Notes under the pieces: model-generated
The model's input: only the letters and a program-made list of their open reading frames with translations
The model's database searches: none
Told to the model about the DNA's origin: nothing
Assembly (NCBI RefSeq): GCF_005082365.1
Contig: NZ_CP034900.1
Coordinates: 310,001-374,000, forward strand
Origin: Buchnera aphidicola (Artemisaphis artemisicola)
GTDB taxonomy: Bacteria; Pseudomonadota; Gammaproteobacteria; Enterobacterales; Enterobacteriaceae
Length of the DNA: 64,000 nucleotides
Reading direction: 5' to 3'
Shown: positions 1-64,000 of the stretch, piece after piece
How the letters are laid out: every line of letters begins with the position of its first letter
How positions within the stretch are numbered: position 1 is the first letter of the stretch
Program-made: the position numbers and the translations under genes

Positions 1-187
1 AATTAATTTAATTCCTTGGAATTCTTTTTTTAATTCATCTTTTAGATCTAGTAACATGAATAGAATTAATATTTTTGCAAATATTTTAAGAAAAAAAGGA
101 TTTATTACAGTTATTAGAAAAAATAGAGGAAGAGATATTAACGCAGCATGTGGACAGTTAACAGGTAATATAATTAATCGTATTTAA
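1..187 (+). CDS. rlmN: 23S rRNA/tRNA adenine-C2 methyltransferase RlmN, C-terminal fragment
   Basis: This is the last 61 codons of a gene that begins before the window, read in the frame starting at base 2 and ending with TAA at 185-187. The peptide carries the RlmN tail: an NLIPWN-like start, then RSSNMNRIN, then an IRKNRGRDINAACGQL block that matches the conserved end of the family. RlmN is a radical-SAM [4Fe-4S] enzyme that methylates A2503 of 23S rRNA and A37 of some tRNAs. The catalytic CxxxCxxC cluster lies outside the window. In E. coli rodZ sits between rlmN and ispG; here only 126 bases separate them, so rodZ is absent. Confidence 0.93.
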   Translation, partial: INLIPWNSFFNSSFRSSNMNRINIFANILRKKGFITVIRKNRGRDINAACGQLTGNIINRI

Positions 188-313
188 AATAAAATTAATA
201 TTTATTAAAAATTATCTACATTTTTTTACATAGATTTAAAAAATTTTAAAAGAATACTTCATTTATAATATAATTTATTTGTCATATTAATTATTTTAAA
301 CATAAAAAAATTT

Positions 314-1420
314 ATGAAAACAAAAAAAAATATTAATAGAAGAAAATCTGATCGTATTTATGTCGGTAAAATACCTGTCGGAAACAATGCTCCTATTTCA
401 ATTCAGTCGATGACTAATACTCGTACAACAAATATTTTAGAGACTATTAATCAAATTATACAATTGCAAAAAGTAGGAGCAGATATAGTTCGTGTCTCTA
501 TACCGACATTAAAAGATGCTGAATCATTTAAAATTATTAAAAAACAAGTATCAGTACCGTTAGTTGCAGATATACATTTTGATTATAGATTAGCTTTAAA
601 AGCTATAGAATATGGAGCAGATTGTTTAAGAATCAATCCTGGTAATATTGGAAATAAAAAAAGAGTATCAGAAATAATTAATTATGCGAAAAATAAAAAT
701 ATTCCTATTCGTATTGGTGTAAATTCTGGTTCTTTAGAGAAAGATATATTAAAAAAACACAAAACCCCTACTCCAGAAGCTTTAGTAGAATCAGCTTTAA
801 GAAATATTGAATTTTTTGATACTTTAAACTTTAATCAATTTAAAGTTAGTGTTAAATCATCTGATGTCTTTTTAGCTATTGAAGCTTATAAAATATTAGC
901 AAAAAAAATTACTCAACCTTTGCATATCGGTATAACAGAAGCTGGAGGTTTAAGAAGTGGAACAGTAAAATCATCTATAGGTATTTCTTCTTTATTAACA
1001 TTGGGTATCGGAGATACATTAAGAGTCTCATTGGCAGCCGATCCAATTGAAGAAGTAAAAGTAGGGTATGACATTTTAAAAGCTTTATGTTTGCGATCAA
1101 GAGGAATTAATTTTATTGCTTGTCCTACTTGTTCTAGACAAGAATTTGATGTAATTAATACAGTAAATGTATTAGAAAAAAAATTAGAAGATATTTCAAC
1201 TCCTATTGATGTATCTATTATTGGATGTATTGTTAATGGCATAGGTGAAGCTAAAACAGCTACATTAGGACTGACTGGAAATCATAAATACAGTGCATTT
1301 TATGAAAATGGTATACGTCAAAAAAATAAGTTAAAAAATGAGGAAATAATAGAACAAATGGAAAATAAAATTCGTAAAAAAGCGAAAGAATTAGATCAAT
1401 TAAATTATTATAAAAAATAA
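314..1420 (+). CDS. ispG: 4-hydroxy-3-methylbut-2-enyl diphosphate synthase IspG (GcpE)
   Basis: IspG makes HMBPP from MEcPP in the MEP isoprenoid pathway, using a [4Fe-4S] cluster and flavodoxin electrons. The 368-residue length is close to the E. coli protein (372). The TIM-barrel part is well conserved, with SMTNTRTT near residue 32 and [14 protein letters not shown] near 84. The three cluster ligands are visible as C270 and C273 (CPTCSRQEF) and C305 (GCIVNG), and the acidic residue E312 is present. The usually invariant NGPGE motif reads NGIGE here (Pro to Ile at 310). hisS follows 49 bases downstream, as in E. coli. Confidence 0.98.
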
Positions 1421-1469
1421 TATTTAATTATAAATTGCACTTAATTTATAGCTAACATAAGAGATAATA

Positions 1470-2753
1470 GTGAATAAAGAAATTCAGTCTATCAGAGGAA
1501 TGCATGATTATTTTTCACAAGAATTGCAAATATGGAATTATCTAGAAATTATTTTTAAAGAAGTATTGACTAGTTATTGTTACTTAGAAATTAGACTACC
1601 TCTCATAGAAAAAACAGAAATTTTTAAAAGGGCTATTGGAAATATTACTGACGTAGTAGAAAAAGAAATGTACTCTTTTAAAGACAAAAAAGGTAATAGT
1701 TTAACTTTGCGACCAGAAGGAACTGTAGGTTGTGTTAGAGCTCTTATACAAAATAATTTATTAAATACAAAAAACCATAAGTTTTGGTATTTAGGTCCTA
1801 TGTTTCGATATGAAAGACCTCAGAAGGGAAGATATCGTCAATTTCATCAATTAGGAGTAGAAGTATTTGGATTAGATAAAGAAGATATTGATTTAGAAAT
1901 GATTCTTTTAACTAATCGTTTATGGAAAAGAATTGGTATTGATTCATATTTAACATTAGAAATTAATTCAATTGGTTCTAGAATAGATCGCATTAAATAT
2001 AAAAAAGAATTAGTTTTGTTTCTTGAAAAATATCGATATTTATTAGATGAAGATTGCAAAAGACGATTATATACTAATCCTTTGCGTATTTTAGATACTA
2101 AAAACATAGAAATTCAAAAAATTTTAAATCAAGCTCCATTATTAGAAGAGTACGTGAATATTTCTGCATATAATCATTTTAAAAATTTATGCAAAATGAT
2201 TAGTTCTTACGGAATAAAATATCAACATAATAAAAAATTAGTACGAGGATTAGATTATTATAATAACACTGTATTTGAATGGAAAAGTAATAAAATAGGA
2301 ACACAAAATGCTATTTGCGCAGGAGGACGATATGATTATTTAGTTGAAGAAATGGGAGGGCAAAAGACACCTGCTATAGGATTTGCGATAGGAATAGAAC
2401 GTTTGGTATTACTAATGCAAGAATTAAATATTTTTTCAGAAAAAGTAGAGAATATTCATATTTATATTATTTTCATTGGAGAACATAATAAATTTTATGC
2501 TGTTAACTTGTCTGAAGAAATAAGGGATTTATATCCAAAATTAAAAATATTTATTAATTTTTTTAATCAAAATCTTAAAAAAAAAATAAGACATGCTATT
2601 AATTCTTCCTCTGAGATTATTATTTTAATAGGTGATAAAGAAATAAAAAACGGTTTTTTTTTAATTAAAGATATAAAAAAAAAAGAAGAATATTTTTTAT
2701 TAAAAAACGAATTATTATCAAAAATAAAAAATTATTTCAAACATATTAATTAA
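1470..2753 (+). CDS. hisS: histidyl-tRNA synthetase
   Basis: Class II aminoacyl-tRNA synthetase charging tRNA-His in the cytoplasm. It starts with GTG, after a GAGATAATA leader, and has 427 residues against 424 in E. coli. The N-terminal [10 protein letters not shown] signature, motif 2 ([16 protein letters not shown], about 112-127), the histidine-specific [15 protein letters not shown] block (about 258) and motif 3 ([11 protein letters not shown], about 307) are all intact. The C-terminal anticodon-binding domain is lysine and asparagine rich but complete. It lies between ispG and glyA on the same strand. Confidence 0.99.
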
Positions 2754-2786
2754 TTTTTATAAAATAATTACAAATTTAGGTTAAAT

Positions 2787-4040
2787 ATGCTTAACAATAA
2801 AATAGATTTTTCTAAATATGATCCAGAATTATGGGATGCAATAGAAAAAGAAAAAACAAGACAAGAAAATCATATTGAATTAATTGCATCAGAGAATTAT
2901 ACAAGTTATCATGTTATGCACGTACAAGGTTCACAATTAACTAATAAATATGCAGAAGGTTATCCTGGTAAACGATATTATGGAGGTTGCGAATATGTAG
3001 ATACAATAGAAGAATTAGCAATTTTTCGAGCAAAAAAATTATTTTCTGCAGACTATGCTAATGTTCAACCACATTCTGGTTCTCAAGCTAATTTTGCTGT
3101 TTATACAGCACTTTTAAATCCTGGTGATACAGTACTGGGCATGAAATTATCTCATGGAGGTCATTTAACTCATGGATCTTCTGTAAACTTTTCAGGAAAA
3201 TTATACAATATAATTTCATATGGATTAGATAAAAATGGTAAAATTGATTATGAAGAATTATCTTTTTTAACTAAAAAATATAAACCAAAAATGATAATTG
3301 GTGGTTTTTCAGCATATTCTGGTATTTGTGATTGGGAAAAAATGCGAAAAATTGCTGATACAGTTAATGCTTATTTTATTGTTGATATGGCTCATATTGC
3401 AGGTTTAATTGCTGCTAAAATTTATCCAAATCCAATAAATTATGCACATGTTGTTACCAGTACAACTCATAAGACGTTAGCTGGACCTCGTGGCGGTTTA
3501 ATTCTTGCAAAAAATGGAAGTGATAATTTATATAAGAAATTAAATTTATCAGTTTTTCCAGGTGCTCAAGGAGGTCCTTTAATGCATGTAATAGCTGGAA
3601 AAGCTATTGCATTTAAAGAAGCTTTAGAACCAAAATTTAAAACATATCAAGAGCAAATTGTAAAAAATTCAAAAATTATGGCAAAAAATTTTTTAAAAAA
3701 AGGATACGAAATAGTATCTGGAGGCACTTATAATCATTTATTTTTAATTAATTTAACTAATAAAAACATAACTGGACAACATGCCGATATTGCTTTAAGC
3801 AAAGCCAACATAACTATAAATAAAAATACTGTGCCTAACGATTTAAAAAGTCCTTTTATAACTTCAGGAATACGTATTGGCACACCTGCTGTTACTAGAA
3901 GAGGGTTTAAAGAAAAAGAAGTTTTGGAAATATCAAATTGGATGTCTAGTATATTAAATGATGTCAATGATAATATAAATATCATCAATGTTAAAAATAA
4001 AGTATTAGATATATGTTCTAAATATCCAGTTTATATTTAA
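2787..4040 (+). CDS. glyA: serine hydroxymethyltransferase
   Basis: PLP enzyme interconverting serine plus tetrahydrofolate and glycine plus 5,10-methylene-tetrahydrofolate; it is the main source of glycine and one-carbon units. The 417 residues equal the E. coli length. The PLP-binding lysine is K229 in [13 protein letters not shown], and the N-terminal [11 protein letters not shown] and [13 protein letters not shown] blocks are intact. It follows hisS by 33 bases and is convergent with bioD. No strong terminator hairpin is visible in the 81-base gap. Confidence 0.99.
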
Positions 4041-4121
4041 TTAAATCAAATATATCCATCTTTGTTAAAAATTATATTAATAGTAAAAACAAGATTTTAA
4101 TTAAAAAATAATACATTTACT

Positions 4122-4796
4122 TTATGAAGGCAATGTTATATTTATTTGATTAAATTTGATGTTATTTGTATCTATTAAATAAGGAATTATACCCAATAAT
4201 GGAGCTTTAATATAACTTAACAAAGTTTGGATGTAATATGGGTTATACATGTCTTTTGGATGAATATTGTTAGCAATCCAGCCGCCGCATTTTATTTTTT
4301 CTGAAATAATCGCTTTTTCTGTTAAAATAGCATGATTAATACAACCTATTTTAATGCCGACAACAATAATGACAGTTAATTTCTCATGTTTTACCCAATC
4401 TGAGAAAGTATCTTGATAAGATAAAGGTGTATACCATCCACCAGCACCTTCTATTATAATCCAATTACTTTGAGTGATAATTTTTTTTAAACCTAAAGAT
4501 AAATCTTCTTTTTTAATGTTCTTTTTTTGAAGTTGACTTAAAATATGAGGAGGAGCGTTTTCAATAAATGAAATTGGATTAATTTCATTATTTTTTAATT
4601 TTACAGCACTATTTTTTCCTAAAATAACTGCATCATTTTTAAAAAAGCAACATGGTCGATCTTGATATCCAGATGATACTGGTTTATATCCTGCTGTTTT
4701 ATATCCAGATTCTGTAGCTTTTTTTAACAAAATACTACTAACAGTTGTTTTGCCTATATTTGTATCAGTTCCAGTAATGAAAAATTTTTTAATCAT
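4122..4796 (-). CDS. bioD: dethiobiotin synthetase
   Basis: BioD carboxylates 7,8-diaminopelargonate to dethiobiotin using ATP and CO2, the penultimate step of biotin synthesis. The protein has 224 residues (E. coli 225), with a Walker A loop GTDTNIGKTT at residues 8-17 and the EGAGGWYTPLS block of the family near 115. In E. coli bioB, bioF, bioC and bioD form one operon. Here bioD lies downstream of bioB on the same strand, and bioF and bioC between them are gone, leaving a 246-base spacer rich in inverted repeats. Confidence 0.98.
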   Translation of the reverse strand: MIKKFFITGTDTNIGKTTVSSILLKKATESGYKTAGYKPVSSGYQDRPCCFFKNDAVILGKNSAVKLKNNEINPISFIENAPPHILSQLQKKNIKKEDLSLGLKKIITQSNWIIIEGAGGWYTPLSYQDTFSDWVKHEKLTVIIVVGIKIGCINHAILTEKAIISEKIKCGGWIANNIHPKDMYNPYYIQTLLSYIKAPLLGIIPYLIDTNNIKFNQINITLPS

Positions 4797-4920
4797 AATA
4801 ATGTCGTATTTGACAGTGATATTTAATAGTATTAAATTAATATAAAATTTAATAATTAGTAATAATTTTTTTTTGATTGATAAAATAAATAATTTATATT
4901 AATAAAAAAATATTTAATTT

Positions 4921-5020
4921 TACTCTAAATAGAGTAACTCTACTATAGTGTTATAATATATTAAATAATATAACATATAATATTGAGTTACTCTTAACAA
5001 GAGTTACATTATTATAACTT
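4921..5020. repeat. nested complementary heptamers between bioB and bioD
   Basis: Four related segments can pair in alternative ways: ACTCT (4922-4926), AGAGTAACTCT (4931-4941), GAGTTACTCTT (4985-4995) and AAGAGTTAC (4999-5007). The first pairs with the second and the third with the fourth as small local hairpins. The second can instead pair with the third or fourth as a long stem enclosing an AT stretch with its own GTTAT/ATAAC arms. The element lies downstream of bioB and upstream of bioD in the minus-strand transcript. It may be a terminator, a stabilising hairpin or a scar of bioF/bioC loss; the role is not known. Confidence 0.6.
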
Positions 5021-5042
5021 ATAATAAATATATTATATAAAA

Positions 5043-6071
5043 TTATATTGCAGCATTATAATATTGTTCTTTATCAATTTTTAATGATTTAATAAAGAAT
5101 TTATTTTCTTGTTTTTTTAATATAAAGTTTTTTTTATATTCAGGATGTAAATTAAGTTTTTTTAATAACTTTATATCTTGTTTTTTTTCTGGATTGTCTG
5201 TAGTCAATAGTTTGCATCCATAAAAAATAGAATTTGCTCCAGCCATAAAACACATTGCTTGAGTTTGATCATTCATTTTTTGACGTCCTGCAGATAATCT
5301 AATATAAGATTTTGGCATCATAATACGAGCAATAGCAATTACACGAATAAAATCAAACGGTTCAACATCATTATTTTGTTCCATTGGAGTTCCTGGAATT
5401 TTAATCAACATATTAATTGGTACACTTTCTGGAGGAATAGGTAAATTAGATAATTCCATTAACAATTCTATGCGATCTTGTACCTTTTCACCTAAACCTA
5501 TAATGCCTCCAGAACAAATTTTCATTCCAGCATTACGTACTGTATGTAAAGTTTCTAGTCTTTCTTCATATGTACGAGTGGTTATGATTTCTTTATAAAA
5601 ATTAGAAGATGTATCTAAATTGTGATTATAAAAATCTAAACCTGCCTTTGCTAGTTTTTTTGCTTGTGAAGTATTTAAAGTTCCTAAAGTCATGCATGTT
5701 TCCATACCCATTGCTTTTATTTCTTTTATGATTTTTTCTAAATAAGGTATATCTCTATCTTTTGGATTTTTCCATGCAGCTCCCATACAAAATCTACTAG
5801 ATCCTGAAGATTTTGCTTGTTTTGCAGCATTGAGTATTGTTTCTATTTCTAATAAAGGTTCTTTTTTTAAATTTGTTTTATATCTTGAACTTTGTGGACA
5901 ATATTTACAATCTTCTGGACAAGAACCAGTTTTTATTGATAGTAATGTACTTATTTGTATTGTATTAGGATTAAAATATTTTCTATGTTCTTTTTGAGCT
6001 TTAAACATAAGATCAAAAAATGGTTTTTCAAAAAGTATTTTAGTATTTTCTAATGTCCATTTTTTTTTCAT
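5043..6071 (-). CDS. bioB: biotin synthase
   Basis: Radical-SAM enzyme inserting sulphur into dethiobiotin. The 342 residues (E. coli 346) contain the radical-SAM cluster C51, C55, C58 in [12 protein letters not shown], and the downstream blocks [10 protein letters not shown] and SAGRQKM typical of BioB. A good ribosome-binding site (GGAGAT) precedes the ATG. bioB is divergent from bioA across 79 bases, as in E. coli, but the 40-bp BirA operator of E. coli cannot be recognised there. With bioF, bioC and bioH not seen, the pathway can only start from an imported or externally made 7-keto-8-aminopelargonate. Confidence 0.99.
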
Positions 6072-6150
6072 ATTATCTCCAAAAAAAATTATGATTTTAC
6101 CTTAACAAAGGTTTATACTAAATTATTTAATATTTTATATATAAATAATC

Positions 6151-7437
6151 ATGAATCAATTCGATATATTTTTTGATTATAAACATATTTGGCATCCTTA
6201 TTCATCTATGATAAACCCTATTCCTAGTTATTGTGTTAAATCTGCTAAAGGAATTTATTTAAAATTAAAAAATGGAAAAAATATAATAGATGGAATGTCT
6301 TCATGGTGGTCTGCAATACATGGATATAATCATCCTATTTTAAACAAAGCTCTAAAAAAACAAATAAAAAAAATGTCTCATGTAATGTTTGGAGGAATTA
6401 CACATCCTTCAGCAATTGCACTTTGTCAACAATTAATCTCATTAACACCAAAAAAATTAGACTGTATTTTTCTTTGTGATTCTGGTTCCGTTTCTATTGA
6501 AGTAGCAATGAAAATGTTAATACAATATTGGCAATCATTAGGTCAAAAACGAAGATTGTTTTTAACAATTAAAAATGGATATCACGGTGATACTTTTGCA
6601 GCTATGTCAGTATCTGATCCTGAAAATTCTATACATAAAATTTACAATAATTTACTACCAAAAAATTTATTTGCAAATACTCCAAAATCTTCTTTTCATA
6701 AAAATTGGAATACTAGTGATATTATATCTTTTAAAGAAAAAATAGAAAAAAATTCGCTTAAAATAGCAGGAGTGATATTAGAACCTATAGTTCAAGGTGT
6801 AGGAGGAATGAATTTTTATCATCCTACATTTTTAAAAGAAATAAAAATTTTATGTGATTATTACCGTATACCGTTGATTTTTGATGAAATTGCAACTGGT
6901 TTTGGTCGTACTGGAAAATTTTTTGCTTTTGAACATGCTAATGTAGTACCAGATATACTATGTTTAGGAAAAGCTATGACTGGCGGTACAATTACTTTAG
7001 CTGCCACCTTAAGTTCTCGACATATCGCAAATACTATTAGCGAAAGTAATGTAAAATGTTTTATGCATGGTCCTACTTATATGGCAAATCCATTAGCATG
7101 TGCTGTTGCTAATGCTAATATAAAAATATTAAAAACTAATGAATGGAAAACACAAGTATCTGATATCGAAAGTCAACTTTCTAAAAATTTGTTACCATTA
7201 ATTAATCATCCTTATGTAACTGACGTACGTATATTAGGTGCAATTGGCGTTGTAGAATGTTCTCGTTCGGTTAATATGTTTTTAATACAAAAATTTTTCG
7301 TAAAAAATGGTGTATGGATTAGACCATTTAAAAATCTAATTTATATTGTACCTCCTTATATAATAAATACTTATGCATTAAAAAAATTAATAAATGTAAT
7401 TATTGAAGCATTGGATGATAATTCCTTGTTTATATAA
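6151..7437 (+). CDS. bioA: adenosylmethionine-8-amino-7-oxononanoate aminotransferase
   Basis: BioA transaminates 7-keto-8-aminopelargonate to 7,8-diaminopelargonate with S-adenosylmethionine as amino donor. It has 428 residues (E. coli 429). The PLP lysine is K274 in LCLGKAMTGG, with the upstream FDEIATGFGRTGK block and the substrate-site motif DGMSSWWSAIHGYNHP near 48-62. It is divergent from bioB and convergent with pgl, separated from pgl by only six bases, so no terminator can lie between those two genes. Confidence 0.99.
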   Translation: MNQFDIFFDYKHIWHPYSSMINPIPSYCVKSAKGIYLKLKNGKNIIDGMSSWWSAIHGYNHPILNKALKKQIKKMSHVMFGGITHPSAIALCQQLISLTPKKLDCIFLCDSGSVSIEVAMKMLIQYWQSLGQKRRLFLTIKNGYHGDTFAAMSVSDPENSIHKIYNNLLPKNLFANTPKSSFHKNWNTSDIISFKEKIEKNSLKIAGVILEPIVQGVGGMNFYHPTFLKEIKILCDYYRIPLIFDEIATGFGRTGKFFAFEHANVVPDILCLGKAMTGGTITLAATLSSRHIANTISESNVKCFMHGPTYMANPLACAVANANIKILKTNEWKTQVSDIESQLSKNLLPLINHPYVTDVRILGAIGVVECSRSVNMFLIQKFFVKNGVWIRPFKNLIYIVPPYIINTYALKKLINVIIEALDDNSLFI

Positions 7438-7443
7438 ATATTA

Positions 7444-8445
7444 TTATAATTTATGTATTACTACCCATATAGGTCTTTTACCAGTATGATGTATATTCAA
7501 TAATTTTAATTCTCCAGTTTCATTATTTATACTATAAATAATTAATTTATTAGATTTTTCACCAGCAACTATTAAATATTTATTCGTAAAATCAATAGCA
7601 AATGACCGAGGTTGTTTTTCTGTTTTATAATTTTTATAAAAAACAATTTTATTATTATTTTGATTAATATGAAATAATGAAATTATATTAAAAAATCGAT
7701 CAGAAGCATATAAAAAACGTCCACAAGAAGTCAATTTAATATCGGAAGACCAATGTTTTTTTTGAAATTGATCTTTTAAAAGATTAATATTTTGTATATG
7801 TTTTATATGTATTCTATTATTGATTTTATTAATATTCCATACATCTATAGTACCATTTAATTCATTTATAGTATAAATAAAATCTTGATTTGGATGAAAA
7901 ACGATATGACGAGGTCCTGATTTTTTTTGAACATTTAAAAATTGTTGTTCAGTACTTTGTAATATTCCAAAATTTGTTAAATAATATAAATAAATACGAT
8001 CTTCTTTAAGAGATGTTACAAATAATATATTATATTTATCATTTATTCTAGCACAATGACAACCTTGTATATTATGAATAATTTGTATTGCATTTTGAGG
8101 TATTCCATATTGATTTAATGAATTAACATTAAGACAGTTTGCATGATAAGAACTGCAAAATAAAAATTCATTAGTATGATTAAGAGAAATATAATTTGCT
8201 TTTCCTGTAATCGAAATACTACTTTTTTTTTCTAAAAAGCCATTATCGTCTATAAAATATGTAATAATTTCATTATTAGAACTAACTCCAGCATATAATA
8301 GATTTTTTTCTTTCATAATTTCAATAGGTTGAACTTCAGCATATGTTTCAATTTTTTGAATTAAATTCATGTTCCCATTACAATGTAAATTCCATACTTC
8401 AATGCTTTGACTGTCTGAGTTTGCAATGTAAACAACTTGTCTCAT
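7444..8445 (-). CDS. pgl: 6-phosphogluconolactonase (YbhE type)
   Basis: Hydrolyses 6-phosphogluconolactone, the second step of the oxidative pentose phosphate pathway, after Zwf (also in this window). The 333-residue protein is of the beta-propeller lactonase family rather than the DevB/SOL family. Repeated blade motifs are visible, such as YIANSDSQSIEVW at the N-terminus, PRHIVFHPNQDFIYTINE near 180 and PRSFAIDFTNKYLIVAGE near 280. An AGGA ribosome-binding site supports the start. The neighbourhood of bioA is the same as in E. coli. Confidence 0.97.
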   Translation of the reverse strand: MRQVVYIANSDSQSIEVWNLHCNGNMNLIQKIETYAEVQPIEIMKEKNLLYAGVSSNNEIITYFIDDNGFLEKKSSISITGKANYISLNHTNEFLFCSSYHANCLNVNSLNQYGIPQNAIQIIHNIQGCHCARINDKYNILFVTSLKEDRIYLYYLTNFGILQSTEQQFLNVQKKSGPRHIVFHPNQDFIYTINELNGTIDVWNINKINNRIHIKHIQNINLLKDQFQKKHWSSDIKLTSCGRFLYASDRFFNIISLFHINQNNNKIVFYKNYKTEKQPRSFAIDFTNKYLIVAGEKSNKLIIYSINNETGELKLLNIHHTGKRPIWVVIHKL

Positions 8446-8565
8446 ATTATTCCTTTGATTTTTTTTAATAAAAATTTATATAGTATTTTACTATAAAAAA
8501 TTTATTATCATCAAATATAATTTAATTTAATTTAAAAAAATTAACATAAGATTTTTTAATAATAT

Positions 8566-11004
8566 TTAAATATTATTTTTTTTTAATTTTTTTAATAATT
8601 CTATAATCCATTTCAAACGAATAACATCATTGTTTAAATTAATAGTAAATTTTAATTTTGTTGAACTTATCATTTTCCAAACATTTGGTTCTTCTGAAAA
8701 TATTTTAAGTAAATATTGAGTATTAACAGAATTATTTTTATGAAATTCTATAAAACCTATATTTTTATTAGATTTTATATATTTAATACCTAATTTATAT
8801 GCAATTAATCGTATTTTAGCAATTGTAATTAAGTTTTCAGAAAAATCAGGTAATTTACCAAATTCTTTTATTAATGTATATTTTATTTTTTCTATTTGTT
8901 TTTCATTTTGAGCACTAGCTATTTTTTTATAAAAAAACAACCTTGTATTGACATTTATAATATAATCTTCAGGAAATAAAGAAGATACATTTAATTCTAT
9001 TTCTAATGGTTTTTCTACTAATTCATTAACAGTTAAACTTTTTCCAGTTTTTAATAAATTAATAGCATTCTCCAATAATTTTACATATAAAGAAAAACTA
9101 ATGTTTTTCATATGTCCGCTTTGCTCTTTACCTAATAATTCACCTATTCCACGAATTTCAAGATCTTGATTTGATAAAGAAAAACCTCCTCCAAAATTAT
9201 TAACTGACGAAATTGCTTCAAGTCTTTTTTTCGCATCAGAAGTAATTTGACTAAAATTATTAACAATAAATAAAGCATACGCTTGATGATTTGATCTGCC
9301 AATACGACCACGTAATTGATGAAGTTGAGACAATCCAAAATGATCGGCATTTTCAATAATAATTGTATTAGCTCTTGGTATATCAACACCGCTTTCAACA
9401 ATTGTAGTACAAATTAAAACATTAAATTTATTTTTATAAAAATCAGTCATAATTTTTTTTAAATCTATATTATTCATCTGTCCATGACCTATCTTAATAT
9501 TAGCTTCAGGAATTAATATTGATAATTTTTCAGCAATATTATTAATATTTTTAACTTTATTATATATATAATATACTTGTCCTCCTCTTGATATTTCACG
9601 CAATATTGTTTTTCTTACTAATAATGGACAATATTCTTTAATAATAGTTTTGATTGCTAATCTTTGAGCTGGAGGTTTTTCTATAATAGATAAGTCTTTT
9701 ATGCCAGTCATAGCCATGTTTAAAGTACGAGGTATAGGTGTAGCAGTTAAAGTTAATATATCAATATCAGAATAGTTTTTTTTAATAATTTCTTTATGAT
9801 TAACCCCAAATTTATGTTCTTCATCAATAACTAATAATCCGATATTGTACCATGTAATTTTTTTAAATATTAATTTATGTGTTCCTATTAAAATGTCAAT
9901 TTGACCATTTTTAGTATTTTGAAAAATTAAATTTTGTTCTTTTTTACTTTGAAATCTAGATAATATATGAATATTAACAGGCCAATTAGAAAAACGAATT
10001 TTAAAATTTTTATAATGTTGCCGTGCTAATAAAGTAGTTGGAACTAAAATAGCTACTTGTTTTTTATTAGATACAGATAAAAAAGCTGCTCTCATTGCGA
10101 CTTCTGTTTTTCCAAAGCCTACATCGCCACAGATTAAACGATCCATAGGAGTTGATTTACACATATCTTTTAATACAGCTTTTATAACTTGATTTTGATC
10201 ATTTGTTGTTTCAAATAAACAATCTTTACAAAACATTTGATATTTTTTTTCATCATGTTTAAAAGAAAAACCTTTTTTAGATTCTCTTTTTGCATAAATT
10301 TCTAATAATTTTGCAGCATGATCGTGTACAGTTTTACTGATTCTTTTTTTATCTTTATGCCATTCATCACTGCCTAATTTATGAAGTGGAGCATTTTTTA
10401 TCGATGAATCAGTATAAGATGAAATAAGATGTAAATATGAAACTGGTACATATAATTTATCTCCTTCTGCATATAAAATAATTAAATATTCAGATTTTAT
10501 ACTAGCAGTTTTTATAGTAGTTAGTCCTTGATATCGTCCAATTCCATGTTCAATATGTAAAATGGGTTGATTTAAAATAAGATCAGAAAGATGATTCTTT
10601 TTAAGAACTGTAGTATTTTTTTTAATATAAGAAATATATTGATTTTTAGATAACAATGGCAATAAATCTTGTGTAGAAATAAATAAAATATTGTTTTTTT
10701 TATCTAAAAATCCATTTTTCAGTTCTTGTATCATATAAAAATAATCAAAATTTTTATTGATATCAATAATTTTTTTAATACATTGTGGATGAATGTTATT
10801 TTTTATTAAAAAATTTAAAATTGTTTTTAAAAACTTATTTTTTGTTAAAGAAAATATAATTCTTCCTGAAAATAAACGCAAATTATATAATAATTGATTA
10901 TTTGATTGTTGATTTTGAATTTTTTGAAATAAATTTAACAAATTTTGGTATTTAAAATAAATAATTTTTTTATTTTTTAAGATTTTATTTTCTGTAATTT
11001 TCAT
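8566..11004 (-). CDS. mfd: transcription-repair coupling factor Mfd, N-terminally truncated
   Basis: At 812 residues this is about 335 shorter than E. coli Mfd (1148). The missing part is the N-terminal UvrB-like module that contacts UvrA. Alignment starts just before the GRIIFS segment. The RNA polymerase interaction domain (LHIEHGIGRYQGL, about 168), the RecG-like translocase with Walker A GDVGFGKTE (about 293), DEEH box, LTATPIPRTLNMA and the QLHQLRGRIGRS motif, and the C-terminal D7 region are all present. It should still bind and push stalled RNA polymerase. Recruitment of nucleotide excision repair through UvrA is doubtful. Confidence 0.97.
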   Translation of the reverse strand: MKITENKILKNKKIIYFKYQNLLNLFQKIQNQQSNNQLLYNLRLFSGRIIFSLTKNKFLKTILNFLIKNNIHPQCIKKIIDINKNFDYFYMIQELKNGFLDKKNNILFISTQDLLPLLSKNQYISYIKKNTTVLKKNHLSDLILNQPILHIEHGIGRYQGLTTIKTASIKSEYLIILYAEGDKLYVPVSYLHLISSYTDSSIKNAPLHKLGSDEWHKDKKRISKTVHDHAAKLLEIYAKRESKKGFSFKHDEKKYQMFCKDCLFETTNDQNQVIKAVLKDMCKSTPMDRLICGDVGFGKTEVAMRAAFLSVSNKKQVAILVPTTLLARQHYKNFKIRFSNWPVNIHILSRFQSKKEQNLIFQNTKNGQIDILIGTHKLIFKKITWYNIGLLVIDEEHKFGVNHKEIIKKNYSDIDILTLTATPIPRTLNMAMTGIKDLSIIEKPPAQRLAIKTIIKEYCPLLVRKTILREISRGGQVYYIYNKVKNINNIAEKLSILIPEANIKIGHGQMNNIDLKKIMTDFYKNKFNVLICTTIVESGVDIPRANTIIIENADHFGLSQLHQLRGRIGRSNHQAYALFIVNNFSQITSDAKKRLEAISSVNNFGGGFSLSNQDLEIRGIGELLGKEQSGHMKNISFSLYVKLLENAINLLKTGKSLTVNELVEKPLEIELNVSSLFPEDYIINVNTRLFFYKKIASAQNEKQIEKIKYTLIKEFGKLPDFSENLITIAKIRLIAYKLGIKYIKSNKNIGFIEFHKNNSVNTQYLLKIFSEEPNVWKMISSTKLKFTINLNNDVIRLKWIIELLKKLKKNNI

Positions 11005-11377
11005 AGAATTATATTATTTTTAAAGAAAGTAATAAAAATTTAATTTTAATAAATATTTTAATAATTAAAAAAAAATTTTTTATTTAATAAAATCAATATT
11101 TTTATAAAGTTTATTAAATCGATTTAGATATTTTATAATAAAATAAGCAAAAGATAAAAAATAAAAATTTTTATTAAATCTATATATGTCTAATTTTAGA
11201 TAATTTTAAATTATTAAAAAATCAATATTAATTGCATCAATTAAAAATTTTTTTATAATTAGTTATATTTTATAATCTTTTTAATTTTATGAATTTAAAT
11301 ACTTAAAATAGTATATATTCTTTCTATTTAATATATTTTATTCATGAAATATTTATTTATTTTAAGACAATATTTTA
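11005..11377. other. gene-free divergent region between mfd and lolC
   Basis: This 373-base stretch is almost pure A/T and contains no open frame of recognisable origin. It must hold the promoters of the divergent mfd and lolCDE genes. I see no convincing -35/-10 pair, hairpin or pseudogene trace. In E. coli the same two gene groups flank ycfT and other genes, so it may be a fully eroded spacer. Confidence 0.5.
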
Positions 11378-12577
11378 ATGTATAAACCTATATCTTTTTT
11401 TATTGGTTTTCGTTATCTTTGGAATTCTCATTTACCAAAATTTAAAAAATTTATTACTATTCTATCTATTTTAGGCATTAGCATTAGTACATCTTCACTA
11501 ATTATTATATTGTCTATAATAAACGGATCTGAAAATAATTTTAAAAAAAATATTTTGACTTTTATTCCACATTTGATAATCACCAATCAAAATAAATATA
11601 TCAATAAAAATAAATTTCCTAAAGATATTTTACAATCACAAGAAATCGAAAAATTTTCTACTTTTATAAGTAAAGAAGTGATTGTAAAAAATAAAAACAA
11701 CGTAGCTATGGCGGAAATAATTGATTTTGATCCTAATAACTATGATAATGTGAAAAAGTATAGTACTAACGATGTTTTAGATAAATTAAAATCAGGTGAA
11801 AATAATATAATTATAGGAAAAGAATTAGCTAAAAAAATTCATGTTAATATTGGTGATAAAATCACATTAATTGTTTTATCTGATAAAAAAAATTATTTTT
11901 CAGGAAAGATTTTTAATGAATGTGTATTTAAAATTATTAATACATTTAGCACTCAAAATGAAGTTGATTATTATCAAATATTAATGAATAAAGAAGATGT
12001 TTTAAAATTTTTAAATTATTCGAAAAATTATGTTACTGGATGGAGATTTTGGCTAAAAAATCCATTAGATTTTAATATAAACGAACTAAAAAAAATATCA
12101 ACTCAACTAGTTGTATTAGATTGGAAATTACAAAAAGGTGAATTTTTTAAAGCTATAAAAATAGAAAAATATATGATGTTATTCTTATTTTTCTTGATTT
12201 TATTCATATCTATTTTAAATATATTTATTACACTTACTGTATATATAATAGAAAAGAAGAATGCTATTGCTATTTTGAAAACACAAGGATTATTGAATTG
12301 GAAAATTATGTTGATCTTTATTATTATAGGATCTAGTACAGCTATTATTGGAAGTTTTTTTGGTACAGCAATTAGTATTGCATTAATTATACAAAATGAT
12401 TTGTTAAAATTTTTTATTAAAATTTTTTTTCATGAAATTAATATTACAATAATAATTAAACCATTTCAGATTATTTTAATTAATTTAATTTCTATATTAT
12501 TAACAATAATTACAATCGTATACCCAACTTTGAAGGCTATTCGATTACAACCAGTTAAGCTTTTATCAAATGAATAA
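11378..12577 (+). CDS. lolC: lipoprotein-releasing ABC transporter permease LolC
   Basis: Inner-membrane permease of the LolCDE complex that extracts outer-membrane lipoproteins. The 399 residues equal E. coli LolC in length. The layout is typical: one N-terminal membrane segment (about 25-50), a large periplasmic domain (about 50-265), then three membrane segments (about 270-390). The N-terminal FIGFRYLW motif and the C-terminal YPTLKAIRLQPVKLL motif belong to this family. It overlaps lolD by eight bases, so the two are translationally coupled. Confidence 0.94.
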   Translation: MYKPISFFIGFRYLWNSHLPKFKKFITILSILGISISTSSLIIILSIINGSENNFKKNILTFIPHLIITNQNKYINKNKFPKDILQSQEIEKFSTFISKEVIVKNKNNVAMAEIIDFDPNNYDNVKKYSTNDVLDKLKSGENNIIIGKELAKKIHVNIGDKITLIVLSDKKNYFSGKIFNECVFKIINTFSTQNEVDYYQILMNKEDVLKFLNYSKNYVTGWRFWLKNPLDFNINELKKISTQLVVLDWKLQKGEFFKAIKIEKYMMLFLFFLILFISILNIFITLTVYIIEKKNAIAILKTQGLLNWKIMLIFIIIGSSTAIIGSFFGTAISIALIIQNDLLKFFIKIFFHEINITIIIKPFQIILINLISILLTIITIVYPTLKAIRLQPVKLLSNE

Positions 12578-13253
12578 TATTATAAAATGTGTTGATTTAA
12601 CTAAATCTTATAAAAATGGAAATACAGTTTTAAATATTTTAAAAAATATATCATTTGAATTAAAAAAAGGAGAAATAGTAGCAATTATAGGAAAATCAGG
12701 TTCAGGAAAAACTACTTTACTACATTTACTTGCGGGACTAGACAGCCCAACTTCTGGTAGTATATTTTTTGACGGTAAATCGTTCAATTCAATGTCATCT
12801 AATCAAATAGCAGATTTTAGAAATATAAAATTAGGTTTTATTTATCAGTTTCATCATTTATTATTAGATTTTAATGTATTAGAAAATGTTGCAATGCCTC
12901 TTTTAATCAGTAAAAAAAATAATAAAGATTCTGAAGAAAAAGCATACGAAATGCTAAAAAAAGTTCGATTAGAAAATAAAATCAAAAAATATCCATCTGA
13001 ACTTTCTGGAGGAGAAAGACAGCGTGTTGCTATTGCTCGAGCTTTTATAAATACACCAGTTTTAGTAATAGCAGATGAACCGACCGGTCATTTAGATATG
13101 TACAATTCACAAATTTTTTTAAATTTAATGTTACAATTAAACATTGATTTTAATACTTCTTTTATAATTGTCACACATGATCCTTTTCTAATAAAAAAAA
13201 TATCTATTTTATTCAAAATAAAAAATGGTCAACTATTCAATTATAAAAATTAA
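12570..13253 (+). CDS. lolD: lipoprotein-releasing ABC transporter ATPase LolD
   Basis: ATPase of the LolCDE complex, 227 residues. Walker A is GKSGSGKT (41-48), the Q-loop region reads FIYQFHHLL, the signature is LSGGERQRVAIARA, Walker B is VLVIADEP and the switch histidine is in VTHD. The FIYQFHHLL stretch is characteristic of LolD. It overlaps lolC by eight bases and is followed by lolE after 17 bases, the E. coli order lolC-lolD-lolE. Confidence 0.97.
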   Translation: MNNIIKCVDLTKSYKNGNTVLNILKNISFELKKGEIVAIIGKSGSGKTTLLHLLAGLDSPTSGSIFFDGKSFNSMSSNQIADFRNIKLGFIYQFHHLLLDFNVLENVAMPLLISKKNNKDSEEKAYEMLKKVRLENKIKKYPSELSGGERQRVAIARAFINTPVLVIADEPTGHLDMYNSQIFLNLMLQLNIDFNTSFIIVTHDPFLIKKISILFKIKNGQLFNYKN

Positions 13254-13270
13254 TCATAAAAAAACATTAG

Positions 13271-14503
13271 ATGAATTTTTTACCTTTTTTAATCTCAAAA
13301 AGATTGTGTATCGCACAAAAGAAAAGTTATACGTTGTTTTTAATTTCTATTTTATCAAAAATAGGAATATCTATTAGTGTATTTGCCTTAATAATAAGTT
13401 TTAGTGCATTAAATGGATTTAAAATACTATTAAATAAAAACGTTTTATCTACTTTTCCACATGGTATTATTCAATTAACTAATCAATCTTCATTAAAATG
13501 GCAAGATGTAATAAACGAACTAAAAATTATTCCAGAAATAATTTATTCTGAACCTTATCTTGTTACTAAAGGACTATTAATAACTAATAATAAGATAAAA
13601 TCAATTGAAATTAAAAGTTTTAAAAATATTAAAAATATTAAAGAAAAATTTTCTTTAGAAATAAGTGATAATTTTTTTAAAAAAAAAAATAATAATGAAA
13701 TTATTATTTCATCTCATTTGTCAAAGTACTTATCCATTAAAAAAGGTGACTGGATTAAATTAATTATTTTAAATGAAAATACAAATAATTTTAATTTTAA
13801 TTTAAAATATTTTTCTTTTAAAATTATAGGTATTTTCAAATCAAATAGCATCTTAGATTCATATATAGGATATATTCCGTTTGATTTTTTCAAAAAATAT
13901 CTTCTTATAAAAAATAAAATTAATTTTATTGAATTACATATGTCTGATCCCTTAAATGCGAATCAAATAATTTTAAAAGTTGCTAGAAAAATAAAAATTC
14001 CTCTTTTTATATATACTTGGATTAATAGTTATAAAAGTATTTATAATGACATTCAAACTATTAAAGCAATTATATGTATAACACTTTTATTATTAGTACT
14101 AATATCATGTTTTAGTATTGCATCTATTTCTTTAATGACTATATCAAAAAAAACACAACAAATAGCAATTTTACGTAGTATTGGAGCTAATAATTATCTG
14201 ATTCAAATAATTTTTTTATATTATGGAATACGTTCTATAATAATAGGCGGTTTAATTGGTTTATTTTTTGGAATAATAACAGTTTTAAACTTTAAAAGTA
14301 TAATTTGTTTTTTAGAAAAATACTTTAAAGATAATATATTATTAGATAATATTTATTATAATAATTTTTTTTTATTAGAATTAAATCTATCAGATATAAT
14401 TATAATATTTATAAGTATCCTATTCATAGGAATGATAACAAATTGGTATCCAGCATATTATGCTTCAAAAATTAATCCAAGCGAAATATTAAAAGAATAT
14501 TAA
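13271..14503 (+). CDS. lolE: lipoprotein-releasing ABC transporter permease LolE
   Basis: Second permease of LolCDE, 410 residues (E. coli LolE 414). It has one N-terminal membrane segment (about 17-42), a periplasmic domain, and three C-terminal membrane segments (about 258-405). The segment QQIAILRSIGANNYLIQIIFL and the final YPAYYASKINPSEILKEY are typical of the LolC/E family. The position as third gene after lolC and lolD decides LolE rather than LolC. It ends 88 bases before gapA. Confidence 0.93.
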   Translation: MNFLPFLISKRLCIAQKKSYTLFLISILSKIGISISVFALIISFSALNGFKILLNKNVLSTFPHGIIQLTNQSSLKWQDVINELKIIPEIIYSEPYLVTKGLLITNNKIKSIEIKSFKNIKNIKEKFSLEISDNFFKKKNNNEIIISSHLSKYLSIKKGDWIKLIILNENTNNFNFNLKYFSFKIIGIFKSNSILDSYIGYIPFDFFKKYLLIKNKINFIELHMSDPLNANQIILKVARKIKIPLFIYTWINSYKSIYNDIQTIKAIICITLLLLVLISCFSIASISLMTISKKTQQIAILRSIGANNYLIQIIFLYYGIRSIIIGGLIGLFFGIITVLNFKSIICFLEKYFKDNILLDNIYYNNFFLLELNLSDIIIIFISILFIGMITNWYPAYYASKINPSEILKEY

Positions 14504-14591
14504 AATTAATAATTAAAAAAATATTAACAAAATAAATTAAAATTGTATTTGACTATCTTATATTAAAAAAAACTTTTTAACTGGTGAAAAT

Positions 14592-15590
14592 ATGACAATT
14601 AAAGTAGGTATAAATGGATTTGGTCGAATTGGACGCGTATTATTTCGACTTGCTCAAAAGCGTAGTGATATTGAAATTATAGCTATTAACGATTTATTAA
14701 GTCCTCAATATATAGCTTACATGTTAAAATATGATTCTACACATGGTCTTTTTAAAGAAAATATTGAAATTGATAATAATGATATTATTGTAAATGGAAA
14801 AAAAATTCGTATTACTGCAATTAAAGATCCTGAAAAATTAATGTGGAATGATTTATGTATTGATGTAGTAATTGAATCAACAGGTCTTTTTTTAACAAAA
14901 GAAACAGCTTATAAACATATTTTAGCAGGATCAAAAAAAGTAGTTGTAACAGGTCCTTCAAAAGATGATATTCCTATGTTTGTAAGAGGAGCTAATTTTC
15001 ATAAATATAAAGGAGAAAAAATTGTATCAAATGCATCTTGTACAACTAATTGTTTAGCTCCTTTATCTAAAATAATAGATGAAAACTTTGATCTTATTGA
15101 AGGTTTAATGACAACTGTTCATGCTAGTACAGCAACTCAAAAAATTGTAGATAGTGCATCAAATAAAGATTGGAGAGGTGGTAGAGGAGCTCTTCAAAAT
15201 ATTATTCCATCTTCTACTGGAGCTGCTATTGCTGTTGGAAAAGTTTTACCTAATTTAAATGGAAAATTAACTGGAATAGCGTTTCGAGTACCGGTATCAA
15301 ATATATCTGTAGTAGATTTAACAGTACGTTATAAAAAATCTGCTACATATAAAGAAATATGTCAAGTAATCCAACAAGCTTCTAAAAAAGACATGAAAGG
15401 AATTTTAGGATATACTGAAGATGAAGTAGTTTCTACAGATTTTAATGGTCAAGAACTAACTTGTATTTTTGATTCTAAAGCAGGTTTATGTTTGAATAAT
15501 AATTTTGCTAAATTAGTTGCTTGGTATGATAATGAAACAGGTTATTCTAGCAAAGTTCTTGATTTAGTTTCTTTAATATCTAGAAAATAA
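14592..15590 (+). CDS. gapA: glyceraldehyde-3-phosphate dehydrogenase
   Basis: NAD-dependent glycolytic enzyme, 332 residues (E. coli 331). The Rossmann motif INGFGRIGR is at the N-terminus. The catalytic C150 lies in [12 protein letters not shown] and its partner is H177 in [11 protein letters not shown]; the phosphate-site block WRGGRGA follows. Highly conserved along its length. It is convergent with queF, and a shared hairpin terminator lies downstream at 15700-15733. Confidence 0.99.
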
Positions 15591-15699
15591 ATTCAAATTA
15601 AAGATAATTTTATTAAAAAATATATTTATTATTTTAAAAAATATTGCAAATTATATTAAATTTATATAATGATAAATATATTTTATTCTTTTTATACTG

Positions 15700-15733
15700 A
15701 TAGCGGTATTAAGTAAATGCTTAATACTGCTAT
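15700..15733. terminator. bidirectional hairpin between gapA and queF
   Basis: The arms ATAGCGGTATTAAG (15700-15713) and CTTAATACTGCTAT (15720-15733) form a 14-bp stem with one G-U pair and a 6-base loop. It is GC-richer than its surroundings and sits between two convergent genes. T-rich flanks on both sides support use as a terminator in both directions. Confidence 0.75.
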
Positions 15734-15765
15734 TTAATTAGAAAAATATACTGCAACAGTACTTT

Positions 15766-16599
15766 TTACTGTCTAGCCATTCGAATCAAACACGGTGAAT
15801 AATAAGTATCACTTCTCCAAGGATTAATATCAATTCCTCCTCGACGTGTATATTTTGCATATATACTAAGTTTTTGAGGTTTGCAAATATTTTTTATATC
15901 ATTAAAAATTCTTTCAACACATTCTTCATGAAATTCATTATGATAACGAAAAGAAATTAAATAAGATAACAATCCAGAATGATCAATTGCTTGTCCAGTA
16001 TATATTATTTGTATTGACGCCCAATCAGGTTGTTTGGTAATAGGACAATTAGATTTTAATAAATGACTATATAAAGATTCTTGTATAATTGTTTTTTTAA
16101 ATGCATTTATAAGAAATGATGGATTATATGTATAACATTTAATTTCAATATTTTGATTATCTATACAAAAACCTTTGAAATTTGAAATTTTTTGATCCTT
16201 AATTTGATTTAAATTAAATAATTCTACAGAGACTTTTCCAATAACGCATTTACTAAGATCATGTTTTAAAATCTCAATTAATTTTGTATGATTATCAATT
16301 TTTTTTTCATTAAAACTGTTGATATAAAATTTAAAACTTTTAGATTCTATAATATTTATACTATTTATATTAATTTTAATTTTAGCAACAGCTATTTTTG
16401 GTAATCCTTTTTTATTTAACCAAGATAATTCATATAAAGTCCAAATATCTTCTCCAATAAAAGGTATTTTTATATTACTTAATTTAATAATTTTACGATG
16501 TTTTTTGCGAGGTATGCTTTTTAATAAACTATAATGATTTATTTTCAAACTCATATTTTTTCTTTTTTTATCTAATAATTTATTATAAATATCGGGCAA
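15766..16599 (-). CDS. queF: NADPH-dependent 7-cyano-7-deazaguanine reductase QueF
   Basis: QueF reduces preQ0 to preQ1 for queuosine in tRNA. It has 277 residues (E. coli 282) and is the two-domain (YqcD) form. The substrate-binding C185 and nearby D192 are in LLKSNCPITKQPDW, the QueF motif ESKSFKFYINSFN is at about 85-97, and HHNEFHEECVERIF is near 213. The long start at 16599 fits the E. coli N-terminal length but has no clear ribosome-binding site. An internal ATG at 16554 (MSLKINHY) has an AGAAAA-like leader and remains possible. Confidence 0.96.
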   Translation of the reverse strand: MPDIYNKLLDKKRKNMSLKINHYSLLKSIPRKKHRKIIKLSNIKIPFIGEDIWTLYELSWLNKKGLPKIAVAKIKININSINIIESKSFKFYINSFNEKKIDNHTKLIEILKHDLSKCVIGKVSVELFNLNQIKDQKISNFKGFCIDNQNIEIKCYTYNPSFLINAFKKTIIQESLYSHLLKSNCPITKQPDWASIQIIYTGQAIDHSGLLSYLISFRYHNEFHEECVERIFNDIKNICKPQKLSIYAKYTRRGGIDINPWRSDTYYSPCLIRMARQ

Positions 16600-16654
16600 A
16601 ATATATATATATATTTTATAGAATATTATTAAAAAAGATAATATACAATAAATT

Positions 16655-17176
16655 TTATATTTTTTTTGAATTAAAATGAGAAAGAATTATTTTTAACCAT
16701 TTTTTAATTCTTTCTTTTGTCTTTTCTGCCTGTCGATCTTCATCTAAAACTAATCCAATAAAATAATCTTTATTTAATAAGGATTTAGAATCTTCAAAAT
16801 TATACTCTTGAGTAGACCATTTTCCAATAATATTAGCTTTATTTTTTTTTAAAATAGCATAAATAACACTCATTGCATCACAAAAATATTCTCCATAATC
16901 TTCTTGGTCTCCACAGCCAAATAATGCGACAGTTTTATTAAAAAAATTAATTTTTTTTAAAGTTGGTAAAAAATCATCCCAGTCACATTGCACTTCGCCA
17001 TAATACCAAGTAGGAACGCCTAATATTAAAAAATTAAAATTTTCAATATCCTTTTTAGTCGCATTGCTAATATCATATAATTCAGCAATATCCTTACCTA
17101 CATAATGGTGAATTAATTTTGCTATTTTTTCTGTATTTCCAGTATCACTTCCAAAAAAAATACCTATTTTTTTCAT
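16655..17176 (-). CDS. fldA: flavodoxin 1
   Basis: FMN electron carrier that in E. coli supplies reductive radical-SAM and Fe-S enzymes including BioB and IspG. I place the start at 17176 ([19 protein letters not shown]), giving 173 residues (E. coli 176). A strong AGGAGA ribosome-binding site lies six bases upstream, whereas the frame opens up to 17236 with a hydrophobic leader that is not part of the family. The FMN phosphate loop GSDTGNTE and the blocks [14 protein letters not shown] and [16 protein letters not shown] are intact. Confidence 0.98.
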
Positions 17177-17182
17177 ATTTAA

Positions 17183-17188
17183 TCTCCT
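17183..17188 (-). promoter_or_regulatory. ribosome-binding site deciding the fldA start
   Basis: The minus strand reads AGGAGA here, six bases before the ATG at 17176. No comparable site precedes the longer open-frame start at 17236. This supports the shorter flavodoxin. Confidence 0.85.
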
Positions 17189-17400
17189 ATAATAAAAGAT
17201 ATTTTTAAAAAAAATAATATACAAATAAACATTCATAATATATTTAGAAAAAATTTTTCTAAAAAATGTTATTATTAGTCAAGTAAATAATTTTTTACTT
17301 AAAATAAACACTTAAACGGAATAAATTATAAAATTTTTTTTAACACTATCGTTCTATTAATCAAGGATTTTTTATATATTAATATATAAAATATAAAATT

Positions 17401-18833
17401 ATGCAAAAAAATTTAATTTGGTTTCGAAATGATCTTCGTGTATATGACAATAGAGCGTTACATGAAGCATGTAAATTAGAAGAAGATAAAGTTATCAGTT
17501 TATTTATTGATGCCCCTATACAATGGAGTTCTTACAATATATCTAAAAAAAAACATCTTTTATTGAACAACATCTTATTGATTTAAAAAAAGAATTATTT
17601 AAGTTGAACATTGTATTATATTATCATAAATCTAAGGATTTTTTAAGTTCTATAAAATATTTAATATATTTTTGTGAAAAACATAAAGTAAATAACTTAT
17701 TTTATAATTATCAATATGAAATAAATGAACGTAATCAAGATGATTTAGTAAAAAAACGATTATCCGAAAAGGGTATTTTTACAAAATGTTTCCATGATAA
17801 AATTTTATTTTCTAGTAAAAAAATTAGAAATTCAAATAATAAAACATATAAAATTTTTTCTTCTTTTAAAAAAAAAATAATACAAAATTTATATAATAAT
17901 TTACCAAAATGTCTTCCTATTCCTTTTAAAAGAAAACCAGATAAAGATCTTTTTTTAGATAACAGTTTCTTAAATAATTCAAAATTATATTTTGACAAAG
18001 AAATTTTTCCTATTGGAGAAAAAAAGGCTATTCATTTTTTGAAAAAATTTTTGAAGAATAAAATTCAGAATTATTCTTTTCAGAGAAATTTTCCTTTTTT
18101 AGATAGTACTAGCATGCTGTCTCCTTATTTATCTTCAGGAATAATATCATCGCGTTATTGTCTTTTAATGATTTTTAGAAGAAGAAAATATATATCACTA
18201 AATGAATTTTTTACATGTTCTTGGTTGAATCAAATATTGTGGCGCGAATTTTATTATCATTTGCTAATTGGTTTTCCGAAAGTTACTAGAGGAGAATCAT
18301 TATCTATTTGGGAAAAAAATATTCATTGGAATGATAATAAAAATCAATTTGATGCTTGGAAAAAAGGGAAAACTGGCTTTCCTATTATTGATGCAGGCAT
18401 GAGACAATTAAACGAATTAGGATGGATGCATAATCGATTAAGAATGATTACATCAAGTTTCTTAGTCAAAAATTTATTAATTGATTGGAGAAAAGGAGAA
18501 AAGTATTTTATGTCTCGTTTAATTGATGGAGATTTAGCGTTAAATAATGGAAATTGGCAATGGTCTGCATCTATTGGAAGTGATTCTGTTTCTTATATAA
18601 GATTTTTTAATCCTTATCATCAATCAAAAACTTTTGATGCATCAGGTCTTTTTATAAAAAAATTTATTCCAGAATTAAAAAATATACCTAATAATTATAT
18701 TCATCAACCACATGAATGGTTAAAAAAGAATAATAATACAATAAATTATCCTGAACCTATTGTAGATTATTGTGAAAGTAGAAAAAAAACTTTATTAATA
18801 TATAATCAAGCACGACTAAATTATAAAAAATAG
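17401..18833 (+). CDS. phrB: deoxyribodipyrimidine photolyase, frameshifted at a poly(A) tract
   Basis: Light-dependent repair enzyme for cyclobutane pyrimidine dimers (FAD, folate antenna). The first 50 codons (17401-17553) match the photolyase N-terminus (NLIWFRNDLRVYDNRAL). They run into a tract of nine A at 17545-17553 and then out of frame to a stop at 17584-17586. The rest continues in the next frame from ACA at 17553 to 18833 and matches photolyase to the end, including INGxWQW-like NGNWQWSASIGSD and GWMHNRLRMITSSFL. One extra A in the tract would give a complete protein of about 477 residues. No other lesion is visible. It is followed by ybgI as in E. coli. Confidence 0.93.
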
Positions 18834-18844
18834 GAAAAAATTAC

Positions 18845-19591
18845 ATGAATAATTTTTTTTTAGAAAATATTCTTAATAAGAAATTATTATCTTGTACATA
18901 TAAAGATATAGTTCCTAATGGTTTACAAATAGAAGGAAAATCAACAGTAAAAAAAATTATTACAGGAGTTACTGCTTGTCAAGATTTATTAGATCAAGCA
19001 GTATTATATAACGCTGATGCAATAATAGTTCATCATGGTTATTTTTGGAAAAATGAATCGAAATATATACACAATATGCAAAGAAAAAGATTAAAAACTA
19101 TATTGTCTAATAACATTAATTTATACAGTTGGCATTTACCTTTAGATATCCATCCTGAATTAGGTAATAATGCACAAATCGCTAAAAAATTAAATATTTG
19201 CATTCAAAAAAACATCATAACACCTTATGTATTTTGGGGAAATTTTAAAAAAAAAATAACAGGATTTCAATTATCAAAAATAATTGAAGAAAAATTTAAA
19301 AAACATCCTATACATATATCTAAAAATGCTCCAAATTATATTAATCATATTGCTTGGTGTAGCGGAAGAGGACAAGGTTTTATTAAAGACGCTTATAAAT
19401 TTGGAATAGATGCTTTTTTAACAGGTGAAATTTCAGAAGAAACTACTCATATTGCCCAAGAACTAGGTCTACATTTTTTTGCTTTAGGGCATCACGCTAC
19501 TGAAAAAGATGGCATCAAAGCGCTAGGAAAATGGTTAGTTAAAAAGCATGATTTAGATGTTAATTTTATTGATATTTATAATCCTGCATAA
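18845..19591 (+). CDS. ybgI: NIF3-family metal-binding protein YbgI
   Basis: Conserved NIF3/DUF34 family protein of 248 residues (E. coli 247), thought to bind two metal ions; the biochemical role is not settled. Metal-ligand type motifs are visible: VHHGYFWKNES near 60, SWHLPLDIHPELGNN near 96, and the C-terminal FALGHHATEKDGIKALGKW near 218. It starts 11 bases after phrB, the same pair as in E. coli (phrB-ybgI), which suggests co-transcription. Confidence 0.95.
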   Translation: MNNFFLENILNKKLLSCTYKDIVPNGLQIEGKSTVKKIITGVTACQDLLDQAVLYNADAIIVHHGYFWKNESKYIHNMQRKRLKTILSNNINLYSWHLPLDIHPELGNNAQIAKKLNICIQKNIITPYVFWGNFKKKITGFQLSKIIEEKFKKHPIHISKNAPNYINHIAWCSGRGQGFIKDAYKFGIDAFLTGEISEETTHIAQELGLHFFALGHHATEKDGIKALGKWLVKKHDLDVNFIDIYNPA

Positions 19592-19655
19592 TTTTAAATT
19601 ATAAATAACATTATTTATAAAAATTTAATTTAACAATTTTTTTAAAAAGAAAACA

Positions 19656-22379
19656 ATGAAAAAAAATACAATAGAATATTGGCTAGATTCATCTTGGTTA
19701 TCTGGAGCAAATCAAAACTATATAGAAAAAATATATAATAATTTTTTAATAAATCCTGAATCTGTTAATCATAAATGGCGTGAAAGATTCTTGGAAATAT
19801 CTAATAATCAAAAAAAATACTATGAAATAAATAGATTTTTACTTATAAATAAAATTAATTATCTTATTAATTCATTTCGTACAGTAGGTTATAAAAAATC
19901 TTTAATTGATCCTCTTCAACTAAAAAAGTATAAAGAAGTACAAAGTTTAAAACTTTCATATTATGATTTAACAAAAGAGGAAATAAATAAAAATATTAAT
20001 ATAAATTTTAAAAATTGTACTAATTTTAATATTAGTATTAAAAATTTATATAAAATATTATCTAAAAAATATTGTAGTTCTATTGGTTTTGAATATATGT
20101 ATATCGATAATAATTTAGAAAAAGACTGGATTTCAAATTATATAGAGTCTATTTTTAAGGAACATCAATTTGAAACAAAAGAAAAAATAAGTTTTTTAAA
20201 AAAAATAACTTATGCTGAAATTTTAGAACAATATCTTGGAAAAAAATTTCCTGGTGCAAAACGTTTTTCTTTAGAAGGAGCAGAAACATTAATACCTATT
20301 CTTCATGAAGTAATAAATTTTGCAAAAAAAAATAATATATCTGAAATAATATTAGGAATGGCCCATAGAGGTCGATTAAATGTACTTGTTAATGTTTTCA
20401 ATAAAAGTCCTCAAATTTTATTTGATGAATTTTCTGGTATTAATATTTCTAATGAAATTAGTGGCGATGTTAAATATCACATGGGAGGAATCGCAGAAAT
20501 ACAAAACAATAAAAAAATAAAAATAAAAATGGCATGCAATCCATCTCATTTAGAGATAATTACTCCAGTAATTGCAGGAATCACAAGAGCTTCTATTGAA
20601 AGAATGAACAATCTTGATTTTAAGATTTTACCTATTAGCATTCATGGAGATGCTTCTATTATTGGTCAAGGTGTAGTCCAAGAAATTTTGAATATGTCTC
20701 AAACACCAGGTTATAAAATAGGAGGAATTATTCATATTATTATTAATAATCAAATTGGATTTACAACTTCGGATCGCAAAAATCTTCGCTCTAGTGAATA
20801 TTGCACAGATATTGCTAAAACTATTCAGGCACCTATATTCCATGTTAATGCAGATGACGTAGAATCAACTATTTTTACTATCCGATTAGCTCTTAATTTT
20901 ATAAAAAAGTTTAAAAAAGATGTTTTTATAGATTTAGTTTGCTATAGACGTCATGGACATAATGAAGCAGATGAACCATCAGTTACACAACCTATAATGT
21001 ATCAAAAAATAAAAAATCATCCCACTGTAAGAGATATTTATTCTCGTTTATTAATATCTAAAAAATTAATAACATCTAAACAAAATATAGAAATTATTAA
21101 AAAATATTCTTATAAATTACAAACAGGTCAATATATTTTTTCAAGAAATAAAAAAATAAATTTTTTATATGAAAATAAAAATATTTCACTAGAAAAAAAA
21201 CAAAAAAAAAATATAATACCAAAAATTAATATTTCAGATTTAAAAGATTTAGCTTGTTTAATTAACACTATTCCTGATTCAATTAATACACATAATCGAG
21301 TTAAAAAAATTTATCAAGAAAGATTTAAAATGGCTCAAGGATTAAAATTATTTGATTGGGGTGCAGCTGAAACATTATCTTATGCTACTATTATAGATAA
21401 AGGATTCTCTTGTCGTATTTCTGGAGAGGATGTCAGTAGAGGAACTTTCTTTCATCGTCATGCTTTTATTCATGATCAAATTAGTGGTTTTACTTATGTG
21501 CCTTTAAATCACATAAAAATAAATCAAGGAAAATTTCAAATATGGGATTCTGTATTATCAGAAGAAGCAGTATTAGCTTTTGAATATGGATATTCTTTAT
21601 TTCCAAATAATGGATTAACTATTTGGGAAGCTCAATTTGGAGATTTTATTAATGGTGCTCAAATAGTTATTGATCAGTTTATAAGTTCTGGAGAACAAAA
21701 ATGGAATGTCAAAACTAATTTAGTTTTATTTTTACCTCATGGTTATGAAGGACAAGGACCTGAACATTCATCTGCTAGAATAGAAAGATTTCTTCAACTT
21801 TGTTCAGAAAAAAATATGAAAATATGCATACCAACTACATCATCACAAATATTTCATATTTTAAGAAAACATGTGTTTAATAATATTTATAAACCATTAA
21901 TTATTTTTACTCCTAAATCTCTTTTAAGAAATCCAATGGCTGGTTCTTCTTTAAACAGTTTAGCAAATGGTAAATTTCAAAAAATAATAAATGAAATAGA
22001 TCCTGTTATAAAAAAAGAAATACGTCTTATTTTTTGTTCTGGTAAAATTTATTACGATTTATTAAAAAATCGCATCAAACATAATATTAATAATGTTGTT
22101 TTAATTCGAATTGAACAGTTGTATCCTTTTCCTAAAGATGAAATGTTACAAATACTAAAAAATTATTTTTATATAAAAGATTTTATATGGTGTCAAGAAG
22201 AACCTGCTAATCAAGGAGCATGGGTTTATATTAAAGATCATTTAATTAAAATACTGCCAAAAAATATTTTGCTAAAATATATTGGTCGTCGATCTTCTGC
22301 TTCACCTGCAGTAGGAAATTTTTCTATTCATAAAATACAACAAGATACAATAATTAAAAAAGCACTAAATATCAATTAA
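19656..22379 (+). CDS. sucA: 2-oxoglutarate dehydrogenase E1 component
   Basis: Thiamine-diphosphate-dependent E1 subunit of the 2-oxoglutarate dehydrogenase complex, 907 residues (E. coli 933). The ThDP and substrate region is intact: [13 protein letters not shown] near 232, GDVKYHMG near 270, [16 protein letters not shown] near 328 and the [13 protein letters not shown] block near 429. The C-terminal [12 protein letters not shown] motif is present. The middle region contains a ten-A run at 21202-21211 that stays in frame. sucB follows after 15 bases. The E3 subunit (lpd) is not in the window. Confidence 0.99.
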
Positions 22380-22394
22380 ATAACAGGATAAGGA

Positions 22395-23621
22395 ATGAAA
22401 AAAACGAATATTCTTGTTCCAGATTTACCAGAATCTATTAGTGATGCAACAGTTGTAAAATGGCATAAAAAAATAGGAGAAAAAGTTTTTTTGAATGACA
22501 ACATAGTTGATATAGAAACAGATAAAGTCATGTTAGAAGTATCATCTCCTTGTAATGGAATATTACAAAGTATTTTTGAAGAAGAAGGGAAAATTGTTAA
22601 ACCCCAGCAAACACTAGGTCAAATAAATAATATAGAAGTGATTCATAATAATATTTCTAATAACTTTATAGATGAATATAAACAAAATTCTTCAAATAGA
22701 GAGAATCAATTATCTATAGATAATAAATTTTTTACTCAAGAAAATAAAAAATATTTAACTCCATCTATAAGAAGATTAATAAAAATACAAAAAATTAAAA
22801 AAAATGATGTAAATCAAAAAATAGAAATAGAAAATAAAATAAATAATACTGAGATAATACAAAATATTCCACAAAAATTAAATAAAATTATTCAAAAAAA
22901 TGATTATACATTTGAAAAAAATAAATTTGAAAATCGAGTAAAAATGACTCGATTGAGACAAAAAATTGCAGAAAGATTGTTAGATAGCAAAAATAACACA
23001 GCTATGCTTACCACATTTAATGAAGTTAATATGAAACCAATTATACTTTTAAGAAAAAAATATGGTGAAAGTTTTGAGAAAAAATATGGCATTCGAATTG
23101 GATTTATGTCTTTTTTTGTAAAAGCTGTAATACAAGCATTAAAACAATTTCCACAAATAAATGCTTCTATAGATAATACAGATATAGTTTTTTATAAAAA
23201 TTTTGATATAAGTATTGCAATTTCAACACCAAGAGGGCTGATAACACCAGTACTGAGAAATGCTGATAATATGTCGATGTCAGAAATAGAAAAAAAAATA
23301 AAAGAATTTTCTGTTAAAGGACTTCAAAATAAAATTGATATAAAAGAACTAATCGGAGGTAATTTTACTATTACTAATGGCGGTGTTTTTGGATCTTTAA
23401 TGTCTACACCTATTATAAATCCTCCTCAAACCGCTATATTAGGAATGCATATTATTCAAGAACGTGCAATAGTAGTAAAAAGAAAAATTAAAATACTTCC
23501 AATGATGTATTTAGCATTGTCTTATGATCACCGTTTAATTGATGGAAAAGAATCAGTGAGTTTTTTAGTAACTATAAAAAATATATTAGAAGATTTTACT
23601 CGAATTTTAATTGATATTTAA
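22395..23621 (+). CDS. sucB: dihydrolipoamide succinyltransferase, E2 of 2-oxoglutarate dehydrogenase
   Basis: E2 core of the 2-oxoglutarate dehydrogenase complex, 408 residues (E. coli 405). Domains in order: lipoyl domain with the modified lysine in [11 protein letters not shown] (about 44), a polar linker, the E1/E3-binding domain ([19 protein letters not shown], about 116), and the catalytic domain ending with [12 protein letters not shown], where the histidine and aspartate are catalytic. The linker is rich in Asn, Ile and Lys instead of Ala and Pro, as expected at this base composition. A GGATAAGGA leader precedes the ATG. Confidence 0.99.
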
Positions 23622-23785
23622 AATATATAATGTTTTTAATATTTGATTTTTATTTTTTAACAAAAAAACTAATTTAATTTTTTATAAAATACACTTTTTT
23701 AAAAAATCTAAAAAATTTACAAAAAATAATTTGATAATAAATATTACACGATAATAACTTTATATATAAAGATTAAAGGAAAAAT

Positions 23786-24481
23786 ATGGAAACTACTAAA
23801 CTAGTATTGATTAGACATGGTCAAAGTGAATGGAATAAATTAAATAAATTTACTGGTTGGCATGATATAAAATTATCTAAAAAAGGAAAAGATGAAGCAA
23901 AAGCTGCAGCGTTGCTTTTAAAAAAAGAAAAATTTTTTTTTAATTGTAGTTATACCTCTGTATTAAAAAGAGCTATTCATACTTTGCAAATTATTTTAGA
24001 CAAATTAAACCAATCTTGGTTGCCAATTGAAAAATCTTGGCGTTTAAATGAAAGACATTACGGAGAACTAGAAGGATTAAATAAAGATGAAGTTATAAAA
24101 CAATATGGAGAAGAAAAAGTTCTTTTATGGAGAAGAAGTTTTAATGTTAGTCCTCCCAAAATTAATATTAAAGATAATCGTTTTCCAGGACATGATAGAC
24201 GTTATGCTCATTTAAATATTAATGAAATTCCTTTAGGAGAAAGCTTAGAAACTACTTCTCATAGAGTTATGCCTTATTGGAATAAGATTATTTATCCTCA
24301 ATTAAAAAAACATAAAAAAATACTTATTGTTGCACATGGAAATTCTTTACGAGCTTTAATGCAATATTTAAATAAAATAGATAATAACGATATTATAGAA
24401 TTAAATATTCCAACTGCCAAACCAATTATTATAGATTTTGATAAAAATAACAATGCTATTAAATGGCACTATCTAAAATAA
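23786..24481 (+). CDS. gpmA: 2,3-bisphosphoglycerate-dependent phosphoglycerate mutase, short C-terminus
   Basis: Glycolytic mutase interconverting 3- and 2-phosphoglycerate. The catalytic phospho-histidine is in [10 protein letters not shown] (about residue 11), with [12 protein letters not shown] near 89 and the second histidine in [13 protein letters not shown] near 184. The protein has 231 residues against 250 in E. coli: it ends right after IKWHYLK and lacks the roughly 19-residue mobile tail that closes over the active site. An AAAGGAAAAAT ribosome-binding site precedes the ATG. Confidence 0.98.
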
Positions 24482-24615
24482 TTTTTTAAAAAATATTTTT
24501 CGTTTTTATAATCCTCTAAACTTCAATGCTAAATTTATATAGTTAAATATAGAATTATATTCTATAAAAGATTATTAATAATAAGTGAATAAAATTCAAA
24601 AAGTCAGAGGTTTTA

Positions 24616-25578
24616 GTGATTAAAAAAATTGGAGTCTTAACTAGTGGTGGGGATGCTCCAGGGATGAATGCAGCAATTAGAGGAGTTGTTAGAACAGCCT
24701 TAAGTGAAAAACTAGAAGTATTTGGTATTTATGATGGATATCTAGGTTTATATGAAAACCGAATGGTAAATTTAGATAGATACAGTGTATCTGATATGAT
24801 TAATAAAGGTGGAACTTTTTTAGGATCAGCTAGATTTTCTGGTTTTCATAATAACGTAATACGTTCTATTGCAGTAAAAAATTTAAAGAAAAGAAAAATA
24901 GATGCTCTTGTTATTATTGGAGGAGACGGTTCTTATATAGGAGCCCAAAAATTAACAGAAATGGGTGTTCCATGCATCAGCATTCCTGGCACTATAGATA
25001 ATGATGTTGCAGGTACTGATTATACAATAGGTTATTTTACAGCCTTGCAAACAGTTGTAGAAGCCATTGATAGATTACGAGATACTTCTTCTTCTCATCA
25101 ACGTATTTCTATAGTAGAAGTAATGGGAAGATATTGTGGTGATTTAACGTTAGCTGCAGCTATTGCTGGAGGATGTGAATTTATTGTACTACCAGAAATT
25201 CATTATACTAAAGAAGAATTAGTTATTGAAATACAAGCAGGTATTGCTAAAGGGAAAAAACATGCTATCGTTGCAATAACAGAATATATTTGTGATGTAG
25301 AAAAATTAGCACAATATATTGAAAAAAAAACATATAGAGAAACAAGAGCAACTATTCTTGGTCATATTCAAAGAGGAGGTCCTCCAGTAGTATACGATCG
25401 CATATTAGCTTCAAGAATGGGTGCATATTCAGTAGAACTATTAATTAAAGGTTATGCAGGAAAATGTGTTGGAGTTCAAAATGAGCAAATGGTTTTCAAT
25501 GATATAAAAAATGCATTAAAAAACATGAAGCGTCCTTTCAAAAAAGATTGGTTAATTACTGCTAAAAAGTTATACTAA
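24616..25578 (+). CDS. pfkA: 6-phosphofructokinase I
   Basis: ATP-dependent phosphorylation of fructose 6-phosphate, 320 residues, the same as E. coli PfkA. It starts with GTG behind an AGAGGTTTTA ribosome-binding site. The ATP loop is [15 protein letters not shown], followed by GGDGSYIGA near 102. The catalytic aspartate is in [16 protein letters not shown] (about 127), and the substrate block [11 protein letters not shown] is near 167. A GC-rich hairpin follows the stop codon. Confidence 0.99.
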
Positions 25579-25583
25579 TTATG

Positions 25584-25616
25584 AAATTAGTGCCGGTATT
25601 TCCGGCGCTCTAATTT
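25584..25616 (+). terminator. hairpin after pfkA
   Basis: The arms AAATTAGTGCCGG (25584-25596) and CCGGCGCTCTAATTT (25602-25616) pair around a 5-base loop, with a small internal bulge. It starts five bases after the pfkA stop and is one of the GC-richest spots in the window. There is no uninterrupted T run after it, so termination could be partial, with read-through into glpF. Confidence 0.65.
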
Positions 25617-25663
25617 ACTAAAATTATTTTATTTTCAAATAAAACCATATAGGTTTTTCAAAA

Positions 25664-26479
25664 ATGACAATTTTTAGAAAAAAAAATATCATACAGCAAT
25701 GTTTTTTTGAGTTTTTTGGAACAGGTCTGATAGTGTTTTTTGGAATAGGATGTTTAGCTGCTTCAAAATTAACAAATGTTAGCTTTAGTCAGTTTGAAAT
25801 AAGTTGTATTTGGGGATTAGCAGTATCTATATCAATTTATTTCAGTTCTTCAATATCTGGAGCTCATTTAAATCCGGCTATTACTATTTTTTTTTGGTTG
25901 TCTTCTAAAATTAATAAAAAAAAAGTTTTACCGTATATTTTCTCTCAAATTTTTGGAGCTTTTTTTTTTACAACATTAATTTACTTTCTTTATTATGATT
26001 TATTCATTTTATTTAAAAATAAAAATAATATTATTATAGGAACTCAAGAAAGTCTTAATTTAGCCTCTATTTTTTGTGTTTATCCTAATTATAAAAATAG
26101 CTTTATTTATGATATTCTTGTCGAAATTTTTTCTACTGCTTTCTTTATGATTATTCTTTTAGAATTTAATAATAAAAAAAATATTTTTTTTTTATATCAC
26201 AACTCTATACTACCTATTTTAATCGGAATATTAGTTTGCATGATTAATCTAGTTATTACTCCATTGAATAATATAAGTTTAAATCCAGCTCGTGATTTAG
26301 GTCCTAAAATACTTTTAAGTCTAACTGGATGGGGTTTTTTTGCTTTTAGTGGAGGAAATAGTAATTTTTTATATTGTATTATCCCTATAATAGGACCTAT
26401 TCTAGGAACTAATTTAGGAGGTTGGATCTATAATAAAGTTATAATAAATAATTATCAAAAAAAAAATAATTTTTTATGA
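25664..26479 (+). CDS. glpF: glycerol facilitator-like aquaporin with altered pore residues
   Basis: Inner-membrane channel of the MIP family, 271 residues, six membrane segments and two half-helices. Both NPA motifs are intact (GAHLNPAIT, about 67-75; SLNPARDLGPK, about 205-215). Aligning with E. coli GlpF, the selectivity filter W48-G191-F200-R206 becomes W50-N195-I204-R210. Two of the four filter residues differ, so the substrate may not be plain glycerol. There is no glpK nearby. The 3' end overlaps convergent tpiA by six bases. Confidence 0.93.
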   Translation: MTIFRKKNIIQQCFFEFFGTGLIVFFGIGCLAASKLTNVSFSQFEISCIWGLAVSISIYFSSSISGAHLNPAITIFFWLSSKINKKKVLPYIFSQIFGAFFFTTLIYFLYYDLFILFKNKNNIIIGTQESLNLASIFCVYPNYKNSFIYDILVEIFSTAFFMIILLEFNNKKNIFFLYHNSILPILIGILVCMINLVITPLNNISLNPARDLGPKILLSLTGWGFFAFSGGNSNFLYCIIPIIGPILGTNLGGWIYNKVIINNYQKKNNFL

Positions 26480-27247
26480 AAAAATCATATTTTCAGATAT
26501 ATTTATAATATTAAAAAATTGTTTTGCGTCTAAAGATGCATTTCCAATTAATAAGCCGTCTATATCTGGTTGCTTTAAAAAATCTTTAGAATTATATTGA
26601 TTAATTGATCCACCATATTGAACAATTATGTCTTTTATATTAATAGGATCATGTTTTTTAATATATTCTTTGATAAATATATGTATTAATTGTACATCTT
26701 TAGGATGAGCTGATAATCCAGTACCAATAGCCCAAATAGGTTCATATGCAATAACTGTGTTTCTAAAAGCTAATTGTCCTGAATTTTTAAATATAGAATC
26801 TAATTGTTTTTCAATAACCTTTTTTGTTTGACCATTCTTTTTTTCTTCAGCTGTTTCACCTATACACAAGATAGGTATTAAATTTAGTTCTTTAATTAAA
26901 TTAAATTTTTTTGCAATTAAATCGTTAGTTTCATAATGAAATAAACGTCTTTCAGAATGTCCAATAATAATATATTTTACTCCTATATCTTTTAACATTA
27001 AAATAGACGTTTCTCCGGTAAAAGCTCCTTTAAGATTAAGATCTACATTTTGTGAGCCAAGAAAAATATTATTAATATTACTAATAATTTGTCTTACGCG
27101 TTCTAAATAAACATTAGGAGGACAAATGACAATGGTATTTTTCTTTACATAATTAGAAAAATACAATTTTAAATATTCAAAAAAACTAGAAATCATTGTA
27201 ATATTTCCGTTCAATTTCCAATTTGCAACAATTAAAAATTTTTTCAT
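26474..27247 (-). CDS. tpiA: triosephosphate isomerase
   Basis: Glycolytic isomerase, 257 residues (E. coli 255). Catalytic residues are in place: K11 in VANWKLNG, H97 in IIIGHSERR and E169 in VIAYEPIWAIGTG; the phosphate loop YGGSIN and the GLLIGNASLDAKQF tail follow. A clear AAGGTGA ribosome-binding site precedes the ATG. Its stop codon lies inside the last codons of glpF on the other strand, leaving no room for a terminator. Confidence 0.99.
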   Translation of the reverse strand: MKKFLIVANWKLNGNITMISSFFEYLKLYFSNYVKKNTIVICPPNVYLERVRQIISNINNIFLGSQNVDLNLKGAFTGETSILMLKDIGVKYIIIGHSERRLFHYETNDLIAKKFNLIKELNLIPILCIGETAEEKKNGQTKKVIEKQLDSIFKNSGQLAFRNTVIAYEPIWAIGTGLSAHPKDVQLIHIFIKEYIKKHDPINIKDIIVQYGGSINQYNSKDFLKQPDIDGLLIGNASLDAKQFFNIINISENMIFS

Positions 27248-27273
27248 TACTTCACCTTAATATTTTTAAAGAA

Positions 27274-27321
27274 TAGAAACTAAGCTTTTTTATAAAAAAT
27301 TATATATAAACTTAGTTTCTA
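27274..27321 (-). terminator. long-loop hairpin between ihfB and tpiA
   Basis: TAGAAACTAAG (27274-27284) and CTTAGTTTCTA (27311-27321) are perfect 11-base inverted arms. The 26-base loop contains its own TTTTTT/AAAAAA pairing. It lies just after the ihfB stop on the minus strand and upstream of tpiA, so it may end the rpsA-ihfB transcript. Confidence 0.55.
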
Positions 27322-27346
27322 CTTATAAAAAGAACATTACAATATA

Positions 27347-27631
27347 CTATTTATATGTATTTGTTCGATTTCGTAATTGTTTTCCTGGTTTAAAATAAGG
27401 AACATATTTTTCATTTAATTGTACCTTTCTTCCAGTTTTTGGATTACGTCCAATACGAGAAGAACGATAATGCAAAGAAAAACTGCCAAAGCCTCGAATT
27501 TCGATTCTTTTTCCTTGTACTAATGAAATGGTTATATGTTCTAAAAGTTCTTTTATAGCACGTGCTATAATCTTATTTGATATGTGAATGTTTTTTTCAG
27601 CAATTCTTTCGAATAATTCTGATTTTGTCAT
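27347..27631 (-). CDS. ihfB: integration host factor beta subunit
   Basis: DNA-bending HU/IHF family protein of 94 residues, the E. coli IhfB length. The family signature [18 protein letters not shown] is at about 46-63, including the DNA-intercalating GRNPKTG arm. An AGAGGAT ribosome-binding site supports the start. It sits directly downstream of rpsA on the same strand as in E. coli. IhfA, its partner, is not in the window. Confidence 0.98.
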
Positions 27632-27724
27632 AAATCCTCTATAATATATATCTTAAAAATTTAGAAATTTACATATTGTAAAAAATAAAATTCTAAGCGA
27701 ATCATATATGATTTAATAAAGTAA

Positions 27725-29401
27725 TTATTCAGTATTTTTAGCGGCTTTAAATGCTTCTTTCATAACATTAGAAAAAGAATCATCATTAATTTTATTGTTA
27801 GATGCGAGAATCAAATCTTTTTGTTCATGTTCTTCTAATACATGAACGACGAGATAAATTATTCGATTTTTTCGATCAAAACTAAATAATTTAACTAAAA
27901 TTTTTTCTTCATTTTTAAACTTCTTAATTATTTCTTCATGGTGTACACTTGAAATATCAGATAATTTTATAATTCCTTCTATGCCTTCTTCTAATTTTAT
28001 TACTACATATTTTTTATCAATAGACTTAATTTGTCCACTAATAATTCCGCCTTTTTTATGATTTGCAATGTATATATTAAACGGATCTTCTTCTAATTGT
28101 TTAATTCCTAAAGATATACGTTCTCTTTCTGCATCTACTTGCAGAACTACGGCAGATATTTCATCGCCTTTTTTATATTTTTTAACTGCTTCTTCTCCAT
28201 TTAATTTCCAAGAAATATCAGATAAATGAACTAATCCATCAATACCTCCATCTAGACCGATAAAAATACCAAAATCTGTAATAGATTTTATTTTTCCAAC
28301 AACATGTATTCCTTTTTTATGTGTTTCAGAAAATTCTTTCCATGGATTGGTTTTGCATTGTTTCAGACCAAGAGAAATGCGACGACGCTCTTCATCAATA
28401 TCTAAAACCATTACTTCTACTTGATCATTCACTACCACTACTTTTGAAGGATGAATATTTTTATTAGTCCAATCCATTTCTGATACGTGAACAAGACCTT
28501 CTACTCCTTCTTCAATTTCTACAAAACAACCATAATCTGTTAAGTTAGTTACGCGTCCTATTAATTTAGTTCCTTCTGGATAACGCTTAGAAATAGCTAT
28601 CCATGGATCTTCACCTAATTGTTTTAATCCTAATGATACGCGTGTTCTTTCTCTATCAAATTTTAAAATTTTAATATTAATTTCATCACCTACATTAACT
28701 ATTTCACTAGGATGTTTAACTCTTTTCCAAGCCATATCAGTAATATGTAATAATCCGTCTACTCCTCCTAAATCGATAAAAGCTCCATAATCTGTTAAAT
28801 TTTTTACAATTCCTTTAATATGCATGCCTTCATGTAAATTTTCTAATAATTGATCACGTTCAGCACTATTTTCTGATTCAATAACAGCTCGACGTGAAAC
28901 AACGACATTATTACGTTTTTGATCTAATTTAATTACTTTAAATTCTAATTCTTTCCCTTCAAGATGCATCGTATCTCGAACCGGACGAATATCTACTAAA
29001 GAACCTGGTAAAAATGCACGTATATTATTTAATTCAACGGTAAAACCTCCTTTAACTTTACCGTTGATAACACCAATAACTGTTTCTAATTTTTCATGAG
29101 CTTGTTCTAATATTAACCATGCTTCGTGACGTTTTGCCTTTTCACGAGATAAAAGTGTTTCGCCAAATCCATCTTCAACAGCATCTAAAGCCACATCAAT
29201 TTGATCTCCTACATTAATATCTAACAATCCTTGAGAATTCTTGAATTGTTCAGTAGGAATTGCAGATTCAGATTTTAAGCCTGCATCAACTAAAACTATA
29301 TCTTTTTCTATAGAAATAATTGTACCGCGAATAATTGAACCTGGACGAGTTTTAATTTCTTTTAGTGATTCTTCAAATAATTGTGCAAAAGATTCATTCA
29401 T
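27725..29401 (-). CDS. rpsA: 30S ribosomal protein S1
   Basis: The mRNA-binding protein of the small subunit, 558 residues (E. coli 557), with six S1 RNA-binding repeats. Repeats 3-5 are clearest (each with a GxVxxLTDYGxFxE-like start, for example [17 protein letters not shown] near 199 and [18 protein letters not shown] near 283). It encodes one of the most conserved proteins here and its base composition is less AT-rich. No Shine-Dalgarno sequence precedes the ATG at 29401, a feature also known for E. coli rpsA. cmk lies upstream and ihfB downstream, as in E. coli. Confidence 0.99.
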
Positions 29402-29519
29402 ATTAATAATATTAGAAATTTTTATTTAATGTTCATTATAACTTCGTGTTAAAATGATCTTGTTTGATATATCTTATAATAATCCTTATTAAAGAGTATA
29501 GTTTTAAAAAATATTTTTT

Positions 29520-30176
29520 TTAATCATGCTTTATTTTTTTAATAACATATTTAATAATATTCTTAGTTGTTTCTGATAAACTCATATGAGTGGAATCTAA
29601 TATTATAGCATTTTTTGGTATGCATAAAGGAGAAATTAAGCGATTTTGATCTCGTTTGTCGCGATTTTTCATTTGACTGTATAATTCTTTAAAATTAACA
29701 TGCTTATTATGCTTATTTATTTCAGATATTCTTCTTTGCACACGTATTTTTAAATGAGCATTTAAAAAAAACTTTATTTTTGCATCTGGAAATACTACAC
29801 TACCCATATCACGTCCTTCTGCTATTAATCCAGGCATGCATCTTAGTAATCTTTGTTTTTCTAACAAAATATTTCTTATATTAGGATAAGTGGCTAGATG
29901 AGAAGAAAATTCACTAATTTTTTCAATATTGATTAATGAATGTAAACAATTAATCTTTTTTTTAATTGTTATAATGTCTAAATCTTTTATAAGAGAAATT
30001 ATACTTTTTTCAGTAAGAGAAATTTTATTATTTAATGCTAAGAACGCTACTAATCTATAAATTTTTCCTGATTCTAATAAAAACCAATTTAATCTGTCTG
30101 CTACTATTTTTGATATAGTGCTTTTTCCAACGCCACTAGGACCATCAATAGTAATAACAGGAACTTTATTTATCAT
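29520..30176 (-). CDS. cmk: cytidylate kinase
   Basis: Phosphorylates CMP and dCMP using ATP, 218 residues (E. coli 227). The P-loop GPSGVGKST is at residues 12-20, the CMP-binding region AEGRDMGSVVFPDAKIKFF is near 120, and the lid arginines appear in RDKRDQNR near 174. It belongs to the aroA-cmk-rpsA-ihfB cluster on the minus strand, a conserved enterobacterial order. Confidence 0.98.
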   Translation of the reverse strand: MINKVPVITIDGPSGVGKSTISKIVADRLNWFLLESGKIYRLVAFLALNNKISLTEKSIISLIKDLDIITIKKKINCLHSLINIEKISEFSSHLATYPNIRNILLEKQRLLRCMPGLIAEGRDMGSVVFPDAKIKFFLNAHLKIRVQRRISEINKHNKHVNFKELYSQMKNRDKRDQNRLISPLCIPKNAIILDSTHMSLSETTKNIIKYVIKKIKHD

Positions 30177-30218
30177 TTTTTATCATCTATAATTATAAAA
30201 TATTTTATTAATAAATTC

Positions 30219-31514
30219 TTATAAAAATTTATTAAATGTGCTAATAGATAAAAAATCTTTAAAATAAGATGGAAAAGTTTTTGAAGTGCAATCTGGATTA
30301 AGTATGTTTACACCAATTCCAGATAAAGATATAAGTGAAAAACACATTGCTATACGATGATCATTATAAGTATTAATATTAGAATATTTAAAAGAAACAG
30401 GAGGAGTAATTGATAAAAAATCCTTTCCTTCTTCGACTAAAGCTCCAATTTTCTTTAATTCTATACTCATAGCGGATAAACGATCAGTTTCTTTTACTCG
30501 CCAATTGTATATATTCCTAATAATTGTAGTACCTTTAGAAAAAAGAGCAACTATTGCTATAGTCATTGCTGTGTCAGGAATATGATTCATATCTAAATCA
30601 ATAGCGTTCAATTCATTACGCGTACAGGTAATAGAATAATCTTCCCAATTAATTATAGCTCCCATTTTTTCAAGAATGTTAGCAAATTGTATATCACCTT
30701 GAATACTTTTTTTACCAACACCAATAACTTTAATTGATCCGCCTTTGATAGCAGCAGCAGCTAAAAAATAAGAAGCTGATGATGCATCTCCTTCAATTAT
30801 ATAACTTCCTGGAGTTTTATACTGTTGCTTGCCTTTTATATAAAAAATTTTGTAAGAATCATGATGAATGTATATTCCAAAAGATCGAATTAAATTTAAT
30901 GTAATATCAATATAAGGCTTTGAAACCATATCTCCTTTTATGAAAATAGTTGTATCTTTCAAAGCAAGTGGAGAACTCATTAATAATGAGGTTAAAAATT
31001 GACTAGAAATATTACCATTTAAAATAATAGAACCACCTAAAAAACCACCTTTTATACGTATTGGAGGATATCCTTCATTTTTTTGATATTCTATAATAGC
31101 ACCTCCTTGCTTTAATCCGTCTACAAGATCTTTAATAGGCCTTTCATGCATCCTATCATCACCTCGCAATATAATATCATTATTGCATAAAGATAAAGCA
31201 GAAAGAAGAGGTCTCATAGCAGTACCTGCATTGCCTAAAAATAATGAAATAGGTTTAGATAAATACAAAGCTTGTCCTTTTCCTTCAATATAACATTTTT
31301 TTTTATCATGAGATAAAGAATAATTTATACCTAAATTTTTTAAAGCATTCAGCATATGATGAACATCATCACTATTTAATAAATTACTTAAAAATGTCGT
31401 TCCTTTTGCCATAGCAGCAATTAATAAAACTCGATTAGAAATACTTTTTGATCCAGGTAAATTAACGATGCCATTTACATAAGATATTGGTTTTAAATTC
31501 AAAGAATTTTGCAT
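30219..31514 (-). CDS. aroA: 5-enolpyruvylshikimate-3-phosphate synthase
   Basis: Sixth step of the shikimate pathway, needed for aromatic amino acids that Buchnera supplies to its host. I start at 31514 ([15 protein letters not shown]), giving 431 residues (E. coli 427). The frame is open to 31574 but the extra 20 residues are a hydrophobic, non-conserved leader. The PEP/shikimate motifs [10 protein letters not shown] (about 20), [12 protein letters not shown] (about 91) and [10 protein letters not shown] (about 124) are intact. Only a weak ribosome-binding site (AGAG) is visible. serC is 72 bases upstream. Confidence 0.97.
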
Positions 31515-31586
31515 AATACATGTACACTCTATCGAATTAAAATTAAAATTAAAAATAACATACAAAAAAAACAAACTATAATCAAC

Positions 31587-32678
31587 TTAGCCATACCTGT
31601 TTTCAAAATATGACATAAACCTTACTAAAGATTTTACTCCTTCTAATGGCATCGCATTATAAAGAGATGCACGCATACCGCCTATTATACAATGTCCTTT
31701 TAAAGAAGTTAAACCTAAATCATGAGCTTCTTTTAAAAAAATATTATTTAATTTAGGATTAATTAAATGAAATACAACATTCATTTGTGATCTATTTTTC
31801 TTATCTATTCTATTAATATAAAATTCACTATCATCAATTTTTTGATATAGCAAATTCGATTTTTTTGTATTTAATATTTGAATTTTTTTTAAACCACCTT
31901 GTTTTTTTAACCATTTAAAAACTAATCCTGATAAATACCAAGCAAAAGTAGGTGGTGTATTAAACATAGAATTATGTTGTGATATTTTTTGATAATCTAA
32001 AATAGAAGGAGATATGTTAGAAGAACATTTTATTAGTTTATCTCGAATAATAATTATTGTTATACCTGCAGGACCGATATTTTTTTGAGCACCTGCATAA
32101 ATTAAATCATAGTTATTAATATTAATTGAACGAGATAAAATAAAAGATGAAAAATCTCCAATTATTATTTTATTATCAAAACTAGGTTCTTCATAAATTG
32201 ATAATCCTTCTATAGTTTCGTTAGGACAATAATGAATATAAGCTGAATTTTTATTGATATTCCATTGAGAAATAGGTAAAAGAGATATTATTTCATTTGT
32301 AGTTTTTTTAATATGTATAGAACTAGGAATGCAATATTTTTTAGCTTCGATTAATGCGCAATTAGACCAATACCCAGTATTTATATAATCTGCTGTTTTT
32401 GAAAAAGAATGATTCAATAAATTCATAGGAACAGCAGAAAATTGTCCTCTAGCACCACCTTGACAAAATAATACTTTAAAAGAGTCAGGAATTTTTAATA
32501 AATCTCTTAAATCTTTTTCTGCTTCTAAAGCAACTTGTATAAATTCTTCACTACGATGGCTAATTTCCATAATAGAAGAACCTAATTGATTCCAATTTTT
32601 AAGTTCTTTTTGAGCTTGATCAAGAACATCAATTGGAATCATAGCTGGACCAGCACTAAAGTTATAAACCATATTCAT
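31587..32678 (-). CDS. serC: phosphoserine aminotransferase
   Basis: PLP enzyme making phosphoserine from 3-phosphohydroxypyruvate; the same enzyme serves pyridoxal phosphate synthesis in E. coli. It has 363 residues (E. coli 362). The PLP lysine is in IYAGAQKNIGPAG (about 197), with the N-terminal NFSAGPAMIP and the C-terminal HCIIGGMRASLYNAMPLEGV blocks intact. A GGTGA site six bases before the ATG at 32678 supports this start over the second methionine. serC-aroA order is as in E. coli. Confidence 0.99.
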   Translation of the reverse strand: MNMVYNFSAGPAMIPIDVLDQAQKELKNWNQLGSSIMEISHRSEEFIQVALEAEKDLRDLLKIPDSFKVLFCQGGARGQFSAVPMNLLNHSFSKTADYINTGYWSNCALIEAKKYCIPSSIHIKKTTNEIISLLPISQWNINKNSAYIHYCPNETIEGLSIYEEPSFDNKIIIGDFSSFILSRSININNYDLIYAGAQKNIGPAGITIIIIRDKLIKCSSNISPSILDYQKISQHNSMFNTPPTFAWYLSGLVFKWLKKQGGLKKIQILNTKKSNLLYQKIDDSEFYINRIDKKNRSQMNVVFHLINPKLNNIFLKEAHDLGLTSLKGHCIIGGMRASLYNAMPLEGVKSLVRFMSYFENRYG

Positions 32679-32713
32679 TACTGTTCACCAATTATTGTTA
32701 AAATAATATAAAA

Positions 32714-33997
32714 TTAATTTATAAATTCTAATCCTCTCATATACTTTTTTTGAAGAATTTTAGGAATTTCTACACGACCATCAGCATGCTGATAATTTTC
32801 TAAAACTGCTGCTAATGTTCTACCAATTGCTAATCCAGATCCATTTAATGTATGTACAAAATAATTTTTTTGTTCAGATTTTTTTCGATAACGCGCTTTC
32901 ATGCGACGTGCTTGAAAATCACCCATATTAGAACAAGAAGAAATTTCTCTATATTTTTTCTGGGAAGGAAACCAGACTTCTAAATCATAAGTTTTTACAG
33001 AAGCAAAACCTGTTTCTCCTGTACATAAAAGTATTTTTCTATATGGTAATTCTAAAAGCTGTAATACTTTTTCAGCATGATGAGTTAAAACTTCTAAAGT
33101 TTTCATGGACTTTTCTGGTTTAACAATTTGAACTAATTCTACTTTATCAAATTGATGCAAGCGTATTAATCCTTTAACATCTCGTCCGTAAGAAGATGAT
33201 TCTGAACGAAAACAAGGAGTATGTGCAGTTAGCATAATAGGTAAATCTTTTTCTTCTATGATTTTATTACAAACTAAATTAGTTAATGGTACTTCTCCAG
33301 TAGGAATCAATATATAACTATTTTTATTCATAATATTAATATGAAATAAATCATCACTAAATTTAGGTAACTGTCCTGTACCATATAAAGCATTAGGATG
33401 AACTAAATAAGGTACATAAGTTTCTATATAACCATGATTTATGGTATGCAAATCCAACATAAATTGACTTAATGCTCTATGTAAAAGAGCAATTTTTCCT
33501 TTCATAACAACAAATTGTGAACCTGATATTTGTACTGAAGATTTCCAATCTAACTCATTAAGTTTATTACCTATCTCTACATGATTTTGAATTATAAAAT
33601 CATACTTTCTTTTTTTACCCCAATATTTAATATTCTTATTATTACTTGATTTATTTCCTTCAGGAACATCATCATCGGGAATATTAGGTATATCCATAGA
33701 AAAGTTATAGATTTTTTCTTTTAAAAAAGAAAGTTCAAGTTTAGAAGCTTGCAAAGCTTTTTCTGATTCTGAAACTTGTTTTTTTAATGATTCACTTTTT
33801 TTTTTAATTATTTTTGCATCTCTAATTAAATTTGATAAACAATTATGTTTATGCTGTAAATTTTCAGTTTTAATTTGTAATTTTTTACGTTTTTCCTCCA
33901 TAGAGGATATGGCTGAAATATCTAATTTATAACCTTTTTTCAACAATTTTTGAGCTGTTAAATGTAATTCATTGCGTAATAAATAAGGATTTAGCAT
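32714..33997 (-). CDS. serS: seryl-tRNA synthetase
   Basis: Class II synthetase charging tRNA-Ser, for example the tRNA-Ser(UGA) encoded at 50746. I start at 33997 (MLNPYLLRNEL), giving 427 residues (E. coli 430); the frame is open to 34057 but the added 20 residues have no counterpart. The N-terminal coiled-coil arm spans about 27-105 and is lysine rich. Motif 2 (TPCFRSESSSYGRDVKGLIR) and motif 3 (NGSGLAIGRTLAAVLENYQ) are intact. It is divergent from trxB. Confidence 0.98.
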   Translation of the reverse strand: MLNPYLLRNELHLTAQKLLKKGYKLDISAISSMEEKRKKLQIKTENLQHKHNCLSNLIRDAKIIKKKSESLKKQVSESEKALQASKLELSFLKEKIYNFSMDIPNIPDDDVPEGNKSSNNKNIKYWGKKRKYDFIIQNHVEIGNKLNELDWKSSVQISGSQFVVMKGKIALLHRALSQFMLDLHTINHGYIETYVPYLVHPNALYGTGQLPKFSDDLFHINIMNKNSYILIPTGEVPLTNLVCNKIIEEKDLPIMLTAHTPCFRSESSSYGRDVKGLIRLHQFDKVELVQIVKPEKSMKTLEVLTHHAEKVLQLLELPYRKILLCTGETGFASVKTYDLEVWFPSQKKYREISSCSNMGDFQARRMKARYRKKSEQKNYFVHTLNGSGLAIGRTLAAVLENYQHADGRVEIPKILQKKYMRGLEFIN

Positions 33998-34199
33998 AAT
34001 TTTTTTACTTCTTTTAATTATAAATAAATATTTTATAAAATATTTTTGGATTTGCATTATAAGATTTATTAAAGTAATAATAACTTATTTTTTTATTGAT
34101 AACATAATTTTTATTTAAAAAAAAATCACAGCATAATTAATTTTTTTTAACATATATTCTTAATATATAATATATATTTCTCTTTTATTATTAATTCTC

Positions 34200-34204
34200 A
34201 GGAA
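34200..34204 (+). promoter_or_regulatory. ribosome-binding site deciding the trxB start
   Basis: AGGAA lies seven bases before the ATG at 34212. An in-frame TTG at 34206 could extend the protein by two residues but would be too close to this site. Confidence 0.8.
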
Positions 34205-34211
34205 ATTGAAC

Positions 34212-35168
34212 ATGAGTGATATTAAACATAGTAAAATAATTATTTTAGGTTCAGGACCAGCTGGATATACCGCAGCTATATATGCTTCAAGAGCGAATTT
34301 GTATCCTTTGCTTATCACAGGAAAAAATCCAGGAGGTCAATTAATGAATACAAATGAAATAGAAAATTGGCCTGGAGATATAAATAAAATCAGTGGTTCA
34401 GAATTAATGAATCGTATGAATAAACATGCAATAAAGTTCAAAACTAAAATTATATCTGATACTATTAATTTAGTAAATTTTAAAAAAAAACCTTTTTTAT
34501 TATCAGGCGAAAAATATCAATATACTGCAGATTCAGTAATTATTGCTACTGGTGCTAATCCTCGTTATCTAGGATTGAAATCAGAAAAGATTTTCAAAGG
34601 AAAAGGTGTTTCAACATGTGCTGTCTGTGATGGATTTTTCTATAAAGATAAAGAAATAGCAGTAGTCGGAGGAGGAAATACTGCTATAGAAGAAACATTG
34701 TATTTATCTAATTTTGCTAAAAAAATTTATCTTATACATCGTAGAACGAATTTTCGTGCAGAAAAAATTCTAATAGATCGATTACAAAAACAAATAAAAA
34801 ATAAAAAAGTAGTATTATGCTTAAATTCTATTGTAAAAAATATATTAGGAGATCTTTCTGGCGTTACTTCTTTAGTAATTGAACAAAAAATTTTTGAAGA
34901 AACAAGAGAAATTATAATAAATATTTCTGGAGTATTTATTGCAATTGGATATATACCTAATACAAATATATTTATCAATAAATTAGAAATGAATAATGGT
35001 TATATCAAAGTGATGAATGGAATGCATGGAAGTTTTACACAAACAAGTGTTCCTGGTATTTTTGCTGCAGGAGATGTAATAGATCACGTCTATAGACAAG
35101 CGATTACATCATCTTCTAGTGGTTGTATGGCTGCTCTAGATAGTGAAAGATATCTTAGTTCTTTATAA
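34212..35168 (+). CDS. trxB: thioredoxin reductase
   Basis: FAD enzyme reducing thioredoxin with NADPH. From ATG 34212 it has 318 residues (E. coli 321). The FAD-binding motif GSGPAGYTAA is at 13-22, the NADPH-binding GGGNTAIEE near 158, and the C-terminal FAD motif FAAGDVIDHVYRQA near 280. The redox pair is C136 and C139 in CAVCDGFF; E. coli has CATC. An RBS six to eight bases upstream fixes the start. It is divergent from serS. Confidence 0.98.
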   Translation: MSDIKHSKIIILGSGPAGYTAAIYASRANLYPLLITGKNPGGQLMNTNEIENWPGDINKISGSELMNRMNKHAIKFKTKIISDTINLVNFKKKPFLLSGEKYQYTADSVIIATGANPRYLGLKSEKIFKGKGVSTCAVCDGFFYKDKEIAVVGGGNTAIEETLYLSNFAKKIYLIHRRTNFRAEKILIDRLQKQIKNKKVVLCLNSIVKNILGDLSGVTSLVIEQKIFEETREIIINISGVFIAIGYIPNTNIFINKLEMNNGYIKVMNGMHGSFTQTSVPGIFAAGDVIDHVYRQAITSSSSGCMAALDSERYLSSL

Positions 35169-35205
35169 ACAATGTCTTTTATATATAAAAAATATTATTT
35201 AAAAC

Positions 35206-35228
35206 ATACTAGTCAATACGACTAGTAT
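35206..35228 (+). terminator. perfect 9-bp hairpin between trxB and infA
   Basis: ATACTAGTC (35206-35214) and GACTAGTAT (35220-35228) are exact inverted arms around AATAC. It lies 38 bases after the trxB stop. No T run follows, so factor-independent termination is uncertain; it may instead protect a transcript end. Confidence 0.5.
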
Positions 35229-35281
35229 CTGATAGACTGCAAGAAATTTATATGTAAAATAATTTTTTTAAAGAGAAAAAA

Positions 35282-35500
35282 ATGGCTAAAGAAGAAAACA
35301 TTGAAATGCAAGGTGTAGTAATAGATACACTGCCTAATACTATGTTCCGTGTTGAACTAGAAAATAAACATATTATTACAGCTCATATATCAGGAAAAAT
35401 GAGAAAAAATTATATTAGAATATTAACAGGAGATAAAGTTACTGTTGAATTAACACCTTACGATTTAACTAAAGGTAGAATTATTTTTAGAAGTCGTTAA
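35282..35500 (+). CDS. infA: translation initiation factor IF-1
   Basis: Small S1-fold factor that binds the ribosomal A site during initiation. The 72 residues match E. coli IF-1 almost throughout, including [11 protein letters not shown] at the start and [19 protein letters not shown] near 37-55. An AAAGAGAAAAAA leader precedes the ATG. In E. coli infA is near trxB as well, with cyd genes and aat between; those are absent here. Confidence 0.99.
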
Positions 35501-35677
35501 AAGAAATAAAAATCAAAAAATTAAACTTCAACAACTAAACACTAATAATCAATCAATGATTTTCTAAATTAAAAATAAAAATTCACTTCTCAAAACTTAT
35601 CTATAACTTTTATAAAAAATCTATTTTAAAATCATTAAAAAATTTTTGTTATAAAAATAAAAATTTAAAGAGAATTT

Positions 35678-37444
35678 ATGCGCACTAAATATTGTGGAAA
35701 CATTAAATTAATCCATTTAAAAAAAATAGTAAAATTATGTGGTTGGGTTCATAAAATACGAAATCTTGGTCAATTTATTTTTATAGATATGAGAGATTAT
35801 ACTGGTCTTATTCAAATTCTTTTTGAATTTAAAAACAACAAGATTTTTAAAAAAGCTTTAAATTTAAGAAATGAATATTGTATTCAAATTTCTGGCATAG
35901 TGCAAAGAAGAGAAAAAAGAAATATAAATAAAAAAATAAAAACTGGAGAAGTAGAAATTTTAGCAAATTCTTTAAATATTTTAAATACTTCTAAACCATT
36001 ACCATTAAATTACACTGATTATAATCATGATGATTCGAGATTAAAGTATCGATATTTAGATTTACGTCGTTTCAATATTTTAAAAAATCTCAAAGTAAGA
36101 AATCAAGTAACTTATTTAATAAGAAAATTTATGACAAAAAAAAATTTTCTAGATATTGAAACACCTATTTTGACAAAATCTACACCGGAAGGTGCAAGAG
36201 ATTATATAGTACCTAGTCGTAATTATCATGGAAAATTTTATGCATTACCTCAATCTCCACAATTGTTTAAACAAATATTAATGATTTCTGGTGTTGATAG
36301 ATATTATCAAATAGTCAAATGTTTTCGTGATGAAGATTTACGTTCAGATCGACAACCAGAATTTACGCAAATTGATATTGAAGCTTCTTTTATGAACGCT
36401 AACAAAATTCGAAATTTAACAGAAACATTAATAAAAAAAATTTGGTCAAAAATTTCTAATGTCAAGTTAAATAAATTTCCTATAATATCTTTTGATGAAT
36501 CTATAAAAAAATATGGATCAGATAAACCGGATTTAAGAAATCCAATAGAAATTATTGATGTATCTAAAATATTTCAAAATAAAGAATTTATTTCATATTT
36601 TGATATGAATTGTAACGAAAATAATAGAGTAGGATTACTATGCATTCCAAAAGGAGCAAAAATAAGTCGGAAAAACATTAAAGTTTACAATGAATATGTA
36701 AAACAATATAATTCTAAAAAACTATTTTACATAAAAATAATTGAGTCAAATAATAATATATATAATACATATAGCTCAATAAAAAATATTTTAAGTAAAA
36801 AAATTATAGAGCAAGTAATTAAAAAAAGTAATGCTAAAGAAGGAGATATACTTTTTTTAATTGCCGATCAAGAACATATTGTTAATAAATCTCTTGGTAT
36901 GCTTAGAATAAAAATAGGAAATGATCTAAATATTACTGAAAAAAACAATTGGAAACCTATATGGATAATTAATTTCCCTATGTTCAAACAAGATATAAAT
37001 GGAAATTTTTCTTCTGTTCATCATCCATTTACTTCTATGAAGAAAAATCATGAAAAAAAATTTCAAAAGTCACCTGCACTTGCTATTTCAGAAAGCTATG
37101 ATCTTGTAATCAATGGTTATGAAATTGGAGGAGGTTCTGTACGAATTAATAACGCTGATATACAAAAAAAAGTATTTGATATTATTGGAATAGAGAAATC
37201 AATACAAAATGAAAAATTCGGTTTTTTAATAGAAGCATTAGAATATGGCGCTCCCCCACATGCAGGAATAGCTTTAGGATTAGATAGAATAGTAATGCTT
37301 TTAACTAAAAGTGATAATATTAGAGATGTTATTGCTTTTCCTAAAACAACGTCTGCAACTTGTTTAATGACAAATACTCCGAGTACATTAGACTCAGAAA
37401 CATTAAAGGAACTGGGTATAAAAAATATAAAAAATAATAAATAA
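35678..37444 (+). CDS. aspS: aspartyl-tRNA synthetase
   Basis: Class II synthetase for tRNA-Asp, bacterial type, 588 residues (E. coli 590). The N-terminal OB-fold anticodon domain starts with LCGWVHKIRNLGQFIFIDMRD (about 19). Motif 2 is in YQIVKCFRDEDLRSDRQPEFTQ (about 209) and motif 3 in GIALGLDRIVMLL (about 527). The bacterial insertion (GAD) domain at about 280-420 is divergent and lysine/asparagine rich. The stop lies ten bases from the convergent znuB. Confidence 0.98.
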   Translation: MRTKYCGNIKLIHLKKIVKLCGWVHKIRNLGQFIFIDMRDYTGLIQILFEFKNNKIFKKALNLRNEYCIQISGIVQRREKRNINKKIKTGEVEILANSLNILNTSKPLPLNYTDYNHDDSRLKYRYLDLRRFNILKNLKVRNQVTYLIRKFMTKKNFLDIETPILTKSTPEGARDYIVPSRNYHGKFYALPQSPQLFKQILMISGVDRYYQIVKCFRDEDLRSDRQPEFTQIDIEASFMNANKIRNLTETLIKKIWSKISNVKLNKFPIISFDESIKKYGSDKPDLRNPIEIIDVSKIFQNKEFISYFDMNCNENNRVGLLCIPKGAKISRKNIKVYNEYVKQYNSKKLFYIKIIESNNNIYNTYSSIKNILSKKIIEQVIKKSNAKEGDILFLIADQEHIVNKSLGMLRIKIGNDLNITEKNNWKPIWIINFPMFKQDINGNFSSVHHPFTSMKKNHEKKFQKSPALAISESYDLVINGYEIGGGSVRINNADIQKKVFDIIGIEKSIQNEKFGFLIEALEYGAPPHAGIALGLDRIVMLLTKSDNIRDVIAFPKTTSATCLMTNTPSTLDSETLKELGIKNIKNNK

Positions 37445-37454
37445 AATATTTTAT

Positions 37455-38246
37455 TTATGAAAATATATGGTTTTTAATATTGCTTAATATACAGAGACAA
37501 GAAGCACACAATACAATAGATGGACTAGCTGGTGTACTAAATAAAATAGACATAAATATTCCTCCTGTAACAGATATAATACTAATAATTATAGCAATGA
37601 TAATCATTTTTTCTGGAGAACCTGAAAAATGTTGTGCAGTTGCAGGTGGAATAATAAGTAAAGAAGTTATTAATAGCGCCCCTACAAATTTAATGGCTAT
37701 AGAAATAGTTAGGGCACTCATTAACATAATAGTTAAACGAGCATAAAAAATATTTACACCATCTATTTTAGCTAATTCTTCATTAATAGTTGCTAATAAA
37801 ATATTTTCCCAATGAAAAAACAAAATAGTTAACACAAGTATACTGCTTATTGCCATAATAATTAGATCAGATTTTTTTACAGATAACAAATCGCCAAATA
37901 AATAATTAGTAATATGTACTTGATCATTAGAAGACATCAAACTTATAACAATTATTCCTAAGGATAATGCACTATGTGATGTTATACTTAAAATAGTATT
38001 CAATGAACAAGGTAATAATTCTTCCAACCATGCTATAACTATTGCAAGAAAGCTCATTAAACAAAAGAGAACATAAAAAGAATTAATATTAAATATTGTA
38101 GATATAGCTATTCCTAATAAAGAAGAATGTGATAAAGTATCACCAAAAGATGACATTCGACGCCAAACTATAAATGAACCTAGTGGACCAGTGGTAAAAG
38201 CTATTATGATGCCTGCTAACCATCCTGAAAAAATTGTTTCAAACAT
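37455..38246 (-). CDS. znuB: zinc ABC transporter permease ZnuB
   Basis: Membrane component of a high-affinity zinc importer (ABC-3 family), 263 residues (E. coli 261). Eight or so membrane segments are evident, and family motifs include FTTGPLGSFIVWRRMSSFGDTLSHSSLLG near 18-46 and VGALLITSLLIIPPATA near 189. It follows znuC on the minus strand. The periplasmic zinc-binding protein gene znuA, which in E. coli is divergent from znuC, is not present. Confidence 0.96.
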   Translation of the reverse strand: MFETIFSGWLAGIIIAFTTGPLGSFIVWRRMSSFGDTLSHSSLLGIAISTIFNINSFYVLFCLMSFLAIVIAWLEELLPCSLNTILSITSHSALSLGIIVISLMSSNDQVHITNYLFGDLLSVKKSDLIIMAISSILVLTILFFHWENILLATINEELAKIDGVNIFYARLTIMLMSALTISIAIKFVGALLITSLLIIPPATAQHFSGSPEKMIIIAIIISIISVTGGIFMSILFSTPASPSIVLCASCLCILSNIKNHIFS

Positions 38247-38280
38247 AAAATTTACTCTATCGTTTTATTTTAATATATTT

Positions 38281-38997
38281 TTAAAAATGGTGAGTATGAT
38301 TATGACGATGATGATAAATAGCCATATCTTGTACACGTTCTAATCCAAACATAGAAATAAATTCTGAATTGTTACAAACAGTTTCTGGAGTTCCAGAACA
38401 ACAAATATGGTTATTTAAACAAATTACATCATCTGTTTTAGCCATAACAAAATTCAAATCATGAGAAACTATTAAAATAGAACATTTTAGTTCATGTTGA
38501 ATTTGATTGATTAATTTATATAAATCCAATTGTCCTATTACGTCAACTCCTTGTGTTGGTTCATCTAAAATAAGCAGATTAGGATTATTTAACAATGCTT
38601 TAGCCAAAAGAATTCTTTGCATTTCTCCACCAGATAACTTTTGTAATTGACAATCTTTTAAAGATTCTGCTTTTACACGTTTTAATATTTCTAATATTTT
38701 GGCATTATTATTTCTTTTAGACAATTTTATAAATCTTTCTACTGTGATTGGTAATAGTGTATTAAGTGATAATTTTTGAGGTACATAACCAATAGATAAT
38801 TTATAAAAACGTATAATTGTTCCAGAACTAGGTTTTATTAAACCTAAAATAATACGGACTAAAGTAGACTTGCCAGCTCCATTAGGTCCAATTAACGTAA
38901 GAACACGATTAGGAATTAAAGATAATGATATATTAGAAAGGATAGAACGATTAGATAAATTTACAAAAACATTTTTTAACTGAATAAGTTTTGACAT
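38281..38997 (-). CDS. znuC: zinc ABC transporter ATPase ZnuC
   Basis: ATPase partner of ZnuB, 238 residues (E. coli 251). Walker A is GPNGAGKST (about 37-45), the signature is LSGGEMQRILLAKAL, Walker B is LLILDEPTQGVD and the switch histidine is in VSHDLNFV. A histidine-rich tail (MAIYHHRHNHTHHF) closes the protein, as in E. coli ZnuC, and may sense metal. With no znuA in the window, how zinc reaches ZnuBC is unclear. Confidence 0.97.
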   Translation of the reverse strand: MSKLIQLKNVFVNLSNRSILSNISLSLIPNRVLTLIGPNGAGKSTLVRIILGLIKPSSGTIIRFYKLSIGYVPQKLSLNTLLPITVERFIKLSKRNNNAKILEILKRVKAESLKDCQLQKLSGGEMQRILLAKALLNNPNLLILDEPTQGVDVIGQLDLYKLINQIQHELKCSILIVSHDLNFVMAKTDDVICLNNHICCSGTPETVCNNSEFISMFGLERVQDMAIYHHRHNHTHHF

Positions 38998-40101
38998 AAA
39001 TTGATAAATAATTTTTATTAATTATAATATATAAAATTTGTTTTTATATAATGATTATATAGCAATCAATTATAAAGTGAAATTGTAAATTATTTTTTAA
39101 AATTATACAAGATTAGTTTATTGAAAAAAATTTTATTTTTTTAAATTTTTCTATATAAAAATATATATATTTTTATATTGTTAGATTCTTGAAATGTTTA
39201 AAACATATTAAGAAAAATTTATTTCAAAATATTTTTAAAATAATATTTTTATATTATCGCGATATACTTCTTTTTAATAAATTTATTTTCTTACTACTTT
39301 ATAGTACTATATAATATGCTTATTTGTCACTTTGCTGCTTTTTTTTAAAATTTTGATAACATAATAACATAATAATAAAATTTAAATAATACATAAAATT
39401 ATAAATAATAAAAATAAAAATATAAAAAATCATAATAATTTAATTAATAAACAAAATTATTATCTATTTTTATCTTCAAAAATAAATAAAACTAGTTAAC
39501 TATTAACATTAATACGAAATATTTCTAATTACCATAAAAAAAATATTTTAAAAATAATCACTTTTTAAGTAAAAAAACATTAATTCAAAAAAACTCTATT
39601 TTTTTTAAAGCTCATTACAATCAAGATTAAATTAATATAACTTAATGACAAGTAGATTTTTAAAAACTAAATAACAAAGTAGTTTTACTTTAGCTTTTTT
39701 TATATATTTTATTAAATAATAAAAATGTATTACTAGGTATAAGATTTAATAACTTTAAAAAAAATTATTTTATACTTTATTTTAATAATAATTTTTACAA
39801 TATTTATAGATTTAATATACATAATAAATTTATTAAGTGTTTATTTCTTAAAAAGATTTTAGTTAAAATAGGGTATATTATAAAGATAGGACAAAGAATT
39901 ACTTTATTAGGAAATACAGGTTGTACTACTAGTTGACATCTACGTTATTAAATTTAAATAAAATAATTAAACAATTAATCCTTTAAGATTAAAATCTTGT
40001 TAAGATCTGAAAAGAAACAACGAAACAAAAAAATAATAAAATATTTAAAATAAAATACATTCACTATAATACATATAATTTTTATTTATAATTTATAAAG
40101 A
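38998..40101. other. 1.1 kb gene-poor region between znuC and pykA
   Basis: No intact gene is present. The position corresponds to znuA and mepM (yebA) in E. coli, which both read away from znuC. Only a short mepM trace can be recognised (39796-39951, listed separately). znuA has left nothing I can identify. The rest is A/T-only sequence with a 26-base AT palindrome at 39153-39178 and no convincing promoter. Confidence 0.7.
39796..39951 (+). pseudogene. mepM: remnant of murein endopeptidase MepM (YebA, M23 peptidase)
   Basis: One frame reads LKKILVKIGYIIKIGQRI (from 39847) then TLLGNTGCTTS, stop, HLRY, stop. This aligns with the E. coli MepM segment LRKILVKPGQKVKRGDRI, then ALSGNTGRSTGPHLHYE. 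The proline codon has become TGA (39934-39936), the HLH zinc/catalytic motif is HLR, and the glutamate codon is TAA (39949-39951). A possible further trace is RNISNYH near 39515, which resembles the family RISSNFN segment, but this is weak. Orientation and position fit the E. coli order, with mepM pointing away from znuCB. The gene is dead. Confidence 0.72.
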
Positions 40102-41544
40102 CTATGTTACTGTTAAAATTCTACTAGTATTAGTTTTTCCTATTTTTCCCATAATATCACCTTGAGTTATAATAACTAAATCACCAGAAGATAAAAAACC
40201 TTTTGCACATAAAAGAATAATTGCTTCATTAGCAGCTTCAAATCCATTTTTTGTGCTATTAAAATATATAGGAATAACGCCTCTATAAAGAGTTGCTAAA
40301 TTTAACGTTTTCTTATGTTTTGATAAAGCAAAAATAGGCAATCCAGATGTAATTCTAGATGTCATTAAAGCTGTGTTTCCTGACTCTGTCATTGTAATAA
40401 TTGCTGTAATACCTTTTAAATGATTAGCAACATACATAGCTGACATAGCAATTGCTTCTTCAATATTGTTAAATTTTACATTAAGACGATGTCTAGATAC
40501 ATTAATACTTGGTACTTTTTCTGCTCCTTGACAAATTTTTGCCATTTTTACAATAGTTTCAGATGGATATTTACCGGATGCAGTTTCAGCTGAAAGCATA
40601 ACTGCATCACTGCCATCTAAAACAGCATTAGCTACGTCCATTACTTCTGCACGAGTAGGTAAGGGATTTAAAATCATTGATTCCATCATTTGTGTTGCAG
40701 TAATAACTACTCTATTTAACTGTCTAGCAGTTCTTATTAATTTTTTTTGAATACCTGCCAGTTCAGAATCTCCAATTTCTACACCTAAATCTCCTCTTGC
40801 TATCATGATCGCATCAGATGCCAAGATGATATCTTCTATAATATTTTGATTCATAACAGCTTCAGCACGTTCTATTTTAGCAATAATTTTAGCATTGCTA
40901 CCAGATTCTTGTGCTAATATTCTAGCTTTGTTTATATCATTACTACATCTTGGAAATGAAACTGCTAAATAATCCACCTCAATTTCAGCTGCAAGTATAA
41001 TATCTCTTTTGTCTTTTTCGGTTAATGCATTAGCAGATAAACCTCCTCCTAGTTTATTAATGCCTTTATTGTTAGACAGAATACCTCCTATAATTACTTT
41101 AGTAAATATTTCATTATGAGTTACTTTTAAAACTCTTAATTGTATTCTTCCATCATCTAATAATAATATATCATTAACTTTTAGATCATATGGTAATTTC
41201 TTATAATCTATACCTACTCTATTTTGATCGCCATCATTTTCTTCTAAAATTGAATCTAATATAAAAAAATCATCTTTATTTAAAAAAATACTATTCTTTT
41301 TGAATTTAGCTATTCGAATTTTAGGCCCTTGTAAATCACCAAGCAAAGCGATATGGTAATTTAAATAATTCATTATTTCTTTTGCTTTTTTTGCTCTTAA
41401 TTTATGTTCTTTTTCTGTACCATGAGAAAAATTCAATCGTAAAACATTAGCTCCAGAACGAATTATTTTTTCTAAATTATTATCAATATCTGTAGAAGGA
41501 CCTAAAGTAGCTACAATTTTTGTTCTTCTTAATCTATTTAACAT
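40102..41544 (-). CDS. pykA: pyruvate kinase II
   Basis: Last step of glycolysis, phosphoenolpyruvate plus ADP to pyruvate plus ATP. The 480 residues equal E. coli PykA. Visible motifs are [14 protein letters not shown] at the start, the catalytic region [13 protein letters not shown] near 220, [12 protein letters not shown] near 248 and the signature [13 protein letters not shown] near 320. The neighbourhood (zwf divergent) is that of E. coli pykA rather than pykF; the regulator gene hexR that lies between them in E. coli is gone. Confidence 0.98.
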
Positions 41545-41650
41545 GAAGTATACCTTTTTAGAAATTTACATAAAATTATTTTTTTGAATCTTGCAAATAA
41601 ATATCAACAATAAAAAATATTTGTTTGTATTTATTTAGTTATTTAGTAAA

Positions 41651-41671
41651 ATTAGTAAAATTTTTACTAAT
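41651..41671. repeat. perfect palindrome in the pykA-zwf divergent region
   Basis: ATTAGTAAAA (41651-41660) and TTTTACTAAT (41662-41671) are exact 10-base inverted arms around one T. A second, imperfect copy of the same GTAAAATTTTT core lies at 41735-41754, just before zwf. The first could be an operator-like site or a hairpin. It lies where E. coli encodes HexR, whose known sites contain GTAA...TTAC arms, but no HexR gene is present here. Confidence 0.5.
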
Positions 41672-41780
41672 ATAAATAGTATATTATAAAAAATAATAAT
41701 CTAAAAATAATAGTATAATTTTTATCAAAATTTTTATAGTAAAATTTTTCTATATAAATCTAAAAGAAAAAGAGATAATT

Positions 41781-43256
41781 ATGATTATAGAAACGAATCA
41801 AGCTTGCGATTTAGTAATTTTTGGTGCTAAAGGAGATTTAACAAAAAGAAAATTATTACCTGCTTTATATAGATTAGAAAAACATAAAAAAATACATAAA
41901 AATACACGTATAATTGGTTCAGGTCGAGCTAATTGGAATAAAAAAGATTACGTAAAAATAGTAAAAACAGCAATAAAAAACTTTTTAAATGAAGAAATGG
42001 ATCAAAATGTTTGGGAAAAACTTAGCTCTCGTTTGACATTTTGTAATATTGATGTCTATGAACCACTGCATTTTTTAGAACTAAAAAAAATATTACAACA
42101 TAAAAAAAATGTAATTATTTATTATTGTGCTGTTCCTCCTGATACATTGAATTCTATTTTTATAGGTTTAGGAAATGCTAATTTAAATCTCATTCCAGCA
42201 CGCATAGTTTTAGAAAAACCATTAGGAATCTCTTTAGAAACATCAAAAAAAATTAATAATCAAATTTCTAAATATTTTTTAGAATCTCAAATTTTCCGTA
42301 TTGATCATTATTTAGGAAAAGAATCTATACTTAATCTTTTTGCTTTACGATTTTCTAATTCATATTTTTTTCAAAATTGGAATAGTCATACGATTGATCA
42401 TGTTCAGATTACAGTTTCTGAAGAAGTAGGAATTGAAGGTCGATGGAATTATTTTGATGCTATGGGACAAATGAAAGATATGGTTCAAAATCATCTTTTA
42501 CAGATATTAACAATTCTTACTATGGACGCACCTAAAAATATTACTTCTAAAAGCATTCAATACGAAAAAGTTAAAATACTACGTTCTCTAAAACCTATTG
42601 ACATCAACAATATAAACAAAAGAACAGTACGAGGACAATATTGTTCTGGAACAATTAAAGGGAAAAAAGTTCTTTCTTATTTAAACGAATATGGTGCTAA
42701 TGAAAATAGTCAAACTGAAACTTTTGTTGCCATTAAAGTTCATCTTAATAATGATAAATGGTTAGGTGTTCCATTTTATTTAAGAACAGGAAAACGATTA
42801 GCACAAAAATATTCTGAAATAGTAGTAGTTTTTAAAAAAAATATAGTAAATTTATTTCAAAATTTAAAGTTAGAATCTTCACAAAATAAATTGATTTTAC
42901 GTTTAGAACCAGATACAAACATTAAATTTAATTTTATTCATAAAACACCAGGATTAGATCAAGAATATAAACTAGATAATTCTTACTTAGAATCTATTGA
43001 TTTACATCAAAAATATTCAGAAAATTTAATTGACGCTTATGAAAGATTATTATTAGAAAGTATGAGAGGAATTCAATCTTTATTTGTATGTCGAGATGAA
43101 GTAGAAGAAGCATGGCGATGGATTGATCCAATTATAGATGCATGGAAAAAAACAAAAAAAAATACTCTTCAAAAATATACATCCGGTACTTGGGGGCCAA
43201 AAAATTCAGATTTACTGCTTATTCGTGATAATCGCTATTGGCATTCCTTTAATTAA
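41781..43256 (+). CDS. zwf: glucose-6-phosphate 1-dehydrogenase
   Basis: Entry enzyme of the oxidative pentose phosphate pathway, producing NADPH; the next enzyme, Pgl, is encoded at 7444. The 491 residues equal E. coli Zwf. The NADP-binding loop FGAKGDLTKRKL is at about 14-25, the active-site motif RIDHYLGKES near 173, and the conserved end TWGPKNSDLL is present. A ribosome-binding site AAGAG precedes the ATG. It is divergent from pykA. Confidence 0.99.
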   Translation: MIIETNQACDLVIFGAKGDLTKRKLLPALYRLEKHKKIHKNTRIIGSGRANWNKKDYVKIVKTAIKNFLNEEMDQNVWEKLSSRLTFCNIDVYEPLHFLELKKILQHKKNVIIYYCAVPPDTLNSIFIGLGNANLNLIPARIVLEKPLGISLETSKKINNQISKYFLESQIFRIDHYLGKESILNLFALRFSNSYFFQNWNSHTIDHVQITVSEEVGIEGRWNYFDAMGQMKDMVQNHLLQILTILTMDAPKNITSKSIQYEKVKILRSLKPIDINNINKRTVRGQYCSGTIKGKKVLSYLNEYGANENSQTETFVAIKVHLNNDKWLGVPFYLRTGKRLAQKYSEIVVVFKKNIVNLFQNLKLESSQNKLILRLEPDTNIKFNFIHKTPGLDQEYKLDNSYLESIDLHQKYSENLIDAYERLLLESMRGIQSLFVCRDEVEEAWRWIDPIIDAWKKTKKNTLQKYTSGTWGPKNSDLLLIRDNRYWHSFN

Positions 43257-43451
43257 AATGATTATAAAAATTTATCTGTCTTGACTTAATTAAGTTAATT
43301 ATGTTAGCTTAAAATTTAATTTTTTAATATTGATATAAATATAATTATATTATATTAGTCAAATTATATATTAAAAAATTTTAATTTTATAAATATTTAT
43401 GTTATTTATTTTATAAACATTTATTTTGCTAATCGAGGAAGATAATATCTT

Positions 43452-44333
43452 ATGATACGTATTATTCTTTTCTTATTAACTAATTTAGCAGTTATGTTAA
43501 TATTTAGTCTCATTCTGAGCTTAACAGGCATTCATTCTAATAGTATATATGGTTTATTAATCATATCGAGTTTATTTGGTTTTAGTGGTTCTATATTATC
43601 TTTAATTCTATCAAAATGGATTGCATTGCGATCTGTCAATGGGAAAATTATTACTCATCCTAGTAATGAAATGGAAAATTGGTTAATTAATACTATTCGT
43701 GAACAGTCTATTAAAAAAGGCATCATCATGCCTCAAATAGCAATATATGATGCAATTGATATTAATGCATTTGCAACAGGTGCACGTCGTAATTCGGCTT
43801 TAATTGCTATTTCTACAGGATTATTAAAAAACATGACTCGTCATGAAGCAGAAGCTGTAATCGCTCATGAAATTAGTCATATTTCTAATGGTGATATGAT
43901 CACCATGACATTGGTTCAAGGTGTAGTCAATACTTTTGTAATTTTTATATCTCGTATTCTTTCACAAATAATTAGTAGTATACTACTATCTAATCGAAAT
44001 GAAGAGAACAATACAGCAGAACGAAATCCATTTGTATATTTTTTAATTTCTACATTTTTAGAATTAATTTTTGGTGTTTTAGCTAGCATTATTACTATGT
44101 GGTTTTCTAGACATCGTGAGTTTTATGCTGATGCTAGTTCTGCAAAATTAGTAGGTAGTGAAAAAATGATTGCTGCATTAAATCGTTTAAAAACTAGCCA
44201 AGAACCTCAAGAATCTGATAGTATGATTGCATTATGTATTAATGGAAAATCGAATTCTTTTTTAAAATTATTTTCATCTCATCCTTCCTTAGAACAACGA
44301 ATTCAAGCTTTACATAATAAAGAATATATATAA
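43452..44333 (+). CDS. htpX: membrane-bound zinc metalloprotease HtpX
   Basis: Inner-membrane protease (M48B) that degrades misfolded membrane proteins, 293 residues as in E. coli. The zinc motif HEISH has H139, E140 and H143. Two membrane segments lie at about 4-24 and 35-55 and two more at about 157-177 and 193-215. Other family blocks such as [16 protein letters not shown] and [18 protein letters not shown] are intact. A GAGGAAG site precedes the ATG. In E. coli it is a heat-shock and Cpx target; no such site can be assigned here. Confidence 0.98.
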
Positions 44334-44892
44334 TTAAATATACTTCTCTTAATAGAAAATATCTACTCTTTCTATTAAGAGAGATAAATATTTTAATATA
44401 ACAAAAAATATTTTTATATAATCAATTAAACTTGATTTTTATATATAAATACTTTACTATAATAAAGTATTATAAACTTCATTAAGTTGTTGCTATTTAT
44501 CAAAATAAATACAAATTTAAATAAATCTAAAACTTATATCTCAAAAAATAATATATCTTTTTAATACATTAATTTATAATGCAATATAGAAAAAAACTTT
44601 TAATATAATGATCTTTTTTATTTAAAAAATAATTCTAATTAAGGAAAAATTTTTAAAAGCTATTTTCAATCAAGAAACTTAAAAAAAATTATTTTTTACA
44701 AAACTAAAACAATAAATTACTAATTATTTATAATGTAAAATAGTAACTTCAAAAATGAATTCTCTCAAAATCTTTTCATTCGAATGGTCTTTTATCTAAA
44801 AAAACTGTTTTAATTCTTTAGATATAATCTATTATATATCTTATACTTATCAAACATTATGCTGTCCTATTTTTTTTTATGGAGTTTTTCTG
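44334..44892. other. 559-base gene-free region after htpX
   Basis: No gene or recognisable pseudogene is present on either strand. The first 140 bases carry three successive hairpins (44345-44382, about 44415-44445 and 44448-44471). The rest is A/T-rich and must hold the promoter of yoaE; a TATAAT at 44823-44828 has no good -35 partner. In E. coli several small genes lie between htpX and yoaE, so the spacer may be an eroded remnant of them. Confidence 0.6.
44345..44382 (+). terminator. strong hairpin after htpX
   Basis: TCTCTTAATAGAAA (44345-44358) and TTTCTATTAAGAGA (44369-44382) are perfect 14-base inverted arms with a 10-base loop. It starts 11 bases after the htpX stop. The following AT-rich bases include TTTT, and two weaker hairpins come next. 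Confidence 0.75.
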
Positions 44893-46464
44893 ATGGAGTT
44901 TTTTTTAGACCCGTCAACCTGGGCCGGCTTATTAACACTAGTTATCCTAGAAGTAGTATTAGGAATTGATAATTTAATATTTGTAGCAATTTTATCAGAA
45001 AAATTACCTCCTCATCAAAGAGATAAAGCACGTTTAATTGGTTTAGGATTAGCCCTAATAATGCGTTTAGCATTGTTAACATTAATATCTTGGGTTGTAA
45101 CACTCACTTCTCCGATTATTCATAATAAATTTTTTTCTTTATCAATACGTGATGTTATTCTTTTATTTGGCGGTTTTTTTTTATTATTTAAAACTACAAT
45201 GGAACTACATGAAAGATTAGAAAATAATTATCATGAAAATTCAGAAAATAAAAATTATGCTGGATTTTGGGCTGTAGTAATTCAAATAGTTGTATTAGAT
45301 GCAGTGTTTTCATTAGATGCAATAATAACTGCTGTTGGAATGGTTAATCAATTATTAATTATGATGATAGCTGTTGTGCTAGCAACTATATTGATGTTGT
45401 TAGCATCAAAAAAATTAACTAATTTTATTAATTTACATCAAACAGTAGTAGTACTGTGTCTTAGTTTTTTATTGATGATTGGTTTTAGCCTAGTAACAGA
45501 AGCATTACAATTTCGTATTCCAAAAGGATATTTATATGCTGCAATAGGATTTTCTATTTTAATTGAAATTTTTAATCAAATAGCTCGTCATAATTTTATG
45601 AAAAATCAATCTAGACGACCTATGAGACAAAGAGCAGCTGAAGCTATTTTACGCATGATGATAGGAGAAAAAAACAAAAAAAAACAAACAAAAAAAATAG
45701 AAAATAATAATAAAAAAACAGAATCTATTGAATCTTCTACAGAAATAGAAACGTTTAAAGATGAAGAAAGATATATGATTAACGGTGTTTTAACTTTAGC
45801 TGGACGATCTATCAGAAGCATTATGACGCCACGAGGAAATATTTCTTGGGTAAATACAGAAAAAAATACTGATGAAATCCGTATGCAATTATTAGACACT
45901 CCGCATAGTTTATTTCCAGTATGTAAAGGCGAATTAGATGAAATAATAGGAATAGTACGTGCTAAAGAATTACTCGTTGCTATTGAAAAAAAAATAGATG
46001 TATCAAATTTTGCAAGTAAAATATCACCAATTATTATACCAGACACTTTAGATCCTATTAATCTTCTTGGTGTACTTCGTCGCGCCCAAGGCAGTTTTGT
46101 AATTGTTAGCAATGAATTTGGGGTAGTACAAGGATTAATTACTCCATTAGATGTTTTAGAAGCAATAGCAGGAGAATTTCCAGATGCTGATGAAACACCT
46201 GATATTATACAAGAAAATAATAGTTGGTTGGTAAAAGGTGAAACTGATCTGCATTCTTTACAACAATTGCTTAATACTGAACAATTAATTAAAGAAAAAA
46301 ATTACGCTTCTTTAGGCGGTTTGTTAATTGCTCAAAAAGGCCAACTCCCTCTTCCAGGAGAAATTATCGATATTGATCCTTTTCATTTTCACATTATACA
46401 GGCAACAAAATATCGTATTGATTTAGTAAGAATTACAAAAAATCAAGATGAAAATTTTAAATAA
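44893..46464 (+). CDS. yoaE: TerC-family membrane protein with CBS and CorC/HlyC domains (YoaE-like)
   Basis: Inner-membrane protein of 523 residues (E. coli YoaE 518). The first 230 residues are a TerC-like region with about seven membrane segments; the paired acidic motifs are in [10 protein letters not shown] near 20 and [16 protein letters not shown] near 136. A charged linker with lysine-rich A runs follows (about 250-285). Then come a CBS pair (about 300-415, [12 protein letters not shown] and [16 protein letters not shown]) and a C-terminal CorC/HlyC transporter-associated domain (about 435-515). A role in ion transport is likely but unproven. GGAG lies eight bases before the ATG. Confidence 0.9.
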
Positions 46465-46523
46465 TATTTTATTAAAAAAATAAAATATTTTTTTAAATTA
46501 TAAAATTAGTTACTGAGAAAAGC

Positions 46524-47189
46524 ATGTCTAAAATAATTTTAGCAATTGATAGTTCAATAGACTGTTGTTCAGTTGCTTTATATAAAAATAAAAAAATTTT
46601 TTCTATATCAGAAATATGTAAAAAAAAACACACAATACAAATATTACCAATGATTCAAAAAATATTAAATCAAAATCAAATAACATGTAAAGAATTAAAT
46701 TATATATCTTTTTCTAAAGGACCTGGAAATTTTACAGGAATACGTATTGCAGCTAGTGTTGCACATAGCTTATCTATAAGTTTAAAAATTCCTATAATTG
46801 CTATATCTACTTTAGCAATTATGGCTGAAAAAGCATGGCGAAAATATAAAAAAAAATATATTATAGTTGCAATTAATGCAAAAAAAACAGAAGTATATTG
46901 GGCTAAATATATAAGAACTAGTCAATCTACTTGGATAGGAGAAGATACAGAATCTTTAATAAATATAAATCTGATTAAAAACCAGATTAATAATTTAAAA
47001 AAAAATTGGACTTTTATTGGAAATGGATGGGAAAATATTAAAAATCAAAATATTTTAGATATAAATAAATTTAAATTTTTTTTTCCTAATGCAAAAGATA
47101 TTATTCCCTTTGTTTTATTAAAAATAAAAACGCTTCAAATATCTTGTTTGAAAAATAGTCAAATAAATTATTTATATAATAATTTTTAG
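46524..47189 (+). CDS. tsaB: tRNA threonylcarbamoyladenosine synthesis protein TsaB
   Basis: Non-catalytic partner of TsaD in making t6A37 on ANN-decoding tRNAs, 221 residues (E. coli YeaZ 231). The ASKHA-fold start ILAIDSSIDCCSVAL and the segment SKGPGNFTGIRIAASVAHSL (about 69-88) are typical. The C-terminal half is divergent and lysine rich. TsaD, TsaE and TsaC are not in this window. It is convergent with minE, with a hairpin between them. Confidence 0.95.
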   Translation: MSKIILAIDSSIDCCSVALYKNKKIFSISEICKKKHTIQILPMIQKILNQNQITCKELNYISFSKGPGNFTGIRIAASVAHSLSISLKIPIIAISTLAIMAEKAWRKYKKKYIIVAINAKKTEVYWAKYIRTSQSTWIGEDTESLININLIKNQINNLKKNWTFIGNGWENIKNQNILDINKFKFFFPNAKDIIPFVLLKIKTLQISCLKNSQINYLYNNF

Positions 47190-47218
47190 AAAATTTAAAC
47201 ATTTCTAAAAACTATAAA

Positions 47219-47261
47219 ACAATCTATACTGAAATATTAAATATACTTCAGTATTGATTGT
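47219..47261. terminator. bidirectional hairpin between tsaB and minE
   Basis: ACAATCTATACTGAA (47219-47233) and TTCAGTATTGATTGT (47247-47261) form a 15-bp stem with one mismatch and a 13-base loop. It lies between convergent genes and is flanked by AT-rich sequence on both sides. Confidence 0.7.
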
Positions 47262-47369
47262 GCTTAATTAGTATAAAAATATAAAATATATATTAAAATA
47301 TTAATTTTTTAAAAATCAAATAATTAATTTAATTTTATATATTTAAATTTAAAATATTTATTTAGTAAT

Positions 47370-47621
47370 TTAATCAGGTAAAATAATATTTAATTCTAAT
47401 ATAGAAATATCTTCTTTTTTTTGTTCTAATTGTACTGTTACCATATTTGGCTCTATATTAATATATTTACAAATTACAGATAATATTTCTCGTTTTAATT
47501 GAGGAAAATAATCTGGTTCGCCTTTATATTTTCTTTGTTCTGCAACAATTATTTGCAATCTTTCTTTTGCAACATTAGCTGTATTTTTGTTCCGGGATAA
47601 AAAAAAATCTAATAAAGCCAT
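47370..47621 (-). CDS. minE: cell division topological specificity factor MinE
   Basis: Small protein that displaces MinC from MinD and drives Min oscillation, 83 residues (E. coli 88). The N-terminal [30 protein letters not shown] carries the membrane-targeting and MinD-binding region (positions 1-30), followed by the dimerising C-terminal domain. A strong GGGAG site lies just upstream, within two bases of the minD stop region, so minD and minE are coupled. Confidence 0.97.
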
Positions 47622-47623
47622 AT

Positions 47624-48436
47624 CTATCTCCCGAATAAACGTTGTAAAAAACTTTTTTTTGTTTCTTCGATAAAACGAAACTTACATTCTTGGCCTAATA
47701 ATCTACTAACAGTATCATGATAAGCACAACCGGCATAAGAATTAATATCTAATATAATAGATTCTCCTTGATTAGAAGCGCGAAGAACAGATGCATCTTC
47801 AGGAATTACACCTATAATAGGTATACGAAGAATATCTAAAACATCTGTCATACTTAACATTTCTCCCTTTTTAACACGTGCAGGATTATATCGAGTTAAT
47901 AAAAGATGTTCTTTTATAGGAGTTTTGTTCTGTTCAGCTCTTTTTGACTTAGATGCAATAATTCCTAGTATTCGATCAGAATCTCGAACTGAAGAAACTT
48001 CAGGATTAGTAGTAATAATAGCTTCATCTGCAAAATATATTGCTAAAATAGCACCAGTTTCAATTCCTGCTGGTGAATCACAAATAATAAAGTCGAATTC
48101 CATTTCTTCAAGTTTTTTTAACACTTTCTCAACTCCAATATGTGTTAAAGAATCTTTATCTCTAGTTTGCGATGCAGGAAGAATGAATAAATTTTTTGTT
48201 TGTTTATCTTTTATTAATGCTTGATTAAGTGTTGCATCACCTTGTATGACATTAATAAAATCATATACAACTCTACGTTCACATCCCATTATTAAATCTA
48301 AATTTCTTAATCCTATATCAAAATCTATAACAATGGTTTTTTTACCTTTTTGTGCTAAACCAGTCGCAATAGCTGCACTTGAAGTAGTTTTGCCTACACC
48401 TCCCTTCCCTGAAGTTACTACAATAATCCGTGTCAT
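47624..48436 (-). CDS. minD: septum-site determining ATPase MinD
   Basis: Membrane-cycling ATPase of the Min system, 270 residues as in E. coli. The deviant Walker A motif [10 protein letters not shown] is at 9-18, with the switch aspartate in [14 protein letters not shown] near 38 and [14 protein letters not shown] near 115. The C-terminal amphipathic membrane-binding helix is visible as [11 protein letters not shown]. It stands between minC and minE on the minus strand in the usual order minC-minD-minE. Confidence 0.99.
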
Positions 48437-48462
48437 ATAAAAATATCCTTAAAAAAATATAC

Positions 48463-49176
48463 TTAACTGAGAGAATTTATAGTTAAAAATTTATTTTTTA
48501 AGTAAATTTGAGCTGATTTTCCAATAAATTTTTCTGGAATTTGATCTGATAACCAATATTCTCCAGATATAGAAACTAATTCAGCAAAAAGAACTGTACA
48601 AAATATTTTTCTTGTTGTATCCCCATCAGCGCCAGCAAGAACTCTGCCACGAACTATGCCATATACATGAATATTACCATCTGCTACTAATTCAGCTCCG
48701 GCACTAACGTTATTAACAACTATCAGATCAGCATGTTTTGCGTAAATTTTTTGACCTGAACGTACAGGTAAATCTATAATATGAGTTTTTTCAATTTTTT
48801 TTATTATATCTTTTTTTGTATTTTCTTGAGAAATATTAAAAATATCATCAATAATGTTTTTATTCTTTCTTTGACTTTCTGATAAAACAGGCACACCTGA
48901 ATTAATAATAATTTTTTTTAATTTTTTATCTTTACAACCACTAACTCCTACCACAAAAAAACCATAAGAAATAATAATTTCTTGTATTTTTTTCCAGTCT
49001 GCTTTATTACATAAACTTGATATATTAACAATAACAGGTGCATTTTTAAAAAATTTTGGACATTCTTGAATTTTTTTATATATTGATTCACTAATTAAAT
49101 TTATATCATGATCATACAAATACATTACTAGTAGTGTAAAATTACTACCTTTTAGTTCAATAGATGTTTTTGACAT
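48463..49176 (-). CDS. minC: septum-site determining protein MinC
   Basis: Inhibitor of FtsZ ring assembly, 237 residues (E. coli 231). The N-terminal FtsZ-inhibiting domain (about 1-105) is divergent. The C-terminal beta-helix (about 125-225) is well conserved, with VRSGQKIYAKHADLIVVN, NVSAGAELVADGNIHVYG and RGRVLAGADGD. This C-domain binds MinD and forms copolymers. It is the first gene of minCDE. Confidence 0.97.
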   Translation of the reverse strand: MSKTSIELKGSNFTLLVMYLYDHDINLISESIYKKIQECPKFFKNAPVIVNISSLCNKADWKKIQEIIISYGFFVVGVSGCKDKKLKKIIINSGVPVLSESQRKNKNIIDDIFNISQENTKKDIIKKIEKTHIIDLPVRSGQKIYAKHADLIVVNNVSAGAELVADGNIHVYGIVRGRVLAGADGDTTRKIFCTVLFAELVSISGEYWLSDQIPEKFIGKSAQIYLKNKFLTINSLS

Positions 49177-49382
49177 ATTGATTACTCAATAATATATATT
49201 TATATGTATATCAAAAATATATAATTTTATATTTTTTTGAACATTTAAAATTTTAAAAAAATACATATAATTAAATTATAGTATAAATACTATTCGATAA
49301 CAAATTCTATTTATTATTAAAAATAAAAAATATTTTTATAATTTTAAAAAAAATTAAATCATTTTATAGGAAAAACATTATT

Positions 49383-50405
49383 TTGTTATTCTCTCAAAAT
49401 AGTAAACTTATATTACGTCAAAACGAAATATTTAAAACAAAAAAAGTATTTTTTTTAGGAAATATAAATAATGATTTTCCTTTATATCTTTCTACTATTA
49501 GTACAAAAATAAATTTATAAAAATATAATATATATATAAATTTTAAAAAACATATCAAAAATAGAAAAAATATTTATATTTATAATAATTTATTAATTTC
49601 AAAAGAAATGATTAAAAATTGCAATACAATAATTTTTTATTGGCCTAAAAATAAATCTGAAGCGCAATTTCAATTTTTTAATCTTATTGCAAATGCATCC
49701 ATTCAAACTACAATATTTATTGTAGGAGAAAATTCTAGTGGAGTAAAAAGTCCACCATTAATGTTAACAAATTGGATTTAATTAGAAAAATTAGACAATG
49801 CCAAACATTCTATATTAATGTCAGGTTTGTTAACAAAACAAAAAAAATTTATATTAAAAGATTTTTTTAAAACACATTGTTGGAAAAATTTTTCTATTAA
49901 GTCTTTGCCAGGTGTTTTTGATCATAAAAAAATAGACGAAGGCAGTAAAGTTACTTGCATCTACTTTTTCAAAAAATATAACTGGAAGAGTTTTAGATGT
50001 AGGTTGTAGAACAGGTTTTTATCAGTATCAGTGCTTTATAGATCTCCTAAAGCAAAAATTACACTCATAGATAATGACATAGCTGCATTGAATTGTAGTC
50101 AATATATATTAAATAAAAACTCATTAAAAGGAACATTAATATTAAGTAATGTTTATTCAAACGTATTTCAAAAATTTGATTTAATTATTTCTAATCCACC
50201 TTTTCATGATAATTTATACATTAATTTTAGCATAATAAAAGAGATAATCTATAATTCTAAAAAATATTTAACGTCACAAGGAGAATTAAGATTTGTAGTT
50301 AATACTTGCTTTAATTATAATTTTTTATTATCTAAGACATTTAAAAAATATGGCATACTAAAAAAAACAGAAAAATATAAAATTTATCAAGATTTTCTAA
50401 AATAA
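49383..50405 (+). pseudogene. rsmC: 16S rRNA G1207 methyltransferase RsmC, decayed
   Basis: Pieces of RsmC follow one another in order over 1.0 kb. They include LILRQNEIFKTKKVFF, then IIFYWPKNKSEAQFQF, then IFIVGENSSGVKS, then IKSLPGVFDHKKIDEGS, then GRVLDVGC, then LIISNPPFHDN and the end YKIYQDFL. There is no ATG; TTG at 49383 with an upstream AGGAAAA is the likely old start. In-frame stops lie at 49518-49520 and 49779-49781. The frame is lost near 49950 (GSK to LLAST) and regained near 50018 by loss of about one T. The catalytic NPPF motif survives, but the SAM loop reads GCRTG instead of GCGAG. The gene cannot make a full protein. Confidence 0.93.
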
Positions 50406-50410
50406 ATCAA

Positions 50411-50497
50411 TGGTACCCGGAGCGGGACTTGAACCCGCAAAGCTCTAAAGCCGAGGGATTTTAAGTCCCTTGTGTCTACCAATTTCACCATCCGGGC
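50411..50497 (-). tRNA. leuZ: tRNA-Leu (anticodon UAA)
   Basis: The minus strand reads a complete 87-base class II tRNA starting GCCCGGATGGTG and ending TCCGGGTACCA, with anticodon TAA in GACTTAAAATCC. The long variable arm is present. The sequence is close to E. coli leuZ. The 3' CCA is encoded. It lies 15 bases downstream of tRNA-Cys on the same strand, an order also found in the E. coli glyW-cysT-leuZ operon; glyW is missing here. Confidence 0.98.
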
Positions 50498-50512
50498 TAA
50501 AATATTTTTTAG

Positions 50513-50583
50513 AGGCGTATCCCGGAATCGAACCGGGTTATACGGATTTGCAATCCGCTACATATCCAATCTGTCAATACGCC
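50513..50583 (-). tRNA. cysT: tRNA-Cys (anticodon GCA)
   Basis: A 71-base cloverleaf on the minus strand: acceptor arm GGCGTAT/ATACGCC, discriminator U, anticodon loop ATTGCAAAT with anticodon GCA, and T arm CCCGG TTCGATT CCGGG. The CCA end is not encoded, so it needs tRNA nucleotidyltransferase. The anticodon stem GCGGAT/ATCCGT is the same as in E. coli cysT. Confidence 0.98.
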
Positions 50584-50593
50584 TTTCATATAC

Positions 50594-50622
50594 ATTATAG
50601 AAAAAAAAAATAAAAATTACAA
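50594..50622 (-). promoter_or_regulatory. sigma-70 promoter of the tRNA-Cys/tRNA-Leu unit
   Basis: The minus strand has TTGTAA (50622-50617), a 17-base spacer and TATAAT (50599-50594). The -10 box ends 11 bases before the mature tRNA-Cys 5' end at 50583, so the transcript would carry a leader of only a few bases. This is the clearest promoter in the window. Confidence 0.7.
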
Positions 50623-50745
50623 ATAAAAAAAAATTTTTTTAAAATTAATTTATAAAAGCAAAATTATCTTTGCAATAAATAAAATAATGATTTATCATTA
50701 AAATTATTTTAATTTTTTATTTTTTAATTTATTATTATTATTATT

Positions 50746-50830
50746 GGAGAGGTGGCCGAGTGGTTTAAGGCAGCGGTCTTGAAAACCGCCGACGAGTAAT
50801 CGTCCGAGAGTTCGAATCTCTCTCTCTCCG
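50746..50830 (+). tRNA. serT: tRNA-Ser (anticodon UGA)
   Basis: An 85-base class II tRNA with acceptor arms GGAGAGG and TCTCTCC, discriminator G, anticodon TGA in GTCTTGAAAACC, a long variable arm (CGACGAGTAATCGTC) and T arm GAGAG/CTCTC. It resembles E. coli serT. CCA is not encoded. The base discriminator G fits recognition by SerS, encoded at 32714. Confidence 0.98.
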
Positions 50831-50922
50831 AAAACTAAAAAATTAAAATATACATAAAAATTCAATCATTAAATCTTCCTTATGTAAAAAAATTAGTAAC
50901 ATAGTTAATATTACAAAAAATT

Positions 50923-51966
50923 TTACTGAATATCAGATAAAACTTCAATTTCTACACGACGATCTGGAGCCAAACAACTAATTAATAGAGATCGATTTTC
51001 TATATCTTTACATACTTGATTAGTTAATGGATAAGAATCTCCCATACCTTGAACAGTGATATTTTCTCGAGAAAAACCACGAGATGCTAAATAATTTTTA
51101 ATACTATAAGCTCGATCTTCAGATAGTTTTTGATTGTATTCTTTATTGCCTATCTTATCTGCATGTCCTAAAAGAATAATAGAAACGTTTTTCAATTTCA
51201 TTTTCTTAATATCAGCATCTAATTGATCAAGTTTATCATAAGAATTTGGTTTTAATTCTGAACTATTAAAAGAAAAATTAATATTTTCATTTAGAATGCT
51301 ATACTTAGTATTGGATTCTTCAGAATCATAAGTTGCAAAAGCATCATCTAAATAAGGTTTTCCAAATTTCCACCCAAAAGACAGAACAGCATCTCCTAAA
51401 GAAGGCTTAATAGATGAATCAATCATATTTTTAATGCTATTATTCCAAGTATAGTCTAATCTAGTAATAAATTTTTCATTAAAAATATATTCAGCACCCA
51501 AAGAAAAGCTAGGTAATAATGGGCTTTCTTTGTTAAAAATGTTTTTTAAATCATTTTTAGAAACAAGTTTTTCCCAAGATAATATTCCACCTAACTTTGT
51601 ATAAAGATGAAAATCATCTGTTATTGGATATGATAATTTTGTTACTAATTGCAAATTATTATGCTGTTCTTCTTTGCTATCTTTTTGGAACATTAAATGA
51701 GGAGAAAAACCATTAGTATAATTTTCTATTTCTAGACTAAAATAAGGATTGAATTCATATCCTAAAAATAACCCTAAAATTGGTGCGCTAAATTTTTCTT
51801 GTAAATTATCATTTTGAGTTTTTTTATTATTAGTGATATGTTTTAAAGGATCAAATTGAGACCATCCCATTTTTGTACCTAGATACCATCCATTTTTCTC
51901 TTCAGCTTGCACAGACGCAACTAAACTTGCTAATAAAAAAGCGATAGCAAGAGCTCGTTTTTTCAT
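50923..51966 (-). CDS. ompA: outer membrane protein A
   Basis: Outer-membrane beta-barrel with a periplasmic peptidoglycan-binding domain. I start at 51966 ([10 protein letters not shown]), giving 347 residues (E. coli 346); the second possible ATG at 51978 lacks a ribosome-binding site. A signal peptide ends at about VQA (residue 21). The barrel spans about 22-205 ([33 protein letters not shown]). The OmpA C-domain spans about 225-345, with [22 protein letters not shown] and the end [12 protein letters not shown]. The barrel loops are lysine and asparagine rich and diverged. Confidence 0.97.
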
Positions 51967-51972
51967 TTGAAA

Positions 51973-51976
51973 CCCC
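51973..51976 (-). promoter_or_regulatory. ribosome-binding site deciding the ompA start
   Basis: The minus strand reads GGGG here, six bases before the ATG at 51966. The alternative ATG at 51978 overlaps this site and has none of its own. Confidence 0.75.
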
Positions 51977-52010
51977 ATGATTTTAGATGAATGATAAATT
52001 ATATAAAAAA

Positions 52011-52038
52011 ATTATATTATACATATAATATAATTCAA
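52011..52038 (-). promoter_or_regulatory. candidate ompA promoter
   Basis: The minus strand has TTGAAT (52038-52033), a 16-base spacer and TATAAT (52016-52011). The -10 box lies about 45 bases before the ompA start codon. The region is so AT-rich that chance matches are expected, so this is a moderate guess. Confidence 0.4.
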
Positions 52039-52151
52039 AAAATAACTAATTAACTTTAAATGTTGTTTATGTAAAAATATTATATAATAAATATTATACT
52101 AATCATATAACAATGATTATAAAACATTTATATATCTTTGATATAATATTA

Positions 52152-53693
52152 TTATGCACGATAATTTTTATAAGAAAAATTTAATACATGTATTCCTAAA
52201 AAATGCAACATAAATAAATATCCAATTCCGGATATAAATAAAACAAAAAATAAACGAAGTATTTTATAAAAAAAAGATCCTATATTCCAAAAAGGCATAA
52301 AATATAGTATACAAAATAAAATTAACATCATAAATAATGTTGATAAAATAATATTTATAATAAAAATTAACTTTTTATATTGAAAATATATAACTTTTTT
52401 TTGATTTAACTTTCGATAAAGTAGTAAAAAATTTATCCAACTAGATATACTAATAGATAAAGCAAGACCAGTATGTTTAAAATAAAATATTAAAAATGGA
52501 TTCATCAGTTGAGTTAAAAAAATTGTAAACAATGAAATTTTCATAGGAATATAAATTTCTTCAGAAGCATAAAAAGCAGTAGCCAAAATTTTTACTAAAA
52601 TAAATGAAATTAAACCTAAAGCATATATTTCTAATGTTTTTTCTGTCATTAAAACATCTAAATCCGTAAATTTTCCATATTGAAAAAGAACTATAATAAT
52701 CGGTTTTGCAAGAAAAAAAAACAAAAAAGAAAGTGGCAAAGATATTATTAAACTAATACTCAAGGACCAATGAATTAATTTTTTATATTCTGATTTTGCA
52801 TCCGTTTTATAACTTTTTGCAAGAGATGTAAATAAAATAGTACTTAATGAAGAACCCAATATTCCTACTGGAAATTCTATTAATCGATCAGCATAATAAA
52901 TCCAAGATATCGATCCTGCGTTTAATAAAGAACTGAAAATAGTATTAATTATTAATGAAATTTGATTTGCAGAAATTCCTAAAATACTAAGACCCATTTT
53001 TTTTAGAATTCTTAACAAACCAATATTCTTCCATTTTATATTTGGTATTACTAGCATATGTATTTTATATAAATATGGCAATTGATAAACTAACTGTATT
53101 ATACCACCTATGATGACTGCCCATGCTAATGCAATAATAGAAGGATAAAAAAAAGAGCTAAAAAATAAAGAAAAAACAATAATACTAATATTTAAAAATA
53201 TTGGCGATAAAGCTGGAATAAAAAAATAATTCCAACTATTTAAAATTAATGAAAATAATGAAGATAAAGAAATTAATAAAATGTAAGGAAACATTATAGT
53301 TAATAAATTTATAGATAATATTAATTTTTCAGGTGTTTCTAAAAAACCTGGTGCACTAATTAAAATAAAAAAACGAGAAAAAAATATGCCTAGTATTGTT
53401 AATAGAAATAAAAAAAAGATCATAAAACCAAAAATAGAAGAAATAAAATTTTGTACATACTTTTCACTTTTATAAACTCTATATTCCATTAATATAGGAA
53501 TAAAAGCTTGAGAAAAGGAATTATCAAAAAAAATACGACGTAATAAATTAATAATTTTAAAAGCTATAAAAAAAGCATCTGTAAAAATAGAAGCTCCAAA
53601 TGTACTAGCAATTAGAATATCTCTAATAAAGCCTAAAATACGAGATATTAAAGTAATAAAACTTACTGATATTAAAGATTTCAAAGGATTCAT
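52152..53693 (-). CDS. murJ: lipid II flippase MurJ (MviN)
   Basis: Inner-membrane flippase of the MOP superfamily exporting lipid II for peptidoglycan, 513 residues (E. coli 511). Fourteen membrane segments are spread along the protein. The N-terminal SFITLISRILGFIRDILIA and the block FFDNSFSQAFIPILMEYR near 56-73 are diagnostic. Its charged residues in the cavity (for example R18, R24, R52, R53) appear to be kept. It is divergent from pyrC, as is the mviN-flgN-region order in E. coli. Confidence 0.97.
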   Translation of the reverse strand: MNPLKSLISVSFITLISRILGFIRDILIASTFGASIFTDAFFIAFKIINLLRRIFFDNSFSQAFIPILMEYRVYKSEKYVQNFISSIFGFMIFFLFLLTILGIFFSRFFILISAPGFLETPEKLILSINLLTIMFPYILLISLSSLFSLILNSWNYFFIPALSPIFLNISIIVFSLFFSSFFYPSIIALAWAVIIGGIIQLVYQLPYLYKIHMLVIPNIKWKNIGLLRILKKMGLSILGISANQISLIINTIFSSLLNAGSISWIYYADRLIEFPVGILGSSLSTILFTSLAKSYKTDAKSEYKKLIHWSLSISLIISLPLSFLFFFLAKPIIIVLFQYGKFTDLDVLMTEKTLEIYALGLISFILVKILATAFYASEEIYIPMKISLFTIFLTQLMNPFLIFYFKHTGLALSISISSWINFLLLYRKLNQKKVIYFQYKKLIFIINIILSTLFMMLILFCILYFMPFWNIGSFFYKILRLFFVLFISGIGYLFMLHFLGIHVLNFSYKNYRA

Positions 53694-53841
53694 TCTAAAT
53701 CAATCCATACTATATAAAAAGACTTATTAATAATTTTAATAAGATATACATGTTATATGTTAAAAATTTAATAAAATTTTTTTAAGCTACATTTATATCT
53801 TTTTAATAATTATTACTAAACTAACTAAAAAATAAAAAAAT

Positions 53842-54891
53842 ATGTCTAAATTTATAAAAAAAATAACTATTATAAAACCTGATGACTGGCATGTTCATTT
53901 AAGAGATGAAAAAATTTTAAAAAAAGTTATTCATTATACTGGAAAATTTTACCAAAGAGCCTTGATCATGCCAAATCTTGATAATCCTATTACAAATTGC
54001 TTAAAAAGTATTCATTATAAAAAGAGAATATTAAATTCAATGAAATTGAAATATAAATTTCAACCATTAATGACTTGTTATTTAACTAGATTTACAAAAT
54101 CTAAAGAATTAAGAAATGGTTTTTTAAAAAAAATATTTATAGCAGCTAAATTATATCCTAATGATTCCACTACCAATTCTCGAACAGGAATAAAAAACAT
54201 CAATTGTATTACTTCTGTTCTAGAGTGTATGGAAAAAATAGGGATGCCATTGTTAGTTCATGGTGAAGAGATTAATAAGAACATTGATATCTATGATAGA
54301 GAATTAAAATTTATAGAAAATACTTTAGAACCTTTAAGAAAAAAATTTCCGAAATTAAAAATCGTACTAGAACATATTACAACTAAAGATTCTGTAGAAT
54401 ATGTGAAAAAGAGTAATCCTAAATATTTATCTGCTACTATTACGCCACATCATTTAATGCTTGATCGAAATGATATGTTTATTGGCGGAATTCAACCTCA
54501 TCTTTATTGTTTACCTATTTTAAAAAAAAATACTGATAAGGAAGCTTTAAGAGAAGTTATAGCTAGAGGAGATAAACACTTTTTCTTAGGAAGTGATACA
54601 GCTCCTCATCTATGCAAAAACAAAATTAATTTTTTTGGATCTGCTGGTATATTTAATGCCCCTTGTTCTTTGTTATGTTATATGCATGTCTTTGAAGAAA
54701 TGAATGCTTTAAAATATTTTCAATCTTTTTGTTCTGAAAATGGTCCTAAATTTTACAATCTTCCTATTAATAAAGAAACTATAACACTTATTAAAAAACC
54801 ATGTACAATTATTAAAAAAGTTAATATCGATAAAAAAAATATAATTATTCCTTTTTTATCAGGTCAAAATTTAAATTGGTCTCTTGAATAA
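53842..54891 (+). CDS. pyrC: dihydroorotase
   Basis: Zinc enzyme of pyrimidine synthesis, class II dihydroorotase, 349 residues (E. coli 348). The metal ligands are H17 and H19 (DDWHVHLRD), the carbamylated K103 (AAKLYPNDSTTNS), H140 (LVHGE) and H178 (LEHIT), with catalytic D252 in GSDTAPH. A run of nine A near 54522-54530 stays in frame. It ends 15 bases before the convergent flgN stop. Confidence 0.99.
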   Translation: MSKFIKKITIIKPDDWHVHLRDEKILKKVIHYTGKFYQRALIMPNLDNPITNCLKSIHYKKRILNSMKLKYKFQPLMTCYLTRFTKSKELRNGFLKKIFIAAKLYPNDSTTNSRTGIKNINCITSVLECMEKIGMPLLVHGEEINKNIDIYDRELKFIENTLEPLRKKFPKLKIVLEHITTKDSVEYVKKSNPKYLSATITPHHLMLDRNDMFIGGIQPHLYCLPILKKNTDKEALREVIARGDKHFFLGSDTAPHLCKNKINFFGSAGIFNAPCSLLCYMHVFEEMNALKYFQSFCSENGPKFYNLPINKETITLIKKPCTIIKKVNIDKKNIIIPFLSGQNLNWSLE

Positions 54892-54906
54892 AAATAATAA
54901 TGTTTA

Positions 54907-55308
54907 TTAGTTTTGCAAGTTCCCTTCAGCATCATAACTAACAGATGCAGTATAATTAGGCAGTAATTCTAAAAACTTTTGATTTAAGTAAAATTTTTTA
55001 TTGATAAGGATTTTATTTCTAATATTTAATTTTTTTAATAGATAACATTTTTTTACTATTTTTGTCCAATTTTTATATAATATATAATGATTTTTATAAG
55101 GTAAAAATATGCCGTATTCTTTTTCAAATAAGATTCTATCTTCATTAAGTTTAGAATATTTTTTTAATAATACTTTTTTTTTCATAAAATCTAATATATT
55201 TTCATTGTTATTAAAGTCTGATAAATTTTTATATTCTTGATTTGTTATAGTTTCTAAAGAACATAAAATGTTTTCTATTTTTTTTAGAGTATCTATTAAA
55301 TTTTGCAT
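54907..55308 (-). CDS. flgN: flagellar export chaperone FlgN
   Basis: A 133-residue, highly charged helical protein in the position of flgN (E. coli 138). Sequence identity is low, so the call rests on position next to flgA, length and helical character. In E. coli FlgN is the export chaperone for FlgK and FlgL; flgK is at the end of this window. In E. coli flgM separates flgA and flgN; here only 78 bases do, so the anti-sigma factor is absent. Confidence 0.85.
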   Translation of the reverse strand: MQNLIDTLKKIENILCSLETITNQEYKNLSDFNNNENILDFMKKKVLLKKYSKLNEDRILFEKEYGIFLPYKNHYILYKNWTKIVKKCYLLKKLNIRNKILINKKFYLNQKFLELLPNYTASVSYDAEGNLQN

Positions 55309-55386
55309 TATTTTTTTATATAAAATTTATTTATAAAATATTATTTTTACATAAAATGTATTATGATATCAACAAAAATTTATTGC

Positions 55387-56046
55387 TCATAAAAAAACTA
55401 TTACTTCTCCACTTTTATTGATAGTTCCAGTAATAATTTTTCCAGTTTTTGTTTTAATGCGTATTGTGTCATTTTCAGATCCGTTACTTAATGATTTTGC
55501 TTTAGAAAAAATAGTAAAATTATTACTATGGATAATAACAGTTACTTGTTGATGAATTTTCACTATCCAAAATGGACGCGTTATTAAAGATGTTATTACT
55601 TGAAAAGGCAAAATATCACGTAAATTAACTCTATTTATTACATCTTGTTTTCTTCGATAAGTATAACTAGGTAATAAATCTATGCGTCCTATTAAAACTT
55701 TTAAATCTGATTCTTTTATTTTAGTTCCACGAGGAATATTTCTATTAGCTACAATATATTCTCCTTTAGCATGAATTTCTATTTTTAGATAATAATGTTT
55801 TTTAATGCAAGTTAATAGTACATCTTTTAAACCTATATAATTAATATTATTTAAAATAGAAAAAACAGGTTTTTCACAATATATATTTTTTTTTAATGGA
55901 GTCCGTATTATTATACTTATAATATCTTTTTTAAAAGGATATTCTTTTTTTAAAAAATTATTTAATTGATTAGTTAACGTAATAGCATTAACGTGAAATG
56001 TTAAAAAAAGTAGAAAAAAATAAATTATTATTTTCAATACAATCAT
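55387..56046 (-). CDS. flgA: flagellar basal body P-ring assembly protein FlgA
   Basis: Periplasmic chaperone for the FlgI P ring, 219 residues, the E. coli length. A signal peptide spans about 1-21 (hydrophobic, ending HVNA). The SAF domain is recognisable as NRNIPRGTKIKESDLKVLIGRID near 103-125, followed by LRDILPFQVITSLITRPFWIVKIHQQVTVI. It is divergent from flgB across 196 bases, as in E. coli. Confidence 0.95.
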   Translation of the reverse strand: MIVLKIIIYFFLLFLTFHVNAITLTNQLNNFLKKEYPFKKDIISIIIRTPLKKNIYCEKPVFSILNNINYIGLKDVLLTCIKKHYYLKIEIHAKGEYIVANRNIPRGTKIKESDLKVLIGRIDLLPSYTYRRKQDVINRVNLRDILPFQVITSLITRPFWIVKIHQQVTVIIHSNNFTIFSKAKSLSNGSENDTIRIKTKTGKIITGTINKSGEVIVFL

Positions 56047-56242
56047 TCTATTCCTTTTATATTAATTAAAACTGTTAATTAAAACTGAAACGTATAAACA
56101 GAAAATAATTTCTTAAAATCATTTTCTTGATAAAAAATATTCAATAAAAGTATAATAAAAAAATTATAAAAAAATAAATTTTCTAAAAAATAAAGTAAAA
56201 TATAATTTTTTCAATAAAATATTCCATTTACAAGGATTAAAA

Positions 56243-56641
56243 ATGTTCGATAAAATAAATAAAATTTTTGATTTTAGTCAAAATAAATTAAATCTTTATG
56301 CAAAAAGACAAGAAATTCTATCTTCTAACATTGCTAATGCTGATACTCCAGGATATAAAGCAAGAGATGTTGATTTTAAAAATGAATTCAACAAAATATT
56401 AAATCAAAAAGACAATAGCATTCCTTTGAAGAAAACATCTTTTAAACATTTAAATGGAAAAAATAATTTTATTTTAATAAAAACGATACCAATTGACAAA
56501 AATCAAATTAAATTAGATGGGAATACTGTGAATATGGATAGAGAAAGAATTGCATTTATGGATAATAGTTTAAAATATCAATCAATTTTAGTATATATGA
56601 AAAATGAAATTAAAAATATCATGCGTATTTTAAAAGGATAA
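56243..56641 (+). CDS. flgB: flagellar proximal rod protein FlgB
   Basis: Rod subunit next to the MS ring, 132 residues (E. coli 138). The flagellar rod motif [19 protein letters not shown] is at about 28-46 and the C-terminal helix is present. An AAGGATTAAA ribosome-binding site precedes the ATG. First gene of the flgB-K run on the plus strand. Confidence 0.97.
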
Positions 56642-56649
56642 TATCAATC

Positions 56650-57063
56650 ATGTCTCTTCTAAATATATTTAATATTGCTGGCTCAGCAATGAATGCACAG
56701 TCACAAAAAATCAATACAAGTGCTAGTAATTTAGCTAATATAGATAGTATTATATATAAAAATGGAAAATTTTATCCGTATATTGCAAAACAAGTAATTT
56801 TAGAATTTGATGCTTTAAATAAAAATTCTAAAATAGGTGGAGTAAAAGTTTCTAAAATAGTTGATGATCCAAGTCCTATGCATTTAATTTATGATCCACA
56901 TCATCCTATGGCTGATAATAAAGGTTATATTTTAAAGTCTAATGTTAATCCTATTACAGAAATGGTAAGTAATATTTCAGCTTCAAGAAATTATCAAGCA
57001 AACATAGAAGTTTTAAAAACAGCTAAATCTATAATACTTAAAACTCTAACAATTGACGAATAA
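56650..57063 (+). CDS. flgC: flagellar proximal rod protein FlgC
   Basis: Rod subunit of 137 residues (E. coli 134). The N-terminal motif SASNLANIDS and the C-terminal MVSNISASRNYQANIEVLKTAKS block (about 108-130) are typical of axial flagellar proteins. It follows flgB by eight bases, consistent with one transcript. Confidence 0.98.
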   Translation: MSLLNIFNIAGSAMNAQSQKINTSASNLANIDSIIYKNGKFYPYIAKQVILEFDALNKNSKIGGVKVSKIVDDPSPMHLIYDPHHPMADNKGYILKSNVNPITEMVSNISASRNYQANIEVLKTAKSIILKTLTIDE

Positions 57064-57080
57064 ATAATAATGGAGTAAAT

Positions 57081-57755
57081 ATGACTACTATTAACGTTAA
57101 TTCTCCTATAGAGAATACATTTATTAAAAAAAATAATAATATACAAAATGAATTAAATCCATTAGATTTACAAAAAAATTTTTTAACTTTATTAATTGCG
57201 CAAATTAAAAATCAAGATCCTACAGATCCTATTAAAAACACTGAATTAACATCACAATTAGCGCAAATTAATACAGCAAGTGGAATTGAAAAATTAAATA
57301 ATACTGTAGGAAATTTTTCTAGTCAAATTAACAATAATAAAAATATTCAAGTTTCTTCATTAATTGGACATCATGTAATGATACCTAATAATGAATTAGT
57401 TCATACTGAAAATACTAAAACAAAATTTGGAATAGAATTAATTGGCAAAGCCTCTTTAGTAGAAGTGCAAATTATAGATAAGAATAATCAAATTTTACAT
57501 AAAAAAATAATAAAAAATGTAAAACCTGGTATATATAGTTTTATATGGGATGGAAAAGATTTAAATAATAAAAATGTCATAACTGGAAAATATACTATTT
57601 TAGTAACAGCGAAAAATAAAGAACAAAATGTTCCTGTACAAAGTTTAAGTACGGCTTTAGTTAATAGTATTATCACTTCTTCTAATGATCCTATTATCGA
57701 TCTAGGAGCATCAGGTAATACAAAACTTTCAGAAATTCGTGAAATTTTTAAATAA
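57081..57755 (+). CDS. flgD: flagellar hook assembly scaffold FlgD
   Basis: Hook-cap protein needed for hook assembly, 224 residues (E. coli 231). The N-terminal LLIAQIKNQDPTDPIKNTELTSQLAQ block (about 36-61) is diagnostic; the C-terminal Ig/FLG-like part includes FIWDGKDLNNKNVITGKYTI near 153. TGGAG precedes the ATG. flgE follows. Confidence 0.97.
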   Translation: MTTINVNSPIENTFIKKNNNIQNELNPLDLQKNFLTLLIAQIKNQDPTDPIKNTELTSQLAQINTASGIEKLNNTVGNFSSQINNNKNIQVSSLIGHHVMIPNNELVHTENTKTKFGIELIGKASLVEVQIIDKNNQILHKKIIKNVKPGIYSFIWDGKDLNNKNVITGKYTILVTAKNKEQNVPVQSLSTALVNSIITSSNDPIIDLGASGNTKLSEIREIFK

Positions 57756-57792
57756 AAATTTTTAAATCTAATAACTTTAAAGGATAAAATAT

Positions 57793-59004
57793 ATGTCTAT
57801 TATGGGGGCTATAAGTGGTTTACTTGCGAGTAATGAACATATGGATACTATATCTAACAACATAGCAAATGCATCTACTATAGGATATAAATCTAGTAAA
57901 CCAGTATTTTTTGATATGTTCTCTTGCTCTCGTGAATCTAATAGTATAAATGGAAATGGTGTTGGTGTCTCTAATATTATACAAAATTTTAACAATGGAA
58001 TGTTAGTTGAAACTGGTAGAGATTTAGACTTAGGAATCGTACAAGATGGGTTTTTTCGTATTGTAGATGCCAAAGGCAATGTACATTATACTAGAAATGG
58101 CCAATTTTCACTTGATAAAAATAAAAATATTATTACTATGGAAGGAATGTATCTTACTGGAAAAAATAAATCTTACCCTCAAAATACATCAAATAATTCA
58201 TATGGTTTAGAAACTCTTAATTTAAGACACGGTAATATATTGCAAGAAAAAGCTACTTCTTCAATTACATTAACAGCAGTTTTAAATAGCAATACTAATT
58301 CTATTAATGATAAAATTGATATATCTGATAAAAACATGCCTCAACCAGAAGACTACAGAACTTATATTAACATATATAATAAAAATGGCGAAAAAGAACA
58401 AATAAATATTTCTTTTTATAAAATAAAGAAAAATACATGGAAAGTAGATGTTGAATCTAATGAAAATAGCATTAATGATAGTTTTCAAATAGAATTTAAT
58501 TCTAATGGAGAATTAATTTCTGATGCAAATTTAAAAATTAAACCCAAAAATGCAAAATATGAAGATATTACTCTTAATTTAAGCAATACCATAGAACAAG
58601 AAAATTCTGAAAATGGTAATGAAAAATTTTCTCAAGATGGATATCCAAAAGGTTATCTAAAAACATTTGAAATCTCTCAAGATGGTGAAATTGTTGGAAT
58701 ATATTCTAATAAACAAGTTCAAGTAATCGGACAAATATTACTATCAAAATTTATCAATCCTGAAAAATTACGACCTGAAAGCGGTAATGCATGGTCTGCT
58801 ACTGAAAAATCAGGAACAGAAATTATAGGAATACCAGGTGATACTGGTTTTGGTTTTTTAAGTAAAAAAACTTTAGAAACATCAAATGTTGATTTAAATA
58901 AAGAATTAATAAATATGATTGTAGCTCAGCGTAACTATCAATCAAATGCTCAATCTTTTAAAATAGAAGATAAAATAATTAGCACAATAATTAATTTAAT
59001 ATAA
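57793..59004 (+). CDS. flgE: flagellar hook protein FlgE
   Basis: Hook subunit, 403 residues (E. coli 402). The N-terminal axial motif [21 protein letters not shown] (about 21) and the C-terminal [16 protein letters not shown] block (about 376-391) are intact; the central surface domain is divergent. An AAGGATAAA site precedes the ATG. In Buchnera hook-basal bodies are made without filament genes. Confidence 0.98.
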
Positions 59005-59022
59005 ATAGGATAAAATAATACA

Positions 59023-59763
59023 ATGGAGAATTCGATATATAATTCAATGATTGCGGCTAATCAATTGTTAGAAAAACAAACTGTCATTTCTAATAATTTA
59101 GCGAATATTTCAACAACTGGTTTTAAAGAAAAGTTTAATTTTACACTTAAAAACCAATATATGGAAAATTTTTATAATAAAGATAATAAGATTACAAAAG
59201 AATATTACAACTTTTTTCCAGGAATATTAAACTATACTAAAAGAGATTTGGATTTATTTATAAAAGATAATGGATGGTTAGCAGTTAAAGATAAAAATGG
59301 TAATGAAGCATATACAAAGAATGGTCATTTAAAAATAAATTCAAAGAGAATGCTAACAATACAAAATAATGAAGTACTAGGAAATAAATGTATTATTAGA
59401 ATACCTAGAAATGTCATATTAAAAATTTTATCTAATGGAATTATTACTGCAATAGAAAAAAAGAAAAACAGTTTTTCTGAAACTAAAATAGGTAGTTTAA
59501 AATTAGTACATCTTCCTTTACAAGATCTCATACAAAAAGAAAATGGATTGTTTTATCTTAAAAAAAATAGTCTACTTAATAAGAATATAAATCATAATAA
59601 TAAAATAACTGTGCAATCTGGTGCATTAGAAGAAAGTAACGTCAATCCTTCTAAAAATATGATAGAGATGATATCTAATGCTAGACAATTTGATATTCAA
59701 ATGAAAATAATTTCTATGTGTGAAAAAAATTCTGAATATGCAAATCAGTTATTTAATATTTAA
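59023..59763 (+). CDS. flgF: flagellar proximal rod protein FlgF
   Basis: Rod subunit, 246 residues (E. coli 251). The N-terminal motif [16 protein letters not shown] (about 24-39) and the C-terminal [24 protein letters not shown] are recognisable. The centre is more divergent than in FlgG next to it, so it evolves faster, but length and frame are intact. Confidence 0.96.
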
Positions 59764-59786
59764 AAAATAACATAGGATAAAAAATT

Positions 59787-60569
59787 ATGATTCCTTCTTT
59801 ATGGATTTCTAAAACAGGTCTTGATGCTCAACAAATTAATATGAATATTATTTCTAATAATTTAGCAAATGTTAGTACAAATGGTTTTAAACGTTCTCGA
59901 GCAGTTTTTGAAGATTTAATGTATCAAACAATACGTCAAGCAGGAACTAATTCATCTATTGATACAACTTTACCGTCAGGATTACAGTTAGGAACTGGAG
60001 TAAGACCAGTAGCTACTGAACGTATTTATAGTCAAGGAAATCTTTCAAAAACAGATTCTTCAAAAGACGTAGCTATTAATGGTCAAGGATTTTTTCAAGT
60101 GCAATTGCCAGATGGTAATATTGCATATACACGAGATGGTTCTTTTCAATTAAATCAAAATGGTGAATTAGTAACAAATAGTGGTTTTCCTATTGTACCA
60201 GAAATAACTATTCCTCCGAATGCTACTAATATCAATATAGCAAGAGATGGAGTTGTGAGTGTTTCTATTCAAGGACAAACGCAACCTGTTTTTATAGGAC
60301 AGTTAAATTTAATTAATTTTGTTAATCATTCTGGATTAGAAAGTTTAGGAGAAAACTTATATCAAGAAACTCAAGCCTCAGGTTCTCCAATTGACACTGT
60401 TCCAGGTTTAAACGGTACAGGATTGTTGTATCAAGGATATGTTGAAACTTCTAACGTCAATGTTGCTGAAGAATTAGTAAATATGATTCAAACTCAAAGA
60501 GCATATGAAATTAATAGTAAATCCATTAGTACATCAGATCAAATGTTACAAAAGTTATCACAATTGTAG
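59787..60569 (+). CDS. flgG: flagellar distal rod protein FlgG
   Basis: Distal rod subunit, 260 residues, the same length as in E. coli and one of the best conserved flagellar proteins here. Blocks include [21 protein letters not shown] at the start, [21 protein letters not shown] near 95 and [22 protein letters not shown] near 231. An ATAGGATAAA site precedes the ATG. Confidence 0.98.
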
Positions 60570-60648
60570 TTTAATTTTATTAATATGTTTTTTAAAAATA
60601 TACAAAAATATTAATATATAAAATTTTTATTATTAAAGGTGATTTTTT

Positions 60649-61365
60649 GTGATAAAGTTTTTTATTTTTAAAACTAAATACTATTTAGCTGCTATTTTTT
60701 TATTATTACTGCAGAGCTGTTCTAATGTTGAGTATACACCTATAGTTTCAGGTATTACCACTGCTACAGCTCCTAATATTTTACCCAAAGCAATGAATAG
60801 TTCTTTATTTCAAGAAAAAATAGCATCAAACTATGGCTATGAAGCATTATTTGAAGATCATCGTCCACATAATGTTGGAGATATAGTAACTGTTGTATTA
60901 CAAGAGAATATAAGTGCTAGTAATAGCTCTTCTTCCAATGCCAGTCGAGATGGAAGCACTAATTTAGGAATAACAATAGCTCCTGGTCAATTAAATCCTA
61001 TGCTAGATGTTGAATCAAAAAATAATATAACTGGATTGAATAGCATAGGAAAAAATAATTTTTCTGGAAAGGGCAGTAATTCAGCAAAAAATAAATTTAC
61101 TGGACTAATTACCGTTACTGTTCAAGAAGTGCTTCCTAATAATAATTTAAAAGTAATTGGAGAAAAACAAGTTGCTATTAATGAAGGAATAGAATTTATT
61201 CGATTTTCAGGTGTAATTAACCCTAATAACATTAATAAAAATAACTTAATTTCATCAACCCAAATTGCTGATGCACGTATTGAATATTTTAGTCATGGAC
61301 GTATGAATGATGTTCAAAAAATGGGATGGTTGCAAAGATTTTTAATGAAGATTTCTCCTATATAA
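60649..61365 (+). CDS. flgH: flagellar L-ring lipoprotein FlgH
   Basis: Outer-membrane L-ring subunit, 238 residues (E. coli 232). It starts with GTG behind an AAAGGTGA site. A lipoprotein signal ends at LLQSC with the lipidated C24. Conserved blocks are [26 protein letters not shown] (split around residue 55-80), the serine-rich [14 protein letters not shown], and the end [12 protein letters not shown]. As a lipoprotein it is a client for LolCDE. A hairpin follows before flgI. Confidence 0.97.
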
Positions 61366-61400
61366 ATATATATTATAAAACAATAAATATTTTAAATTAA

Positions 61401-61434
61401 ATCTCATAGAGAACACTTTTTGTTCTTTATGAGA
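61401..61434 (+). terminator. hairpin between flgH and flgI
   Basis: ATCTCATAGAGAACA (61401-61415) pairs with TGTTCTTTATGAGAT (61421-... ending 61434) around CTTTT, with about 14 pairs and one imperfect position. It begins about 35 bases after flgH and is followed by A/T-rich sequence containing AAAAAAATTTTT. It may end or attenuate the flgB-H transcript before flgI-K. Confidence 0.65.
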
Positions 61435-61533
61435 TATTAAATATTTAAAAAAATTTTTGTATTAAAATTCATCAAAAAAAATATATCTATATATTATAAT
61501 ACTTTTAAATAAAAGAATTTATAAAGGTTTTTT

Positions 61534-62649
61534 ATGTCTAAGAAAATATTTTTATTGATAATAAAAACAATGATTTTTATTTTTATAAGTTTTTCATTTC
61601 CTTTGTGTGCTGAAAAAATACGTGATTTAACTAGTATTCAAGGAATTCGTAATAATCAACTTATTGGTTATGGACTAATAGTAGGTTTAGATGGTACAGG
61701 CGATCAATTAACTCAAACTCCATTTACAAAACAATCATTAAATAATATGCTTTTACAATTAGGTGTTAACATTCCTACAGATACTAATATGAATTTAAAA
61801 AATGTAGCAGCAGTAATGGTAACAGCTAATTTACCACCTTTTAGTCATGCAGGAGAACAAATAGATGTTATTGTTTCATCTATAGGAAATTCTAAAAGTC
61901 TTAAAGGTGGAACGTTATTAATGACTCCTTTAAAAGGAGCAGACAATCAAATTTATGCTATTGCTCAAGGTAATATATTAATATCTGAAAAAAATAGTTT
62001 TCAAAAAAGAATAAATTTTAATCAAGTTAATTCTGGCATAATTAATAACGGTGCAACAATCGAACGTGAAATAAATACTAATTTTGGAAAACAAAAAACA
62101 ATTAATTTGCAATTAAATCAAGAAAATTTTATTACAGCACAACGTATTAGCGATATGATTAATATTAAATATCCAGATACAGCTACACCTATTGATTCTA
62201 AAACAGTACAAATAAATACTGTAGCTAATAATAATGTACAGGTTCACATGCTTGCTAATATTCAAGACATAGATATTTCCATTCCTTCACAAGGAGCTAA
62301 AGTTGTTGTTGATCGTCGAACTGGTTCAGTTGTTATTAATCAAGAAGTAAAATTAAGATCATGTGTAGTATCAGATGGAAGTTTATCTATAATAATACCT
62401 AAAATTATAGATCTAAAAAACAATTTATATTTTTTAAAATCATTCATAAAAAAAGATGAAAAAAAATATAATTTATCAGATGATATAATGAATAAAAATT
62501 ATATAGATAATATTGTTTTTAATAAGAGTAATTTAAATGATATAGTTAAAGCTTTAAATATATTAGGTACTAAACCTGATGAATTAGTTTCTATTTTAGA
62601 GTTAATGAAACGTGCTGGTTGTCTTAATGCTACATTGGAAATTATTTGA
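61534..62649 (+). CDS. flgI: flagellar P-ring protein FlgI
   Basis: Periplasmic P-ring subunit, 371 residues (E. coli 365). A signal peptide spans about 1-26 (ending LCA). Conserved blocks are IRDLTSIQGIRNNQLIGYGL (about 28), GTGDQLTQTPFTKQSL and the end ALNILGTKPDELVSILELMKRAGCL. The C-terminal third has extra lysine and asparagine. AAAGG precedes the ATG. The stop codon TGA overlaps the flgJ start by one base. Confidence 0.98.
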   Translation: MSKKIFLLIIKTMIFIFISFSFPLCAEKIRDLTSIQGIRNNQLIGYGLIVGLDGTGDQLTQTPFTKQSLNNMLLQLGVNIPTDTNMNLKNVAAVMVTANLPPFSHAGEQIDVIVSSIGNSKSLKGGTLLMTPLKGADNQIYAIAQGNILISEKNSFQKRINFNQVNSGIINNGATIEREINTNFGKQKTINLQLNQENFITAQRISDMINIKYPDTATPIDSKTVQINTVANNNVQVHMLANIQDIDISIPSQGAKVVVDRRTGSVVINQEVKLRSCVVSDGSLSIIIPKIIDLKNNLYFLKSFIKKDEKKYNLSDDIMNKNYIDNIVFNKSNLNDIVKALNILGTKPDELVSILELMKRAGCLNATLEII

Positions 62650-62960
62650 TGAACGATAATTCATTATTAAATATTACAAATTATAATACACAATTTATTC
62701 ATGAACTTAAATATCAAGTGCATAATAATCCTAAAAAATATGCATTACAAACTGCTAAATCAGTAGAAAGTATATTTATTCAAATTTTACTTAAAAGCAT
62801 GAGAAATTCTTTATCAAATAACACGTTATTAGATAATAATCAAAGTCGTCTTTATACCGATATATATGATCAAAAAATATCAGAGGAAATAAGTAAAAAG
62901 GGAATAGGACTCACTAATATTATTCTTAAACAATTAGAAATAAAAAAAAATATTGAATAA
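62649..62960 (+). CDS. flgJ: flagellar rod assembly protein FlgJ, rod-cap domain only
   Basis: E. coli FlgJ has 313 residues: an N-terminal rod-cap domain and a C-terminal beta-N-acetylglucosaminidase domain. Here the protein is 103 residues and ends at ...LKQLEIKKNIE, so only the rod-cap domain remains. The block VESIFIQILLKSMRNSL near 38 is the conserved FlgJ core. I start at ATG 62649, which overlaps the flgI stop (TGATG); TTG at 62646 is an alternative. The peptidoglycan-cutting step of rod insertion must be done by another enzyme or be dispensable. Confidence 0.95.
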   Translation: MNDNSLLNITNYNTQFIHELKYQVHNNPKKYALQTAKSVESIFIQILLKSMRNSLSNNTLLDNNQSRLYTDIYDQKISEEISKKGIGLTNIILKQLEIKKNIE

Positions 62961-62980
62961 AATAAAATTGTATTAAATAT

Positions 62981-63020
62981 AATTCATATGTATTATTCTA
63001 AATTCATATGTATTATTCTA
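62981..63020 (+). repeat. exact 20-bp tandem duplication before flgK
   Basis: The 20-base unit attcatatgtattattctaa occurs twice with no gap (62981-63000 and 63001-63020), followed by ATT of a third start. It lies in the flgJ-flgK spacer, 51 bases before the flgK ATG, and looks like a recent slippage duplication. Confidence 0.95.
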
Positions 63021-63071
63021 AATTAGAATATTTTTCAAAATCATACATTTGATATAAATTGAGGAAAAAAA

Positions 63072-64000
63072 ATGGGTTCTATATTAGAGACTGCCATTTC
63101 TGGCATAAATGCTATGATGATACTGATTGATAAAAATAATAAAAAAATCAATAAAACTCCTTCAAAAAATGCAGAAAAACGCGTTTTTCTAGAAAATACT
63201 GTACAAGAGTCAAATGTTAATACTGTCGTAAAAGTAAAAGAAATATACGATAATTATAATGATTTTATTGTAGAAGAAAAAAGAAAAACAAATGCACAAG
63301 TTAAAAATGAACAAACTAGAGTTGAACAACTATTCAAATTAGAAGATTTATTATGTGAAAAATCTAATATTTTTAATAACTTAATGAGCGATTTATATCT
63401 ACAAATAGATAAAGATATTCTAGTAGATAAAAAAAACATTTTTAATGAACGAATAAAAGCGAAATTAAGTAATATAATGTTTTCTTTAAAAGATTTTGAT
63501 AGAAAGTTAAATTTTTTAGAAAAAGATATAAAAGAATTAGTAATAAATAATTTACAAAAAGTTAATGATTTAATTAATGAAATTCATGATATTAACATTA
63601 ATATAAATTATATTCCTATGTTTAAAGTTCCTAATCGAATGGAAAATCTTATTGAAAAAAGAGAAAATTTAGTAGATGAATTAAATGATCTAATTGGAGT
63701 TAAAGTTGTTAAAAAAGACAATAATTATCAAGTATTTTTAAATAATGGAATAGCTCTTATCGACAACAATCAAAAACAAAATTTAATTCCACTAACTTCA
63801 GAATCTGATGATAGATATATTAGCATAGGATATGTAGATGAAAGAGAACGAACAATAAAAAAAATAGAAAACATGATACCGGGCGCTTATTTAGGAGCTC
63901 TTTTAAAATTCAAGAGAGTAGAATTAGCCAATACAAGAAATAAAATTGGACAATTAGCAGTTAATTTTGCCGATAACCTTAACTCGCATCATATATTAGG
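63072..64000 (+). CDS. flgK: flagellar hook-filament junction protein FlgK, partial
   Basis: The frame is open from ATG 63072 to the window end (about 310 codons), behind a GAGGAAAAAAA ribosome-binding site. The start [15 protein letters not shown] and later blocks ([49 protein letters not shown]) align with FlgK. The N-terminal axial motif, ASNNI...YTRQ in E. coli, is lost: the segment reads [19 protein letters not shown]. The middle is very lysine and asparagine rich. The C-terminal part is outside the window. With no flagellin function expected, constraint on the junction may be relaxed. Confidence 0.92.

Follow-up and report, generated by a model that had tools for sequence, protein, structure and literature searches.

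The 64,000-nucleotide stretch of Buchnera aphidicola (Artemisaphis artemisicola) DNA analysed here, referred to below as the window, carries a gene (25664-26479) that is, judged by its sequence, the glpF of Buchnera, an orthologue of the channel protein GlpF in which two of the four residues of the selectivity filter have been replaced. The sequences show a constrained change, apparently with one origin, in a channel of a familiar type, for which altered selectivity is the leading reading; entrenchment with function unchanged and partial decay are serious competitors. With slightly less than even confidence, we propose that the filter of this orthologue was rebuilt and then selectively kept, giving a channel that passes water and small neutral solutes and prefers glycerol less.

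The glpF gene and its locus

Comparison of the window protein with PF00230 gave 145.6 bits against a gathering score of 25, which places it in the MIP superfamily, and a PF00230 search of the whole Buchnera (Artemisaphis artemisicola) genome, which comprises 641 kb in two contigs, the second being a leucine plasmid, found no second MIP. Among the records compared, this plasmid comes closest to those of Buchnera from Macrosiphini aphids (83.4% to the one from Acyrthosiphon caraganae). The gene lies between pfkA and tpiA (Table 1), and both a PfkA and a TpiA frame were present at the glpF locus in all 37 loci checked. When solved structures were ranked by sequence, E. coli GlpF (1fx8) came first (E 1.3e-69) and the top four were all GlpF, followed by AQP10, AQP3 and AQP7 and then by AqpZ; ranking by structural superposition also put GlpF, AQP7 and AQP3 ahead of AqpZ. 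The score with TIGR00861, the NCBIfam GlpF subfamily model, was 165.7 bits (cut-off 171.25). That with the AqpZ model NF003838 was 85.1 bits against a cut-off of 256, and the F-H-T-R filter is absent, so that the protein is not of the AqpZ type.

The positions of Froger that distinguish glycerol facilitators, which we take to be Y108, D207, K211, P236 and a non-aromatic residue at 237, read Y, D, K, P and I in the window protein and thus carry the glycerol-facilitator signature. Where enterobacterial GlpF has the filter W-G-F-R, the window protein has W-N-I-R. The partnership with GlpK that goes with the GlpF type was likewise not found: as originally predicted, there is no glpK in the window, and a search for glpK-type kinases (FGGY_N) gave no match anywhere in its genome, nor was an FGGY kinase found in any of the seven Buchnera genomes tested.

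Table 1. Positions in the window of glpF, its neighbours and the residues discussed in the text.
Feature	Position	Strand	Remarks
pfkA	24616..25578	+	upstream neighbour of glpF
glpF	25664..26479	+	271 aa; PF00230 E 2.4e-42; only MIP channel found in genome
Filter position 1, W50 (GlpF W48), unchanged	25811..25813	+	codon TGG; W in 30/33 genus rows
First NPA motif, N70-A72	25871..25879	+	N, P and A each in 33/33 rows
C138-V139, replacing GlpF S136-T137	26075..26080	+	C in 33/33 at 138; V20, I10, T2, A1 at 139
Filter position 2 (H5), N195, replacing GlpF G191	26246..26248	+	codon AAT
N203-I204-S205, replacing GlpF G199-F200-A201	26270..26278	+	from alignment
Filter position 3, I204 (GlpF F200)	26273..26275	+	codon ATA
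Second NPA motif, N207-A209	26282..26290	+	each residue in 33/33 rows
Filter position 4, R210 (GlpF R206), Arg in window protein	26291..26293	+	codon CGT
tpiA	26474..27247	-	convergent neighbour; shares last 6 bases of glpF

Filter residues and predicted fold

Pairwise alignment with E. coli GlpF matches W48 with W50, G191 with N195, F200 with I204 and R206 with R210, the same four residues that had been named as the filter in the original prediction. The alignment is gap-free from the N195 column to the second NPA motif, and the two-residue difference in length between the proteins sits upstream of the N195 column. The substitutions also hold when Buchnera and enterobacterial GlpF sequences are aligned over the run around this motif; a shift that would restore G and F is ruled out by the gap-free GlpF alignment together with the MAFFT alignments. 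The interval first given for the altered filter, 26245-26300, covers the right region and starts one base early, codon 195 beginning at 26246.

Both NPA motifs are intact in every genus row, and the fold, which had also been expected to be preserved, is predicted to be so. An AlphaFold2 model of the window GlpF (mean pLDDT 87.1), for which 43 own and related sequences served as input, superposes on 1fx8 with a Z of 37.6 and an rmsd of 1.3 Å over 254 residues at 44% identity. The equivalents of H66, D207 and K211 are unchanged in the window protein. The replaced pair C138-V139 presumably lies in loop C.

Distribution of the change in the genus

PF00230 matches were found in 35 of the 36 genus genomes. 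In the remaining genome (G018, locus L036) the locus contains pfkA and tpiA and shows no GlpF-like frame; the plasmid stretch of this genome is identical to that of the Buchnera of Pentalonia nigronervosa. In two others, G028 and G031, glpF is split into separate open frames, and with these three genomes set aside 33 rows could be aligned. Column 195 reads N in 32 of them and H in one, and column 204 reads I in 30 and V in three, so that all 33 are without the G and the F of GlpF. At column 50 the three rows without W have C (two) or L (one), and column 210 is R in 25, H in seven and Q in one. Fragments of the two split copies likewise read N, I and H. Beside the filter, N is found in all 33 rows at column 203 (GlpF G199), S or T in 32 and V in one at column 205 (GlpF A201), and C throughout at column 138 (GlpF S136).

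An in-frame ATG is present at the usual start in 29 of the 33 copies. The four without one (L005, L006, L009 and L020; near 1489-1515) may reflect slippage, recent damage or sequencing error, and in L005 and L009 the glpF ATG and the coding frame are out of register on either side of a poly-A run. Altogether, glpF is lost, split or start-less in seven of the 36 genomes; in the other 29 its frame is open and begins with an in-frame ATG.

Comparison outside the genus and origin of the change

A MIP match was present in 98 of the 149 genomes of the family search. Outside the genus we read 53 sequences, namely the 30 best-scoring, 20 from lower in the list and three from tiny genomes; fragments or weak matches of G063, G071 and G138 (L070-L076) were left out of the counts. 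G and F are both present in all 52 of the GlpF-type sequences read, and the 53rd (L087) is AqpZ-like, with FHTR. In a separate set, which includes no Buchnera record and consists of the best 80 of 335 named relatives, 51 of the 53 loci from Enterobacterales and Photobacterium (L099-L151) read WGFR, and none of the 27 more distant loci (L152-L178) has N at column 195. Ordinary variation within the family is ruled out by these two counts as the source of the Buchnera filter.

The two exceptions among the 53 named loci, WGFS in the Arsenophonus of Aphis craccivora (L144) and SGFR in the Arsenophonus of Aleurodicus floccissimus (L123), are independent filter changes. In two other tiny genomes (L068 and L069) glpF adjoins a kinase and retains G and F; filter position 1 of the L068 copy, which stands beside its own kinase, is Ser (SGFR).

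One of the 52 sequences, L067 from genome G053, comes from a Buchnera that shares 93.6% identity over its plasmid stretch with the Buchnera of Neophyllaphis podocarpi; G183, the other known member of its genus, has no MIP match. L067 resembles the window in its pfkA-glpF-tpiA order, in the same kind of host and in the lack of any FGGY kinase that we could find, and differs from it in an unaltered WGFR filter. Kinase loss alone therefore did not drive the filter change, and the loss of glpK can be dismissed as its sole cause. On a tree built from PfkA and TpiA, in which the outgroup L067 forms a long branch, parsimony requires two changes at position 195 (one on the stem, and N to H in L027), four at 204 (one on the stem and three from I to V), two at 210 and three at 50. 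Because all 33 genus rows are changed and all 52 outside GlpF-type rows are unchanged, the simplest account of the sequences is a single origin of the filter change in the stem lineage of this Buchnera group, after its split from the Neophyllaphis-type lineage.

Constraint on glpF and on its new residues

Within three groups that together take in 30 of the 33 rows, pN/pS is 0.325-0.359 for glpF, 0.061-0.145 for pfkA and 0.279-0.443 for tpiA; glpF is under purifying selection, much less constrained than pfkA and in the range of tpiA. By parsimony, the five codon changes at 195 include a single amino-acid change, the five at 203 include none, and the 12 at 204 include three, all between I and V; the median over the 255 glpF columns is four amino-acid changes. 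In a rough neutral simulation of 20000 runs, with one HKY model from 132 fourfold sites, no run kept N195 in 32 of 33 rows, or N203 or I/V204 in all 33; when the class allowed at 204 was widened to I/V/L/M/F, 0.035% of runs matched. N195, N203 and I204 are retained by selection, for function or for stability.

These measures bear on the idea that glpF is simply decaying, with selection relaxed in the absence of glycerol catabolism and the filter eroding. One lost and two split copies among 36 genomes, the four of the remaining 33 in which the usual start lacks an in-frame ATG, the replacement of Arg by His or Gln in eight of 33 rows and of W50 in three of 33, and a pN/pS well above that of pfkA are all in keeping with decay. 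We nevertheless regard it as improbable, since pN/pS lies far under 1 in all three groups, the NPA motifs are kept in every row, N195 and I204 are conserved far beyond the neutral expectation, and most genomes (29/36) retain an open glpF frame with its ATG in register.

A possible but doubtful explanation is that, in an endosymbiont with a small population, drift together with AT-biased mutation fixed G191N, F200I and G199N, and that the protein is a general glycerol/water facilitator still. The new residues would pack together and be hard to revert, and their conservation would then reflect stability. That three neighbouring changes were fixed together suggests compensation, and the loss of small residues is common in this protein, the enteric-invariant Gly being retained at 13 of 21 columns and Ala at three of 16. 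The steps from G to N and from F to I would require only AT-ward or AT-neutral changes, which would also speak against a re-specified filter. The unusual constraint on N and I after the change runs counter to fixation by drift, although such entrenchment predicts that too, and the columns that were replaced while L067 still kept them are weakly over-represented at the filter. The latter point derives from 107 near-invariant columns, at each of which 48 or more of the 49 free-living rows share one residue. At 18 of them, including 195, 204, 203, 205 and 138, that residue never occurs in the 33 Buchnera rows. L067 keeps 79 of the 107, and six that it keeps are changed in all 33 rows (138, 195, 204, 205, 221 and 253), and two of these six belong to the four positions of the filter (one-sided Fisher 0.027). 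When the test is not limited to columns kept by L067, the enrichment is not significant (Fisher 0.13). The proposal of a rebuilt and selectively kept filter is itself weakened, because of the lost, split or start-less copies and because glpF is looser than pfkA.

Predicted selectivity of the altered channel

Buchnera has discarded most transporters, and a channel that most of this group retains without its substrate pathway should carry something useful or at least tolerable. With the GlpF of E. coli (1fx8) and of other enterobacteria, the Buchnera protein shares the fold, the NPA motifs, W48, R206 and the positions of the D207/K211/P236 type; it differs in the replacement of G191, G199, F200, A201, S136 and T137 and in having no glpK partner that was found. 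According to the portions of PMC6937295 available, W48 and F200 of GlpF make up a hydrophobic corner in which the backbone of glycerol is held, the mutation Y212A at the F200 position of AQP3 cuts glycerol to 51% and opens the channel to urea, and human AQP10, which has Ile at this position, passes glycerol at 0.94 of the AQP3 value with a urea/glycerol ratio of 1.29. The same portions state that ar/R filter residues alone do not predict selectivity. Excerpts of PMC12471668 place G191 away from the GlpF lumen, note that it is usually omitted in filter analysis, and put the AQP10 filter at roughly double the width. Buchnera GlpF is thus like AQP10 in its Ile at the F200 position, from our alignment and from excerpts of both papers, and unlike it at positions 1 and 2, where the excerpts of PMC12471668 give AQP10 Gly (G62 and G202) and Buchnera has Trp and Asn.

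The original prediction held that the channel may favour something other than glycerol. Its premises, namely two replaced residues, intact NPA motifs and predicted fold, and no glpK, all stand, and the expectation of altered selectivity is plausible; the phrase "other than glycerol" is too strong, because AQP10 with Ile conducts glycerol (PMC6937295, in part), a result that also favours fixation by drift. By analogy, glycerol preference is probably reduced, and glycerol flux is not necessarily abolished.

Under the proposal of a rebuilt filter, a step on the stem would have taken W-G-F-R to W-N-I-R, with G199N, A201S/T and S136C alongside, and purifying selection would have followed. Loss of F200 would remove the W48/F200 aromatic corner that gives GlpF its glycerol preference, and with F200 gone Asn195 could turn its polar side chain towards the pore, at about the place that His occupies in AqpZ. 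The filter of E. coli AqpZ is F43/H174/T183/R189 (PMC3287591, in the part available), and both proteins would by this analogy have a polar H5 side chain and a non-aromatic position 3; they differ at position 1, which is Trp in Buchnera and Phe in AqpZ, and the score of the Buchnera protein with the AqpZ model is far below the cut-off. The outcome would be a more polar, less discriminating filter for water, ammonia, urea and glycerol. Flow would be passive; since no glycerol-phosphorylating enzyme was found, it would probably run outward or serve osmotic balance. A change placed on the stem, an unaltered L067 and a natural step from Arg to His together make a ready natural set of filter variants for transport assays, and the channel offers a route, open to testing, by which aphid and symbiont may exchange small solutes.

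It is also conceivable, though very improbable, that GlpF serves as an exit for glycerol that cannot be phosphorylated, the cardiolipin synthase reaction being one that releases glycerol. In the available text of PMC12356351 cardiolipin synthase is reported as the sole remaining phospholipid-synthesis gene, and PLDc_2 (Cls-type) matches were found in 40 of the 40 genomes tested. The failure to find an FGGY kinase in the seven Buchnera genomes tested fits such a role. So does PMC3246468, a passage of which describes the Buchnera MIP as a channel for glycerol, water and NH3, present in two of four strains. The PLDc_2 matches, which represent putative Cls, persist in the MIP-less G018 and G183 and in the split-copy G028 and G031, so no co-loss is seen, co-retention of glpF with cardiolipin synthase is rejected, and the filter change would be left unexplained. 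The words selectivity, aromatic and NPA are all absent from the accessible part of PMC3246468, and the part of the review PMC6912568 available to us does not mention Buchnera. Titles and abstract openings of the open-licence papers listed on Buchnera glpF or aquaporin and on endosymbiont aquaglyceroporins make no mention of the Buchnera GlpF filter, and in what was accessible of the open-licence literature on Buchnera glpF or aquaporin we found no transport measurements on the protein.

Replacement of Arg210 in the Aphis-type clade

R210 was replaced by His at the base of a nine-genome Aphis-type clade (support 100/99). All seven readable copies in the clade have His210 (L022, L023, L027, L029, L030, L032 and L033), and the fragments of the split copies L034 and L035 also read NPAH, and so carry His in the same clade. 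This replacement may make the filter looser still; two of the copies in the clade are split.

We advance a bolder version of our proposal as rather unlikely: in Buchnera of the main aphid group, the sole aquaglyceroporin would have changed from glycerol uptake to a symbiosis channel, with W-N-I-R as a new type of filter, for the exchange of water or small nitrogenous solutes with the host cell, and the W-N-I-H protein of the Aphis type would be a bacterial MIP that functions although its filter has lost the arginine. If this is true, W-N-I-H would directly test the need for the arginine in excluding protons and cations.

The first 3000 bases of the L022 plasmid are identical to those of the Buchnera of Aphis craccivora. 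Gln210 occurs in L018 alone, and over its plasmid stretch L018 is identical to the Buchnera of Melanaphis sacchari.
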